From a virus, in IMG/VR virus record IMGVR_UViG_3300036768_000022, positions 1-43,683 of that record: 43,683 nt of DNA; one strand, given 5' to 3'. The position numbers were made by a program, and so were the translations under genes. The stretch's first letter is position 1; each line of letters opens with the position of its first letter. Under the pieces are notes generated by a model, which worked only from the letters and a program-made list of their open reading frames with translations, ran no database searches and had not been told where the DNA came from. Shown piece by piece: positions 1 through 43,683 of this stretch.

Positions 1-221
<221 letters not shown>

Positions 222-321
222 GCATTTGCGACATGGGGAGAAGGGGGGAAGGGGGGATGTGTACAATGGTGCATTACACCTCAGAATTTTCTAGCATAAT
301 TTTGAAATATCCAGAGGGCAT

Positions 322-978
322 ATGAACAAACAAGAAGAACACAGGAAGGCTCCTGAGAAATACAAGAGAAATGGACAGGCTGACATGAATTATGTTCGTT
401 CTCTTCAGCTTCCTCTCCCTGTCTCTCAGCGTAAATGTCCTATGGGGAAGTTTTACGCTACATCCCTTTTCTTAGAAAAGAACACTTCCTCCTCTGTATG
501 GCCTCCCTTCTCTCTGGAGAATGAAGATAGATGGATTGAAGGGGAGATTATGTATGCTGAAGGAGCAGCACCTTCACAGCCTGTTCGTCATTATCCCAGC
601 ATGAAACGTATTTACATGGAGTATTATTACGATCCTACGGAATATGAGTTCGTTCAGGCTGTGTTTGGAGATTGGGAGCATTGGGAAAGGCTTTGTGAGA
701 CGAAGTGGTTTGCTCCGATTGTAAACTCTTGGCGGAAGGAAGCAGAAATTAAGCTGAGAAGCAAGGCCATCAAGGAATTGGCTGATATTGCTGTCAGTGA
801 AGGGGCCAAGGGATTGAACGCTGCCAAATGGCTTGCAGAAGGGAAATGGAAGAGCACGGGTGCTGGTCGTCCTGTAAACAATGATAAGCCTACAAAACAA
901 GAAATCGAAAAGGAAATTGAAGACGATGTTGCTGAAGATTTGAAACGCCTTCGCCTTGTTATTGGCGGGGCAAATTAA
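322..978 (+). CDS. Terminase small subunit
   Basis: 218 aa, likely the DNA-recognition subunit of the packaging motor, acting with the large subunit at 5129. The middle reads YEFVQAVFGDWEHWERLC, then KWFAPIVNSWRKE, and later AAKWLAEGKWK followed by a basic GRP segment. This is the usual run of short helices and a basic tail in small terminases of T7-like and related podoviruses. The start at 322 has AGAGGG 3 bases upstream. It is the first gene of the left arm. It is separated from the large subunit by an HNH-like gene and tail genes, an unusual spacing. The assignment rests on remembered family sequence and position. Confidence 0.75.
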   Translation: MNKQEEHRKAPEKYKRNGQADMNYVRSLQLPLPVSQRKCPMGKFYATSLFLEKNTSSSVWPPFSLENEDRWIEGEIMYAEGAAPSQPVRHYPSMKRIYMEYYYDPTEYEFVQAVFGDWEHWERLCETKWFAPIVNSWRKEAEIKLRSKAIKELADIAVSEGAKGLNAAKWLAEGKWKSTGAGRPVNNDKPTKQEIEKEIEDDVAEDLKRLRLVIGGAN

Positions 979-994
979 CTATAGGAGAAAGAAA

Positions 995-1186
995 ATGCCT
1001 GATTGGTTTGGTGCTGGTAAGAAGAAGAAAGAAGCTGAAGAACGCCTTCGTAATGAAGCTGCTCCCGTTGATGCTAAACAGCGTGAGCAAGAGTTGTTGA
1101 AGGAGATAGTGGAAGCTAATGAAGGGCTGGTAGGGAATGCTGCTCGTTCTTTCAACAAGCGAAAGAAAATGCTTGAGGACTTGTAA
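995..1186 (+). CDS. Small charged protein, unknown
   Basis: 63 aa starting MPDWFGAGKKKKEAEERL, rich in Lys and Glu and probably helical or coiled-coil. The start at 995 is preferred to an upstream in-frame start at 956 because GGAG lies 7 bases before it and the upstream start is inside the terminase gene. It lies between the small terminase and the HNH-like gene with a short gap on each side. I recognise no family. A role in packaging or head completion is possible from position only. Confidence 0.6.
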   Translation: MPDWFGAGKKKKEAEERLRNEAAPVDAKQREQELLKEIVEANEGLVGNAARSFNKRKKMLEDL

Positions 1187-1188
1187 TC

Positions 1189-1458
1189 ATGCCGTACATG
1201 CGTAACGGGAAAAGAGATTACAAACGAGAGAATGAAGAATACAACTCTCGTCCAGAACAGAAGAAGCGCAGGGCTGCTCGTAATCAAGCTAGGGCAGAAG
1301 CCATGAGGGATGGCAGGGTGAGGAAAGGGGATGGCAAGGATGTAGACCACAAGAAGCCTCTCAGCAAGGGAGGCTCCAATCACAAGAGCAATACTCGTGT
1401 TCTTTCAGCCTCAAAGAATAGGAGCTTCAAGCGTAATAAAGACGGGAGCATGAAATAA
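1189..1458 (+). CDS. HNH-like nuclease family protein
   Basis: 89 aa, very basic in the first half. The C-terminal half shows GDGKDVDHKKPLSKGGSN and then NTRVLSASKNR: a DxVDHxxPLSxGGxNxxxNTRV pattern like the beta-beta-alpha metal motif of HNH nucleases. Small proteins of this kind are common beside phage terminase genes, where HNH proteins can assist packaging cleavage. The stop and the tailspike start overlap as TAATG at 1456-1460, which suggests coupling. Nuclease activity is inferred; no CxxC zinc pairs are present. Confidence 0.6.
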   Translation: MPYMRNGKRDYKRENEEYNSRPEQKKRRAARNQARAEAMRDGRVRKGDGKDVDHKKPLSKGGSNHKSNTRVLSASKNRSFKRNKDGSMK

Positions 1459-3944
1459 TGTCTAAAATTGAACTAACCCAAGTGCAGAGTGGGTTCTATT
1501 CCACAGATGCTCTCAATCAGAATTTTGCTGACATTGAAGCAGCTATTGAAAACACTCTGAGCAGGAACGGGGATACTCCTAACAGCATGGAAGCCCCTCT
1601 TGACATGAATAGCTACCCTATTCTCAATCTCCCCAATGCTGTTGAAGATGGTTCTCCTATCACTCTTGGACAAGCCAAGGAACTCCTCGCCCTCAAAGGA
1701 GCAACAACTACAGAGAGCATGTATGTTGTAGCTTCAGAAGGGCAGATTGTTTTCCCTTTCCCCGATTTTGAATACTCCAGCACCTCTGATGCAGTTTTGG
1801 TGTTTGTAAACGGAGTCTTTCAGACAAACGGGGTTCACTATTACGCCAACACTACCAACATCACTTTCACATCTCCGCTCTCTTCCGGGGATGAAGTAGA
1901 TGTTCTGCTGGTGAGTGCTGGCATTGCAATGACTGGCGGAAGTTCTGTTACGTCCTTGAACGGTCTTTCCGATGTGTCTCTTCTTGCTCCGCGGGAAGGG
2001 CAAGTGTTGCGGTATGATGCAACATCTTCTCAGTGGGTTAATTCCACTATTTCAGTGTCTGGGGGCGGAGAGGTTAATACAGCTTCCAACACAGGAGCAG
2101 GGGTTGGTGTCTACAAGCAAAAAGTAGGAGCCAACCTTGAGTTCAAGAGTCTCCTAGCAGGAAGCAATGTTACAATTTCTTCTTCTGCCGATTCAATCAC
2201 CATCTCCGCTTCCTCTGGAGCGTCGGCTACAATGCCTTTCTTGGTGGTGACGGATTTTGGTGCTACGGGAGACGGTGTAACAGACGACAGTGCCGCTATT
2301 CAGCAAGCCATTACAGTAGCAAAATCTGCCAATAAGGCTCTGTATTTCCCTGCTGGGACTTACAACATTGCCACCCTTGGCAATCAGGAAGGCCGTATCT
2401 TCATGTTTGGCATGGGGGATGCTGTTCTCCTAGGCTCCTTTAAATACATTCCTGCCACTAACAACTTCCCGAAAAGTGCTGACACCACTGCTCCTATTAC
2501 TCCTTCCGCTCCGTTTCTTTTTATAGATGGTGTTTCGTTCAAATCTTCTACAACGGCGTTTGGATTAGTGGTGGATATTCCTTTTGACCCTGATTTTTAT
2601 CAGGTGTGTTCCATCAGCAATGCACGTTTTTATGGACAGAACGGACTATTCCTTCGTGAAGTGTGCAACTCCACAATGAAGGATTTGTGGTTCCATACCA
2701 CAGGCATTGGGGCTGAGTGCCAAGCAATCACCAATGTTGATTGGATAGGCTGTAAATGGCACAACCAAGCTGGCTTTGGTATAAAGCTCACTCGTAATCT
2801 AAATGGATATGGTGGCACTCGTTACCATGGCGGTGAAAATGCCAGATTCATTAACTGCGAATGGGCTGTATGTAATTATGGTTTGTATTGTGATGCCCAT
2901 GCTTACGGGTTTGTAACGAACTCCCTGTTTGATTATTGCACAATGCCAGTCACATTGTATGGCACTTCTCCTGGAAGCTGGAGATTTAACAACACCTACA
3001 TCGGTGTGTCTAATGTGGCTAAAACCAATTTAAGCAGTCTGGCAGGGTATGTGGCCCCTCCTGTAGAGGGCATTGCAGTCTATGGCTTGTTTAATGCAGA
3101 GTTGAGCTATTCCGTTAGCGCTTATTTCACTCAGTGTCATTTTGTACGATATGGGGACGTCCCTTCTTCAAATACAAACCCTGTTGTTTATTTTGATGGG
3201 GTTAGTGGTGTAAACATTGAGGATGTTTCTTTCTCTCAGTGCAAATTTGAGATGGCTGGCAATCACTCAGCAACTAGCCTCTTGGCTGTAAGTTATGGTC
3301 AGATGATTAAAGTGATTAACAACACTTTTAAATCATACCTGAAATCCACTACTCTGACAAATGCCTACATTATCTATAATTGCAACAGCTTCTTAGGGCA
3401 TTCAAACGACACACTTCAGCTTAGAAACAACAACAATGTGCAAATTGCAGCGTCGTTTGACACAGTGTTGTCTGGTGGTAGCTCAGATTCTAGGCCATTG
3501 GCTTATTTTGCCTATTCTTCTACATCAGCTTCGGCGTACAACGCTTATGTAGATTGTCCTGGGTTGTCTATTACACTCACTCCCACTGCAATTGACAGCG
3601 ACATTCTTTTAAACTTGTCCTTGCATCTCACTTCTACCGCCCTGCCCTTAGATAAGGCTCAAGGCACTGATGTACGTATTTTAAGAAATGGTACGCAGAT
3701 TGCGGAGTTTAAAAATATTCAGTTCATTCTTGCAGACAATGGGACAGCGGGCTCAGTAACGGCCACCTCCGTAGGAGGAAATGTTGGGCTTGTATGGATG
3801 GACTACCCTTCTACAACATCTCCAGTGACATACACTGTACAGTTTAAGGCAAATACAGAAGTAGCTTTGAACACTGTTTATTTCAATGGTGGAAGCAGTG
3901 GGACAAGACTTTCTTCAATGTCTGCTATGCAAGTGAGGGCTTAA
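1458..3944 (+). CDS. Tailspike with pectate-lyase-like beta-helix
   Basis: 828 aa. Residues 1-75 (QVQSGFYSTDALNQNFADIE and on) resemble the virion-attachment end of podovirus fibres. A module near residue 165, LNGLSDVSLLAPREGQVLRY, is shared with the next gene. From about residue 258 the text DFGATGDGVTDDSAAIQQAI and FPAGTYNI is the classic entry of a pectate_lyase_3-type right-handed beta-helix, the fold of capsule- or O-antigen-degrading tailspikes. The last 150 residues look like a C-terminal trimerisation or receptor region. It probably binds and may cleave host surface polysaccharide. Substrate cannot be read from the sequence. It lies between the two terminase genes, an atypical place. 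Confidence 0.85.
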   Translation: MSKIELTQVQSGFYSTDALNQNFADIEAAIENTLSRNGDTPNSMEAPLDMNSYPILNLPNAVEDGSPITLGQAKELLALKGATTTESMYVVASEGQIVFPFPDFEYSSTSDAVLVFVNGVFQTNGVHYYANTTNITFTSPLSSGDEVDVLLVSAGIAMTGGSSVTSLNGLSDVSLLAPREGQVLRYDATSSQWVNSTISVSGGGEVNTASNTGAGVGVYKQKVGANLEFKSLLAGSNVTISSSADSITISASSGASATMPFLVVTDFGATGDGVTDDSAAIQQAITVAKSANKALYFPAGTYNIATLGNQEGRIFMFGMGDAVLLGSFKYIPATNNFPKSADTTAPITPSAPFLFIDGVSFKSSTTAFGLVVDIPFDPDFYQVCSISNARFYGQNGLFLREVCNSTMKDLWFHTTGIGAECQAITNVDWIGCKWHNQAGFGIKLTRNLNGYGGTRYHGGENARFINCEWAVCNYGLYCDAHAYGFVTNSLFDYCTMPVTLYGTSPGSWRFNNTYIGVSNVAKTNLSSLAGYVAPPVEGIAVYGLFNAELSYSVSAYFTQCHFVRYGDVPSSNTNPVVYFDGVSGVNIEDVSFSQCKFEMAGNHSATSLLAVSYGQMIKVINNTFKSYLKSTTLTNAYIIYNCNSFLGHSNDTLQLRNNNNVQIAASFDTVLSGGSSDSRPLAYFAYSSTSASAYNAYVDCPGLSITLTPTAIDSDILLNLSLHLTSTALPLDKAQGTDVRILRNGTQIAEFKNIQFILADNGTAGSVTATSVGGNVGLVWMDYPSTTSPVTYTVQFKANTEVALNTVYFNGGSSGTRLSSMSAMQVRA

Positions 3945-3945
3945 C

Positions 3946-4815
3946 ATGGCTATTAGACGAATACCTGATGCTTCTGCACATATTTCAAACACGAATAATC
4001 CACATCTGACTACGGCCTCTCAAGTAGGGGCCTACTCTATCACTGAAACTGACGAGCTGCTTGGCGGCAAGGCCAATACATCACATGTTCATGCTATCAG
4101 TGACATCACCAATCTTCAAACATCGCTCGATGCAAAACAAGCCGCTCTTGTCAGCGGGACAAACATTAAGACAATCAATGGGGAGAGTGTATTAGGAAGC
4201 GGAAATATTGTAATCTCTGGTAGTGGCGGCTCTACTACCCTCGATGGGCTATCTGACGTAACAATCACCACTCCCTCTAGTGGTCAATCCTTGCAATATA
4301 ATGGCACTAGCTGGGTTAATGCAACGCCTTCTCCTGGTGTAACTGATCATGGACTTTTGTCTGGACTTGCAGACGATGATCACATCCAATACTTCAATCA
4401 GGCTAGAGGTGATGCACGTTATTCCCAGATAGGGCACACTCATGCCATAGATGACATTAGTGATGTAACCTTGACTGCTCCTTCTAGTGGCCAAGTGCTG
4501 CAATATAATGGAACAGTTTGGGTAAACGCCACTCCGTCTTCCGGAGACGCAGGCTACACCTACACTACTACAGCCGTTAGCAAAACACTCGTAGATAGAG
4601 AGAGGGTGAGTGTAACAGCAGCCTCTCTCACCATCACTCTTCCGGCTACTCCTGTTAATGGAACGGAAGTGTGGATTAGCGTAGACAATTTCTCTAATAC
4701 AGTGGTTGCAAGAAATGGTAGCACAATCCTAGGTGTAGCTGATGATTACATTATAAACAAGGCTTATGCAACTGTAGGTTTTTATTATCATAACAATACT
4801 TGGAGAGTTTTCTAA
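3946..4815 (+). CDS. Tail fibre protein with repeated modules
   Basis: 289 aa. It contains common phage-fibre segments: LVSGTNIKTINGESVLGSGN (about 63-83), DHGLLSGLADDDHIQY (about 133-148) and GHTHAIDDISDV (about 162-173). A module of about 30 aa occurs twice (LDGLSDVTITTPSSGQ... near 99 and IDDISDVTLTAPSSGQ... near 167), and a third version is in the tailspike. The end (from about 200) looks like a small beta-sandwich tip. It starts 1 base after the tailspike stop, so both are probably made together. Likely a side fibre or adaptor. Confidence 0.75.
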   Translation: MAIRRIPDASAHISNTNNPHLTTASQVGAYSITETDELLGGKANTSHVHAISDITNLQTSLDAKQAALVSGTNIKTINGESVLGSGNIVISGSGGSTTLDGLSDVTITTPSSGQSLQYNGTSWVNATPSPGVTDHGLLSGLADDDHIQYFNQARGDARYSQIGHTHAIDDISDVTLTAPSSGQVLQYNGTVWVNATPSSGDAGYTYTTTAVSKTLVDRERVSVTAASLTITLPATPVNGTEVWISVDNFSNTVVARNGSTILGVADDYIINKAYATVGFYYHNNTWRVF

Positions 4816-5132
4816 TGGCAATCAATCTCTTTACATCAGGCGGTAGCATCAAGTCCGTCCAGCGCGGAGTAACAACAGGCTATAGCGGCGGCAGCACTGA
4901 CGCTGGAAAAGACATCACCATTTCAGCGGTGAACCCCGCGAAGTGCATTGTGCAATTCGATGGCTTTCCGCTAGATGGAGCCGGAGTGACAAATACTGCC
5001 ACTCAACGCCCTCCTTACGTTACATCACTCACCTCCACCACCCTTTCGATTAAAGGTGGGAACTACACCCAGTCAGGCAGTTCCACGCTTCAAGCGCGAT
5101 CTTTTTCATGGACAGTGACGGAGTTTGAATGA
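4815..5132 (+). CDS. Small virion-associated protein, unknown
   Basis: 105 aa starting MAINLFTSGGSIKSVQRG; rich in Ser, Thr and Gly and probably all beta. The start at 4815 overlaps the fibre stop (TAATG), and its own stop overlaps the start of the large terminase (ATGA at 5129-5132). Its position in the tail-gene block suggests a minor tail or fibre-cap protein. I do not recognise a family. Confidence 0.65.
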   Translation: MAINLFTSGGSIKSVQRGVTTGYSGGSTDAGKDITISAVNPAKCIVQFDGFPLDGAGVTNTATQRPPYVTSLTSTTLSIKGGNYTQSGSSTLQARSFSWTVTEFE

Positions 5133-6667
5133 GTAATAGAAAGTCTTCAGCTATTGAAGAAATCCGAGCACTAGCTGAAGAAGATTTGGTTACGTTTGCA
5201 CAACTTGTAAACCCAACCTACCTCTACGGAGACATACACAAGGAAGTGTATAAATGGTTTAGTAGTGAGGATGCAAAACCAAACCAGCTTCTTCTAATGC
5301 CTCGTGGCCATATGAAATCTCATCAGATTGCTGTATGGTGTGCGTGGTGGATTACAAAACACCCAGAAACTACTATTCTATATGTTTCCGCTACAGCTAC
5401 GCTTGCAGAAGCACAGCTTTTGGCGATTAAGAATATTCTGGACAGCCCTGTGTATCGTCGTTATTGGCCTGAAATGACTAATGTTGACGAAGGGAAAAGA
5501 GCACGTTGGACTACTTCAGAAATCATTGTAGACCATCCTAAGCGTAAGGAAGAGCGTATCCGTGATGCCACTGTAAAGGCTGTAGGCATTACCTCCACTA
5601 CTACTGGTCTACATGCTGACGTAATCATTTACGATGACGTTGTAGTGCCTGAGAATGCTTATACAGAGGATGGACGTACAAAAGTAGCTGCTGCTCTTTC
5701 TCAAATGGCCTCTATTAAAAATGCTGGTGGTATTACAAAGTGTGTAGGTACTCGCTATCATCCTAAAGATCAGTACGACTTGTTCAAGAATCAGCAAAAG
5801 AAAGTGTTTGATGATGAAGGAAATATTGTAGGCACTGAAGCTATTTGGGATGTTAAAGAATACGTCGTAGAAGTTGACGGAAAATTTCTATGGCCTAAAG
5901 CATATAGGGCAGACGGCAAGGCTTTTGGATTTGATTGGCCTACTCTGGCTGCCATTGAAGCAGAATACGAAGATAGGACGCAGTTTTACGCTCAGTATTA
6001 CAACAACCCTAATGATCCTGAATCTCAGCGTATCAGCAGGGACAAGTTTCAGTATTATGATGTCAAGTTTCTGAAGAATGAAGGCGGTCAGTGGTATTTC
6101 AAGAACAACCCTCTGAACGTGTACGCTGCCATTGACTTTGCGTTCAGCATGGCAAAGAAAGCCGACTTCACTGCTATTGTAGTGATTGGTGTTGATCCAG
6201 ATAATCATGTATATGTTTTGGACATTGACAGGTTCAAGGCAGACAAGGTTATTGAGTATTTCAATAAAGTGGCAGCATTGCACACCAAATGGGGCTTTAG
6301 GAAGCTTCGTGCGGAGGTTACAGTAGCTCAGACGGTGATTGTAAGGGAGCTAAAGGATTATTTGATTAGGGACGGCCTGAGACTGTCTATTGACGAGCAT
6401 CGCCCTAACAGACACCAAGGTGCCAAGGAAGAGCGTATTGCTGCTGCTCTTGAGCATCGCTACGACAATCAGAGCATGTGGCATTTCAAAGGAGGCTATA
6501 TCAGTATGCTGGAAGAAGAACTTGTTTTAGCTCGTCCTCCGCATGACGATATTAAAGATGCCTTGGCTTCCGCAGTGGAGATTGCAATTCCTCCTGCGAA
6601 TGCTCGCAAACGTAACACTAACAATAATGTAATTCAATTTCATGGCCGCTTCGGAGGTACATACTGA
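5129..6667 (+). CDS. terL: Terminase large subunit (TerL)
   Basis: 512 aa packaging ATPase and nuclease. The N-terminal ATPase shows a non-classical Walker A, MPRGHMKSH (about 57-65), as in other podovirus terminases, and a Walker B HADVIIYDD (about 162-170). The C-terminal RNase-H-like nuclease starts at YAAIDFAFSMAKKADFTAI (about 330) with the first acidic ligand in AIDFA, and a late HDDIKDALA supplies another Asp. The length is close to other T7/SIO1-type large terminases. It overlaps its upstream neighbour by 4 bases, and its stop overlaps the portal start. Confidence 0.92.
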   Translation: MSNRKSSAIEEIRALAEEDLVTFAQLVNPTYLYGDIHKEVYKWFSSEDAKPNQLLLMPRGHMKSHQIAVWCAWWITKHPETTILYVSATATLAEAQLLAIKNILDSPVYRRYWPEMTNVDEGKRARWTTSEIIVDHPKRKEERIRDATVKAVGITSTTTGLHADVIIYDDVVVPENAYTEDGRTKVAAALSQMASIKNAGGITKCVGTRYHPKDQYDLFKNQQKKVFDDEGNIVGTEAIWDVKEYVVEVDGKFLWPKAYRADGKAFGFDWPTLAAIEAEYEDRTQFYAQYYNNPNDPESQRISRDKFQYYDVKFLKNEGGQWYFKNNPLNVYAAIDFAFSMAKKADFTAIVVIGVDPDNHVYVLDIDRFKADKVIEYFNKVAALHTKWGFRKLRAEVTVAQTVIVRELKDYLIRDGLRLSIDEHRPNRHQGAKEERIAAALEHRYDNQSMWHFKGGYISMLEEELVLARPPHDDIKDALASAVEIAIPPANARKRNTNNNVIQFHGRFGGTY

Positions 6668-8412
6668 TGGCTGGTAAAGTTGCTGAAATCAAGGATATTC
6701 TTACGCCTCACGCATTGGCAAAGCATATTTCCAATCTTTATATTGAATGGGATAATCAAAGGCGTCCTTGGATTGAAGAAAAGAAAGAGCTTCGTAACTA
6801 TATCTTTGCTACGGACACCACTAAAACTACTAATTCCAAGTTGCCTTGGAAAAACAAAACCACTATTCCAAAACTCACCCAGATTAGGGACAACCTTCAT
6901 GCCAATTACATGAGCGCACTGTTCCCCAATGATAACTGGTTGAAATGGGAAGCCTATGAGGCTTCTTCAGCGGACAAGGAAAAGCGCAAGGTTATTGAAG
7001 CATACATGCAGAACAAGCTGAGGGAAAGTGATTTCTTTTCTACAGTGAGTCAACTGGTATATGATTATATTGATTTTGGCAACGCATTTGCCAACACTAC
7101 ATTCGTAGCCGAATACAAAGAAGACGCAGAAACTGGAGAAAAGATTGCGGGATATGTAGGGCCAAAAGCTTTCCGAATCAGTCCGTATGATATTGTGTTC
7201 AACCCTCTTGCCGTAGAATTCAAATCCTCTCCGAAGATTGTTCGCTATATAAAGACTATTGGGGAACTTGAGGCAGAGGCTGATGAATACCCTTCTCTTG
7301 GTTATCAGAAAGAGATTATTTCTGAAATCAAGAATGTTCGTAATCGCTTGTCCAATTACAGTGCAGCGGATTTGAACAAGGCAGCAGGTTACACTATTGA
7401 CGGGTTCGGTAGCTTGCACTCCTACTATCGTAGTGGTTATGTAGAAATTCTTGAGTTTGAGGGCGATCTGTATGACCTAGAATCTGGAACATTCTACAAA
7501 GATGCGCTGGTTACTATTGTTGACAGGACGAAAGTTATCCGTCATACGACGCTTCCGCATTGGTTTAGAGGTTCTAAGATTCGTCATTGTGGTTGGCGTT
7601 TGCGTCAAGATAATCTATACGCTATGGGGCCATTGGACAACCTCGTAGGGATGCAATATCGCATCGACCATCTTGAAAACCTCAAGGCCGATGCTATGGA
7701 TTTGGCAGTGCATCCTCCCATTAAAGTGAAAGGGAATGTAGAAGAGTTTGAGTGGGGGCCTGGTGCTGAAATCTTCATTGGTGATGATGGAGATGTAGGT
7801 GAGCTTGGCATGAACCTGAATGGCGTGATTGCTGCGCAATCAGCTATTGATGTGCTCTTGAACTACATGGAAGAAATGGCAGGCGCTCCCAAGCAGGCTA
7901 TGGGTATCCGTACTCCGGGCGAAAAGACTGCCTATGAAGTGCAGACGCTGGAGAATGCAGCAGGTCGTATCTTCCAAGAGAAAGTGACATGGTTTGAAAT
8001 CAACATCATCGAACCTCTTGTAAACGACATGCTGGAAGAGGCTCGTCGCAACATGGATGGTGCTGACTTGATCCGAGTTATGGACGACGACATTGGTGTA
8101 ATGGAATTTATGAACATCACCAAAGAAGACATCACTGCTAAAGGAAAACTTCGTCCTGTAGGTGCTCGTCATTTTGCTGCTCGTGCCCAACTTGTTCAGA
8201 ATATCTCCGGCATCTTTAACAGCGGAGTAGGGAAGATGATTGCTCCTCATGTTTCTGCTAAGGCTATGGCCCGCCTTGTAGAGGATGTCATGGGTCTGGA
8301 AAGATATGGGCTGGTTCAGGACAATGTTGCAGTCTTTGAGCAGGCTGAAACTCAGCAGCTTATGGGGCAAGCGCAGGAGAACAACGAAGTTAACGCTGCA
8401 ACACCCCTTTAA
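6667..8412 (+). CDS. Portal (head-to-tail connector) protein
   Basis: 581 aa. Text such as WDNQRRPWIEEKKELRNYI near the start, the NDNWLKWEAYEAS segment, and APKQAMGIRTPGEKTAYEVQ (about 420) match connector proteins of T7-superfamily podoviruses. It should form the dodecameric ring through which DNA enters. It starts directly at the large terminase stop and is followed by a structured intergenic hairpin at 8431-8499, then the scaffold block. Confidence 0.85.
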   Translation: MAGKVAEIKDILTPHALAKHISNLYIEWDNQRRPWIEEKKELRNYIFATDTTKTTNSKLPWKNKTTIPKLTQIRDNLHANYMSALFPNDNWLKWEAYEASSADKEKRKVIEAYMQNKLRESDFFSTVSQLVYDYIDFGNAFANTTFVAEYKEDAETGEKIAGYVGPKAFRISPYDIVFNPLAVEFKSSPKIVRYIKTIGELEAEADEYPSLGYQKEIISEIKNVRNRLSNYSAADLNKAAGYTIDGFGSLHSYYRSGYVEILEFEGDLYDLESGTFYKDALVTIVDRTKVIRHTTLPHWFRGSKIRHCGWRLRQDNLYAMGPLDNLVGMQYRIDHLENLKADAMDLAVHPPIKVKGNVEEFEWGPGAEIFIGDDGDVGELGMNLNGVIAAQSAIDVLLNYMEEMAGAPKQAMGIRTPGEKTAYEVQTLENAAGRIFQEKVTWFEINIIEPLVNDMLEEARRNMDGADLIRVMDDDIGVMEFMNITKEDITAKGKLRPVGARHFAARAQLVQNISGIFNSGVGKMIAPHVSAKAMARLVEDVMGLERYGLVQDNVAVFEQAETQQLMGQAQENNEVNAATPL

Positions 8413-8547
8413 ACGCTCTGAGAGCCATTCTAAGCCATTTTGAGAATAAAGGAATACCATCGCCTAGGGGTAGGCCGTAGAAGCTCTCAGAATGGCTTAA
8501 AAATATTTTTTATTTTAGATGGAACTTTCCTCGAAAAAGAGTGTCTA
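8413..8547 (+). repeat. Structured intergenic element, copy A
   Basis: TAAGCCATTTTGAGA (8431-8445) pairs with TCTCAGAATGGCTTA (8485-8499) over 15 positions with one G-U. The loop carries GGAATACCATCGCCTAGGGG (8451-8470). A T-rich run follows (8505-8515), so on the + strand it can act as a terminator or a processed hairpin. The core (read on the - strand as CCCTANGNGATGGTAT) and the AGCCATTCT arms recur at 41321-41415; the core recurs at 38118-38133. Confidence 0.7.
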
Positions 8548-8802
8548 ATGAACACAAAACTGATTAAAAATTTATCTGATATTGATAAAAAAGCTCTCAA
8601 ACAAGAGATAGAGTATTCATTATTTATTCCTATTCTTACTTCTATTCTTAAAGAAGAATTAGAGAGGAGTGTGGAAGAAATGAGTAAGATTGATAATTAT
8701 TCATCTCCTAACTTTAACCTAGTTATGGTAGATGCTTTAGCAACCCAACGAACTCTTAGGAAAATTCTTGACCTTCTTCCTAAGAAAGAGGAAACAAAAT
8801 GA
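8548..8802 (+). CDS. Small protein before the scaffold, unknown
   Basis: 84 aa starting MNTKLIKNLSDIDKKALKQE. The start at 8548 is chosen because the upstream extension (to 8440) runs through the structured element at 8431-8499. The ribosome site is weak (AAAGAG about 8 bases before). It is Lys- and Glu-rich and predicted helical. Its stop overlaps the scaffold start by 4 bases, which suggests coupling. No family recognised. A head-assembly role is possible from position. Confidence 0.6.
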   Translation: MNTKLIKNLSDIDKKALKQEIEYSLFIPILTSILKEELERSVEEMSKIDNYSSPNFNLVMVDALATQRTLRKILDLLPKKEETK

Positions 8803-9506
8803 GTGATGATAAAGTATTTTCAGGTAGTGAACAGACCAAAGTAGCTCCTGAAGCTCCTTCTGCCTCTGTTTCTATTCCAGACCCCTTGAAAGAACTGGTG
8901 GGAGAAGGTAAGAAGTATGCCAGTGTAGAGAAAGCTCTTGAAGCTCTCCCTCATGCACAGAAGCATATTTCTACTCTTGAAGAAGAAACCAAGCTACTTC
9001 GCCAGCAACTTGAAGAACTGAAACAGGCAAAGGTAGCTCAAGAAGAACTTCTTCAGTACATTAAGGAAAATCAGCAGGCCACTAATGGGAAGGTGGAAGA
9101 GACAGCTTCTCGTCCTTCGTTAGATGTGTCGGATATTTCCAAGCTTGTTCAACAAGAACTTAGCAAGGCCGAACAACAGAAGATTGCTCAGGCTAACGCA
9201 GCTAAAGTAAGGGAAGCACTAGTAGCCAAGTTTGGCGACAAGGCTCAAGAAATGTGGGAAGGCAAAGCCAAAGAACTTGGCATTGGCACAGATTTCTTGA
9301 ATGAGGCTGCTATTCGCTCTCCTAAAGCTGTTTTGGCTTATTTCAATATTTCTGATAAGCCTTCTACTCCTGCTCCGTCCAAAGGTAGTGTAAACACTGC
9401 TGGATTTGCAGGCGTTCCTGATAACACTCCGAAACGATCCATCTTCAAATATAGCGACACTAAGAGCCTAGTTGATGCTTGGCGGGCCGCTAAACCTAAC
9501 GAATAA
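8799..9506 (+). CDS. Capsid scaffolding protein
   Basis: 235 aa. It is acidic, with a long coiled coil around HISTLEEETKLLRQQLEELK (about 46-90), a Pro/Ser/Ala-rich linker, and it sits directly before the major capsid gene, as gene 9 does in T7. Scaffolding proteins fill the procapsid and are released on packaging. Sequence identity to any one family is low; the call rests on composition, coiled coil and order. Confidence 0.8.
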   Translation: MSDDKVFSGSEQTKVAPEAPSASVSIPDPLKELVGEGKKYASVEKALEALPHAQKHISTLEEETKLLRQQLEELKQAKVAQEELLQYIKENQQATNGKVEETASRPSLDVSDISKLVQQELSKAEQQKIAQANAAKVREALVAKFGDKAQEMWEGKAKELGIGTDFLNEAAIRSPKAVLAYFNISDKPSTPAPSKGSVNTAGFAGVPDNTPKRSIFKYSDTKSLVDAWRAAKPNE

Positions 9507-9522
9507 CCTAGAGGATAATTAA

Positions 9523-10470
9523 ATGTCTCAGAACACCACTAATACCACGGCTTTTATCGAAGCCCAACAGTACAGCCAGTTTATTCTGGAACACTTGTAC
9601 GATGGCCTGCTGCCGGACACCTTCACTCGTGACGTTAGTGATTTTGGTCAAGGCACCACCCTTAACATCAAAACTGTTGGTGACACCACTCTGCAAGAAG
9701 TGCAGGAAGAAGTGGCAATGGCTTATCAGGCCATCGACACTGGCACCGTAACCCTGTCCATCACTGACTATGTAGGCGATGCTTGGAGCATCTCTGACGT
9801 TCTGCGTCAGGATGGTTCTCAGATCGAACAACTCCATGCCATGCGGGCTGCTCGTGCTACCAAGGCCATTCAGGAGTATTTCGAGTCTCGTATGCTGGCT
9901 GTTGCCAACCGATCTCAAACCAACAACTCTGCCAACCTCATCAACGGCTTCGCTCATCGCGTAGCTTCCGCCGAAACTGGTAACGTAGCTTCTCTGAAGC
10001 ACTTCCTGCAAATGAAGCTGGCTTTCGATAAGGCTAACGTAGACCAGTATGCTCGTATTGCCATTGTTGATCCGGTGGTAGAGGCCACCATCAATGAAAA
10101 CTTCACTGCTGCTAACGCCATCTCCTACAACCCGATGTTTGAAGGCATTGTGAACGAAGGCTTTGCTCGTGAGCACAAGTTCGTCAAGAACATCTTTGGC
10201 TGGGATGTGTACACCTCCAACCGTCTTGACAAAGGCACCTTCGGTGATGGCACCACCTCTGTCACTGGCGCTTCTGCCAACCTGTTCATGTGCGTAAGCG
10301 ATGACTCCACCAAGCCGCTGATGCGTGCATGGCGTCAAATGCCGAAGGTTGAAACCTATCGTAACAGCAAGCTGAAGCGCGATGAGTTCGACGTAACTGC
10401 TCGCTTTGGTATTGGTGCTCAGCGTGTTGACACCCTTGGCGTTCTTATCACCTCTGCCACCAACTACTAA
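9523..10470 (+). CDS. Major capsid protein
   Basis: 315 aa, HK97-fold type as in T7-superfamily podoviruses. Recognisable text is QYSQFILEHLYDGLLPDTFTR (start), GTTLNIKTVGDTTLQEV (about 44-60) and ITDYVGDAWSISDVLRQDGS (about 80-100). Codon use is visibly more regular and C-rich in third positions than in neighbouring genes, as expected for the most abundant virion protein. AGAGGATAATTA with GAGG about 9 bases before 9523 serves as the ribosome site. It is followed by a second highly expressed gene and a strong terminator. Confidence 0.88.
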   Translation: MSQNTTNTTAFIEAQQYSQFILEHLYDGLLPDTFTRDVSDFGQGTTLNIKTVGDTTLQEVQEEVAMAYQAIDTGTVTLSITDYVGDAWSISDVLRQDGSQIEQLHAMRAARATKAIQEYFESRMLAVANRSQTNNSANLINGFAHRVASAETGNVASLKHFLQMKLAFDKANVDQYARIAIVDPVVEATINENFTAANAISYNPMFEGIVNEGFAREHKFVKNIFGWDVYTSNRLDKGTFGDGTTSVTGASANLFMCVSDDSTKPLMRAWRQMPKVETYRNSKLKRDEFDVTARFGIGAQRVDTLGVLITSATNY

Positions 10471-10484
10471 TTGAGGAATTAATC

Positions 10485-10949
10485 ATGGCCTTTGAAAACA
10501 GCGCAGGTATCGGTACCCGTACTAACTACGGTGTACGCAAAATCAACGAGAAGTTCGGCGGTAAGCAGGCTTCTGATGTAATCCAATACGTCGAAGTAGT
10601 TTTTGACTACGACGACCTCCCGACTGCCGGTGCAGAGATGGAAGCCCTTATTCCGGCTTATAGCCTGATCAAGAGTGCCTATCTGCAAGTGATCACTCCG
10701 TTTGCTGGCGGCACTTCCTACAACATCGGTCTGGCGCAGACTAACGGCACTGCCGTTGATGCAGACGGCCTGTTTGCTGCTATTGCCACTGCTTCCCTGA
10801 CTCCGGCTGGTAAGTGGAACGCTGGTACTGGTGCTCTGGTAGGTGCAGGCATTGGCGCTAATCCTTGCGTAATCACTGTTGCAGCTACTGGCACCTTCAC
10901 TGCTGGCAAGGCACGTCTGGTGGTGGAATACATTCCGGGCACTGTGTAA
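10485..10949 (+). CDS. Abundant minor head protein (decoration candidate)
   Basis: 154 aa, MAFENSAGIGTRTNYGVRK..., rich in Ala, Gly and Thr; probably a beta-sandwich. It shares the optimised codon use of the capsid gene, lies 14 bases after it with a good GAGGAATTA ribosome site, and is directly followed by a terminator. This is what a capsid cement or decoration protein would look like, but I cannot name the family. Confidence 0.65.
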   Translation: MAFENSAGIGTRTNYGVRKINEKFGGKQASDVIQYVEVVFDYDDLPTAGAEMEALIPAYSLIKSAYLQVITPFAGGTSYNIGLAQTNGTAVDADGLFAAIATASLTPAGKWNAGTGALVGAGIGANPCVITVAATGTFTAGKARLVVEYIPGTV

Positions 10950-10973
10950 TTAAGCCAGCTTTGGCTTAACAGC

Positions 10974-11006
10974 AAAGGCTGGCTCCTAACGGGGCTGGCC
11001 TTTTTA
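10974..11006 (+). terminator. Terminator after the capsid genes
   Basis: AAAGGCTGGCTCC (10974-10986), loop TAAC, then GGGGCTGGCCTTT pairs over 13 positions with three G-U pairs and runs into TTTTT. A terminator right after the capsid genes parallels T-phi behind T7 gene 10. It probably sets a high capsid-to-tail transcript ratio. Confidence 0.85.
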
Positions 11007-11023
11007 ATTGAAAGGATATAGAA

Positions 11024-11611
11024 ATGGCATATCATTCAAACCTCACTGATCCAGATATCCACGAACCCAAGGGCATTAGCTCTGCCGCTGCTGGCACAGT
11101 TTATGTAGCCAATGGTGCTGGTAGTGGTCGATGGCTCTCTACTCACTCTTATGGAAATCTTCACATTGATGTAAACTCTACAGCAAATTCTGTAAGCCTT
11201 CCTGCCGCTCTAGACGCCACGTTTAATACAAACACTGACTATCGTAAAGTCAATGCTGCTGGCATGTGGCAAGCCGGAGATGCTTCAAACATCACTTTAA
11301 GTCCTTCTAATGGTGAAATTGTAATTACGCAAGCAGGCGCTTATAACATCTGTTTCTGGACAACTTATCAAATCGCTACAGCTTCCGCTAGAAAGCTGGC
11401 TTGGAAATATGCAATTAATGGTGTCCTCTCCACTCTGAAAATTATCGACACTACAGATGGTGCAGGCAATATTTATTCTATCTCTGCTTCAGCCATTATT
11501 GACAATCTCTCTGTCGGAGACAAGATTAGCATTTATGCAGCTTGTTCTGCTGCCGAAACTCTTGTAATCACTGATGCCAATATCTACGCAGTTCTTGTAA
11601 AGGCTTCTTGA
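11024..11611 (+). CDS. Head-fibre-like protein with C1q/TNF-type C-terminus
   Basis: 195 aa. The N-terminus HSNLTDPDIHEPKGISSAAA and VYVANGAGSGRW is a segment I have seen in many podovirus head-fibre or minor structural proteins. The rest (NAAGMWQAGDASNITLSPS, ITQAGAYNICFWTTYQI, DKISIYAACS) has the alternating pattern of a C1q/TNF-like beta-sandwich, which trimerises. It has its own AAAGGATATAG ribosome site just after the terminator. Function in the virion surface is inferred. Confidence 0.65.
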   Translation: MAYHSNLTDPDIHEPKGISSAAAGTVYVANGAGSGRWLSTHSYGNLHIDVNSTANSVSLPAALDATFNTNTDYRKVNAAGMWQAGDASNITLSPSNGEIVITQAGAYNICFWTTYQIATASARKLAWKYAINGVLSTLKIIDTTDGAGNIYSISASAIIDNLSVGDKISIYAACSAAETLVITDANIYAVLVKAS

Positions 11612-11612
11612 C

Positions 11613-12365
11613 ATGAAAATGACCTTGCTTGAAATGGTTCAGAATATCCTTAGTGATATGAATAGTGATGAAGTGAATAGCATTTCAGATACCACTGAGG
11701 CATTGCAAGTTGCAAGCGTTATTCGTGACACATATTATGAACTTGTAAGTAATCGTGTTTGGCCTACTAACAAACAGCTCATCACTCTCACTGCTCTGGC
11801 TAACACCACCCGTCGTACTCATGTCCGTATTCCAGACAATGTAGCAGAAGTTAAGGATATTCGATACAATTGCAAGAAGTCTACAGACACTGGAGATAAA
11901 TGGAAAGAAATCACCTATCTTGCTCCTGATGAATTCCTTGATCTGTGCTTGGCAAGAGATATCAGCAAAGATAATGTAGAATACTCTACGGATATTTCAG
12001 GCCGCACCCTATACATCCTTAATGATGCAGCTCCTACTTATTGGACTACGTTTGATGACGAATACATCGTGTTCGATAGCTACGATAGTGATGTAGACAG
12101 TACAATTCAACAAAGCAAGATTATTGCTCAGGGTGATCTTATTCCTGAGTTCAGAATGGAAGATAATTATGTCCCAGACCTCCCAGCAAAAGCCTTCCCT
12201 TTCTTCCTCTCGGAAGCCAAGAGCGTCAGCTTCAACACGATCAAGCAAGCTCCAAACGCAAAAGAAGAACAGCGTAGCAGACGCCAACGTATCTGGCTTG
12301 CAAGAGAAAAGTGGAGAACGAAAACTAGAGATGAAGGCACTAGACCCAACTATGGAAGAAAGTGA
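11613..12365 (+). CDS. Tail tubular protein A (gp11-like adaptor)
   Basis: 250 aa. MTLLEMVQNILSDMNSDEVN, ALQVASVIRDTYYELVSNR and the RIPDNVAEVKDIRY segment match the gatekeeper/adaptor proteins that dock below the portal in T7-like tails. ATG at 11613 and 11619 are both possible; the first is used. It starts one base after the head-fibre stop and overlaps the next small gene. Confidence 0.85.
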   Translation: MKMTLLEMVQNILSDMNSDEVNSISDTTEALQVASVIRDTYYELVSNRVWPTNKQLITLTALANTTRRTHVRIPDNVAEVKDIRYNCKKSTDTGDKWKEITYLAPDEFLDLCLARDISKDNVEYSTDISGRTLYILNDAAPTYWTTFDDEYIVFDSYDSDVDSTIQQSKIIAQGDLIPEFRMEDNYVPDLPAKAFPFFLSEAKSVSFNTIKQAPNAKEEQRSRRQRIWLAREKWRTKTRDEGTRPNYGRK

Positions 12366-12564
12366 AGTTAAGGTGGCTAATATCAAAAGTAATGGAGAAG
12401 ACGGAAAGGAAATCCGAGTAAAGCCGCATGGAAAGCATCCTTCGTGGGTAGTTTATTTCTATCCGGGGGGAGAGCTTCCTAAATCTCTTGAAGGAGAGTT
12501 CACTTCTGAGTCTGCTGCTCTATACGCTATTCAACGCTATCTTGAAACTAAAGGAGTTTTGTGA
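12331..12564 (+). CDS. Small conserved-looking tail-region protein
   Basis: 77 aa from 12331 (or 70 aa from 12352). MKALDPTMEESEVKVANIK then HPSWVVYFYPGGELPKSLEG and AALYAIQRYLETKGVL. It overlaps the end of tail tube A and ends at the tail tube B start with a TGATG overlap. It is compact, mixed alpha and beta. No family named; its place between the two tail-tube genes suggests a tail or translation-coupled accessory role. Confidence 0.5.
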   Translation: MKALDPTMEESEVKVANIKSNGEDGKEIRVKPHGKHPSWVVYFYPGGELPKSLEGEFTSESAALYAIQRYLETKGVL

Positions 12565-14741
12565 TGGCACAAGCTAATAAGGAATATAATACTTTTGTAG
12601 CAGGGCTTATTACAGAAGCAAGTCCTCTTACCTATCCTCAAAATGCCTCTAGGGATGAGGCTAATTTTGTCCTTCTAAAGAATGGAAGCAGGGTTCGTAG
12701 AAAAGGATTGGAACGCCATTCTATTGTAAATGTTTTTCAAGGTATTGATTTTTCCAATTACGCCTTTCAAGCCAAGTATTTTAGCTTCACTATTAATGGC
12801 GCGTTGAAAACCTATCTGGCCCATCAATTTGGAAATAAGATTTACATTAGAGATACGTATTTAAATACTACTGTTCTCACTTACACAATGTACTTGAACA
12901 GGTTTAATTCAGATGGGTCTATAAACCCTACCCCAACTGAATCAGATCCAACATACAACGTATCCTTTTCTTCAGGGAAGAACAAGATCTTTGTCTGTAA
13001 GAGGGATATCAACCCGTTCTACATTGATATTCAAACACTCTCTGTCCATGACGTCCAATTGAAAGTTAGGGATTTTGAAGGGCTGGAAGATGGAACAAGT
13101 CCAGACAATCAAGAGGATACGGAAGGATATAGTGATGAGCACCAGTACAATCTTTTAAACCAAGGTTGGACTCCAACTTGGATTAATAAGTTTGTAGGAC
13201 AAACTTACGGTAGATACCCTTCAAATCTTCATCAATGGTTTATTGCTAAAGACAGTCAAGGAAATTTCTATGCTAACAATCTCTTTAAAAATGCAAGTGG
13301 AGGCACCCATGCTCCTAAAGGCCATTACATAGTTAATCCTTTTTACAAAGACTATTCTTTAATCACTAATGGAGCAGTTACAGGAATCCCAACCAGTATT
13401 GTAACTGAAAGACCTTCATCAGTGGCCTTTTATGCTGGACGAGCTTTCTATTCTGGAGTAAGGGGTAGTAAACTCGCTACCGCCATCTTCTTCTCAAAAA
13501 TTATTGAGAAAGATGGTGATGAATCGAAGTGTTACCAAGAAGCTGATCCTACTTCTGAAACCATCTCCGATCTTGTAGACACAGACGGTGGAGTGATCTA
13601 TATTAATGAAATAGGGCATGTAAAGAAACTTGAACCTGTCCTCGGCTCTTTGCTTGTATTCGCAGACAATGGTGTATGGGAGATTTCTGGAGGTAGTGGT
13701 GGATTCAAAGCCACAGACTACTCTGTAAAGAAAATCACTAACGCAGGAGCAGTTGGCAGTGATAGCATTGTAAATGTAGGTTCTTCTGTTCTGTATTTCA
13801 GTCACGAAGGTATTAATGTTATTTCTTCTAATTCAAACAACATTAATCAAAACTTCTCTGCAATAAACATTTCCCAAACCACTATTCAAAGCCTGTACAA
13901 TGACATTCCGGCAGAAAGCCTACAACAAGCTGTAGGCTACTACGATAATTATAAAAACTCTGTTAAATGGCTATACAAGCAGAATATCACAACCACCTCC
14001 ATTTATGGATTTACCAAGTGGTTTGATTCAGAACTAATCTTTGATTTGTCTCTTAAAGCTTTTAGCAAAAACACTTTCCCGTATGAATCTCTCTCTACTG
14101 TGGCTGTTGTCGGAGCGCTTGTACCTCCGATCCTTGGATCAACTTCAGTTGACGAGGCAGTGAAGGATTCTTCAGATGTGGTTGTAACTGACAGTGAAGG
14201 GTCGGCAGTGTATGTTGAAAAGCAGTTTATTTCTGGGCAAAGCCCAACAACTCACTACCTCACCTTAAACTCTGATAGAAACCTTTACATTTCAAGACTC
14301 ACTTCTACTGATTTTAAGGACGAAGGAATTCCTTTTGAATCCTACCTTATCACTGGAGAAGATATTGCTGGCGACACTATGAGAGACAAGCAAATTAACT
14401 ATCTTGTTTGTCATTTCAAGAGAACAGAAACCTCCTTTATCCAGAACGAAGGGGCATTGGAGTTTAACAATCCTTCCAGTTGTTTGTGTAGGGTTAGATG
14501 GGATTTTTCTGATAGCAGCACGAGCGGATTGTGGAGTAGTCAGTTCCAAGCTTACAGGATTGGTCGCCATTACATTGCCCCTGCTGTTGGTGTATTTGAT
14601 TATGGGCAAGAGGTAATCACTACAAAGAACAAAGTGAGGGGCAGCGGAAAGGCTATTAGCTTTGAGTTCAGAAGTGAAGAAGGCAAGGACATGCACATCC
14701 TTGGCTGGGCTGTTAGTATGGAAGGGAGACCGGCTGTATGA
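12564..14741 (+). CDS. Tail tubular protein B (gp12-like nozzle)
   Basis: 725 aa. The start NTFVAGLITEASPLTYPQNA and DEANFVLLKNGSRVRRKGLE is the typical N-terminus of podovirus tail nozzle proteins. Later text (VFADNGVWEISGGSGGFKA, VGSSVLYFSHEGINVI) fits the beta-propeller part. The ATG at 12564 is used rather than GTG at 12561; AAGGAG lies 7 bases upstream of it. The size is near the T7 homologue (794 aa). Confidence 0.88.
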   Translation: MAQANKEYNTFVAGLITEASPLTYPQNASRDEANFVLLKNGSRVRRKGLERHSIVNVFQGIDFSNYAFQAKYFSFTINGALKTYLAHQFGNKIYIRDTYLNTTVLTYTMYLNRFNSDGSINPTPTESDPTYNVSFSSGKNKIFVCKRDINPFYIDIQTLSVHDVQLKVRDFEGLEDGTSPDNQEDTEGYSDEHQYNLLNQGWTPTWINKFVGQTYGRYPSNLHQWFIAKDSQGNFYANNLFKNASGGTHAPKGHYIVNPFYKDYSLITNGAVTGIPTSIVTERPSSVAFYAGRAFYSGVRGSKLATAIFFSKIIEKDGDESKCYQEADPTSETISDLVDTDGGVIYINEIGHVKKLEPVLGSLLVFADNGVWEISGGSGGFKATDYSVKKITNAGAVGSDSIVNVGSSVLYFSHEGINVISSNSNNINQNFSAINISQTTIQSLYNDIPAESLQQAVGYYDNYKNSVKWLYKQNITTTSIYGFTKWFDSELIFDLSLKAFSKNTFPYESLSTVAVVGALVPPILGSTSVDEAVKDSSDVVVTDSEGSAVYVEKQFISGQSPTTHYLTLNSDRNLYISRLTSTDFKDEGIPFESYLITGEDIAGDTMRDKQINYLVCHFKRTETSFIQNEGALEFNNPSSCLCRVRWDFSDSSTSGLWSSQFQAYRIGRHYIAPAVGVFDYGQEVITTKNKVRGSGKAISFEFRSEEGKDMHILGWAVSMEGRPAV

Positions 14742-15034
14742 GTAGATTCACTATAGCAGAGAATGACTCTTGTAAAGTTGATATTCAGATGATCGATGGG
14801 AAGCCGTTTTTTCATGCTGAAGTTTACAAATGGTCTCCAGATGTTTACAAGGAAATGAAGCTTGCTTTTGAAGAGCTAATGATTGATTTATACAAAAGAG
14901 GCTATTATGCAGTGTTTGCTTTTGTGCCTCATGATAAGAAGATTATTAAGTTTGATAAAATGTTTGGATTTGAAGAAATTGAATCGAACAATCACGGTGT
15001 ATTACTTGGAAGGGGTACTATAAATGGGCATTGA
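14738..15034 (+). CDS. GNAT-like internal virion protein A (gp13-like)
   Basis: 98 aa; MSRFTIAENDSCKVDIQM..., FEELMIDLYKRGYYAVFAFV and KFDKMFGFEEIESNNHGVLL. The closing FDKMFGFEEI-type segment resembles the end of GNAT-fold acetyltransferases, and short proteins of this type occupy the gene 13 place in T7-like phages. It overlaps both neighbours (ATGA at 14738; 11 bases with the next gene). No complete acetyl-CoA loop (RxxGxG/A) is visible, so catalysis is doubtful. Confidence 0.6.
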   Translation: MSRFTIAENDSCKVDIQMIDGKPFFHAEVYKWSPDVYKEMKLAFEELMIDLYKRGYYAVFAFVPHDKKIIKFDKMFGFEEIESNNHGVLLGRGTINGH

Positions 15035-15458
15035 AACTGTCGCAGCAGTGGCGGCAATAGCCGGTGCAGCAGCTTCCGCCTATTCTAGTCAAAAACAAGC
15101 CTCTGCTCATAAGCAGCAAATTGAGGCTCAGCGTAGAATGGCTGATATTGAGAATGCTCGTCAGCGTAGGGAAGCTGTGCGTCAAGCTCGTATTGCAAGA
15201 GCCTCTGTCATTTCTCAAGGGGAGGAACAAGGAGTTAGTGGCTCTACAGGGATTGCAGGAGGTGTGGCAGGAGTTCAACAGCAAATGGGATACAACCTTT
15301 CATTCCTTGATCAAATGCAAGATGCTAATACACAAGCGGCAGTATTTGGTCAGAATGCTGCTGACTATGGCGCTCAAGCCAATATGTTCGGGCAAATTGC
15401 ATCAACAGCTTATAATGACTTTGGTGGAAAGAAAGAGATCGCGAAGGTGTTCAAGTAA
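15024..15458 (+). CDS. Internal virion protein B (gp14-like)
   Basis: 144 aa. A hydrophobic Ala-rich N-terminus (AAVAAIAGAAASAYSSQKQA, about 6-25), a coiled coil of Gln, Glu and Arg, then a Gly-rich part, is the profile of T7 gp14-type core proteins that form the outer-membrane channel on ejection. It lies in the expected order before the two large core proteins; its stop overlaps the next start by one base. Confidence 0.7.
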   Translation: MGIETVAAVAAIAGAAASAYSSQKQASAHKQQIEAQRRMADIENARQRREAVRQARIARASVISQGEEQGVSGSTGIAGGVAGVQQQMGYNLSFLDQMQDANTQAAVFGQNAADYGAQANMFGQIASTAYNDFGGKKEIAKVFK

Positions 15459-18400
15459 TGGACTATATTTCTTTTGCTCGTGAAGAGGCGACTAGACAAG
15501 GGATTGACCCCGATCTGGTTGCTGCTGTATTGCGTCAAGAAAGCGGAGGAAAGGCTGATGCCGTAAGTCCTAAAGGCGCTCGTGGTCTTATGCAAGTGAT
15601 GCCTGAGACCGGAGTAGAAGTCGCCCAGAAGATTGGCCTCACTGATTATGATCATGAGAATCCAGAGCACAATATAAAAGTAGGTGTTTCCTATCTCAAG
15701 GAACAGCTTGACACTTTTAAAGATACAAAGTTAGCTTTAGCTGCATACAACGCAGGGCCGGAAGCAGTTAAGAAATATGGAGGAGTTCCTCCTTATAAGG
15801 AGACTCAAGATTATGTTGCCAAGATCACTGGCAAGCTTCCTCTGGCTAGTGATGTTACTCTCTCAGATAACAATCCTATTAAATACTCTCCTGCTGAAGC
15901 CCCTCTTCAATTGATGGGTTATTCTGCTGAACAGAAAGCCGCCCTCTACACGGCAATGATTAGCGGAAACCCTTTTGATCTTTACAAGAAGGTACAGGCA
16001 GGGTTTCAGTCTGGTGATTATTCTACTCTTGACTCTGCTTATGAAAAAATCCGTAGCAATGACAAGGAAGCTATGGGGCAAATGATGCAAAGAGTAATTA
16101 ATGACCCTACAATTCATCCTGAAGACAAAGTGGCTTTCCTACAAGAAGCTTCACAGCTTTTGGAGAGAGAGGGTTATCAGTCCTATGTAGCTAAAGCGGA
16201 GGCTGTGAAGAATGCAGCCCTTGAAGCCGTTGCGCTCAACGCGCCTGTCTATGATGAAGAGGACAAACTGACTAGTGCTGCTAAGTTAGAGTCCCTTTTT
16301 GCTAAAGACCATTCTTCAGACACTATTGCTGCTATGGCCGTTGATAGCGTTGAAAGAGTTGGAGAATCGACCTCCATTCTTGGGGATGTCGTCAGTGGTG
16401 TTAGGCTCCTCCTTGAGCCTATCTCCAGCCTTCCTTTCTACAGGGGTGTCATTCAGCAAGTGGCTCCAGAACTCGATGAAGGGTTTGCGTCATTTGCCAC
16501 TGCCGCTGATTATTTGGCAAAAATCAAAAAATGGAAGAACTCGGTCTCTGGTGAAGAGAGGATTTATAGGGCTGCAAAAATTATTGAAGCCATGGAAGAG
16601 AAAAGCAGCTACATTGGTGATGCTAACCGATGGATGTTTACTCAAGGAGTGAGCGAGGTATTCAGCGAAGAGCTTGGAAACGATGGAAAAGGGCTTCTTG
16701 GTGTAAAAGATGAAACTCTTCATAACGTTTTCCATTGGCTTGATGTTGCTACTCTCGGCGCAGGCGCTGCATTAAAATGGAGAAATATATATAAATACAA
16801 ATCATTACTTAAAGAGTTTAACGAAGCATCTCGTAAAACCGCCTCAGAGCTTGCTACAGCCGCTGTAGACAGTAAGGCTATACAAGAGGCTACCAAGATC
16901 ACTCCAGAAGTTGTAGCAGCCTCTCAAGTGCCTTCTATTGCGCGTGGAGACAAACTAGGAGAGATTTATGCTTCTCTTATGCCTGAGCATAAAAAAATTC
17001 TGCAACTTTCAGGAGAAGCCAAGTGGAATCTTCTTAGTAAAGAAGAACAAACTAAAGTTATTGAAGAATTGAAAGCAAGGGCAGAGGATTACGCCAAGCA
17101 TGGCAATCTTCATCTCATGCCTGGTACTTCAGCCATTAACCACGGAGATGCATCCATCACTGTACAGGCCGTGTACTCAAAAAATGTAGAGCATGGCTGG
17201 AGAAATCCGGGTGCTGCACTGACTGTTGGTAAGAGCAAGTTTCCAGAATACAATGTAAGTGCCGTAAAGAATGAAGACACTGGTGAATATTTTTTAAAAG
17301 TAGATATTCCTTATAACTACGACGCCTCTCTAACTAAGAATATGTCCAACTTCATGCTTAATGGAGACGCTGTTCTTACAAATGGAGAAGTAGCAATTCC
17401 TTTTAAACCTTTGGCTATGATCCGTCCTCCAGAAGCAATCTTCACTAAAGAAGCAATGCAGAAAATGATTAGAGGAACGGACTACAGATACACGATCACT
17501 ACTCGTGTCGCTGATAGCATGAAGCCTCTGATCAGCTTGCCATCTTCTAAGCAGCATCAAGTTATGAAAGCTGTTGGTGAAATGCAGGATAAGGTGGGGA
17601 TTGAAAAGCAGGCTATTTACGATGCTCTGCCAAAGGATGTTCAAAGAGGCGTGGATATCTTCCGTAGTGTTTCTGACATGCAATTCATTGCAGATAATGC
17701 TATTCGCCACAACCAACTTTCAGCAGATGGTTTCATGCACGTTATCAATTATTCTACGAAGGAAGAATTCTTTGCTCGTCCTCTGAAGGATAATAACAGC
17801 GTAGTAGGTCAAATTGTATTTAATCCTTCTACTGGAAGAAGTGTTGTAGCTACACAAGATATGCAGATTGCCCGTCTTGAAAAACCAATAGTTAGAAGTA
17901 TTCCGAAAGCTGATGGAGAGGCGGAGGAAGTTAAGTTTGAATATATTGTCATTGATGGCAAGAAAACCAAGCTAACCACACTTCCTCAGCAGGTGCTGCC
18001 GTACAAGGAAGGTTACATCACTCGCTATTACGACAGTAATGTGTTTGTCACTAACAAAGAAGGAAGAGCAGTAGCAAGTTTTGGAAACATTGATGATGCA
18101 AAACAATGGATGAAAGAAAATCCGGGCGATTACGATATGCGCCTTTCTAGGGAGCTTCAGGCTAACGGAACTCTCAACTATGCCCTTGATGATATTACAG
18201 CTTCGTATGGTGGCCCTGTGTTCGGTAGAAGGGGCGATATGCTTAAGGGTAAGGCTCCTGAGCAAGTAAAAGACCCTATTGCGGCATTGTATAACACTGT
18301 ACAAGCATTTGCTTCTAGGCAAACTATTCGTAACCTCACCACTGATCTTCGTCAGAGGTTCATGAATACATACGCAGAGTTCTTGCCAAAGGATAAAATT

Positions 18401-20371
18401 GGTCAGCCAATGTTCCCGGATGAATTTGGTCAAATGTCTTTTAAGAACATTGATCCAGACAGCAAGAAGATGAAGGAGCAGGCTCATCAGTGGTTTAAGC
18501 AGATTAAAATGCTTGAAGGAGCAGAGCGCAGTTTTATTGACGCCAGCTTTACAAAGATGATGACTGAGGTAGCCACCTCTTCTGCTTTTACTAATAACAA
18601 GTTTATTCAGGAAGCAGCTTTCTCACTAGCCAACTCCTCTCCCACTACTGCCGCAAGAACTTTTGCGTTTTACTTCTGGATGGCTGGTAATCCGGGCAGA
18701 CAGCTTCTTATGCAAAGTATTCAGCCGTTGTTCTTGGCTGGAATTAAGCCCACTGCTGTAGCTCAAGGCTATCCTGCTGCCATGGCCCTGTTGTCTGGTG
18801 ATAAGAGAGCTATTAAAGCAGTTTATGGGAAGATGGCTGATGATGTTGCGTATGCTTTTGAAGAAAGCGGATTGAGAGGAAGCGTGTCAGGCCATCAGTG
18901 GGTGGAGGCAGTAGAGAAGCTTTCTGTGAACAAAGGGGTGTTCAATAAAGGATGGGACTTCTTTGTAGGAAAACCTGCTGAACTTCTCCGTTACATTGGC
19001 TTTGACGCTGGTGAAAAACTAAACCTTGGTGTCACTTGGCATGTAGCTCTCAAGCGCCATCTTGATAAATTCCCTAATGCTAATTTGAGAGACAGGGCAG
19101 TTATTGATGCTATCGCAGCAGATGCACGTCAACTGTCCCTAAATATGGGAAGTAGAGCAGGCAACACTCCGTATAACCACGGCGACTTTAGCGTCTTGTT
19201 CCAATTCCAGTCTGCACAACACAAGGCAACTCTCACAATGCTCCCTGAGAAATGGGGAGGAAGCAGGGCATTCACCCCTCAAGAGAAGCTTCAACTAGCT
19301 TTGGGTAACTTCCTGATTCATGGATTGGATGGAGTAGGGATGCTCAAGCAGTATGAGTCTTGGAGAGATCGTTCTGGCATTAATATTGATCCTGAAGTAG
19401 ACAGGTGGCTAAAAGGAGGGATGCTGGAGCATGCTGTTAATGAGATTGCTTCCGCTGTCACAGAGGAATATCAAGATGTAGATTTCTCTTCTGATTTTGC
19501 AATTCTTAGTGATGGGAAGCTGGTTAACACTTCAGCGGCTATAATCTCTCTTTTGCTTTCTCCAACAGCCACTGAACAGTTCTTGTTGAATCTTGGACAA
19601 GCTGGAATCTCTCTCAACGATGTACCGGCAATGGGCGCTCTTCATCAAGCCATTGCTGCCGGGGAAGCCTTGTTTGGTAACAAGCCTTTAGACACTCCTG
19701 AGAGAATCGCCAGAGCCATCTCTGAATTCAACCCTATTTTTGGTCAGATGAGTAATACTCTTAGAGCAAGAGCAGCTTGGAACTTAGAGACAATGGTATC
19801 TAGGAATGGAGACATTCAAGGAGACGCTACAAAGTTTGAAGCGTTTATGCTTGCTATTGCTGGCCTTAAAACTCAACAAGAAACTGATGTAGCTGCATAC
19901 AAGGAGGAAAGGAGTGGTAAGTACGTCCAGAAGCCTGTAAAAGTAACTATAGAGGATGATGTAAAGGAAGACAGCAAGAAGATTTATCAGGAAATAAAGA
20001 AGCAACTCATGCTCACAGGATTCAGTGGTTGGGACTCTACAGCAGGTGCTTACAAGTCAGTTGACACTATCCTGAATAAAATGAGAAGTTATTTTGAGCA
20101 TAATGGAGAGAAGGACTATTATTGGAAGATGGTGGAAGAAGATGTCATGAAGCTCATTGCTAAAGACCTCACTGGATTTATTGCAAATCCAAAAGAATAC
20201 AGAAACAATGAGATGGTTGAAGCCATTGTAAAAGGGACTATGCGAGGTGAAGTTAGCGATGCTCGTATTCATAAACTTCAATACGCTATTGGTCAAGCAG
20301 CTACTCCAGAGCAGAAAGCCCTTCTAGAAGATGCTCTTCAGTTCAATCAAAACTATGTGAAAGGTGAATAA
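15458..20371 (+). CDS. Internal core protein with lytic transglycosylase domain (gp16-like)
   Basis: 1637 aa. Residues 1-120 form an SLT domain: AAVLRQESGG with the catalytic Glu at about 28, SPKGARGLMQVMPETG (37-52), NIKVGVSYLKEQL and LAAYNAGPEAVKKYGG. The domain should open peptidoglycan during genome ejection. The rest is helical, with no recognisable catalytic motif, as in T7 gp16 (1318 aa, also N-terminal SLT). The product is longer than T7's. It precedes the second core protein, whereas in T7 gp15 comes first; the order is therefore swapped. Confidence 0.88.
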   Translation: MDYISFAREEATRQGIDPDLVAAVLRQESGGKADAVSPKGARGLMQVMPETGVEVAQKIGLTDYDHENPEHNIKVGVSYLKEQLDTFKDTKLALAAYNAGPEAVKKYGGVPPYKETQDYVAKITGKLPLASDVTLSDNNPIKYSPAEAPLQLMGYSAEQKAALYTAMISGNPFDLYKKVQAGFQSGDYSTLDSAYEKIRSNDKEAMGQMMQRVINDPTIHPEDKVAFLQEASQLLEREGYQSYVAKAEAVKNAALEAVALNAPVYDEEDKLTSAAKLESLFAKDHSSDTIAAMAVDSVERVGESTSILGDVVSGVRLLLEPISSLPFYRGVIQQVAPELDEGFASFATAADYLAKIKKWKNSVSGEERIYRAAKIIEAMEEKSSYIGDANRWMFTQGVSEVFSEELGNDGKGLLGVKDETLHNVFHWLDVATLGAGAALKWRNIYKYKSLLKEFNEASRKTASELATAAVDSKAIQEATKITPEVVAASQVPSIARGDKLGEIYASLMPEHKKILQLSGEAKWNLLSKEEQTKVIEELKARAEDYAKHGNLHLMPGTSAINHGDASITVQAVYSKNVEHGWRNPGAALTVGKSKFPEYNVSAVKNEDTGEYFLKVDIPYNYDASLTKNMSNFMLNGDAVLTNGEVAIPFKPLAMIRPPEAIFTKEAMQKMIRGTDYRYTITTRVADSMKPLISLPSSKQHQVMKAVGEMQDKVGIEKQAIYDALPKDVQRGVDIFRSVSDMQFIADNAIRHNQLSADGFMHVINYSTKEEFFARPLKDNNSVVGQIVFNPSTGRSVVATQDMQIARLEKPIVRSIPKADGEAEEVKFEYIVIDGKKTKLTTLPQQVLPYKEGYITRYYDSNVFVTNKEGRAVASFGNIDDAKQWMKENPGDYDMRLSRELQANGTLNYALDDITASYGGPVFGRRGDMLKGKAPEQVKDPIAALYNTVQAFASRQTIRNLTTDLRQRFMNTYAEFLPKDKIGQPMFPDEFGQMSFKNIDPDSKKMKEQAHQWFKQIKMLEGAERSFIDASFTKMMTEVATSSAFTNNKFIQEAAFSLANSSPTTAARTFAFYFWMAGNPGRQLLMQSIQPLFLAGIKPTAVAQGYPAAMALLSGDKRAIKAVYGKMADDVAYAFEESGLRGSVSGHQWVEAVEKLSVNKGVFNKGWDFFVGKPAELLRYIGFDAGEKLNLGVTWHVALKRHLDKFPNANLRDRAVIDAIAADARQLSLNMGSRAGNTPYNHGDFSVLFQFQSAQHKATLTMLPEKWGGSRAFTPQEKLQLALGNFLIHGLDGVGMLKQYESWRDRSGINIDPEVDRWLKGGMLEHAVNEIASAVTEEYQDVDFSSDFAILSDGKLVNTSAAIISLLLSPTATEQFLLNLGQAGISLNDVPAMGALHQAIAAGEALFGNKPLDTPERIARAISEFNPIFGQMSNTLRARAAWNLETMVSRNGDIQGDATKFEAFMLAIAGLKTQQETDVAAYKEERSGKYVQKPVKVTIEDDVKEDSKKIYQEIKKQLMLTGFSGWDSTAGAYKSVDTILNKMRSYFEHNGEKDYYWKMVEEDVMKLIAKDLTGFIANPKEYRNNEMVEAIVKGTMRGEVSDARIHKLQYAIGQAATPEQKALLEDALQFNQNYVKGE

Positions 20372-22191
20372 TGGCCAATCAAGGTTTTACCCGTCAAACA
20401 GGCGGAGTCAATTATCAACAATTCTCCACTCAAGGTGTAGCTGATCCGGCTTATGCAGCAGCAGGCGGGTTGGTTAAGATGGCAGGAGACGTGTATAAGG
20501 AAACTAAGACACAACAGTTTGCGGATATTGGTGAAGAACTTAGACTCCAAGGAGAGACCACCGCTCTTCTCGCTGCTGGAGACAATCCTTACGACATCCA
20601 GACTGGACTTACGGAGAAGCAAGTTACTGATCGCCTCGGTACGATAGCCTCTGCTGGAGGTTATGTTCCTAGCGAGATGGAAAAAGCTGATTTGCTCAAA
20701 GCTGCTCAGAAAGTGGCTAAGATGCAGGCAGCTAATCAACAGGGGCTTTGGAGCAAGGACAGGTATTCAGCAGAGGTTGCTATTCTCCAGCGTTCATTGC
20801 TGAATGAATATCCTCACTTGAAGGCTGAAATTAATGATGCTATGGCTAGGGCTGGAGTAAGCGGCGCTACCATTGACTATGCCTATGGGCAATTGGAAAA
20901 TTCTATTAAGCAATTGGAAAATTCTATTAAGCAAGAGCAAGCTGCCGCAAAGACTTCCAGAGATTTGTACACAAGCCAAGCACTTGAAGGAGTTAAACTA
21001 GGGTTTGGTACTAGTCAAGAAGCAATTAGTGACCCTGTAGGTTATTTAACATCTTATGGAGCTGCTATACAACAACACAGAATGTTGTCTACGGTTAAAC
21101 AAGATGCCGAGGCTCTTAATAATCTAAAAGCTAATCAAGCAGATCAATTAATCCAGCAAACTGCACAAGTTAATGTAGCAAGGGCTAATGGAATAGTTCT
21201 CGGAGTGGTACAGAAATACTTTGGCCCCGAGACTACTCTTAGTGACTTGCCTTCATTGGTTAATGATGGAAGATATGCGCAAGTTGTTGGTGAGGTTGAT
21301 GCTATTGTACAGCAGCTTAAGACTGATCCTCTCAGAGTAAAGGATAAGGAGAAGTTTGATGCGGCACATCAAGGTATCTACGACATGCAGAAAATGTTGC
21401 ATGCTGCTGTAGACGATCCAACAGTGTTAAAAGTTGTTAAGAACCAGTTGGAGATCAGCCAGAACAGTAACTTAGTTAGCTGGAGAAGGGATAATCCAGA
21501 ACTTGCTGAAAGAATGGACACTATCCTTTGGATGGGTAAAAACCTCCCTCCGGGTGCTGTTCAAATTAATACAATGAACTCTCGTGCTATCCAAGAGCTT
21601 TTCCAAGGCAAGGCTACAGGACTTAGCAACAAGGATGGCGTAGCTAAACAGGAGTTGGTTAAGAACATTATTGAAGCGTTCAAAGTTTCAGGAGGGAAGG
21701 TTGGCGGAAGAGAGATGGCAGAAGTGGAGAACGCTGTCAACTATTACGCAGCCAATGCCGACTATTTAATTAAGAATAATGGAGAAGTGAAGGACGTAGA
21801 GAAACTCTATGAAAGGATTGATGATCCAGCCTTTGCTAAAGCCCTCATCATGGCTGGCAATATGAGTGGCACTGCTGTTAATACTGGCAGTATTAAAAAA
21901 GTTGGTGTGGCAGCTTTGTTGAAAGTGAAGGAAGAAGTTCAGCAAAAACTTAATGAATATAAGTCTGAGAAAGGCTCTCTGATTATTAACCCTGCCACTG
22001 GTCTTGTTCAGGTAAGGTGGGAGTCAGCAGGAGCTTCTTACGATACCCCGCACATGGTGCGTACTAGAAAAGGTGTTGAAGAAGAAGTGAAACGAATGAA
22101 TCGCTTCATCAAAGGAATCACCCACCTTGATGGCATGGAAGATTATAAGATTGTGTCTGAGCGTCTTATTTCTGGAGAAGAAACTAAATGA
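20371..22191 (+). CDS. Internal core protein (gp15-like)
   Basis: 606 aa, helical, Gln- and Ala-rich; begins MANQGFTRQTGGVNYQQFST. Position after the transglycosylase core protein and size suggest the gp15-like partner of the ejection complex. A 21-bp unit is tandemly duplicated at 20890-20931 and gives QLENSIK twice in a coiled region. Its start overlaps the previous stop by one base and its stop overlaps the endolysin start by 4 bases. Confidence 0.65.
   Translation: MANQGFTRQTGGVNYQQFSTQGVADPAYAAAGGLVKMAGDVYKETKTQQFADIGEELRLQGETTALLAAGDNPYDIQTGLTEKQVTDRLGTIASAGGYVPSEMEKADLLKAAQKVAKMQAANQQGLWSKDRYSAEVAILQRSLLNEYPHLKAEINDAMARAGVSGATIDYAYGQLENSIKQLENSIKQEQAAAKTSRDLYTSQALEGVKLGFGTSQEAISDPVGYLTSYGAAIQQHRMLSTVKQDAEALNNLKANQADQLIQQTAQVNVARANGIVLGVVQKYFGPETTLSDLPSLVNDGRYAQVVGEVDAIVQQLKTDPLRVKDKEKFDAAHQGIYDMQKMLHAAVDDPTVLKVVKNQLEISQNSNLVSWRRDNPELAERMDTILWMGKNLPPGAVQINTMNSRAIQELFQGKATGLSNKDGVAKQELVKNIIEAFKVSGGKVGGREMAEVENAVNYYAANADYLIKNNGEVKDVEKLYERIDDPAFAKALIMAGNMSGTAVNTGSIKKVGVAALLKVKEEVQQKLNEYKSEKGSLIINPATGLVQVRWESAGASYDTPHMVRTRKGVEEEVKRMNRFIKGITHLDGMEDYKIVSERLISGEETK
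20890..20931 (+). repeat. 21-bp perfect tandem duplication in coding sequence
   Basis: The unit CAATTGGAAAATTCTATTAA plus G occurs twice in a row, in frame, adding one heptad (QLENSIK) to a helix of the internal core protein. A seven-residue step keeps a coiled-coil register. It looks recent because both units are identical. Confidence 0.9.
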
Positions 22192-22556
22192 ACAAATTCA
22201 GCAAACGTAGCCTAGAACAGCTTTCCACTTGTGACCAGCGCCTTCAAGACTTGTTCACGGAGGTGTTGCAAGAAATGGATTGCACAATCATTGAAGGGCA
22301 TAGAGGTAAAGAGAAGCAGGACAGGATGGTGGAGGAAGGAAAGAGTAAGACTAAATGGCCTCGATCCAAGCATAACACACTCCCTTCCAAGGCTGTAGAT
22401 GTTATGCCCTATCCTATCGACTGGAACGATATGGAGCGTTTACAAGAGTTTGCCTCCATCGTAAAGAAGACGGCTAAACGAATGAACATTAAAATCAAAT
22501 GGGGCGGAGACTTTGAATCATTCTTTGATGGCCCTCATTGGGAGCTAGACGAATGA
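22188..22556 (+). CDS. Endolysin, M15 peptidase (L-Ala-D-Glu type)
   Basis: 122 aa. The zinc-site pattern of VanY/M15 peptidases is present: SKHNTLPSKAVDVMPYP with His62 and Asp71, and DGPHWEL with His117 and Glu119. It should cut the peptide stems of peptidoglycan at lysis. No signal peptide is seen, so release needs a holin; two membrane-protein genes follow directly. Start overlaps the core protein stop (ATGA). Confidence 0.88.
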   Translation: MNKFSKRSLEQLSTCDQRLQDLFTEVLQEMDCTIIEGHRGKEKQDRMVEEGKSKTKWPRSKHNTLPSKAVDVMPYPIDWNDMERLQEFASIVKKTAKRMNIKIKWGGDFESFFDGPHWELDE

Positions 22557-22801
22557 TTGAACAACAAGAGCGAAGGGAATGTTGTATTGAGATTGACAAG
22601 AGGTTGACGAAGTTGGAATGGAGCCATGACCAGCTTGAAAACTTCTCCAAGCAAATGCACTCAGATCAACTTAGCTTGAAGCAGGAGCTTAATAAAATCT
22701 CTGCTACATTGAGTCAGATTAAGTGGATGGTGGTAGGTATTCTTGTAGCCTACCTCCTCACTAAGGGTGATTTTTCTAAACTACTCATGTTCTTGCCGTA
22801 A
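22553..22801 (+). CDS. XhlA-like membrane protein (lysis accessory)
   Basis: 82 aa from the ATG at 22553, which overlaps the endolysin stop and has GGAG 8 bases upstream; an earlier in-frame start lies inside the endolysin. Residues 1-55 form an amphipathic coiled coil (IDKRLTKLEWSHDQLEN) and 57-72 one membrane helix (KWMVVGILVAYLL), with a short tail. This is the architecture of XhlA/haemolysin-type holin partners. Alternatively it is the holin itself. Confidence 0.7.
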   Translation: MIEQQERRECCIEIDKRLTKLEWSHDQLENFSKQMHSDQLSLKQELNKISATLSQIKWMVVGILVAYLLTKGDFSKLLMFLP

Positions 22802-22815
22802 GGAGGCGGTCTATC

Positions 22816-23196
22816 ATGGACCCAATTACACTTCTAACAGCTTTCATGCCCATGATTACGGATGTTGTAAGGGCTGGTGTCAATCGTCTTACGGGAGGTG
22901 CTGGAGCACAGCCTGCTAATGTGGCAGAGGCTATTCAGCTTATGGAGGCCGATGTCAAGCGTATGCAAGCTATGGCCGAGCTTGACAAGGTGGAGAACAC
23001 TTCTCAGTGGGTGAATGATGTACGAGCTATGCAACGTCCTGTGGCTGTTGCTCTCATACTTATTGTTTGGATGGGTGTGGTATTCACTCCTAGTGTTGAC
23101 GAGGAAGTATTAAACATCGTAGCCAACCTGGCCAGTGCTGCTGTGTTCTACCTGCTAGGAGACAGAACCTACCTCTATTTCAAACGTAAAAGCTAA
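22816..23196 (+). CDS. Holin, GTA-holin-like
   Basis: 126 aa with two clear membrane segments (about 75-91, PVAVALILIVWMGVVF, and 98-114) and a basic C-terminus YFKRKS. The text MQRPVAVALILIVW and FYLLGDRTYLYFKR fits the 3TM/GTA holin family. It should permeabilise the inner membrane for the M15 endolysin. A strong AAGGAGG lies upstream of 22816. It is the last gene of the left arm. No Rz/Rz1 spanin pair was found next to it. Confidence 0.8.
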   Translation: MDPITLLTAFMPMITDVVRAGVNRLTGGAGAQPANVAEAIQLMEADVKRMQAMAELDKVENTSQWVNDVRAMQRPVAVALILIVWMGVVFTPSVDEEVLNIVANLASAAVFYLLGDRTYLYFKRKS

Positions 23197-23205
23197 TAAG
23201 AATAA

Positions 23206-23227
23206 GGGGCCGATTGGCCCCTTTTTT
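23206..23227 (+). terminator. Terminator between the converging arms
   Basis: GGGGCC-GATT-GGCCCC followed by TTTTTT. It ends the left-arm transcript just after the holin. On the other strand the same hairpin is followed by TTATTCTTATT, so it may also stop the right-arm transcript behind nrdB. Confidence 0.9.
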
Positions 23228-23250
23228 ATTATGGTTTAACAGCCCATCCT

Positions 23251-24499
23251 TCAGAACTTACACTCGTCCTTGCTGCCCCATTTAATCCCGCCCTTCGTAT
23301 ATTCAGTTTCTCGTTTTTCAAAGAAATTCGAATGACTGACAGAATTAATGATGTAGTCCAGCCAAGGGAAAGGGTTTTCCGTTACATTGAAATTAGCTTT
23401 CAGTCCAAGCTGCATCAATCGACGGTCAGCAATATACTTTACATATTGCTTAGTTTCTTCAGCAGTGATTCCTTGAATCCCTCCCATTTCAAATGCCAGA
23501 TCAATAAAGTGGTTTTCAAGTTCTACCATATCCCTAGCAACCTGATAGAGGGTTGCTTTAAAATCGTCTGTCCAAACATGAGGGTTCTCCTGAATAATTG
23601 TACGGAAGAGTTTGATCATTCCTTCTACATGGATGCTTTCATCTTTTAATGACCCAAAAGTTCAACCTAGCTCGCTACACTAGGCCCGTTCTCTTATGAA
23701 CTGCTACAAATTTCTTTGTAGATCGGACTATATCATCACCCGTTCTGGGTGCTTGCCGCTTCCGCCCTGCTTAGGGCGTACTCTCTTTCGAGATAGTCTC
23801 TGAACCTTCTCAGCAAGTTCTTCTGCTGAGCTTGGCTGCTGATTACCTTGTCTTACGATTTAGGCTTCCAGCAATTCAACAAGTTTTCTGCATATATTCC
23901 TACATGCAGGAGCAAATCAATTACTCAACGATAGTGCCCATTCCTTTCATTTTCCCAAATCGCTGAAAGTTCAGGAGCATGGCAAAGGATGAGAACAGTT
24001 GCAGTCCTTCAGTGAAGGCAGAGTAGACGGCAATGTTCTTTGCAACATCCTCTATAAACGACGGAGAGCCTTTCTCAGCCATTTTAAGAGAAGAGGCATA
24101 CTCATGCTTGGCTGACATCTCCTCGTAGCCTAGAAATGCCTCATATTCAGTCTCAGGCATTCCTACAGTGTCAATGAGAAGGGAGTAGGCATCAATGTGA
24201 GTTCCTTCTCGATTGGCAAAGCTCCCCATCATCATACGAAGCTCAGGACGAGGGAAGAGAGGGATGTAACGCTCATAATATCCTTGGGCTACGTCTACAT
24301 CCCCTTGAGTGAAGAAACGAAAGATTTGAGTAAGGAAGTTACGCTCGTTGTCAGTGAGTCTGTTGTTCCAGTCTTTCACGTCATCGAGGAGAGGCACCTC
24401 CTCGGCAAGCCAGTGCATCTTCTCATGCATACGGAAGTAATCAAAGGCCCAAGGGTAGGCCATAGGCTTAATTGTCATGCTGCTATCAAAAACACTCAT
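23251..24499 (-). CDS. nrdB: Ribonucleotide reductase small subunit, split by a group I intron
   Basis: Exons 24499-23923 and 23654-23251 give 326 aa after removal of 23922-23655. Splicing after ...GTTGAGT and resuming at GGTCATTAAAA yields IVEWSLKDESIHVEG, the expected uninterrupted class I beta-chain text. Metal and radical residues are present: REGTHIDAY supplies Glu, His and the radical Tyr (Glu115/His118/Tyr122 of E. coli), and DESIH is the second ExxH. The enzyme makes deoxynucleotides with NrdA and needs an iron (or manganese) centre. ATG 24499 is chosen over TTG 24505 because GGAGG lies 7 bases upstream. Unspliced RNA would stop two codons into the intron. Confidence 0.9.
23655..23922 (-). 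ncRNA. Group I intron in nrdB (268 nt, no ORF)
   Basis: Exon 1 ends in U and the intron ends in G, as group I introns require. P1 can form from GAGU|AA and UUGCUC with a U-G pair at the splice site. The core reads AATCAGCAGCCAAGC, then GGTTCAGAGACTA (R, P7 5' strand) and GATGATATAGTCC (S, P7 3' strand). These elements match T4-type group IA introns. No homing endonuclease fits inside. It interrupts the Trp codon before the DESIH metal motif. The core resembles the polymerase intron at 32810-33171. Confidence 0.9.
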
Positions 24500-24681
24500 T
24501 CCCAATCCTCCTCTTTAAAAAAGAAACAAACAGGCATACCCTCTTCTCCCCAACTGTCTATTTCTTCTTGAGGGTAGCCATTCTCAACAAGCCATTCCGT
24601 AATGTTCTCAACCCCTTCAGGAAATTCCTTCGGGAACCCATAAGCCCACCCAGAGGGTGGGTCAATGTATTGGATTGTCAT
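24496..24681 (-). CDS. Small protein between nrdA and nrdB
   Basis: 61 aa, MTIQYIDPPSGWAYGFPK... ending FFKEEDWE; acidic. Similar short proteins with PPSGWxYGFPK lie by RNR genes of other phages. Function unknown. It has AGGG 7 bases before the start inside the nrdA end, and overlaps the nrdB leader. A glutaredoxin often holds this place; there is no CxxC here. Confidence 0.65.
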   Translation of the reverse strand: MTIQYIDPPSGWAYGFPKEFPEGVENITEWLVENGYPQEEIDSWGEEGMPVCFFFKEEDWE

Positions 24682-24684
24682 TTG

Positions 24685-26484
24685 TTAGCCCTCGCATGAA
24701 AGACATGTATCTGGGTTTGTAATAAAGTCACGTTCAATTTGAACGCTTACGTTCTCAGCCCTAGTGATGGCTTCTGAACGGAGGTAGTAGAGTGTCTTCA
24801 GTCCACCTTTGATTGCTCTCCAGTGTACGGCATGGAGATAGGAAATATCTACTTCAGCCGGGAAGAACAGATTGATGGATTGGGCTTGGCAGACGAAAGG
24901 TTGCCTGTCAAGGGCATGCTGTACCACCCAATTCTGATCCAGTTCAATAGCAGTTTTGAACACATCCTTCTCGTATTGGTCAAGAATGTCAAGATGCTGA
25001 ACACTGCCTCTATTAGTGAGGATGGATTTCCACAACTTGTCAGCCTCTTTCTCACCCACCTTGGTTTTCAACAGATCATCAAGATAGCGATTCTTCACCA
25101 AGAACGTGCCAGAGCTTGTACGCTGAGAAAAGGCATTAGCTTTCCAAGGCTCTACTGAAGGAGAAGTGTTGCCATAAATACTGCTAGAAGCATTAGGGGC
25201 GATAGCAATAAGATGAGCATTACGCCTTCCGCTACCCACCATATCGTTCGCTTCACCACGTTCTTTACCAAGGTCGTAAGTTGCTTCAAGTGCTTTGTCC
25301 TTAATGTGCTTGAACATCCTGCGATTGGCTGCTGATGCCAGTGCGCTTTCAAACGGAATCATGTTCTTTTGAAGGTAGGCATGGAACCCCAAAGCCCCAA
25401 TACCAATGGATCGTTCCATGTACGCAGAATAGGCTGCTTTTTCAAGTCTATTGCCATGAATAACAAAATATTCAAGTACATTATCAAGGAAACGAACAAT
25501 ATCGGCAATGAAGTTGACATCATGACACCACTCATCGTATTTCTCCAGATTTACGGAAGAGAGGCAACATACTGCTGTCCTGTCCTTGCTTGTAGGCAGT
25601 GTGATTTCTGAGCAGAGGTTTGATCCGTGGCAATACAGCCCTTGCGCTTTCAGTTCTTCTGGCATAGCGTCGTTGATGGCGTCAAGGTTGCAAATGTAAG
25701 GCTCTCCAGTTTGATGCCTTGTTTCCAGAATACGGAAATACAATTCACGAGCATTGATTGTCTTGACCACTTTCTTGCTGGCAGGGTCAATCAAATCCCA
25801 TTGCTTGTCTTCTTCTACAGCCTTGATGAACTTGTTATTTATGTTAACGCCATGATGCAGGTTAAGAGCCTTGCGATTGATGTCTCCACCTGTAGGCTTT
25901 CTCATCACCAAGAACTCTTCAATGTCTGGGTGACTTACATCAAGGTAGGCTGCATATGCACCTCTACGAGTCTTTCCTTGATGGTAGGCTAGAACATCAG
26001 AATCATGTGTCTTCAGGAACGGAATGACTCCCGGAGACTTATCAGAAATAGACCGCACATTACTCCAGTGAGCACCAACACCACCGCCGCTAACAGATAG
26101 CTCTCGTGACTCCACAGTGTGTGAATTAAGACCATCAATGCTGTCGTCGACATAAGTAAGAAAGCAACTGATAGGAAGCCCACGAGGGATTTTACTATAG
26201 TTGTCCGCTTCAAATTGGTCATACCATTTAACTCCTTCGTCCCATTTAATTCGTACAGGCGCGTTTGACAGGATAGGAGTTGAAAACGTCATCCATTGAT
26301 GGGAGGCATACTTGTACATTCGTTCAGCCATCTCTAGGCTGTCTGAGAAGGCCGCTGCTGCTCTCCAGAAAGCATCCTGTGGGCTTACCTCTCCTTCCGT
26401 CAAATAACGCTCCTTGAGCGTAACAACACCGAACTCAGAGAGGTTTGAGTCCAAACCATAATCAACTACATTACTTTTAACCAT
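24685..26484 (-). CDS. nrdA: Ribonucleotide reductase large subunit
   Basis: About 599 aa, shorter than E. coli NrdA (761). The N-terminal ATP-cone is missing. Class I alpha motifs are present: GGGVGAHWSNVRS, NLCSEI (NxCxE active site), PNASSSIYGNTSPSVEPW, and a C-terminal CLSCEG CxxC for re-reduction. It reduces ribonucleotides with NrdB. The start is uncertain: ATG at 26484 and 26490 both follow AGGAG inside the phoH end, and an in-frame start exists at 26511. Loss of the ATP cone suggests weak dATP feedback. Confidence 0.9.
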   Translation of the reverse strand: MVKSNVVDYGLDSNLSEFGVVTLKERYLTEGEVSPQDAFWRAAAAFSDSLEMAERMYKYASHQWMTFSTPILSNAPVRIKWDEGVKWYDQFEADNYSKIPRGLPISCFLTYVDDSIDGLNSHTVESRELSVSGGGVGAHWSNVRSISDKSPGVIPFLKTHDSDVLAYHQGKTRRGAYAAYLDVSHPDIEEFLVMRKPTGGDINRKALNLHHGVNINNKFIKAVEEDKQWDLIDPASKKVVKTINARELYFRILETRHQTGEPYICNLDAINDAMPEELKAQGLYCHGSNLCSEITLPTSKDRTAVCCLSSVNLEKYDEWCHDVNFIADIVRFLDNVLEYFVIHGNRLEKAAYSAYMERSIGIGALGFHAYLQKNMIPFESALASAANRRMFKHIKDKALEATYDLGKERGEANDMVGSGRRNAHLIAIAPNASSSIYGNTSPSVEPWKANAFSQRTSSGTFLVKNRYLDDLLKTKVGEKEADKLWKSILTNRGSVQHLDILDQYEKDVFKTAIELDQNWVVQHALDRQPFVCQAQSINLFFPAEVDISYLHAVHWRAIKGGLKTLYYLRSEAITRAENVSVQIERDFITNPDTCLSCEG

Positions 26485-27142
26485 TGCCATACAACTCCTC
26501 ATAAGACTCAATAACTTTAGTTACAATAGGATGCCTAATTACATCTTCTGTAGAGAACGTAATATGAGCAATACCGTCTTTTCCTTCTAAAGCTTCGACA
26601 AGCTTCTTTCCATTGATCTCGTGCTTGAGAAGGTCAGACTGTCTCCAGTCACCATCCAACACCATCTTGCTTCCTTCTCCAAATCGTGTCAACACGAGAT
26701 ATAGTTGTTGAAGGGTGAGGTTTTGAAGTTCATCAACAATGACGAAAGCATTGCGGAATGTGCGTCCTCGAAGATGGGCTACAGGCCAGTATTGAATACG
26801 TCCTTCTCCAATGAGAGTGTCCACTTTTCCCGGAGTCCATACATCTGCCCAACTGTCCAGAATAGGAAAGAAATATGGCTCCACCTTCTCTTCTGCTGTA
26901 CCGGGAAGATAACCTAGCTTCTCTCCTGCTGCTTCTCTTGCAGGGCGTACAAGGATGATGCGAGCTACGCTCCCTTCATCAAGAGACATGGCTGCTTCCA
27001 TTGCAGCCACATAACTCTTGCCTACACCAGCAGGACCAATTCCAAAGATTATATCATTGTCTGAGATGGCTTTCTGGTATTCTTCCTGCTTCTGATTGAT
27101 GGGAGTGAGATAGGCTTTATTACTTTTCTTCTTCGTTGACAA
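26477..27142 (-). CDS. phoH: PhoH-like ATPase
   Basis: 221 aa. Walker A GIGPAGVGKSYVAAM (about 34-48), Walker B AFVIVDELQNLT, and LDGDWRQSDL are typical of PhoH. The family is common in marine and podoviral phages. Its biochemical role in infection is unsettled (RNA-linked ATPase/helicase). Translation starts at TTG 27142 with AGGAG 9 bases upstream; no ATG is suitably placed. The stop overlaps the nrdA start region. Confidence 0.88.
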   Translation of the reverse strand: MSTKKKSNKAYLTPINQKQEEYQKAISDNDIIFGIGPAGVGKSYVAAMEAAMSLDEGSVARIILVRPAREAAGEKLGYLPGTAEEKVEPYFFPILDSWADVWTPGKVDTLIGEGRIQYWPVAHLRGRTFRNAFVIVDELQNLTLQQLYLVLTRFGEGSKMVLDGDWRQSDLLKHEINGKKLVEALEGKDGIAHITFSTEDVIRHPIVTKVIESYEELYGNG

Positions 27143-27273
27143 GAGAGATGTCTCCTAGATTGATTGATACGCTGCCCAGAAACAGGGCTTGGAAAATACC
27201 TGTGAACATTTCCCATGCTATGAAAAATCTAGCTGAGAAATTAGGACAACAGATGTAAATCATTTAATATTTC

Positions 27274-27747
27274 TCAAAGTAGTTTAATCCATGCGCTTGC
27301 AGCCACCAATGGAACTTGTCCATTCCCAAGGGCTTTAAGTCTGTCCATCCTATTGGGAATCCCATCAGGTACTCGAAGTTCGTTGGGGTAGGTTTCCCAA
27401 ACACTGTTACAAAGTTTTGGCAACTCTTGTGTTTCTGCATTGATGGATCTGCAAAGTTGGCAATAGTGGTCGGTGTATGCAAGTAGCCAATATCTTTCCC
27501 GAATGTGGTCAGCACCCAAGTCTTTCGCTGAAAGTTTGATATATTTTGAATTGTATCCATCTTGTAGCAAATCGTTTTGCGCTTGTAGTATGGCTCTTTC
27601 GGATACATTTTCTGCAAAGACGAGTTTAGGTTGAACCTCTCGTACAACCCTACGCATCTCTCCCCATAGATCTTTTTCAGCAATATTTCTTCCTCTTGCA
27701 GCAGAAGAGAACGCTTGGCAGGGGAATCCTCCAGAAACCAAGGCCAT
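27274..27747 (-). pseudogene. Cytosine-C5 DNA methyltransferase, N-terminal part missing
   Basis: 157 aa. Visible motifs are IV (SGGFPCQAFSSA, catalytic Cys10), VI (VFAENVSERAI), VIII (HIRERYWLLAY) and a motif X-like LKALGNGQVPLVAA. Motif I (FxGxGG, SAM binding) and II-III should come before motif IV, but an in-frame TGA lies 6 bases upstream of the ATG and no coding frame with motif I is found. The protein is therefore either a remnant or a short variant that needs a partner. No restriction endonuclease is nearby, so a role against host restriction is the usual explanation. Confidence 0.7.
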
Positions 27748-27770
27748 TGATAATCATTTTATGATTTCCT

Positions 27771-27866
27771 TTATAGCATAACCAATACCCATTTTTCATT
27801 TTTACACAAATACCCCATTTTAAGACGCGCTTCCACAACTGCTTGTTGCTCTTTACTTATGTACAT
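27771..27866 (-). CDS. Possible 31-aa peptide
   Basis: MYISKEQQAVVEARLKMGYL... ends WVLVML. It starts inside the end of the 105-aa gene and fills the gap before the methylase remnant. A GGTG lies 9 bases upstream. Protein-like composition and position support it weakly. No homologue recalled. Confidence 0.4.
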   Translation of the reverse strand: MYISKEQQAVVEARLKMGYLCKNEKWVLVML

Positions 27867-28170
27867 TGTTTAGTTCACCCTTGATTCGTTCAATATAAAC
27901 TACAGCATCCATGAGTTCTTCCTGCAAATGCTGTAGCCATCCTTTCAGGTCGATGTCTGTACGCTCTGTAGTGGTCCCATACTTTTCATACCCCTTCATA
28001 GCTCTTTCCGTGAAAGCTGCCTTAACTGCTTCTACGTTCTTGTCTAGACAGCTTTCTATTACAATGTGAGGAGGGTATTCCCTATCAATGTTAAGCGAAT
28101 AGGGCGTGTAATGAAGCCCTTCGTTTCCGTTCTGCCCAATAATATCAACTCTATCTTCATCCCAACTCAT
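27853..28170 (-). CDS. Conserved phage protein, MazG-like end
   Basis: 105 aa. The second half, KYGTTTERTDIDLKGWLQHL and QEELMDAVVYIERIK, is a well-known segment in T7-like and other phages (ExxxD pattern in a helical fold) and is often listed as nucleotide pyrophosphohydrolase-like. The first half is variable. The ATG overlaps the end of the 52-aa gene upstream. It may remove unwanted nucleotides; activity is inferred only. Confidence 0.65.
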   Translation of the reverse strand: MSWDEDRVDIIGQNGNEGLHYTPYSLNIDREYPPHIVIESCLDKNVEAVKAAFTERAMKGYEKYGTTTERTDIDLKGWLQHLQEELMDAVVYIERIKGELNNVHK

Positions 28171-28315
28171 GGTCTTTCTTCCTTATGAAGAACTTTGTTT
28201 GCCCATAAGACAAAAGAAGGAGATGTTTAGTCTCCTTAATTACCACCACTTCTATCTTGTCTTTATACACCCCTAAGAATCGTTTAAGCTCAGGGGTTAG
28301 GGAGAGGGTTAACAT
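28157..28315 (-). CDS. Small basic protein, unknown
   Basis: 52 aa, MLTLSLTPELKRFLGVYKDK... then IEVVVIKETKHLLLLSYGQ and FFIRKKDHELG. It fills the gap between the 3'-5' exonuclease and the 105-aa gene, overlapping both (CAATGTTAA and ATGAGTTGGGATGA). The beta-rich text and tight packing argue that it is real. The ribosome site is weak, so it may rely on coupling. Confidence 0.6.
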   Translation of the reverse strand: MLTLSLTPELKRFLGVYKDKIEVVVIKETKHLLLLSYGQTKFFIRKKDHELG

Positions 28316-29064
28316 TGCGTCAGGATAACACCACTCTTCTCTTTTGTCAAGATGGAAGACTTTCCTTTGACGTTACATCCACATCCTTTGCAGCGATAAC
28401 GCTGATAGGAGAGAGTACGAGTGTGTTCAATCCCGTTCTTCTTCAAATGCACTGATCCACAGTTGGGGCAACACATTTCTTCTGAACGTGTATACAGCCC
28501 ATGATTGGGATGATTCTTGATCCAAGGAAGGAGATGGTCGTAAAGGTCTTCAAGAAGCAGGACATCCTGCTTGTTATATCTCTCCATTGTCTTCCATGCT
28601 TCTGCATCCTTGTTCATGCACTTAAGCCAGAGTTCATGTCCTTCGTGCTGTTCTTTCTGACCAATCCCAAGTTCTTTGGCAATGTGATCGAGTTTATTGC
28701 TTACAAACTTGAACTGCTTTCTCACAACCTTTAGCAGATCAATAGAGTGATATGGGGATGGTGGAGCCATACCATATAGTAGAAACTCACGATTAATTAC
28801 TCCTCTGTCAAACCTGTCTCCATTGTATGTCACTACAGCGTCCGCTTCATCAAGCAGTTGCCACAAACTCCGTACAACATCGTAATGGTCTGAAGAATAT
28901 TCACTATCGAATAGAATTTCATCAGAGCCATACCATTTAGCAGCGTAACACATGACCCTTGAAGTTTCAAGGATGTTGTGTACGCCAATGTAGCCTCCTG
29001 TCTTCAGCGACCAAATGGTGCCAAGGTTAGGGGCTGTTTCCACGTCGAAAAGCAAGATGTTCAA
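28309..29064 (-). CDS. RNase H-like 3'-5' exonuclease with zinc ribbon
   Basis: 251 aa. DEDD-type motifs: LLFDVETAPN (Asp7, Glu9), VTYNGDRFDRGVINREFL and YNKQDVLLLEDLYDHL. The C-terminus has CCPNCGSVHLKKNG and YRCKGCGC, a four-Cys zinc ribbon. It probably degrades DNA or RNA 3' ends during replication or repair, in addition to the proofreading domain of the polymerase. It overlaps its upstream neighbour by 4 bases. Confidence 0.8.
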   Translation of the reverse strand: MNILLFDVETAPNLGTIWSLKTGGYIGVHNILETSRVMCYAAKWYGSDEILFDSEYSSDHYDVVRSLWQLLDEADAVVTYNGDRFDRGVINREFLLYGMAPPSPYHSIDLLKVVRKQFKFVSNKLDHIAKELGIGQKEQHEGHELWLKCMNKDAEAWKTMERYNKQDVLLLEDLYDHLLPWIKNHPNHGLYTRSEEMCCPNCGSVHLKKNGIEHTRTLSYQRYRCKGCGCNVKGKSSILTKEKSGVILTQC

Positions 29065-29441
29065 AATGACTTCCCATGTTTAGCTGGACGAGACATGTTG
29101 TAATACAATTTAGCCATCAATGCTCCAGAGAGATTAATACCATGACCACCAGCATAATCCAAAGCACGGACAATAACATCGGCAAGCTCTGCCTCCTCGG
29201 AAGTAAATTCAGGGATTTTATCATCGGGAGGATTACCATGTCGCAGCCCTTCCAGCATTTCAGAAAGCTCTGAATGAATCAGGGCAATCTGCTCTCCCTT
29301 GTTTCGTTCAGTGTCCCAAAAGCCTTTGGCCTTGTTCATGTGGTAGATGTGTGTTTGCACAATGTCCAAGTAGTCACAAAAACTCTTGACATCGTAGTCA
29401 AACATATGCTTTTCAATATCATTCATACATGCTTCTTCCAT
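29061..29441 (-). CDS. MazG-like nucleotide pyrophosphohydrolase
   Basis: 126 aa from 29441; GAGG lies 8 bases upstream and the ATG overlaps the HNH stop (TAATG). The core GEQIALIHSELSEMLEGLRH (ELSExxE) and SEEAELADVIVRALDYAGG (EExxxxD) is the metal site of the MazG/all-alpha NTP-PPase fold. It hydrolyses (d)NTPs or ppGpp-like nucleotides in relatives. It sits among dNTP and replication genes. Confidence 0.8.
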   Translation of the reverse strand: MEEACMNDIEKHMFDYDVKSFCDYLDIVQTHIYHMNKAKGFWDTERNKGEQIALIHSELSEMLEGLRHGNPPDDKIPEFTSEEAELADVIVRALDYAGGHGINLSGALMAKLYYNMSRPAKHGKSF

Positions 29442-29794
29442 TATTTCTTCCTCTCTTTCTTTGTCTTGATGGCATGGCATGGCTTACACAACACTTGAAG
29501 TTTATCAACCCCTACAAAAAGCCCTTCAATGAATTTGTTCCAATCAGCGTCACTTCCTGCGGGAACAATGTGATCCACTTGAACTTCTGCTGCCTTGAAC
29601 CATTCCTTGCAATGGGCACATTGATACTCTGTCTTGTGCCTCTTGCCTTTAACGGGCTTTGAAGACGTTCTGAGAGCCTCCCACTTAGGAGGCCACCTCT
29701 GCCATGCCGAACGTAATGCAGAGCGTACAAACTGCCTACATTTCGCGGATGACCACGTAGGGTATTCTTTGCAAGGAGGAGTTCTTTTACTCAT
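29441..29794 (-). CDS. HNH endonuclease
   Basis: 117 aa. YQCAHCKEWF and LCKPCHAIKT supply two CxxC pairs around VQVDHIVPAGS (the DH of the beta-beta-alpha metal finger) and a later H. The basic N-terminus (CRQFVRSALRSAWQRW) may bind DNA. It is free-standing and intact, unlike the HNH/EndoVII-type genes near the polymerase. It may be a homing gene or a recombination nuclease. Both ends overlap neighbours by a few bases. Confidence 0.85.
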   Translation of the reverse strand: MSKRTPPCKEYPTWSSAKCRQFVRSALRSAWQRWPPKWEALRTSSKPVKGKRHKTEYQCAHCKEWFKAAEVQVDHIVPAGSDADWNKFIEGLFVGVDKLQVLCKPCHAIKTKKERKK

Positions 29795-30081
29795 CCCAAT
29801 CTTTCTTTATTTTTCTGCTCAATCCAATCTTCAAGGTCTTCTTTAAGCATTACAAGGTCTGCTAATGACACTAGGGTGTTCATTTCGTAATCGTTCCCGT
29901 TTTCAATTTGCTCAGAAACTATGAATTGCTTCAACACTTTCACCAGGGCGGAAGCAAGTTCGATACACTCTGCCTCATCTTCACAATAACCATAGTTAAC
30001 TACGTCATCCAAGAAATCAGTAAGGATGATGACAACAATCTGTTGAGCGTTGTCATAATCAATTCTAGGAGTGTACGTCAA
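29791..30081 (-). CDS. Acidic helical protein, unknown
   Basis: 96 aa, MTYTPRIDYDNAQQIVVIIL...; strongly acidic, helical. It starts at TTG (30081) with GGAGG 4 bases upstream, inside the end of the 58-aa gene. No family recognised. Tight overlaps show it belongs to the replication operon. Confidence 0.6.
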   Translation of the reverse strand: MTYTPRIDYDNAQQIVVIILTDFLDDVVNYGYCEDEAECIELASALVKVLKQFIVSEQIENGNDYEMNTLVSLADLVMLKEDLEDWIEQKNKERLG

Positions 30082-30254
30082 TCGTCCTCCACTTGAAATT
30101 CAACCCAACGGCAAAGACGCTGAATCTCTCGATTAACTCCCATCACTTCGTCAAGAAGATATGATTGCTTCCTAATTGTGTTAGCAGCTTGGTCAGGGAA
30201 TTCTCTCACCCAATCCTCCAAGCTCAGTTCATCAATTTCAAAATCATCATTCAT
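30078..30254 (-). CDS. Small acidic protein, unknown
   Basis: 58 aa, MNDDFEIDELSLEDWVREFP... ending WVEFQVEDD. It starts within the end of the 5'-3' exonuclease gene and its stop overlaps the next gene's TTG start, so it is packed as a real gene. Predicted helical with acidic ends. Role unknown. Confidence 0.6.
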   Translation of the reverse strand: MNDDFEIDELSLEDWVREFPDQAANTIRKQSYLLDEVMGVNREIQRLCRWVEFQVEDD

Positions 30255-31119
30255 AGTATTTCCCCACTAACTCAGGAGTCCAAAGCTCTTTCTCTTCTCT
30301 CAGCATCCAAAGGAGGGCTGCTGTCTCAGAGAGACGTTCAATACCCTTATCTTCTCCATAACGCTCATTATATACTTGCATAACTACATGGAAACAATCC
30401 TCTTCTGTTTCACATCCAGCTAGGAGGGCTTGAGCTTTCTTCTTTCCAATCCCATAAATCCCTTTGATGTTGTCCGTTGTATCCCCTGTAAGGATTTGGG
30501 AATAGAAGTTTAACATTCCTTCTTTACATTCCACCATGTAAAGCCTCGCTTTGGCATAATTGTAATGAAGGCCGGGAAGCATGTCAAGGTCTTTGTCTGT
30601 TGAACAAATGACACTATCTTTCTCCTGAGTGTGGCGGATGGAGCACATATCGTCTGCTTCCATTCCGTCAATGACAATGGCATTGTGCCTGTTAATGAGG
30701 AAGTTTCTTATCTCGTCATAAAGGACAGGTTTATGTAGCTTGTTTCTGTTTCCTTTATATTCAGCCGTAACAGCTAGTTCTTTACGGAAATTGTCTTTTC
30801 CAGTGAGATAGAGTTCGTAACGTGAGGAAGAAGTTTCTTCTAGGATTGTATCGATGATGAGGTTGACAGAGCGAAAGGCATGGGATTTGTCCTCCACTTC
30901 CACTCTTGTGCTGTCTGCCTCTACTTCTTCTCCTAGAACATCCTTCATATCCGTCTTGTTTCTAAAATCCACTCCGTCCTTGGTGTGGATGGTTTTCTGG
31001 CAGGCAAAGCCAATACGATAGACAAGAGGATCAGCGTCGATAATTGCAACTCGTCCATGAATTGCCCCTCGTCCGTCTTTCGCTGTTGGCTTGTCTTTAG
31101 CCTTTAGTTTAAGGGACAT
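30247..31119 (-). CDS. 5'-3' exonuclease (T7 gp6-like, FEN family)
   Basis: 290 aa. RVAIIDADPLVYRIGFA carries the first metal Asp; AIVIDGMEADDMCSI and VICSTDKDLDMLPG supply the acidic cluster; TGDTTDNIKGIYGIGKKKAQ is the helix-3-turn-helix DNA-binding end. It removes RNA primers and makes recombination ends, as gp6 does in T7. AAGGA 7 bases before 31119 sets the start. Confidence 0.85.
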   Translation of the reverse strand: MSLKLKAKDKPTAKDGRGAIHGRVAIIDADPLVYRIGFACQKTIHTKDGVDFRNKTDMKDVLGEEVEADSTRVEVEDKSHAFRSVNLIIDTILEETSSSRYELYLTGKDNFRKELAVTAEYKGNRNKLHKPVLYDEIRNFLINRHNAIVIDGMEADDMCSIRHTQEKDSVICSTDKDLDMLPGLHYNYAKARLYMVECKEGMLNFYSQILTGDTTDNIKGIYGIGKKKAQALLAGCETEEDCFHVVMQVYNERYGEDKGIERLSETAALLWMLREEKELWTPELVGKYYE

Positions 31120-31140
31120 TAGGAATTTCCTTCTGCTTTG

Positions 31141-31311
31141 TCATGTCGGTTTCCTCTCTCCGGTCTCGAACGCCTCTCGGCCGTCCATTGAGTGATGGAC
31201 GAAGATTTGCTGGCACTCCTCATCTTACGTAGGGCTGCACCAGCAGTCTTTGCTGGATAGGTGCTCTCGCAGGTCGCCAACAGGTACGACGTGAATGGTG
31301 TTGTCTGTCAT
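31141..31311 (-). pseudogene. Small Cys-containing phage protein interrupted by TAA
   Basis: From ATG 31311 (GGAG about 6 bases upstream) the frame reads MTDNTIHVVPVGDLREH...CWCSPT, meets TAA at 31227-31225, then continues in the same frame as DEECQQIFVHHSMDGREAFE to TGA at 31141. Small phage proteins of the form DLREH...CWCxP...VHxxxDxREx are common, and both halves fit that family. So this looks like one 56-codon gene with a nonsense codon. Either it is inactive, or the first 28 residues are made alone. Confidence 0.65.
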
Positions 31312-31321
31312 GCTTGCTCCT

Positions 31322-31624
31322 TTAGAAGTCCTCGTCATAATATTCTTCCTCATCATTGTAATGCTCAATAATAGCATTGTACAAAGCTTCATCCAACCTG
31401 TCACAATACTTCTTCTCTGCAATCTCAAGGAGATTGAGGGAGTAGGAAGTGTCACATGAGAGGAAGATGCCACTGTAGTCTACATCAGCGGGATCAGGAG
31501 GATAGCCTGGATCACCATTACTCATGTACATACGCCCCTGGCTTCCGGGGTAGTAGTAAACATCCGTGGCTACGAACTCAATGCCACGCCACTCAAACTC
31601 AAACTCTTTCATGCTTCTGCTCAT
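31322..31624 (-). CDS. Acidic protein, unknown
   Basis: 100 aa, MSRSMKEFEFEWRGIEFVAT..., YYYPGSQGRMYMSNGD and an acidic end YNDEEEYYDEDF. AAGGAG 5 bases upstream sets the start at 31624. Beta-rich N-terminal half. It lies between SSB and the exonuclease. No family recognised. Confidence 0.65.
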   Translation of the reverse strand: MSRSMKEFEFEWRGIEFVATDVYYYPGSQGRMYMSNGDPGYPPDPADVDYSGIFLSCDTSYSLNLLEIAEKKYCDRLDEALYNAIIEHYNDEEEYYDEDF

Positions 31625-31636
31625 GATAACTCCTTA

Positions 31637-32311
31637 TCAGAACGGGATTTCATCTTCAAAACTATCTTCCTGCTCTTCCTCAAGCTTTGGCTTCTTCTTG
31701 GAAATAGGGCGAGCCTCATGTTCAGGAGAGAATTCAAGTTCTTCCAGCTTAGAGCCACGGAAGGAAGGAGACTCCATAATCTTGGCCTTAACCCACTTGA
31801 GCATGTTGTCCCACACTTCCATGTCAGGCTCGTTCATGTCAAACACTTTAGGATCGTTCTCAAGGGCTGGAACAGGAATGCCAGCAGGGACGCCTACAAC
31901 ATTGCTAATCTTGGCATTGCCAGAAGATGTAGAGCCAACAGTCACCATTACAGGCTTACCAATCAGTTTTGCTACGTCGTAAGCCTTGGGGTTGGCTTTA
32001 GGGTCTGCTGCCTTGATGAGTCCGAACAATGCACTCTTCTCGTGGAGTGAAGCTACATAGTTCTTGCTCTGCCAACGAGGACGGCTCTCTCCGTCAATCT
32101 CGATGCGTTCAGAGGGAAACTCGAACGTCACCATGATTTCTGGCTTGTACATGGGCTTGCCATCATCCCATGTCTTAGCTTCGCCAGTGGCGTAGTCTGT
32201 TTGCAGTTGCTCACCCATGTCAATGATTTGGACAATACGGGCGAGATAGGTGCCGTCTGCTACACGGCCATTGGATTTCTTAGCTGTTGTTTGTTTGATT
32301 TTAAGGGACAT
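31637..32311 (-). CDS. Single-stranded DNA-binding protein (gp2.5-like)
   Basis: 224 aa from ATG 32311, which overlaps the polymerase stop (TAATG); GTG 32320 is an alternative. The C-terminus EEEQEDSFEDEIPF is an acidic tail ending in hydrophobic residues, as in SSB and T7 gp2.5, where it recruits replication partners. The body is beta-rich with conserved-looking NYVASLHEKSALFGLIKAAD. Its place between polymerase and exonuclease supports the call. Confidence 0.75.
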   Translation of the reverse strand: MSLKIKQTTAKKSNGRVADGTYLARIVQIIDMGEQLQTDYATGEAKTWDDGKPMYKPEIMVTFEFPSERIEIDGESRPRWQSKNYVASLHEKSALFGLIKAADPKANPKAYDVAKLIGKPVMVTVGSTSSGNAKISNVVGVPAGIPVPALENDPKVFDMNEPDMEVWDNMLKWVKAKIMESPSFRGSKLEELEFSPEHEARPISKKKPKLEEEQEDSFEDEIPF

Positions 32312-34478
32312 TAGTGACACTCACTCCAGTTTTTACCAACCTTGAATTCCCCAGAGATGGGGCAATTCACTTTCAGGAACTTTCCTGCTGCTTCAAAACA
32401 CTTCACCACTTTCTTTCCTACTTCCTCTGCTAAATGTTCAGGAACTTCTAGTTGAAGTTCGTCGTGGTAACTAATAAGTAATTTTACATCATTATACCTC
32501 TTTAGGATGAATTTGTCAACATACAACAAGCTCACTTTGAAAATAATTGATCCATCAGACTGAAGAAGAACATTGAGGGCTGTATGATCTTTTACATCCC
32601 CTTCTTCATCACGTCTCATCCACAACTTCCTTCCATCAATCCCTTTAAGGAAGCCTCTCTTGGAGGCTATTTTAACTTGTTTGATGAGTTTGTCAAGGGC
32701 TGGAAGCTGAGATAGGAAGCGTTCTCTCAGTTGTTTACCCTTCTTGCTGCTACCTCCTACAATTGTACCGATCTTGGCATCCCCTGCTCCGTACAAGAAG
32801 CCGTAAATACATTGATGTTCAGGGGAGGTCGTTAATCTCCCCCCGGATATTTAATCCAGCTATACGTCGCCGTATAGATCAGACTATATCATCACTCTAT
32901 TTCTAGAGGCTCACCGCTTCGGGTCACTCGACCCTACTCCCTTCCGGGATAGTCGTTGCACGTTCAATCCAATCTGCAATAAGCCTAAGTTCTTCTGGCG
33001 TTGCATTGTATTTTATTCGATTCGTGTTTCTCTGTTCGACAGATTCTGCATGTTTTCATAATACCTCCTAAAATAAGAAGGCTTATGAGATTGGAAAGCT
33101 TCGCTCAGGATTATCTTAATCAATAAGAGTTCCCCTGAATTCAATGAGTTTATAGACCTCTATTAAGGCCAAAGGTCTTAGCGTTGTCCCTTGTAGGCAA
33201 TCCAGCAGCATGTTGATTGACAGTGTGAATATCCTCCTCAAGAAGTTTACGAGTGTACTCTTCATCGTTCATTCGATGGGCGAGAGTTCGGAGTTCGAGT
33301 CCTGACAAATCCGCTCCGACCATGGCCCTTTCTGCTGGTACGCAGAGTAGCTCCCGAATCTCGTGTCCAAGAAAGCTCTTAACTCTTGGTAAGTTTGCAA
33401 CCACGCGATGTTGCATTCTTCCTGTGTTAGTTCCGTTGGTAATTGCTTGAGCCGATATTCTACCATCAGCCCTAACGTTTTCAATAAGTCCTTTAACAAG
33501 GCCAAGTCTGTGGCCGTAGACGAAGTAGAGTGCAATAAGTTTTCCAAATTCAAATTCCTCTAGGGAAGGGACAGGCACAACTTCATTAAACTCGTTCTTG
33601 TATGTGAGCTTGGGGCTTCCTTTGTCAGTGAATGTGCATGGCTTCCAACCCATCCTGAGAAGCTGCTTGATGAGCTTATTTCGTGAGTTGATGTCAGGTT
33701 CATTCCAAACCAACCTCGTGAATGGCCCTAAAACGCATTGAGAAGGATTCTGAGCCACCCAATCAGCGACACCCTTATGGTAGGTGCCATCCTTCTTGAA
33801 AATGCGTCTAAGAGGCTCTCCTACAGTTTCATACTCCATAGACAGGAAGGGACGGATTTGTGTGTACAAGGAAGCACGTTCATTCTCAATACGCTCTACA
33901 AGGGCAACAGCTTTCTCCATGTCAAACTGAACACCATTGATTTCTTGCTGTGTAATGATTTCAGCTACACGATGTTCGATGTCAATTGAAAGCTGAGAGA
34001 AGTCTTTAAGTTCTTCTTGGACAGCATGATAAACCATTTCCGTCACTCTTACGTCCTGCTGGCAATACTCCAGCATTTCAGGAGTGAACGTGTCCCATAC
34101 ATCCTCTGCTGCGTCTTCAGCAAAATCTCCCTTGTAGAACTTGAGACGCTTGCCCCATGCCTTGAGGGAATGTCCTCCGGCCCTGTCTGGATAGGCCAGG
34201 CGTGATGCTACAACAGTGTCATACACTTGTGGGTAGTGAGCAAAATCGTTTAACCCAGTCAAGCGCCTTATTACAGGCACGTCGAAATTAATACCGTTGT
34301 GAAATACCAACCTGTCGTATTTACTTAGAGTTAGAATGAAATCTTCAAGAGAGGAGCCACAACCATCAAACCATTGCTCCATACTCCCTGTTTCTAAATC
34401 CTTGTAAACAATACAATGTATTTTTGTGGCTAAATCTCTAAATCCGTTTGTCTCAATATCAACTACTGCCGTTTTCAT
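32311..34478 (-). CDS. DNA polymerase, family A, split by a group I intron
   Basis: Exons 34478-33172 and 32809-32311 give 601 aa. Exonuclease motifs: AVVDIETNGF, FHNGINFDVPVI and YCQQDVRVTE. Polymerase motif A is GADLSGLELRTLAH; motif B is RDNAKTF joined by splicing to IYGFLYGAGDAK; motif C is ISYHDELQLEV. The text is close to T7 gp5 around motif B (KTFIYGFLYGAG). The intron cuts motif B, so no active enzyme forms without splicing. GGAG 5 bases before 34478. A 33-aa membrane-peptide gene ends directly before it (TAAATG). Confidence 0.92.
32810..33171 (-). ncRNA. Group I intron in DNA polymerase (362 nt)
   Basis: Exon 1 ends ...AAGACCTT and the intron guide GAGGTCT (about 33160-33154) pairs with AGACCTT over seven positions, with the required U-G at the splice site. 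The last intron base is G (32810). Core elements CAACGACTA (R) and GATGATATAGTCTGATCT (S) match group IA introns and the nrdB intron here. A hairpin ATACGGCGACGTAT follows the core. It contains a decayed homing-endonuclease reading frame at 32924-33059. Group I introns in DNA polymerase genes are established for T7-like and SPO1-like phages. Confidence 0.92.
32924..33059 (-). pseudogene. Collapsed homing endonuclease remnant inside the intron
   Basis: AGGAGG then ATG at 33059 opens MKTCRICRTEKHESN..., a CxxC zinc-finger start, and stops at TAG 32985 after 24 aa. The +1 frame of the same stretch reads RNTNRIKYNATPEELRLIAD and WIERATTIPEG, ending at TGA 32924. Those two pieces look like the first and last parts of an EndoVII/HNH-type homing protein of about 170 aa, with the middle lost and the frame broken. 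The C-terminal piece parallels LANTMKSNATIDQMIMLGEW of the gene at 34574. Confidence 0.65.
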
Positions 34479-34580
34479 TTAGGCTCCATATTGTACAATA
34501 ACATGACCAGAAAAACCCACCAGAAGTAGACAAGTTGACCATACTGTTTTCGTTATCTCCTCATCATCGTGGTCTAGCAT
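34479..34580 (-). CDS. 33-aa membrane peptide before DNA polymerase
   Basis: MLDHDDEEITKTVWSTCLLL then VGFSGHVIVQYGA: an acidic head and one hydrophobic segment. AAGGA lies about 9 bases before the ATG (34580). The stop TAA abuts the polymerase ATG. It overlaps the end of the frameshifted nuclease frame by a few bases. It may act at the inner membrane or mainly couple translation. Confidence 0.5.
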   Translation of the reverse strand: MLDHDDEEITKTVWSTCLLLVGFSGHVIVQYGA

Positions 34581-35091
34581 AACGTCTTTTCCTTTATTTT
34601 AGCCCATTCCCCAAGCATAATCATTTGGTCTATCGTGGCGTTAGATTTCATAGTGTTAGCTAGTCTTGAAATAACTTGTATATTTCCTTTAACGTATCCT
34701 GTTTCTGGAGTAATTCTATTAAGAGTTGGCGAATCGTTAGAAAATATATTGTTGTCAGCCTTCAGTTTAATTTCAAGGATTGGACATACATTTGGAATAA
34801 CAATATCATCTGCTGTGATGTCAAAAGTCAGTCCTTTAATTTAGCTCGTCTTTTAGCATCGTGAAGCATTCTACGATGTTTGTTGTTTTTTTGTAATAAT
34901 CTTTTACGCTCCTTGTTCGCTTGCTCATATTTTTTGTGATACTTCATCAAGAGCTCTTTGTTAGATTGTATGTATTCTTTTGCACACCGTTTACACATAT
35001 TTTGCAATCCGTCTTTATTAGTCTTGTTTTTATTAAACTCACTAACAGGTAATTCTTGTCCGCACTTTGAACAAACTTTAGTATCGCACAT
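34574..35091 (-). pseudogene. Free-standing EndoVII/HNH-type homing endonuclease, frameshifted
   Basis: The frame from ATG 35091 gives 87 aa: MCDTKVCSKCGQELPVSEFN and NMCKRCAKEY (two CxxC pairs) then a basic helix, ending RRAKLKD-stop at 34828. The -1 frame continues as GLTFDITADDIVIPNVCPIL, NDSPTLNRITPETGYVKGN and QVISRLANTMKSNAT to TAG 34574. Joining them at the AAA run (34837-34835) gives about 172 aa, the normal size and motif order of this family. A one-base deletion is the simplest cause. It lies just upstream of the intron-bearing polymerase gene; its start overlaps the helicase stop (TAATG). Confidence 0.75.
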
Positions 35092-36044
35092 TAAAAATCC
35101 ACCTCCTCTTCTGTTACAATCTCCTCGAACACTTCCTCAAGTCTGCTTGTGTCCTTGTCGTAAAATACTTGCCCCGCCTTCCCTGTTAAGCCGAGATATC
35201 TATTCTTTAGGATGCGGAATGTTGTAGTGTTACGGATGCGTTCATCCTCAGCCTGCCCGTTACGCTCTAGGCCAATGACAATATCAGCAAGCTGTGCCAG
35301 ACCAGCAGAGCCACGGAGTTGAGCAAGGGATGTTTGTCCTCCCTCTTCGTGGGCCTTCCCTTCAGGGCGCTTCAAATGTGAGATGGCAATAATACCAACA
35401 TTCAGTTCTTCAGACAAGGCTTTGAGTTGATGGGCGATGTTGTCCAATGCCCTTCGTTCATCCCCTGTTTCCATGCCTGATACAAGGCGGGAGACGTGAT
35501 CGAGGATGATGTATTCACAACCCATTGTCCTGAAATAACGGATGTCCTTCTTGACGCTCTCCCATTCCCCATTCCAGTTGTTAGACATAAGGAACAGTTT
35601 GTCCTTGAAATTCTCCACAAATATTTGATACTGTTCATCACTGCTCACCTCCGATTTATTGTATCGAAGGTTGGTTCCTACGAACGGAGAGAGCATGTCC
35701 ATCACTGTAAGGGCTGGAGAAGACTCTAGGTAGAGGCCAGCAACCTTGTGCCCTTTCAGCATGAGGTGGGAGTGGATGGCCATTGCGAATGTTGTTTTCG
35801 CTACGCCAGATCCTGCCGTAAGCAACACCACTTCTTTCTTCCTAATGCCTCCTGTCATTTCTGTCAGCTTTTCCCAAGGGTAGTTGACAGAGGATTGCTT
35901 ACGATTGGAGAGGTAGGCTGTGTATTCATCCCACAACCCATCCCCGAATACAATCCCTTCAGGGGCATAAGGCTTGGCTCCGAAATAGGCCTGCCAAAAC
36001 CTAGCCTTGCTATTGTTTAGGAGAAGGTCGTTGATGTCTTTCAT
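35091..36044 (-). CDS. Replicative helicase (DnaB/gp4 C-terminal type)
   Basis: 317 aa. RecA-like core: LLTAGSGVAKTTFAMAI (Walker A, about 75-91), CEYIILDHVSRL (Walker B), IIAISHLKRPEG (sensor) and LRGSAGLAQLADIVIGLERN. This is the helicase half of T7 gp4; the primase half is a separate gene at 36225. The Walker A has Ala where GxxxxGKT needs Gly (GSGVAKTT), an odd change. The start overlaps the stop of a small interrupted gene (GCATGA). Confidence 0.88.
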   Translation of the reverse strand: MKDINDLLLNNSKARFWQAYFGAKPYAPEGIVFGDGLWDEYTAYLSNRKQSSVNYPWEKLTEMTGGIRKKEVVLLTAGSGVAKTTFAMAIHSHLMLKGHKVAGLYLESSPALTVMDMLSPFVGTNLRYNKSEVSSDEQYQIFVENFKDKLFLMSNNWNGEWESVKKDIRYFRTMGCEYIILDHVSRLVSGMETGDERRALDNIAHQLKALSEELNVGIIAISHLKRPEGKAHEEGGQTSLAQLRGSAGLAQLADIVIGLERNGQAEDERIRNTTTFRILKNRYLGLTGKAGQVFYDKDTSRLEEVFEEIVTEEEVDF

Positions 36045-36223
36045 GCATTACCTAGTTTCATTTCAATAAGACATTTAAGAATTTCTTCACTAATCTCTTT
36101 CCAAGAGTCAACAGAGACGGCTGAACAAATTTCAACGTTAGCTAGTCCCTCATCAAACGTTGTCACTTTAAACACCAAGTAGTCGTGTTAATACGCTTCA
36201 TATTTTACAGGGTACACTTTCAT
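36041..36223 (-). pseudogene. Small gene interrupted by an in-frame TAA
   Basis: ATG 36223 opens MKVYPVKYEAY, then TAA (36190-36188), then the same frame runs on as HDYLVFKVTTFDEGLANVEI... to TGA at 36043-36041, which overlaps the helicase ATG. GAGGTGG stands upstream. The downstream half is protein-like and coupled to the helicase gene in the usual way, so one 60-codon gene with a nonsense codon is the likely history. Function unknown. Confidence 0.6.
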
Positions 36224-36224
36224 T

Positions 36225-36926
36225 TTACCACCTCATAATCTTAGCTTTGTTACCAATCAAACTCGCCACTTTAGCAGCAGCGGCTCTTCCTGCCTCGTCC
36301 TGATCAAACCCTAGGATGATTTCATTGAACCCTGCAATGAAGGACAAATTAGCTGCTACGTCACGTTCAGCAGCAGAAGCCCCATTAGGGACAGAGACAA
36401 CACAAGGATCATACTGAGGATATTTCTCCTTTGCCATCTGCCAAGCTGCCATTGCATCGTATTCTCCTTCAGTGATAAGGAGTTTGTTCCCGCTCTTAGG
36501 GCATTGCATTTGCCCAAACAGCATCACCTCCTTGCCTTTCCAAGTGCCTACGGATGGAAGGAATTGCTTGCCTTCGTACTTCCTAGCCTTCCATCCAATC
36601 AGGGTCTCATCCGTAGTGTAGACAGGGAAATACACTTCATCAGGTTCCCCTGTTTCCTCAGACAAGGCAATACGGACGTTGTAATGCTCTACACAAGGAA
36701 GGCCAAGCATACGATGAACGATGGCTTGTTGTGGTAATTTAAGAACGTCTTCAATATTCAATTTGCTATATTCCTCTTGCTTTGTATAGCCTTCAGGGGC
36801 TTCCTTGTATCCACAACGATTGCAATATTTCCACCCTGTGTCGAAGTGAATAAGATGGTTGCCTGTTCTGTCACGTCCATGTGAGCGACAGGAAGGACAT
36901 GCACTATCGCCTACGATCTTGCTCAT
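36225..36926 (-). CDS. DNA primase (zinc finger plus TOPRIM)
   Basis: 233 aa. ACPSCRSHGRDRTGN and WKYCNRCGYKEAP give a four-Cys zinc motif (about 10-39). TOPRIM motifs follow: LLITEGEYDAMAAWQ and IILGFDQDEAGRAAA (Glu and DxD metal site). This equals the primase half of T7 gp4 without the fused helicase. The ATG overlaps the stop of the damaged small gene upstream (AAATGA). Confidence 0.9.
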   Translation of the reverse strand: MSKIVGDSACPSCRSHGRDRTGNHLIHFDTGWKYCNRCGYKEAPEGYTKQEEYSKLNIEDVLKLPQQAIVHRMLGLPCVEHYNVRIALSEETGEPDEVYFPVYTTDETLIGWKARKYEGKQFLPSVGTWKGKEVMLFGQMQCPKSGNKLLITEGEYDAMAAWQMAKEKYPQYDPCVVSVPNGASAAERDVAANLSFIAGFNEIILGFDQDEAGRAAAAKVASLIGNKAKIMRW

Positions 36927-37191
36927 TTCCTAGTTCTTCCAATTTTTGGAGCTGCACGAACAATAGCTCGTCTAGTAGCGTTATATGGATCAGACCCGTA
37001 AGGTTCAGTTTTTAAATCATTACCACAATTGACAAGAAATCCTAATTAAACAACTAGCCTTAATGCATCTCCATCATCGTTAAGGGGATTCCATTCTTTG
37101 TACATAACCCTAAACCAAGATAATCATCGTATTCATTATGATTAAAATGAACGGACTTTGCAGCTAATTCTAACAGTTCTTTATCGGTCAT
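36923..37191 (-). pseudogene. Small conserved phage gene with frameshift and TAA
   Basis: ATG 37191 gives MTDKELLELAAKSVHFNHNE...GLCTKN, then the frame leaves the family text and stops at 37060. One base over, the expected continuation is present: WNPLNDDGDALRLVV, a TAA (37048-37046) where relatives have Lys, then LGFLVNC...ATRRAIVRAAPKIG to TGA 36923, overlapping the primase ATG. Restoring one base and the Lys codon gives about 89 aa, the normal form of this common phage protein. Two independent lesions show it is dead or being lost. Confidence 0.7.
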
Positions 37192-37855
37192 TGGTAAGTG
37201 CCTCCCAACTAACAGGAAAAAGAGGACGGATAATGTCGTCCCATTGTTTAGCCAATTCCTGGATTTCCTTCTGAGCATGAGAATCAATGCGCTGTTTATA
37301 TGCCCTTGCCCAAGCTGCCAAGCTACCTGTTACATAATAGCCTGTGTACATGGACTGTGGCAACACCATCCTAGCTTGTTCTGGAGCTACACCAGAAGCT
37401 ATCATAGCTTCATACAACTTAATTGCTTCATCTATGAAGGATGAATATGCGTCATTAATTTCAACACTACCTTCATTCCCAATATCAATGAAATCAATCG
37501 TCAATTCTCCACTCCCTTGTTTCACACTACCTTCAGGACGAGAACGCCAAGAGGAAGGATAGTAGAAAGCTGGTGAATCATCAACATATCTCCTGCTAAT
37601 TTCATTGTATGTAAATCCAACCATATGTTTAAATCTTTGCCTAGCAACAAAGATTGGAACTGTTTCCCTCATTGTAATTTGAGGGTGTGAAAAAGGAGTC
37701 CAATGATTGTGCTTAGCCAAGTAGGAGATTAACTTTTTGTCTTTTTCTGTAAGACATGAATCATCACTCCAATCACTTTCCTTACTGAAAGAAACTCTAG
37801 CAGCATTCACAACTCTCAAGTCATCACCCATGTGGTCAATGTATTCAGCTTTCAT
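37181..37855 (-). CDS. thyX: Flavin-dependent thymidylate synthase ThyX
   Basis: 224 aa from ATG 37855 (GAGG 8 bases upstream; GTG 37864 is possible). The ThyX signature is RQRFKHMVGFTYNEISRRYV (RxRxxxxxxxNExSxRY). HNHWTPFSHPQIT and QLLARMVLPQ-like text (EQARMVLPQSMYTG) match the dUMP/FAD-binding parts. It makes dTMP from dUMP, which together with NrdAB supports DNA synthesis independent of host pools. Confidence 0.92.
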   Translation of the reverse strand: MKAEYIDHMGDDLRVVNAARVSFSKESDWSDDSCLTEKDKKLISYLAKHNHWTPFSHPQITMRETVPIFVARQRFKHMVGFTYNEISRRYVDDSPAFYYPSSWRSRPEGSVKQGSGELTIDFIDIGNEGSVEINDAYSSFIDEAIKLYEAMIASGVAPEQARMVLPQSMYTGYYVTGSLAAWARAYKQRIDSHAQKEIQELAKQWDDIIRPLFPVSWEALTNDR

Positions 37856-37878
37856 GTGTTCCACCTCTTCAATGAATG

Positions 37879-38061
37879 TTAATCAATTCCTCGATTTTGT
37901 TTTCTTTTGTAATGTTCATTTAGAGCTTCAACAATTTCTTCTGGGAGAAACTGCCTTGCCATCTGGGACACAACCCTGTTCCCCTCGTCGTCATACTCAA
38001 TAGGCTGGAGAAGGCCATACTTGTACTCCCTAAACCATTTTTTGTTCTCTGATGTGCTCAT
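37879..38061 (-). CDS. Small protein upstream of thyX, unknown
   Basis: 60 aa, MSTSENKKWFREYKYGLLQP... then FLPEEIVEALNEHYKRKQNR. GAGG 6 bases before the ATG. Charged and helical. It lies directly after the structured element C and starts the thyX segment of the right arm. No family recognised. Confidence 0.6.
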   Translation of the reverse strand: MSTSENKKWFREYKYGLLQPIEYDDEGNRVVSQMARQFLPEEIVEALNEHYKRKQNRGID

Positions 38062-38117
38062 GACATGCCTCTAAAAGCCACGGAGAAGTTCTCTAAGACA
38101 TTTTTACTGAATGGCTA

Positions 38118-38133
38118 ATACCATCCCCTAGGG
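38118..38133 (-). repeat. Structured intergenic element, copy C core
   Basis: On the - strand CCCTAGGGGATGGTAT, 15 of 16 positions like copy A (CCCTAGGCGATGGTAT). The flanks contain AGAGCC, GAGAAG and CTTCTC pieces able to pair. It lies upstream of the 60-aa gene at 38061. Confidence 0.6.
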
Positions 38134-38280
38134 TTTGGCAGGAGAGAGGCTCTAAAGCCTTCTCCCTCAATCCACAAGTATAGGATACTGATAGCTGGAA
38201 GAAAAAGAGATGGAAGAATAGCTAGTTATAAATAATTATTTAATATTTATTTATTTATAATTACCTAGAAGTAGGTAGTA

Positions 38281-38353
<73 letters not shown>

Positions 38354-38521
38354 TATACAGCTACATCTTCCCTCATCTTGCTCCTCTCCCCGCCCATTAG
38401 AATGCCCCTAGAAGCTCCTGAGAAGCTCTTAGAGAGCATTTTAGCATCAAGTGAGTAGGGAAGGATAGTGGAAGGCTCTAGAGTGTCTCTAAAACCTTCT
38501 CAGTAGCTTCTCTTATCCAGC

Positions 38522-38665
38522 TTACCAATGATCAAGAATCGACCAAGGCTTCCACTCATCCACCTCCGCCCGAAGCGCCTCGATCTCGTCAACCGCATCC
38601 CGCCAGATTGGCTCGTGAGGCTCACGCCGTGATTCGATGCGTAGGCGTTCGATGATGTCAGTCAT
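38522..38665 (-). CDS. 47-aa protein of a G+C-rich island
   Basis: MTDIIERLRIESRREPHEPI... then DEIEALRAEVDEWKPW. Short proteins starting MTDIIERLR with DEIExLRAEV are frequent in phages and plasmids of high-G+C bacteria. AGGAGA stands 5 bases before the ATG. It overlaps the upstream 136-aa gene by 8 bases. Codon use is G+C-rich in contrast to the neighbours. Function unknown. Confidence 0.65.
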   Translation of the reverse strand: MTDIIERLRIESRREPHEPIWRDAVDEIEALRAEVDEWKPWSILDHW

Positions 38666-39068
38666 TGCTGTTCTCCTTCGACAGGCTCCCAGAGCGCTCA
38701 AACGGAACCTTCATTCGCGCCGCCAAGGCTGCTATGGCAGCCGCACACTCGGCTCCGCACGCCAGCCTGCTTTCCTTCGCCAGTGCTTCATCATCCAAGT
38801 CTTTGCAAATCTGTGCTGCCTCCTTCAGCACGTCGCGCATATCCTCCACATACTCTTGTGTCGCACGCCGGTTGCCCTCCCACCGACGCTCGGTTTCTCC
38901 GCGCAACTCGCGCATCAGGTAGAGGATGATGGCCGCAGCGTCCGTGAGCGCCGCGAACAGCGCGGGGTCGCTTTTGTGCTGCTCGGCCAGCCCCGAGCAC
39001 ACCCGAGCGTGTGAGGCGGCCTCTTCGAGAACATCTCTCAGATCATCGACCAACTGAACGTTCATCAT
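38658..39068 (-). CDS. 136-aa helical protein of a G+C-rich island
   Basis: Two repeats of one pattern are visible: VQLVDDLRDVLEEAASHARV near the start and EYVEDMRDVLKEAAQICKDL near the middle, each followed by a similar stretch. It is Ala-, Glu- and Arg-rich and helical. Base composition near 60% G+C by eye against about 42% around it suggests recent transfer. GGAG lies before the ATG. Function unknown. Confidence 0.65.
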   Translation of the reverse strand: MMNVQLVDDLRDVLEEAASHARVCSGLAEQHKSDPALFAALTDAAAIILYLMRELRGETERRWEGNRRATQEYVEDMRDVLKEAAQICKDLDDEALAKESRLACGAECAAAIAALAARMKVPFERSGSLSKENSND

Positions 39069-39077
39069 TTGCTCTCC

Positions 39078-39962
39078 TTAAGCCACCCACTTCTCGATCA
39101 AGTCTGCGAGTTCTTCAGGGTAGTTGGTGATATAGAACAGAATTGAATCATAATCCATTCCAGCGAACATATCATACAATGAAAAATATAACTCTAAAGG
39201 ATAATCTAGTGTTTGCTCATCTTCATGATTGAACACATCCCATTGATGGCGTTTTGTTTTCGTCATGGCATTCCTCAAGTTAAATAAAAAGGATACATCT
39301 AGAAGTTCTCTTGATGTATGGGCATACTCATATCCTACGCTTATGTTTGTGCACTCTGGGATAATTCCAACGTAATTAGCTGTATCCGTGAATATCCCTC
39401 CACTATCTGGTTTCATATACAGGCCATTATCAAGAAAGTATTCACTAAGCTGATTAGCAAATTTATTTGAACAGCATCTTCCGAACTGATGAGTGATAAT
39501 GCTATTAGTTCCTTTTCTGTCAAATGCTACAGCATGTGTAAATTTAGAAAGAAACTCTTTATAGTTTTTCGCCAGATAGGATGATCCAATTCCTCCGCAT
39601 TCTTCCCCTCTATGGAATATATATGTACCTTCCACTCCCTCTTTTATCATTTCAAGGAGAAGCCACATTCCAGCTCCATCGTCCGCTCCAAGAATGCTAT
39701 GTCCATTAGCTCTAATAATATCCCCTTCTACAATGATGGAGTTATGCACATTATCCTTTAAATAATGCACAGTATCCGTATGACAACTCCATAGGATTTG
39801 AGAATCTCCATCTCCAACATCAATAATGTAGGCCATATCCTCTCCTTGCTCGTCCTTAACAATCGTAGGAGTTAAAGGGAGAATATATTTCTCGATAATG
39901 ATTTTCTCTCCATCACTTCCATGTGCCCTAGAGTGGCTAAGAATATCAATTAATGTTTCCAT
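39078..39962 (-). CDS. Cocatalytic zinc peptidase (M20/M28/M42-like)
   Basis: 294 aa from ATG 39962 (GGAG 6 bases upstream; in-frame ATGs at 39974 and 40004 lack a good site). All expected metal and catalytic residues are visible: SCHTDTVHY (His61, Asp63), LGADDGAGMW (Asp94), HRGEECGGIG (Glu120, Glu121), AFDRKG (Asp148) and YAHTSREL (His215). This is the two-zinc aminopeptidase/deacylase pattern. No signal peptide, so it acts in the cytoplasm. The upstream gene ends just before it, so both are co-transcribed. Substrate unknown. Confidence 0.8.
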   Translation of the reverse strand: METLIDILSHSRAHGSDGEKIIIEKYILPLTPTIVKDEQGEDMAYIIDVGDGDSQILWSCHTDTVHYLKDNVHNSIIVEGDIIRANGHSILGADDGAGMWLLLEMIKEGVEGTYIFHRGEECGGIGSSYLAKNYKEFLSKFTHAVAFDRKGTNSIITHQFGRCCSNKFANQLSEYFLDNGLYMKPDSGGIFTDTANYVGIIPECTNISVGYEYAHTSRELLDVSFLFNLRNAMTKTKRHQWDVFNHEDEQTLDYPLELYFSLYDMFAGMDYDSILFYITNYPEELADLIEKWVA

Positions 39963-39975
39963 TTTATTCTCCATC

Positions 39976-41304
39976 TTAATCAATTGTAAGGTTATGTTCT
40001 TCAAGATCTGTATCTTTATGCACAGTAAACTTTTGACCTTCTTGGTTATAAGCTGTTAGTGTGTCATAATACATGGCATAGATATTGCCATCTGGGTCTT
40101 CAATATCAAGGGCTAAAACGGACGGATTATTCACTGACACTATTCCTCGACTAGTGAACACGACATCGTCTATATGAAGCCACCTTTCCTCAATTTCCGA
40201 GTAGTAGAAGCCGTTACACTCAGCAGCTTCTTCTGTGTAATATTCTCCATCAATTTCAACAGCATTTTCTATCATGATATATCCTTCAGAGCGCCCTCTT
40301 ACGTATCCCCATACGTAATCTTCATTTATGCAGGCTGTGCACCTTATCACATCATACTCATCAACATATATTTCTCCGTGATCTCGATCATCATGAGAAG
40401 CGCCACAATGAGGGCAAATCCATCTCATACCAATTAGGCCAGTGGAATCCGATTTGTATCCGTCTTCTGAAACTAGAAGATAATCACCCATGTCCTCCAC
40501 ACAGTCGTAATGTCCGTCGAGATAGGGGCAGACAATACTATTACCAAGCTCAACCCTGTTTAGGATTTGCCCTTTAAGTGCCTTTTTGTCATGTTTAAAT
40601 CCTTTAGCAATCAAGGATGTTTCCAGTGAATCGTTTCCGTACACCCTGGCAAATGTTTTGTATCCAATGTTAACGATTGCTCTTGCGTACACTTTAAACC
40701 CTTCTCTGTTGCCGTCCCATTCTTTATTGGCAAGATATGCTAAAGCAAGCGAATTTTTTGTATTGGCATATGCCCTAACAGGGTGATACTCTCCATGGCA
40801 CATGTCATCTAGATAGCGCCCTTCGTCTCCCCTGTTGTACACCATGCAAGATGAAAACCCATGTCCTGATTCATAAACAGCTTCCCATCCATCAGGATCG
40901 GTGTTGGGAATGAAGAACACTTCTTGCTCGCCATAAATTGCGGCGAACTTTTCAGAAATATTCTTAATTTCTTTCTCCGTCATATCAGTGTATCGACGGA
41001 GGAATCTACCAATCGTGGTTTTCGTGCGGATTCCTTCACCATCTGATGTTTCCTTCATTAGGTTATCAAATGAACGGAAATAGGTGATATATCCACGATC
41101 TTTAGAAAGGAGAGGAATGTATTTGTAGGATAAGTGTGTATCCATCCCTAGGTTATCCAGCATGTCGTATGAAAAACACAACCAGTCAACAATTTTCTTA
41201 TACTTTCCTTTTAGTTTATTATAGTTTGTTGTTGAGAGGGCAATGACAAAGGATTCTACGTCTTTTTCTTTGATAGCTTTTCTAATTCTTTTCCAAGCTT
41301 TCAT
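39976..41304 (-). CDS. Unknown 442-aa protein with zinc-finger segment
   Basis: The start at 41304 has GGAGG 5 bases upstream; the frame extends further only into the tRNA region. Features: basic N-terminus (AWKRIRKAIKEKD), GHGFSSCMVYN and HPVRAYANTKNSLALAYL in the middle, then WICPHCGASHDD and IRCTACINEDY (two CxxC pairs, about 285-320), and a repetitive acidic C-terminus. I recall similar phage proteins of unknown role with SCM...HPVRxYA...LALAYL. It precedes the zinc peptidase gene. Confidence 0.7.
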   Translation of the reverse strand: MKAWKRIRKAIKEKDVESFVIALSTTNYNKLKGKYKKIVDWLCFSYDMLDNLGMDTHLSYKYIPLLSKDRGYITYFRSFDNLMKETSDGEGIRTKTTIGRFLRRYTDMTEKEIKNISEKFAAIYGEQEVFFIPNTDPDGWEAVYESGHGFSSCMVYNRGDEGRYLDDMCHGEYHPVRAYANTKNSLALAYLANKEWDGNREGFKVYARAIVNIGYKTFARVYGNDSLETSLIAKGFKHDKKALKGQILNRVELGNSIVCPYLDGHYDCVEDMGDYLLVSEDGYKSDSTGLIGMRWICPHCGASHDDRDHGEIYVDEYDVIRCTACINEDYVWGYVRGRSEGYIMIENAVEIDGEYYTEEAAECNGFYYSEIEERWLHIDDVVFTSRGIVSVNNPSVLALDIEDPDGNIYAMYYDTLTAYNQEGQKFTVHKDTDLEEHNLTID

Positions 41305-41320
41305 GTTTCCTCCAAATGAA

Positions 41321-41415
41321 TGAGAGCCATTCTGAAGGGTTTTATAACCCTCTCCTATACCATCGCATAGGGCAGGGCTGGAAAATCGCTTAGAATGGCT
41401 TATAGAGCGTTTTAG
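41321..41415 (-). repeat. Structured intergenic element, copy B
   Basis: AGCCATTCT (41325-41333) pairs with AGAATGGCT (41392-41400); inside lies a hairpin AGGGTT-TTAT-AACCCT (41336-41351) and the core, on the - strand CCCTATGCGATGGTAT. The outer text AAACGCTCT...AGCCATTCTAAGC on the - strand repeats the left arm of copy A. It lies between tRNA-Met and the 442-aa gene. Confidence 0.7.
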
Positions 41416-41429
41416 CCCTATGTATGTAG

Positions 41430-41501
41430 TGGGCCTAACAGGATTCGAACCTGTAACCTGTCGATTATGAGTCGATTGCACTGCCTTTGTGCTATAGGCC
41501 C
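41430..41501 (-). tRNA. tRNA-Met(CAT)
   Basis: Full cloverleaf: acceptor GGGCCTA/TAGGCCC, D arm GCAC/GTGC with GG in the loop, anticodon loop CTCATAA, T arm ACAGG-TTCGAAT-CCTGT. The anticodon stem has one mismatch at the outer pair. CCA is not encoded. A G1-C72 pair rules against an initiator. An Ile tRNA (modified CAT) cannot be excluded. Confidence 0.88.
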
Positions 41502-41506
41502 AGGAT

Positions 41507-41593
41507 TGGTGCGGATAGAGGGACTCGAACCCTCAAGGCATAAAGCCAACAGATTTTAAGTCTGCTATGTTTACCGATTTCATCATATCCGCA
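41507..41593 (-). tRNA. tRNA-Leu(TAA)
   Basis: 87 nt with encoded CCA. Acceptor TGCGGAT/ATCCGCA, anticodon loop CTTAAAA in CAGA/TCTG, long variable arm TTGGCTTTATGCCTTG, T arm AGGG-TTCGAGT-CCCT. It reads UUA codons. The gene text resembles E. coli tRNA-Leu(UAA). Confidence 0.92.
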
Positions 41594-41670
41594 TGGCCTG
41601 CCGTGAGGGACTCGAACCCCCGACCCAGTGCTTAGAAGGCACTTGCTCTATCCGACTGAGCTAACGGCAG
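41594..41670 (-). tRNA. tRNA-Arg(TCT)
   Basis: 77 nt with encoded CCA. Acceptor CTGCCGT/ACGGCAG, D arm GCTC/GAGC, anticodon AGTGC-CTTCTAA-GCACT, T arm GGGGG-TTCGAGT-CCCTC. It reads AGA/AGG, which are rare in many gammaproteobacterial hosts but frequent in this phage. Confidence 0.93.
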
Positions 41671-41683
41671 AATGATAGACCTT

Positions 41684-41800
41684 TCAACCTTTGTTTACAG
41701 TTGCATTGCTCATATGTTCGCGCCTCTCGCCTGCCAGTTTGTTTACCAGAGCGAACGCAATTTGATCCTTGTTCGTCTGATGGTCAATTGCCCAAGTCAT
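41684..41800 (-). CDS. 38-aa peptide, third of a mini-operon
   Basis: MTWAIDHQTNKDQIAFALVN...; amphipathic, mildly basic. GGAGG lies 8 bases before the ATG. It ends 13 bases before the tRNA-Arg gene. No homologue recalled. The strong ribosome site makes it credible. Confidence 0.55.
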   Translation of the reverse strand: MTWAIDHQTNKDQIAFALVNKLAGERREHMSNATVNKG

Positions 41801-41801
41801 T

Positions 41802-41906
41802 TCAAACCCCTCCTGACATTTCCCAAAATATCCATACGATAACGAAGCACCACAACCCAAATCCTAGGACAATGGCAATTGCGTCCATCCATTTTTCCAA
41901 TGTCAT
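41802..41906 (-). CDS. 34-aa single-pass membrane peptide
   Basis: MTLEKWMDAIAIVLGFGLWC then FVIVWIFWEMSGGV: one clear membrane helix. Start overlaps the previous stop (GCATGA); AAGGA lies about 10 bases upstream. Early-expressed tiny membrane proteins in phages often disturb host envelope functions, but here this is only a guess. Confidence 0.6.
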   Translation of the reverse strand: MTLEKWMDAIAIVLGFGLWCFVIVWIFWEMSGGV

Positions 41907-42013
41907 GCCCAATATTCCTTTTCCAGATAGTAGATAAGATCAATCCAAGGCATGGAGAAATCTTCCTCCAAACTCATAATTTCGGAATATTCTTCCCATT
42001 GTTCGATGTTCAT
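41903..42013 (-). CDS. 36-aa acidic peptide, first of a mini-operon
   Basis: MNIEQWEEYSEIMSLEEDFS then MPWIDLIYYLEKEYWA: very acidic, with an aromatic end. AAGG 7 bases before the ATG. Translationally coupled to the membrane peptide behind it. Confidence 0.5.
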   Translation of the reverse strand: MNIEQWEEYSEIMSLEEDFSMPWIDLIYYLEKEYWA

Positions 42014-42101
42014 TTAGAAACCTTTTTGGTCTTGTCAACTATGATTTAGCCAACACAATACGGGATCTTGGTATTCAGGCTCGAAGTTTTCTCCTAAAGA
42101 A

Positions 42102-42123
42102 AAGCCCGTATTGCTACGGGCTT
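42102..42123 (-). terminator. Terminator behind the first early gene
   Basis: AAGCCCGTA (42102-42110), loop TTGC, TACGGGCTT; on the - strand followed by TTCTTT. It separates the 166-aa gene from the mini-operon and tRNAs and may attenuate rather than stop early transcription. Confidence 0.75.
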
Positions 42124-42147
42124 GTTATTTGTTTGAATTGTCCGGCA

Positions 42148-42648
42148 TTAGAAGGACATGCCGGAACTCAGCTTGCGGACAATATGTTCTTTGGCTTCCG
42201 ATTCAGAAAGCCCGAGGTTCTCTTGCATTTTCTTAATGATGTTGAAAATCTGAGAAAATGCTTTTTCTTCCGTAAATTCTACTGCCTTCTTTTCTGCCTT
42301 GATGTCTTCCGAAAGCCATTCCTCGAAAATCAACTCCCAATTGGCACGAAGGGATGCAAGCTTCTTTTCATCCAGCTTGCCATCGGAAACAAACAATCCG
42401 CTTTCTTTATCAAACTTATGAAGTTTGATTGCATCAATCAGTTTCTTAACTGCCCTAACCTTGCCCGCAATCTTCGCGCTGATGAGGATGTTGTTAAGGA
42501 AAGATACATTGGTATCTTTCTGATACCGCTGGACGCTGTTATAAAGGAATTGAAGATACCGCTCCTCACGCTCAATGGCTTTCTTACCAGTGAAATATTG
42601 TACAGAAGCGGCATACTCTTTGTCGGACAAGATGTTGTAAATCTTCAT
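42148..42648 (-). CDS. First right-arm gene: 166-aa early protein, unknown
   Basis: MKIYNILSDKEYAASVQYFT..., helical, Lys- and Glu-rich, no known motif. GGGGG lies 9 bases before the ATG. It is the gene nearest the promoters at 43149-43327 and is followed by its own terminator, so it is probably the earliest and most expressed protein. Such first genes often act on the host. No function can be read from the text. Confidence 0.7.
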   Translation of the reverse strand: MKIYNILSDKEYAASVQYFTGKKAIEREERYLQFLYNSVQRYQKDTNVSFLNNILISAKIAGKVRAVKKLIDAIKLHKFDKESGLFVSDGKLDEKKLASLRANWELIFEEWLSEDIKAEKKAVEFTEEKAFSQIFNIIKKMQENLGLSESEAKEHIVRKLSSGMSF

Positions 42649-42967
42649 GGCAATACCCCCTTTGTTGTGGATGACATGGCTTACAGATTAAGCCGCATAG
42701 CAGACTGAACAACAATCTGCTATAAGAATAATCTGTTATTTCTTTTCTTATGATGCTATAGGTACGTTTGCCATCTAAGGCCGCGAACACCTGAGCATCA
42801 GCCTATATCGAAGCTTGTCATCTTCTTACATGCTGTAAACATGGATATAGGATTTTGTCGTATGCAAGCCCTAGCATCAATTGCTTTTCATCATTTATAG
42901 TCAATAGCATTAAGCCATTGTCACCAAATAACTATTCAGCCTTCTGCTATGTCCGGCCTCTCCATCC

Positions 42968-43079
42968 AGCCTATGCAATCAATGCTGAACTATTCCCTCA
43001 GATCATTCAGGGATAAATTTACTTAGTAAATTCTCCATGCCAGCCTATGCCATTAGGCTGTCATTGATTGCATATGCCT
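42968..43079. repeat. Inverted and direct repeats in the control region
   Basis: AGCCTATGCAATCAATG (42968-42984) is repeated inverted at 43062-43079 as CATTGATTGCATATGCCT. CCAGCCTATGC is also repeated directly at 43040-43050. The spacing is too long for a terminator. Iteron-like binding sites or a long dyad of an origin are possible. Confidence 0.6.
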
Positions 43080-43148
43080 TCACCAGTAGAGGCTAAAGCT
43101 TTTGCATACTTTGTTAAAGAGCAGGAAATCTCACGCTTCCATGCTTCC

Positions 43149-43177
43149 ATCATATCCAATCATCACAAGCTTGTCAA
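43149..43177 (-). promoter_or_regulatory. Sigma-70-like promoter, right arm
   Basis: On the - strand TTGACA (43177-43172), 17-base spacer, TATGAT (43154-43149): perfect -35 and 5 of 6 at -10. It points at the 166-aa early gene, about 500 bases away. No phage RNA polymerase gene was found, so host polymerase must read the early region. Confidence 0.7.
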
Positions 43178-43298
43178 CGTTGCCAAGTCAGGGCCGCTCC
43201 CGGATGATTTGACACGATAGTAGGATGACGTGTACCGTTTTCCGCCTTACAGGGCCCCCTAGGCCCTATCCTACCACCTGTTGACCAAGCTTGCTTAC

Positions 43299-43327
43299 AG
43301 ATTAGCAAGACTTTTTCATCTTGTCAA
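43299..43327 (-). promoter_or_regulatory. Second sigma-70-like promoter, right arm
   Basis: On the - strand TTGACA (43327-43322), 17-base spacer, TAATCT (43304-43299). The -35 is perfect and the -10 weaker. It stands upstream of the first promoter in the same direction. Confidence 0.5.
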
Positions 43328-43494
43328 TCCGTGAGCTTGGAAGCTGTTCGCGATTCGTTGGATACATTAAAGCACAGGGAAGAACAGGATGCAAGAGGAA
43401 AACAAGAAGTTTTATCATCAAATGTTTTTATAACAGCTATAAGAAAAGCTTATGCTGATTGACGGAACTTTTGTGAAAAAAAATTGTCTAATAT

Positions 43495-43514
43495 AACATT
43501 ATTATATTAATGTT
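43495..43514. promoter_or_regulatory. Palindrome overlapping a possible left-arm -10
   Basis: AACATTA and TAATGTT form a perfect 7-6-7 inverted repeat. It overlaps a -10-like TATAAC (43492-43497) on the + strand; the matching -35 is poor. The arrangement resembles an operator on a promoter that reads toward the terminase. No binding protein can be named. Confidence 0.35.
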
Positions 43515-43540
43515 AATAAGAGAAGAAAGAATAAGAATAG

Positions 43541-43556
43541 AAATGAGAATAATTCT

Positions 43557-43561
<5 letters not shown>
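43541..43561. promoter_or_regulatory. Perfect Fur-box-like palindrome
   Basis: AAATGAGAAT, a central A, then its exact reverse complement: a 10-1-10 palindrome. It carries the same half-site as the array at 144-221 and lies about 158 bp upstream of it on the circle. It is downstream of the possible left-arm promoter near 43492, where a repressor would be expected to act. Confidence 0.55.

Positions 43562-43683
<122 letters not shown>

Follow-up and report, generated by a model that had tools for sequence, protein, structure and literature searches.

The locus

Two adjacent genes on the minus strand of the window (the whole 43,683-nucleotide virus record IMGVR_UViG_3300036768_000022) are considered here. 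One, at 39078–39962, encodes a 294-aa peptidase of PHROG 4191 with a single-domain clan-MH catalytic fold. The other lies directly upstream, at 39976–41304, and encodes a 442-aa protein with an SCM-type core and C-terminal LIM-like zinc-finger repeats, hereafter called the partner. The peptidase gene starts with the ATG at 39962, with an SD-like GGAG 6 nt upstream, and ends with the stop codon at 39078–39080; its start lies 13 bases past the stop of the preceding partner gene at 39976. The partner gene starts with the ATG at 41304 and has the SD sequence GGAGG before it. The original prediction placed the peptidase right behind the tRNAs, but these are at 41429–41670, and the partner gene sits between them and the peptidase.

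Active site and fold of the peptidase

The assignment to PHROG 4191, annotated as "peptidase", comes from a profile match with E = 1.3e-68 that spans residues 1–247 of the protein and positions 5–249 of the 342 in the profile. In addition, the PepT-like model TIGR01883 of NCBIfam matches with E = 2.5e-8, and Pfam M28 (PF04389) matches with 21.3 bits, its curated cut-off being likewise 21.3. The best solved sequence relatives are the PepT-type tripeptidases 3gb0 and 3rza, and a PDB search with a profile of 66 peptidase relatives also returned PepT-type enzymes as best (E = 7e-10). By homology to PepT, the metal ligands are H61 (codon at 39780–39782, on the minus strand like all those that follow), D94 (39681–39683, the bridging ligand in a GADD motif), E121, D148 (39519–39521) and H215 (39318–39320). 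The last of these lies in an M20B-like GYExxHTxxE motif, as seen in the alignment with PepT 3gb0. The general base is E120, which is encoded together with E121 in a GEECGG motif (39600–39605), and D63 (39774–39776) is the aspartate of the HxD motif. All of these residues are invariant in 172 of 172 aligned relatives, as are R149, which stands next to D148, and T192, D193, C204 and E219; of the alignments made of the family, a diverse one (A1) gave no usable pattern, and a narrower one (A3) took its place.

The AF2 model of the peptidase, with a mean pLDDT of 91.8, is confident over residues 1–240 and ends in a helical tail of ~50 aa modelled with low confidence. It has the alpha/beta fold of clan MH zinc peptidases, and a Foldseek search with it had PepT 3gb0 at the top of the list (E = 4e-13) and TET1, M42, CPG2 and DapE below it. 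The earlier placement of all five metal ligands and the catalytic Glu, made from the sequence alone, is correct, far beyond chance, and the fold search agrees with it. The accompanying claim of a two-zinc hydrolase with all active-site residues in place is upheld by profile, conservation and fold, while zinc binding and activity stand as predictions. As far as such a prediction can reach, the peptidase is almost certainly a two-zinc hydrolase of MEROPS clan MH that is competent for catalysis.

Its position within the clan is mixed. The closest solved relatives are Peptidase T/M20B enzymes (PDB 3gb0, 3rza and 1fno), whose HxD, GADD, GEE, D and GYExxHTxxE motifs align with those of the window peptidase. 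However, the D-to-H spacing in 3gb0, as judged from the alignment, is roughly 180 residues, whereas D148 and H215 of the window peptidase are 67 residues apart and the median in 164 relatives is 65. Since these 67 residues are all that separates the fourth from the fifth ligand, the M20 lid/dimerisation domain, which occupies ~110 residues at this place, is absent, and the AF2 model likewise lacks it. Enzymes of the M42/TET type (2wyr, 3cpx and 1y0r) share the fold, with a TM-score of about 0.6, and a GTD-like motif, but their PDZ-like insertion between the first His and the bridging Asp has no counterpart in the window peptidase, where H61 and D94 are 33 residues apart and the model shows no domain between them. 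M28 enzymes such as Streptomyces SGAP (1cp7) and Legionella LapA are, like the window peptidase, single-domain proteins without a lid or a PDZ-like insert. They differ from it in a sequence match weaker than that of PepT, and no secretion signal was noted in the window peptidase. Membership in clan MH is supported and strict membership in M20 or M42 is not; the peptidase is a lid-less, single-domain clan-MH enzyme that combines M20B-like motifs with an M28-like architecture.

A widespread phage peptidase family

By tblastn, 382 phage records match the peptidase. Grouped by host, these comprise 230 from Klebsiella, 51 from Pectobacterium, 42 from Vibrio, 10 from Thermus, seven each from Bacillus and Enterococcus, and others. 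A scan of viral_contigs with the window peptidase as single query gave no match. The PHROG 4191 proteins of Autographiviridae, exemplified by HOS10_gp09 of Drulisvirus and HOU16_gp11 of Phimunavirus, belong to the same family and have the same active site at 30–41% identity to the window peptidase, and their genes lie, as in the window, directly behind a partner gene in the early block. A "putative peptidase" without a stated function is listed among the conserved genes of KP34-like phages (PMC4411677) and of PhiM1-like phages (Phimunavirus), in the latter case explicitly in the early region (PMC6115819). In KP34-like phages and in Phimunavirus alike, the peptidase counts among the conserved early genes (PMC4411677, PMC6115819). 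It had been proposed that such enzymes are not part of known phage replication or assembly; that they would be foreign to phages is contradicted by the 382 records and the two genus papers. The survey of phage homologues revealed a widespread family and took away its novelty to phages. Taken alone, the enzyme is another member of an already annotated, uncharacterised family of phage peptidases; no paper on the function of PHROG 4191-type peptidases was found in the searchable literature, outside which most subscription journals lie.

The partner protein

The core of the partner follows the pattern SCM...Y...R...PYxD. C153, M154, Y179, R208, P260 and D263 are invariant in 172 of 172 copies, the codon of Cys153 in the SCM motif being at 40846–40848 on the minus strand, and S152, Y222, Y261 and G235 are nearly invariant. 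The conservation of the Cys, Arg, Tyr and Asp makes an enzymatic role plausible on the grounds of sequence. Behind the core, as placed in the alignments, most copies have at least two CxxC pairs of LIM-like appearance. Among the weak Pfam hits of the partner family, LIM is the most frequent (5 of 78 members), and LIM domains also come up repeatedly among the weak PDB hits obtained with Foldseek. The window partner itself has no Pfam match, its PHROG matches are weak and lead to families of no assigned function, and its zinc region alone found no phage relative by tblastn.

The AF2 model of the partner is fair (pLDDT 87, pTM 0.69), and Foldseek found no significant structural relative for it in the PDB. 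GNAT-fold enzymes are over-represented among the weak hits, and GNAT-type hits turn up in both structure libraries; those in the PDB include ATE1, MprF and SSAT, all of them non-significant. A match in BFVD is a phage "amidoligase" (E = 6e-3). A GNAT reading was set aside after hhalign gave the core a probability below 1% against a GNAT profile, compared with 99% for a GNAT positive control. A PcfJ reading was likewise dropped, with Pfam PF14284 present in 0 of 9 peptidase-carrying genomes or records. PHROG 18912, which flanks the peptidase in Enterococcus phages, has by eye a similar "SSC" motif but showed no profile relation to the partner in a comparison that used a thin, two-sequence profile.

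Linkage of the two genes

The association of the two genes was surveyed from both sides. Starting from the peptidase, the partner was present in the fetched flank of 79 of 80 viral loci, the single exception starting at a contig end. Starting from the partner, the peptidase was found downstream on the same strand in 72 of 80 viral loci, 70 of them within 300 bp; the two samples overlap in some contigs and are not fully independent. The genes of a pair usually overlap by 1 or 4 bases (−1, −4) or are separated by +1 to 50 bp. Two of the eight partner loci without a peptidase are cut by contig ends. The remaining six come from five different contigs, in none of which a peptidase occurs anywhere in the record. 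Pairwise distances of the two proteins are correlated across 135 non-redundant pairs (Mantel r = 0.74; 0 of 2000 permutations as high), although some correlated divergence is expected from adjacency and shared descent. The flanking genes are unshared, the largest neighbour cluster covering 5 of about 98 loci. Two-way linkage, unshared flanks and correlated distances together define the pair, and not the peptidase alone, as the conserved unit, and the two proteins are very likely to be functionally coupled.

The arrangement recurs in unrelated phages. Immediately upstream of the peptidase there is a partner homologue in the Rhizobium phage Pasto, in Nobby and phiKpS2 and in Bradyrhizobium phage BDU-MI-1, and the partner holds the same place in Vibrio phage OY1, Shigella phage Buco, Acinetobacter phage Indie and Pseudomonas phages Ep4 and C171. 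In Cellulophaga phage phi38:1, it is directly downstream of the peptidase. Some Thermus and Bacillus phages carry a peptidase without a detected partner. With such phages and the partner-only contigs both on record, the two genes are not strictly dependent on each other. No paper on the pairing was found in the searchable literature, which excludes most subscription journals, and its near-obligate occurrence across phage families and plasmids appears to be undescribed.

Plasmids, giant phages and other settings

In bacterial contigs, the pair occurs near genes for ParB, DUF7146/toprim and integrase. The Sphingopyxis indica plasmid pMC4, which is conjugative, carries it between ParB and toprim genes, and HEPN and Abi genes follow. 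A Limnohabitans plasmid probably also carries the pair, as a gene for a 437-aa hypothetical protein precedes the peptidase there. Neither protein matches a PADLOC defence model.

Three phage genomes of 636–735 kb each encode 4–8 peptidases and 1–10 partner-core paralogues, and one site among them has three partner copies around one peptidase. The 735-kb phage LR756501.1 (loci L159, L158 at 6905–11170, and L160) has no fewer than ten partner-core paralogues, including a tandem array of four, and five peptidases. In the Rhizobium phage Pasto, an ArdA-like antirestriction gene (L002, 1450–1956) is located directly upstream of the pair. In a partner-only phage contig (L198), the gene behind the partner (5253–5729) looks RadC/JAB-like by eye; its product would have a zinc-peptidase-type fold, and a non-orthologous replacement of the peptidase is possible in this single case.

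LC-MS/MS of particle preparations detected both pair proteins in the Drulisvirus fHe-Kpn01. It also flagged RNA polymerase, exonuclease, endonuclease VII, terminase and endolysin, and a virion role read from these data was set aside on account of such clearly non-structural proteins. The detection shows that the pair is expressed, not that it has a structural role. Two genes upstream of the pair in this phage lies the gene for gp10 (L126, 3721–3930), a 69-aa protein that is toxic in E. coli (PMC7291057).

A possible role in conflict with the host

The best explanation, to which we give a probability of about 0.55, is that the partner and the predicted two-zinc hydrolase form a two-gene early host-conflict unit. 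The peptidase would be the second gene of this unit, behind the upstream partner with its zinc-finger part and SCM core, and the unit would act early upon cell entry, against a host target or a defence. With its zinc-finger part and its core, the partner would recognise or modify the target; an amide or peptide bond made, exposed or presented in this step would then be hydrolysed by the peptidase. A conflict module is favoured because phages and conjugative plasmids both enter new cells, and the chances of such a role for the pair seem about evenly balanced. Beyond what is observed, namely the fold family and invariant active site of the peptidase and the near-obligate same-strand pairing, correlated divergence and spread of the pair over unrelated phages and plasmids, we infer a common substrate, a host-factor target and an order of steps; the partner-then-peptidase chemistry is tentative. 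In its most specific form, which is likewise speculative, the pair would be an undescribed enzymatic conflict system, common to unrelated phages and conjugative plasmids, in which the invariant Cys/Arg/Tyr/Asp core of the partner, steered by its LIM-like zinc fingers, creates or recognises a mark attached by an amide bond to a host protein, a tRNA or a defence signal, and the lid-less two-zinc hydrolase cleaves that mark. The partner exists alone in a few phages, and for this reason it may be the primary actor, with the peptidase acting after it or as an antidote.

Rac of phiKMV-like phages offers a precedent, as an early protein that modifies proteins and is linked to the cleavage of a host protein: RNAP alpha is reported to be acetylated and then cleaved (PMC7552054 as cited in PMC7824862). 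Rac is a GNAT protein, however, whereas the relationship of the partner to GNAT enzymes received no support from hhalign.

Other roles have to be weighed against this explanation. Among solved structures, aminopeptidases of the PepT, TET and M42 types come closest, and the peptidase is an early gene in several phages, so a stand-alone nutritional exopeptidase might be considered, one that trims the peptides of host proteolysis and refills amino-acid pools for phage translation. Such a role leaves the near-obligate linkage to the partner unexplained, as well as the 4–8 paralogues in single large phages, and plasmids that carry the pair need no translation burst. With one fixed partner and carriage by conjugative plasmids, a lone amino-acid scavenger is unlikely. 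Among the roles proposed earlier, the freeing of amino acids fits the linkage poorly, while a conflict with the host or its defences fits better with the early regions, the conjugative plasmid and the ArdA neighbour in one phage. The pair could also consist of a damaging agent and its antidote, the partner harming the host and the peptidase, or the complex of both, limiting or reversing the effect. The tight gene order with overlapping ends, the presence of both genes on plasmids and the invariant Cys, Arg, Asp and Tyr, which suggest that the partner is an enzyme, agree with this idea; the occurrence of the partner alone in about five contigs speaks against it, and overall it is rather unlikely. 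The toxicity screen of fHe-Kpn01 proteins left out those associated with the virion, and hence the partner too (PMC7291057).

Two further possibilities seem highly improbable. Both products are annotated as virion-associated in fHe-Kpn01 by LC-MS/MS, as would be expected if the peptidase processed a phage protein during maturation of the particle or of other proteins. Yet lysate carry-over is likely, since non-structural proteins were flagged in the same preparation, and the exopeptidase-type fold, the early gene position and the presence on conjugative plasmids do not suit maturation. The remaining idea is a nucleobase or small-molecule modification, in which acyl or aminoacyl groups would be attached by the partner and removed by the M20-like enzyme. 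It draws on the deacylases within M20, such as DapE and carboxypeptidase G2, whose structures came up in the fold search, and on the weak GNAT-type hits of the partner model in both libraries. These hits contrast with the hhalign result for the partner core, below 1% where the positive control reached 99%, and DNA-modification genes were not seen beside the pair as a rule.

The two-gene unit, rather than the enzyme alone, would be what matters. The pair belongs to the conserved early genes of widely used Klebsiella phages and recurs in unrelated phages and conjugative plasmids, and it offers a concrete handle on the early functions of KP34-like phages. If it counters host defence, it would name a class of targets so far absent from defence catalogues.

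The window phage

The terminase and portal of the window phage are closest to those of ICP2/PA11-type podoviruses, ICP2 being a member of the Zobellviridae, and the phage looks Zobellviridae-like. As phages of the ICP2/PA11 type are absent among the peptidase matches listed, the pair looks like an accessory acquisition in the window phage.

Three additional features were observed elsewhere in the window. At the contig end (43440–43683), the minus strand begins with a long TA dinucleotide run, and the record may therefore be incomplete there. Primase and DnaB-type helicase parts are found on two ORFs, at 36225–36926 and 35091–36044, both of which fall into one PHROG (239). Directly downstream of the peptidase, a patch at 38523–39068 has a GC content of 0.55–0.62, compared with 0.36–0.46 around it, and contains a 136-aa ORF (38658–39068, minus strand) that matches no known family; this patch looks recently acquired.
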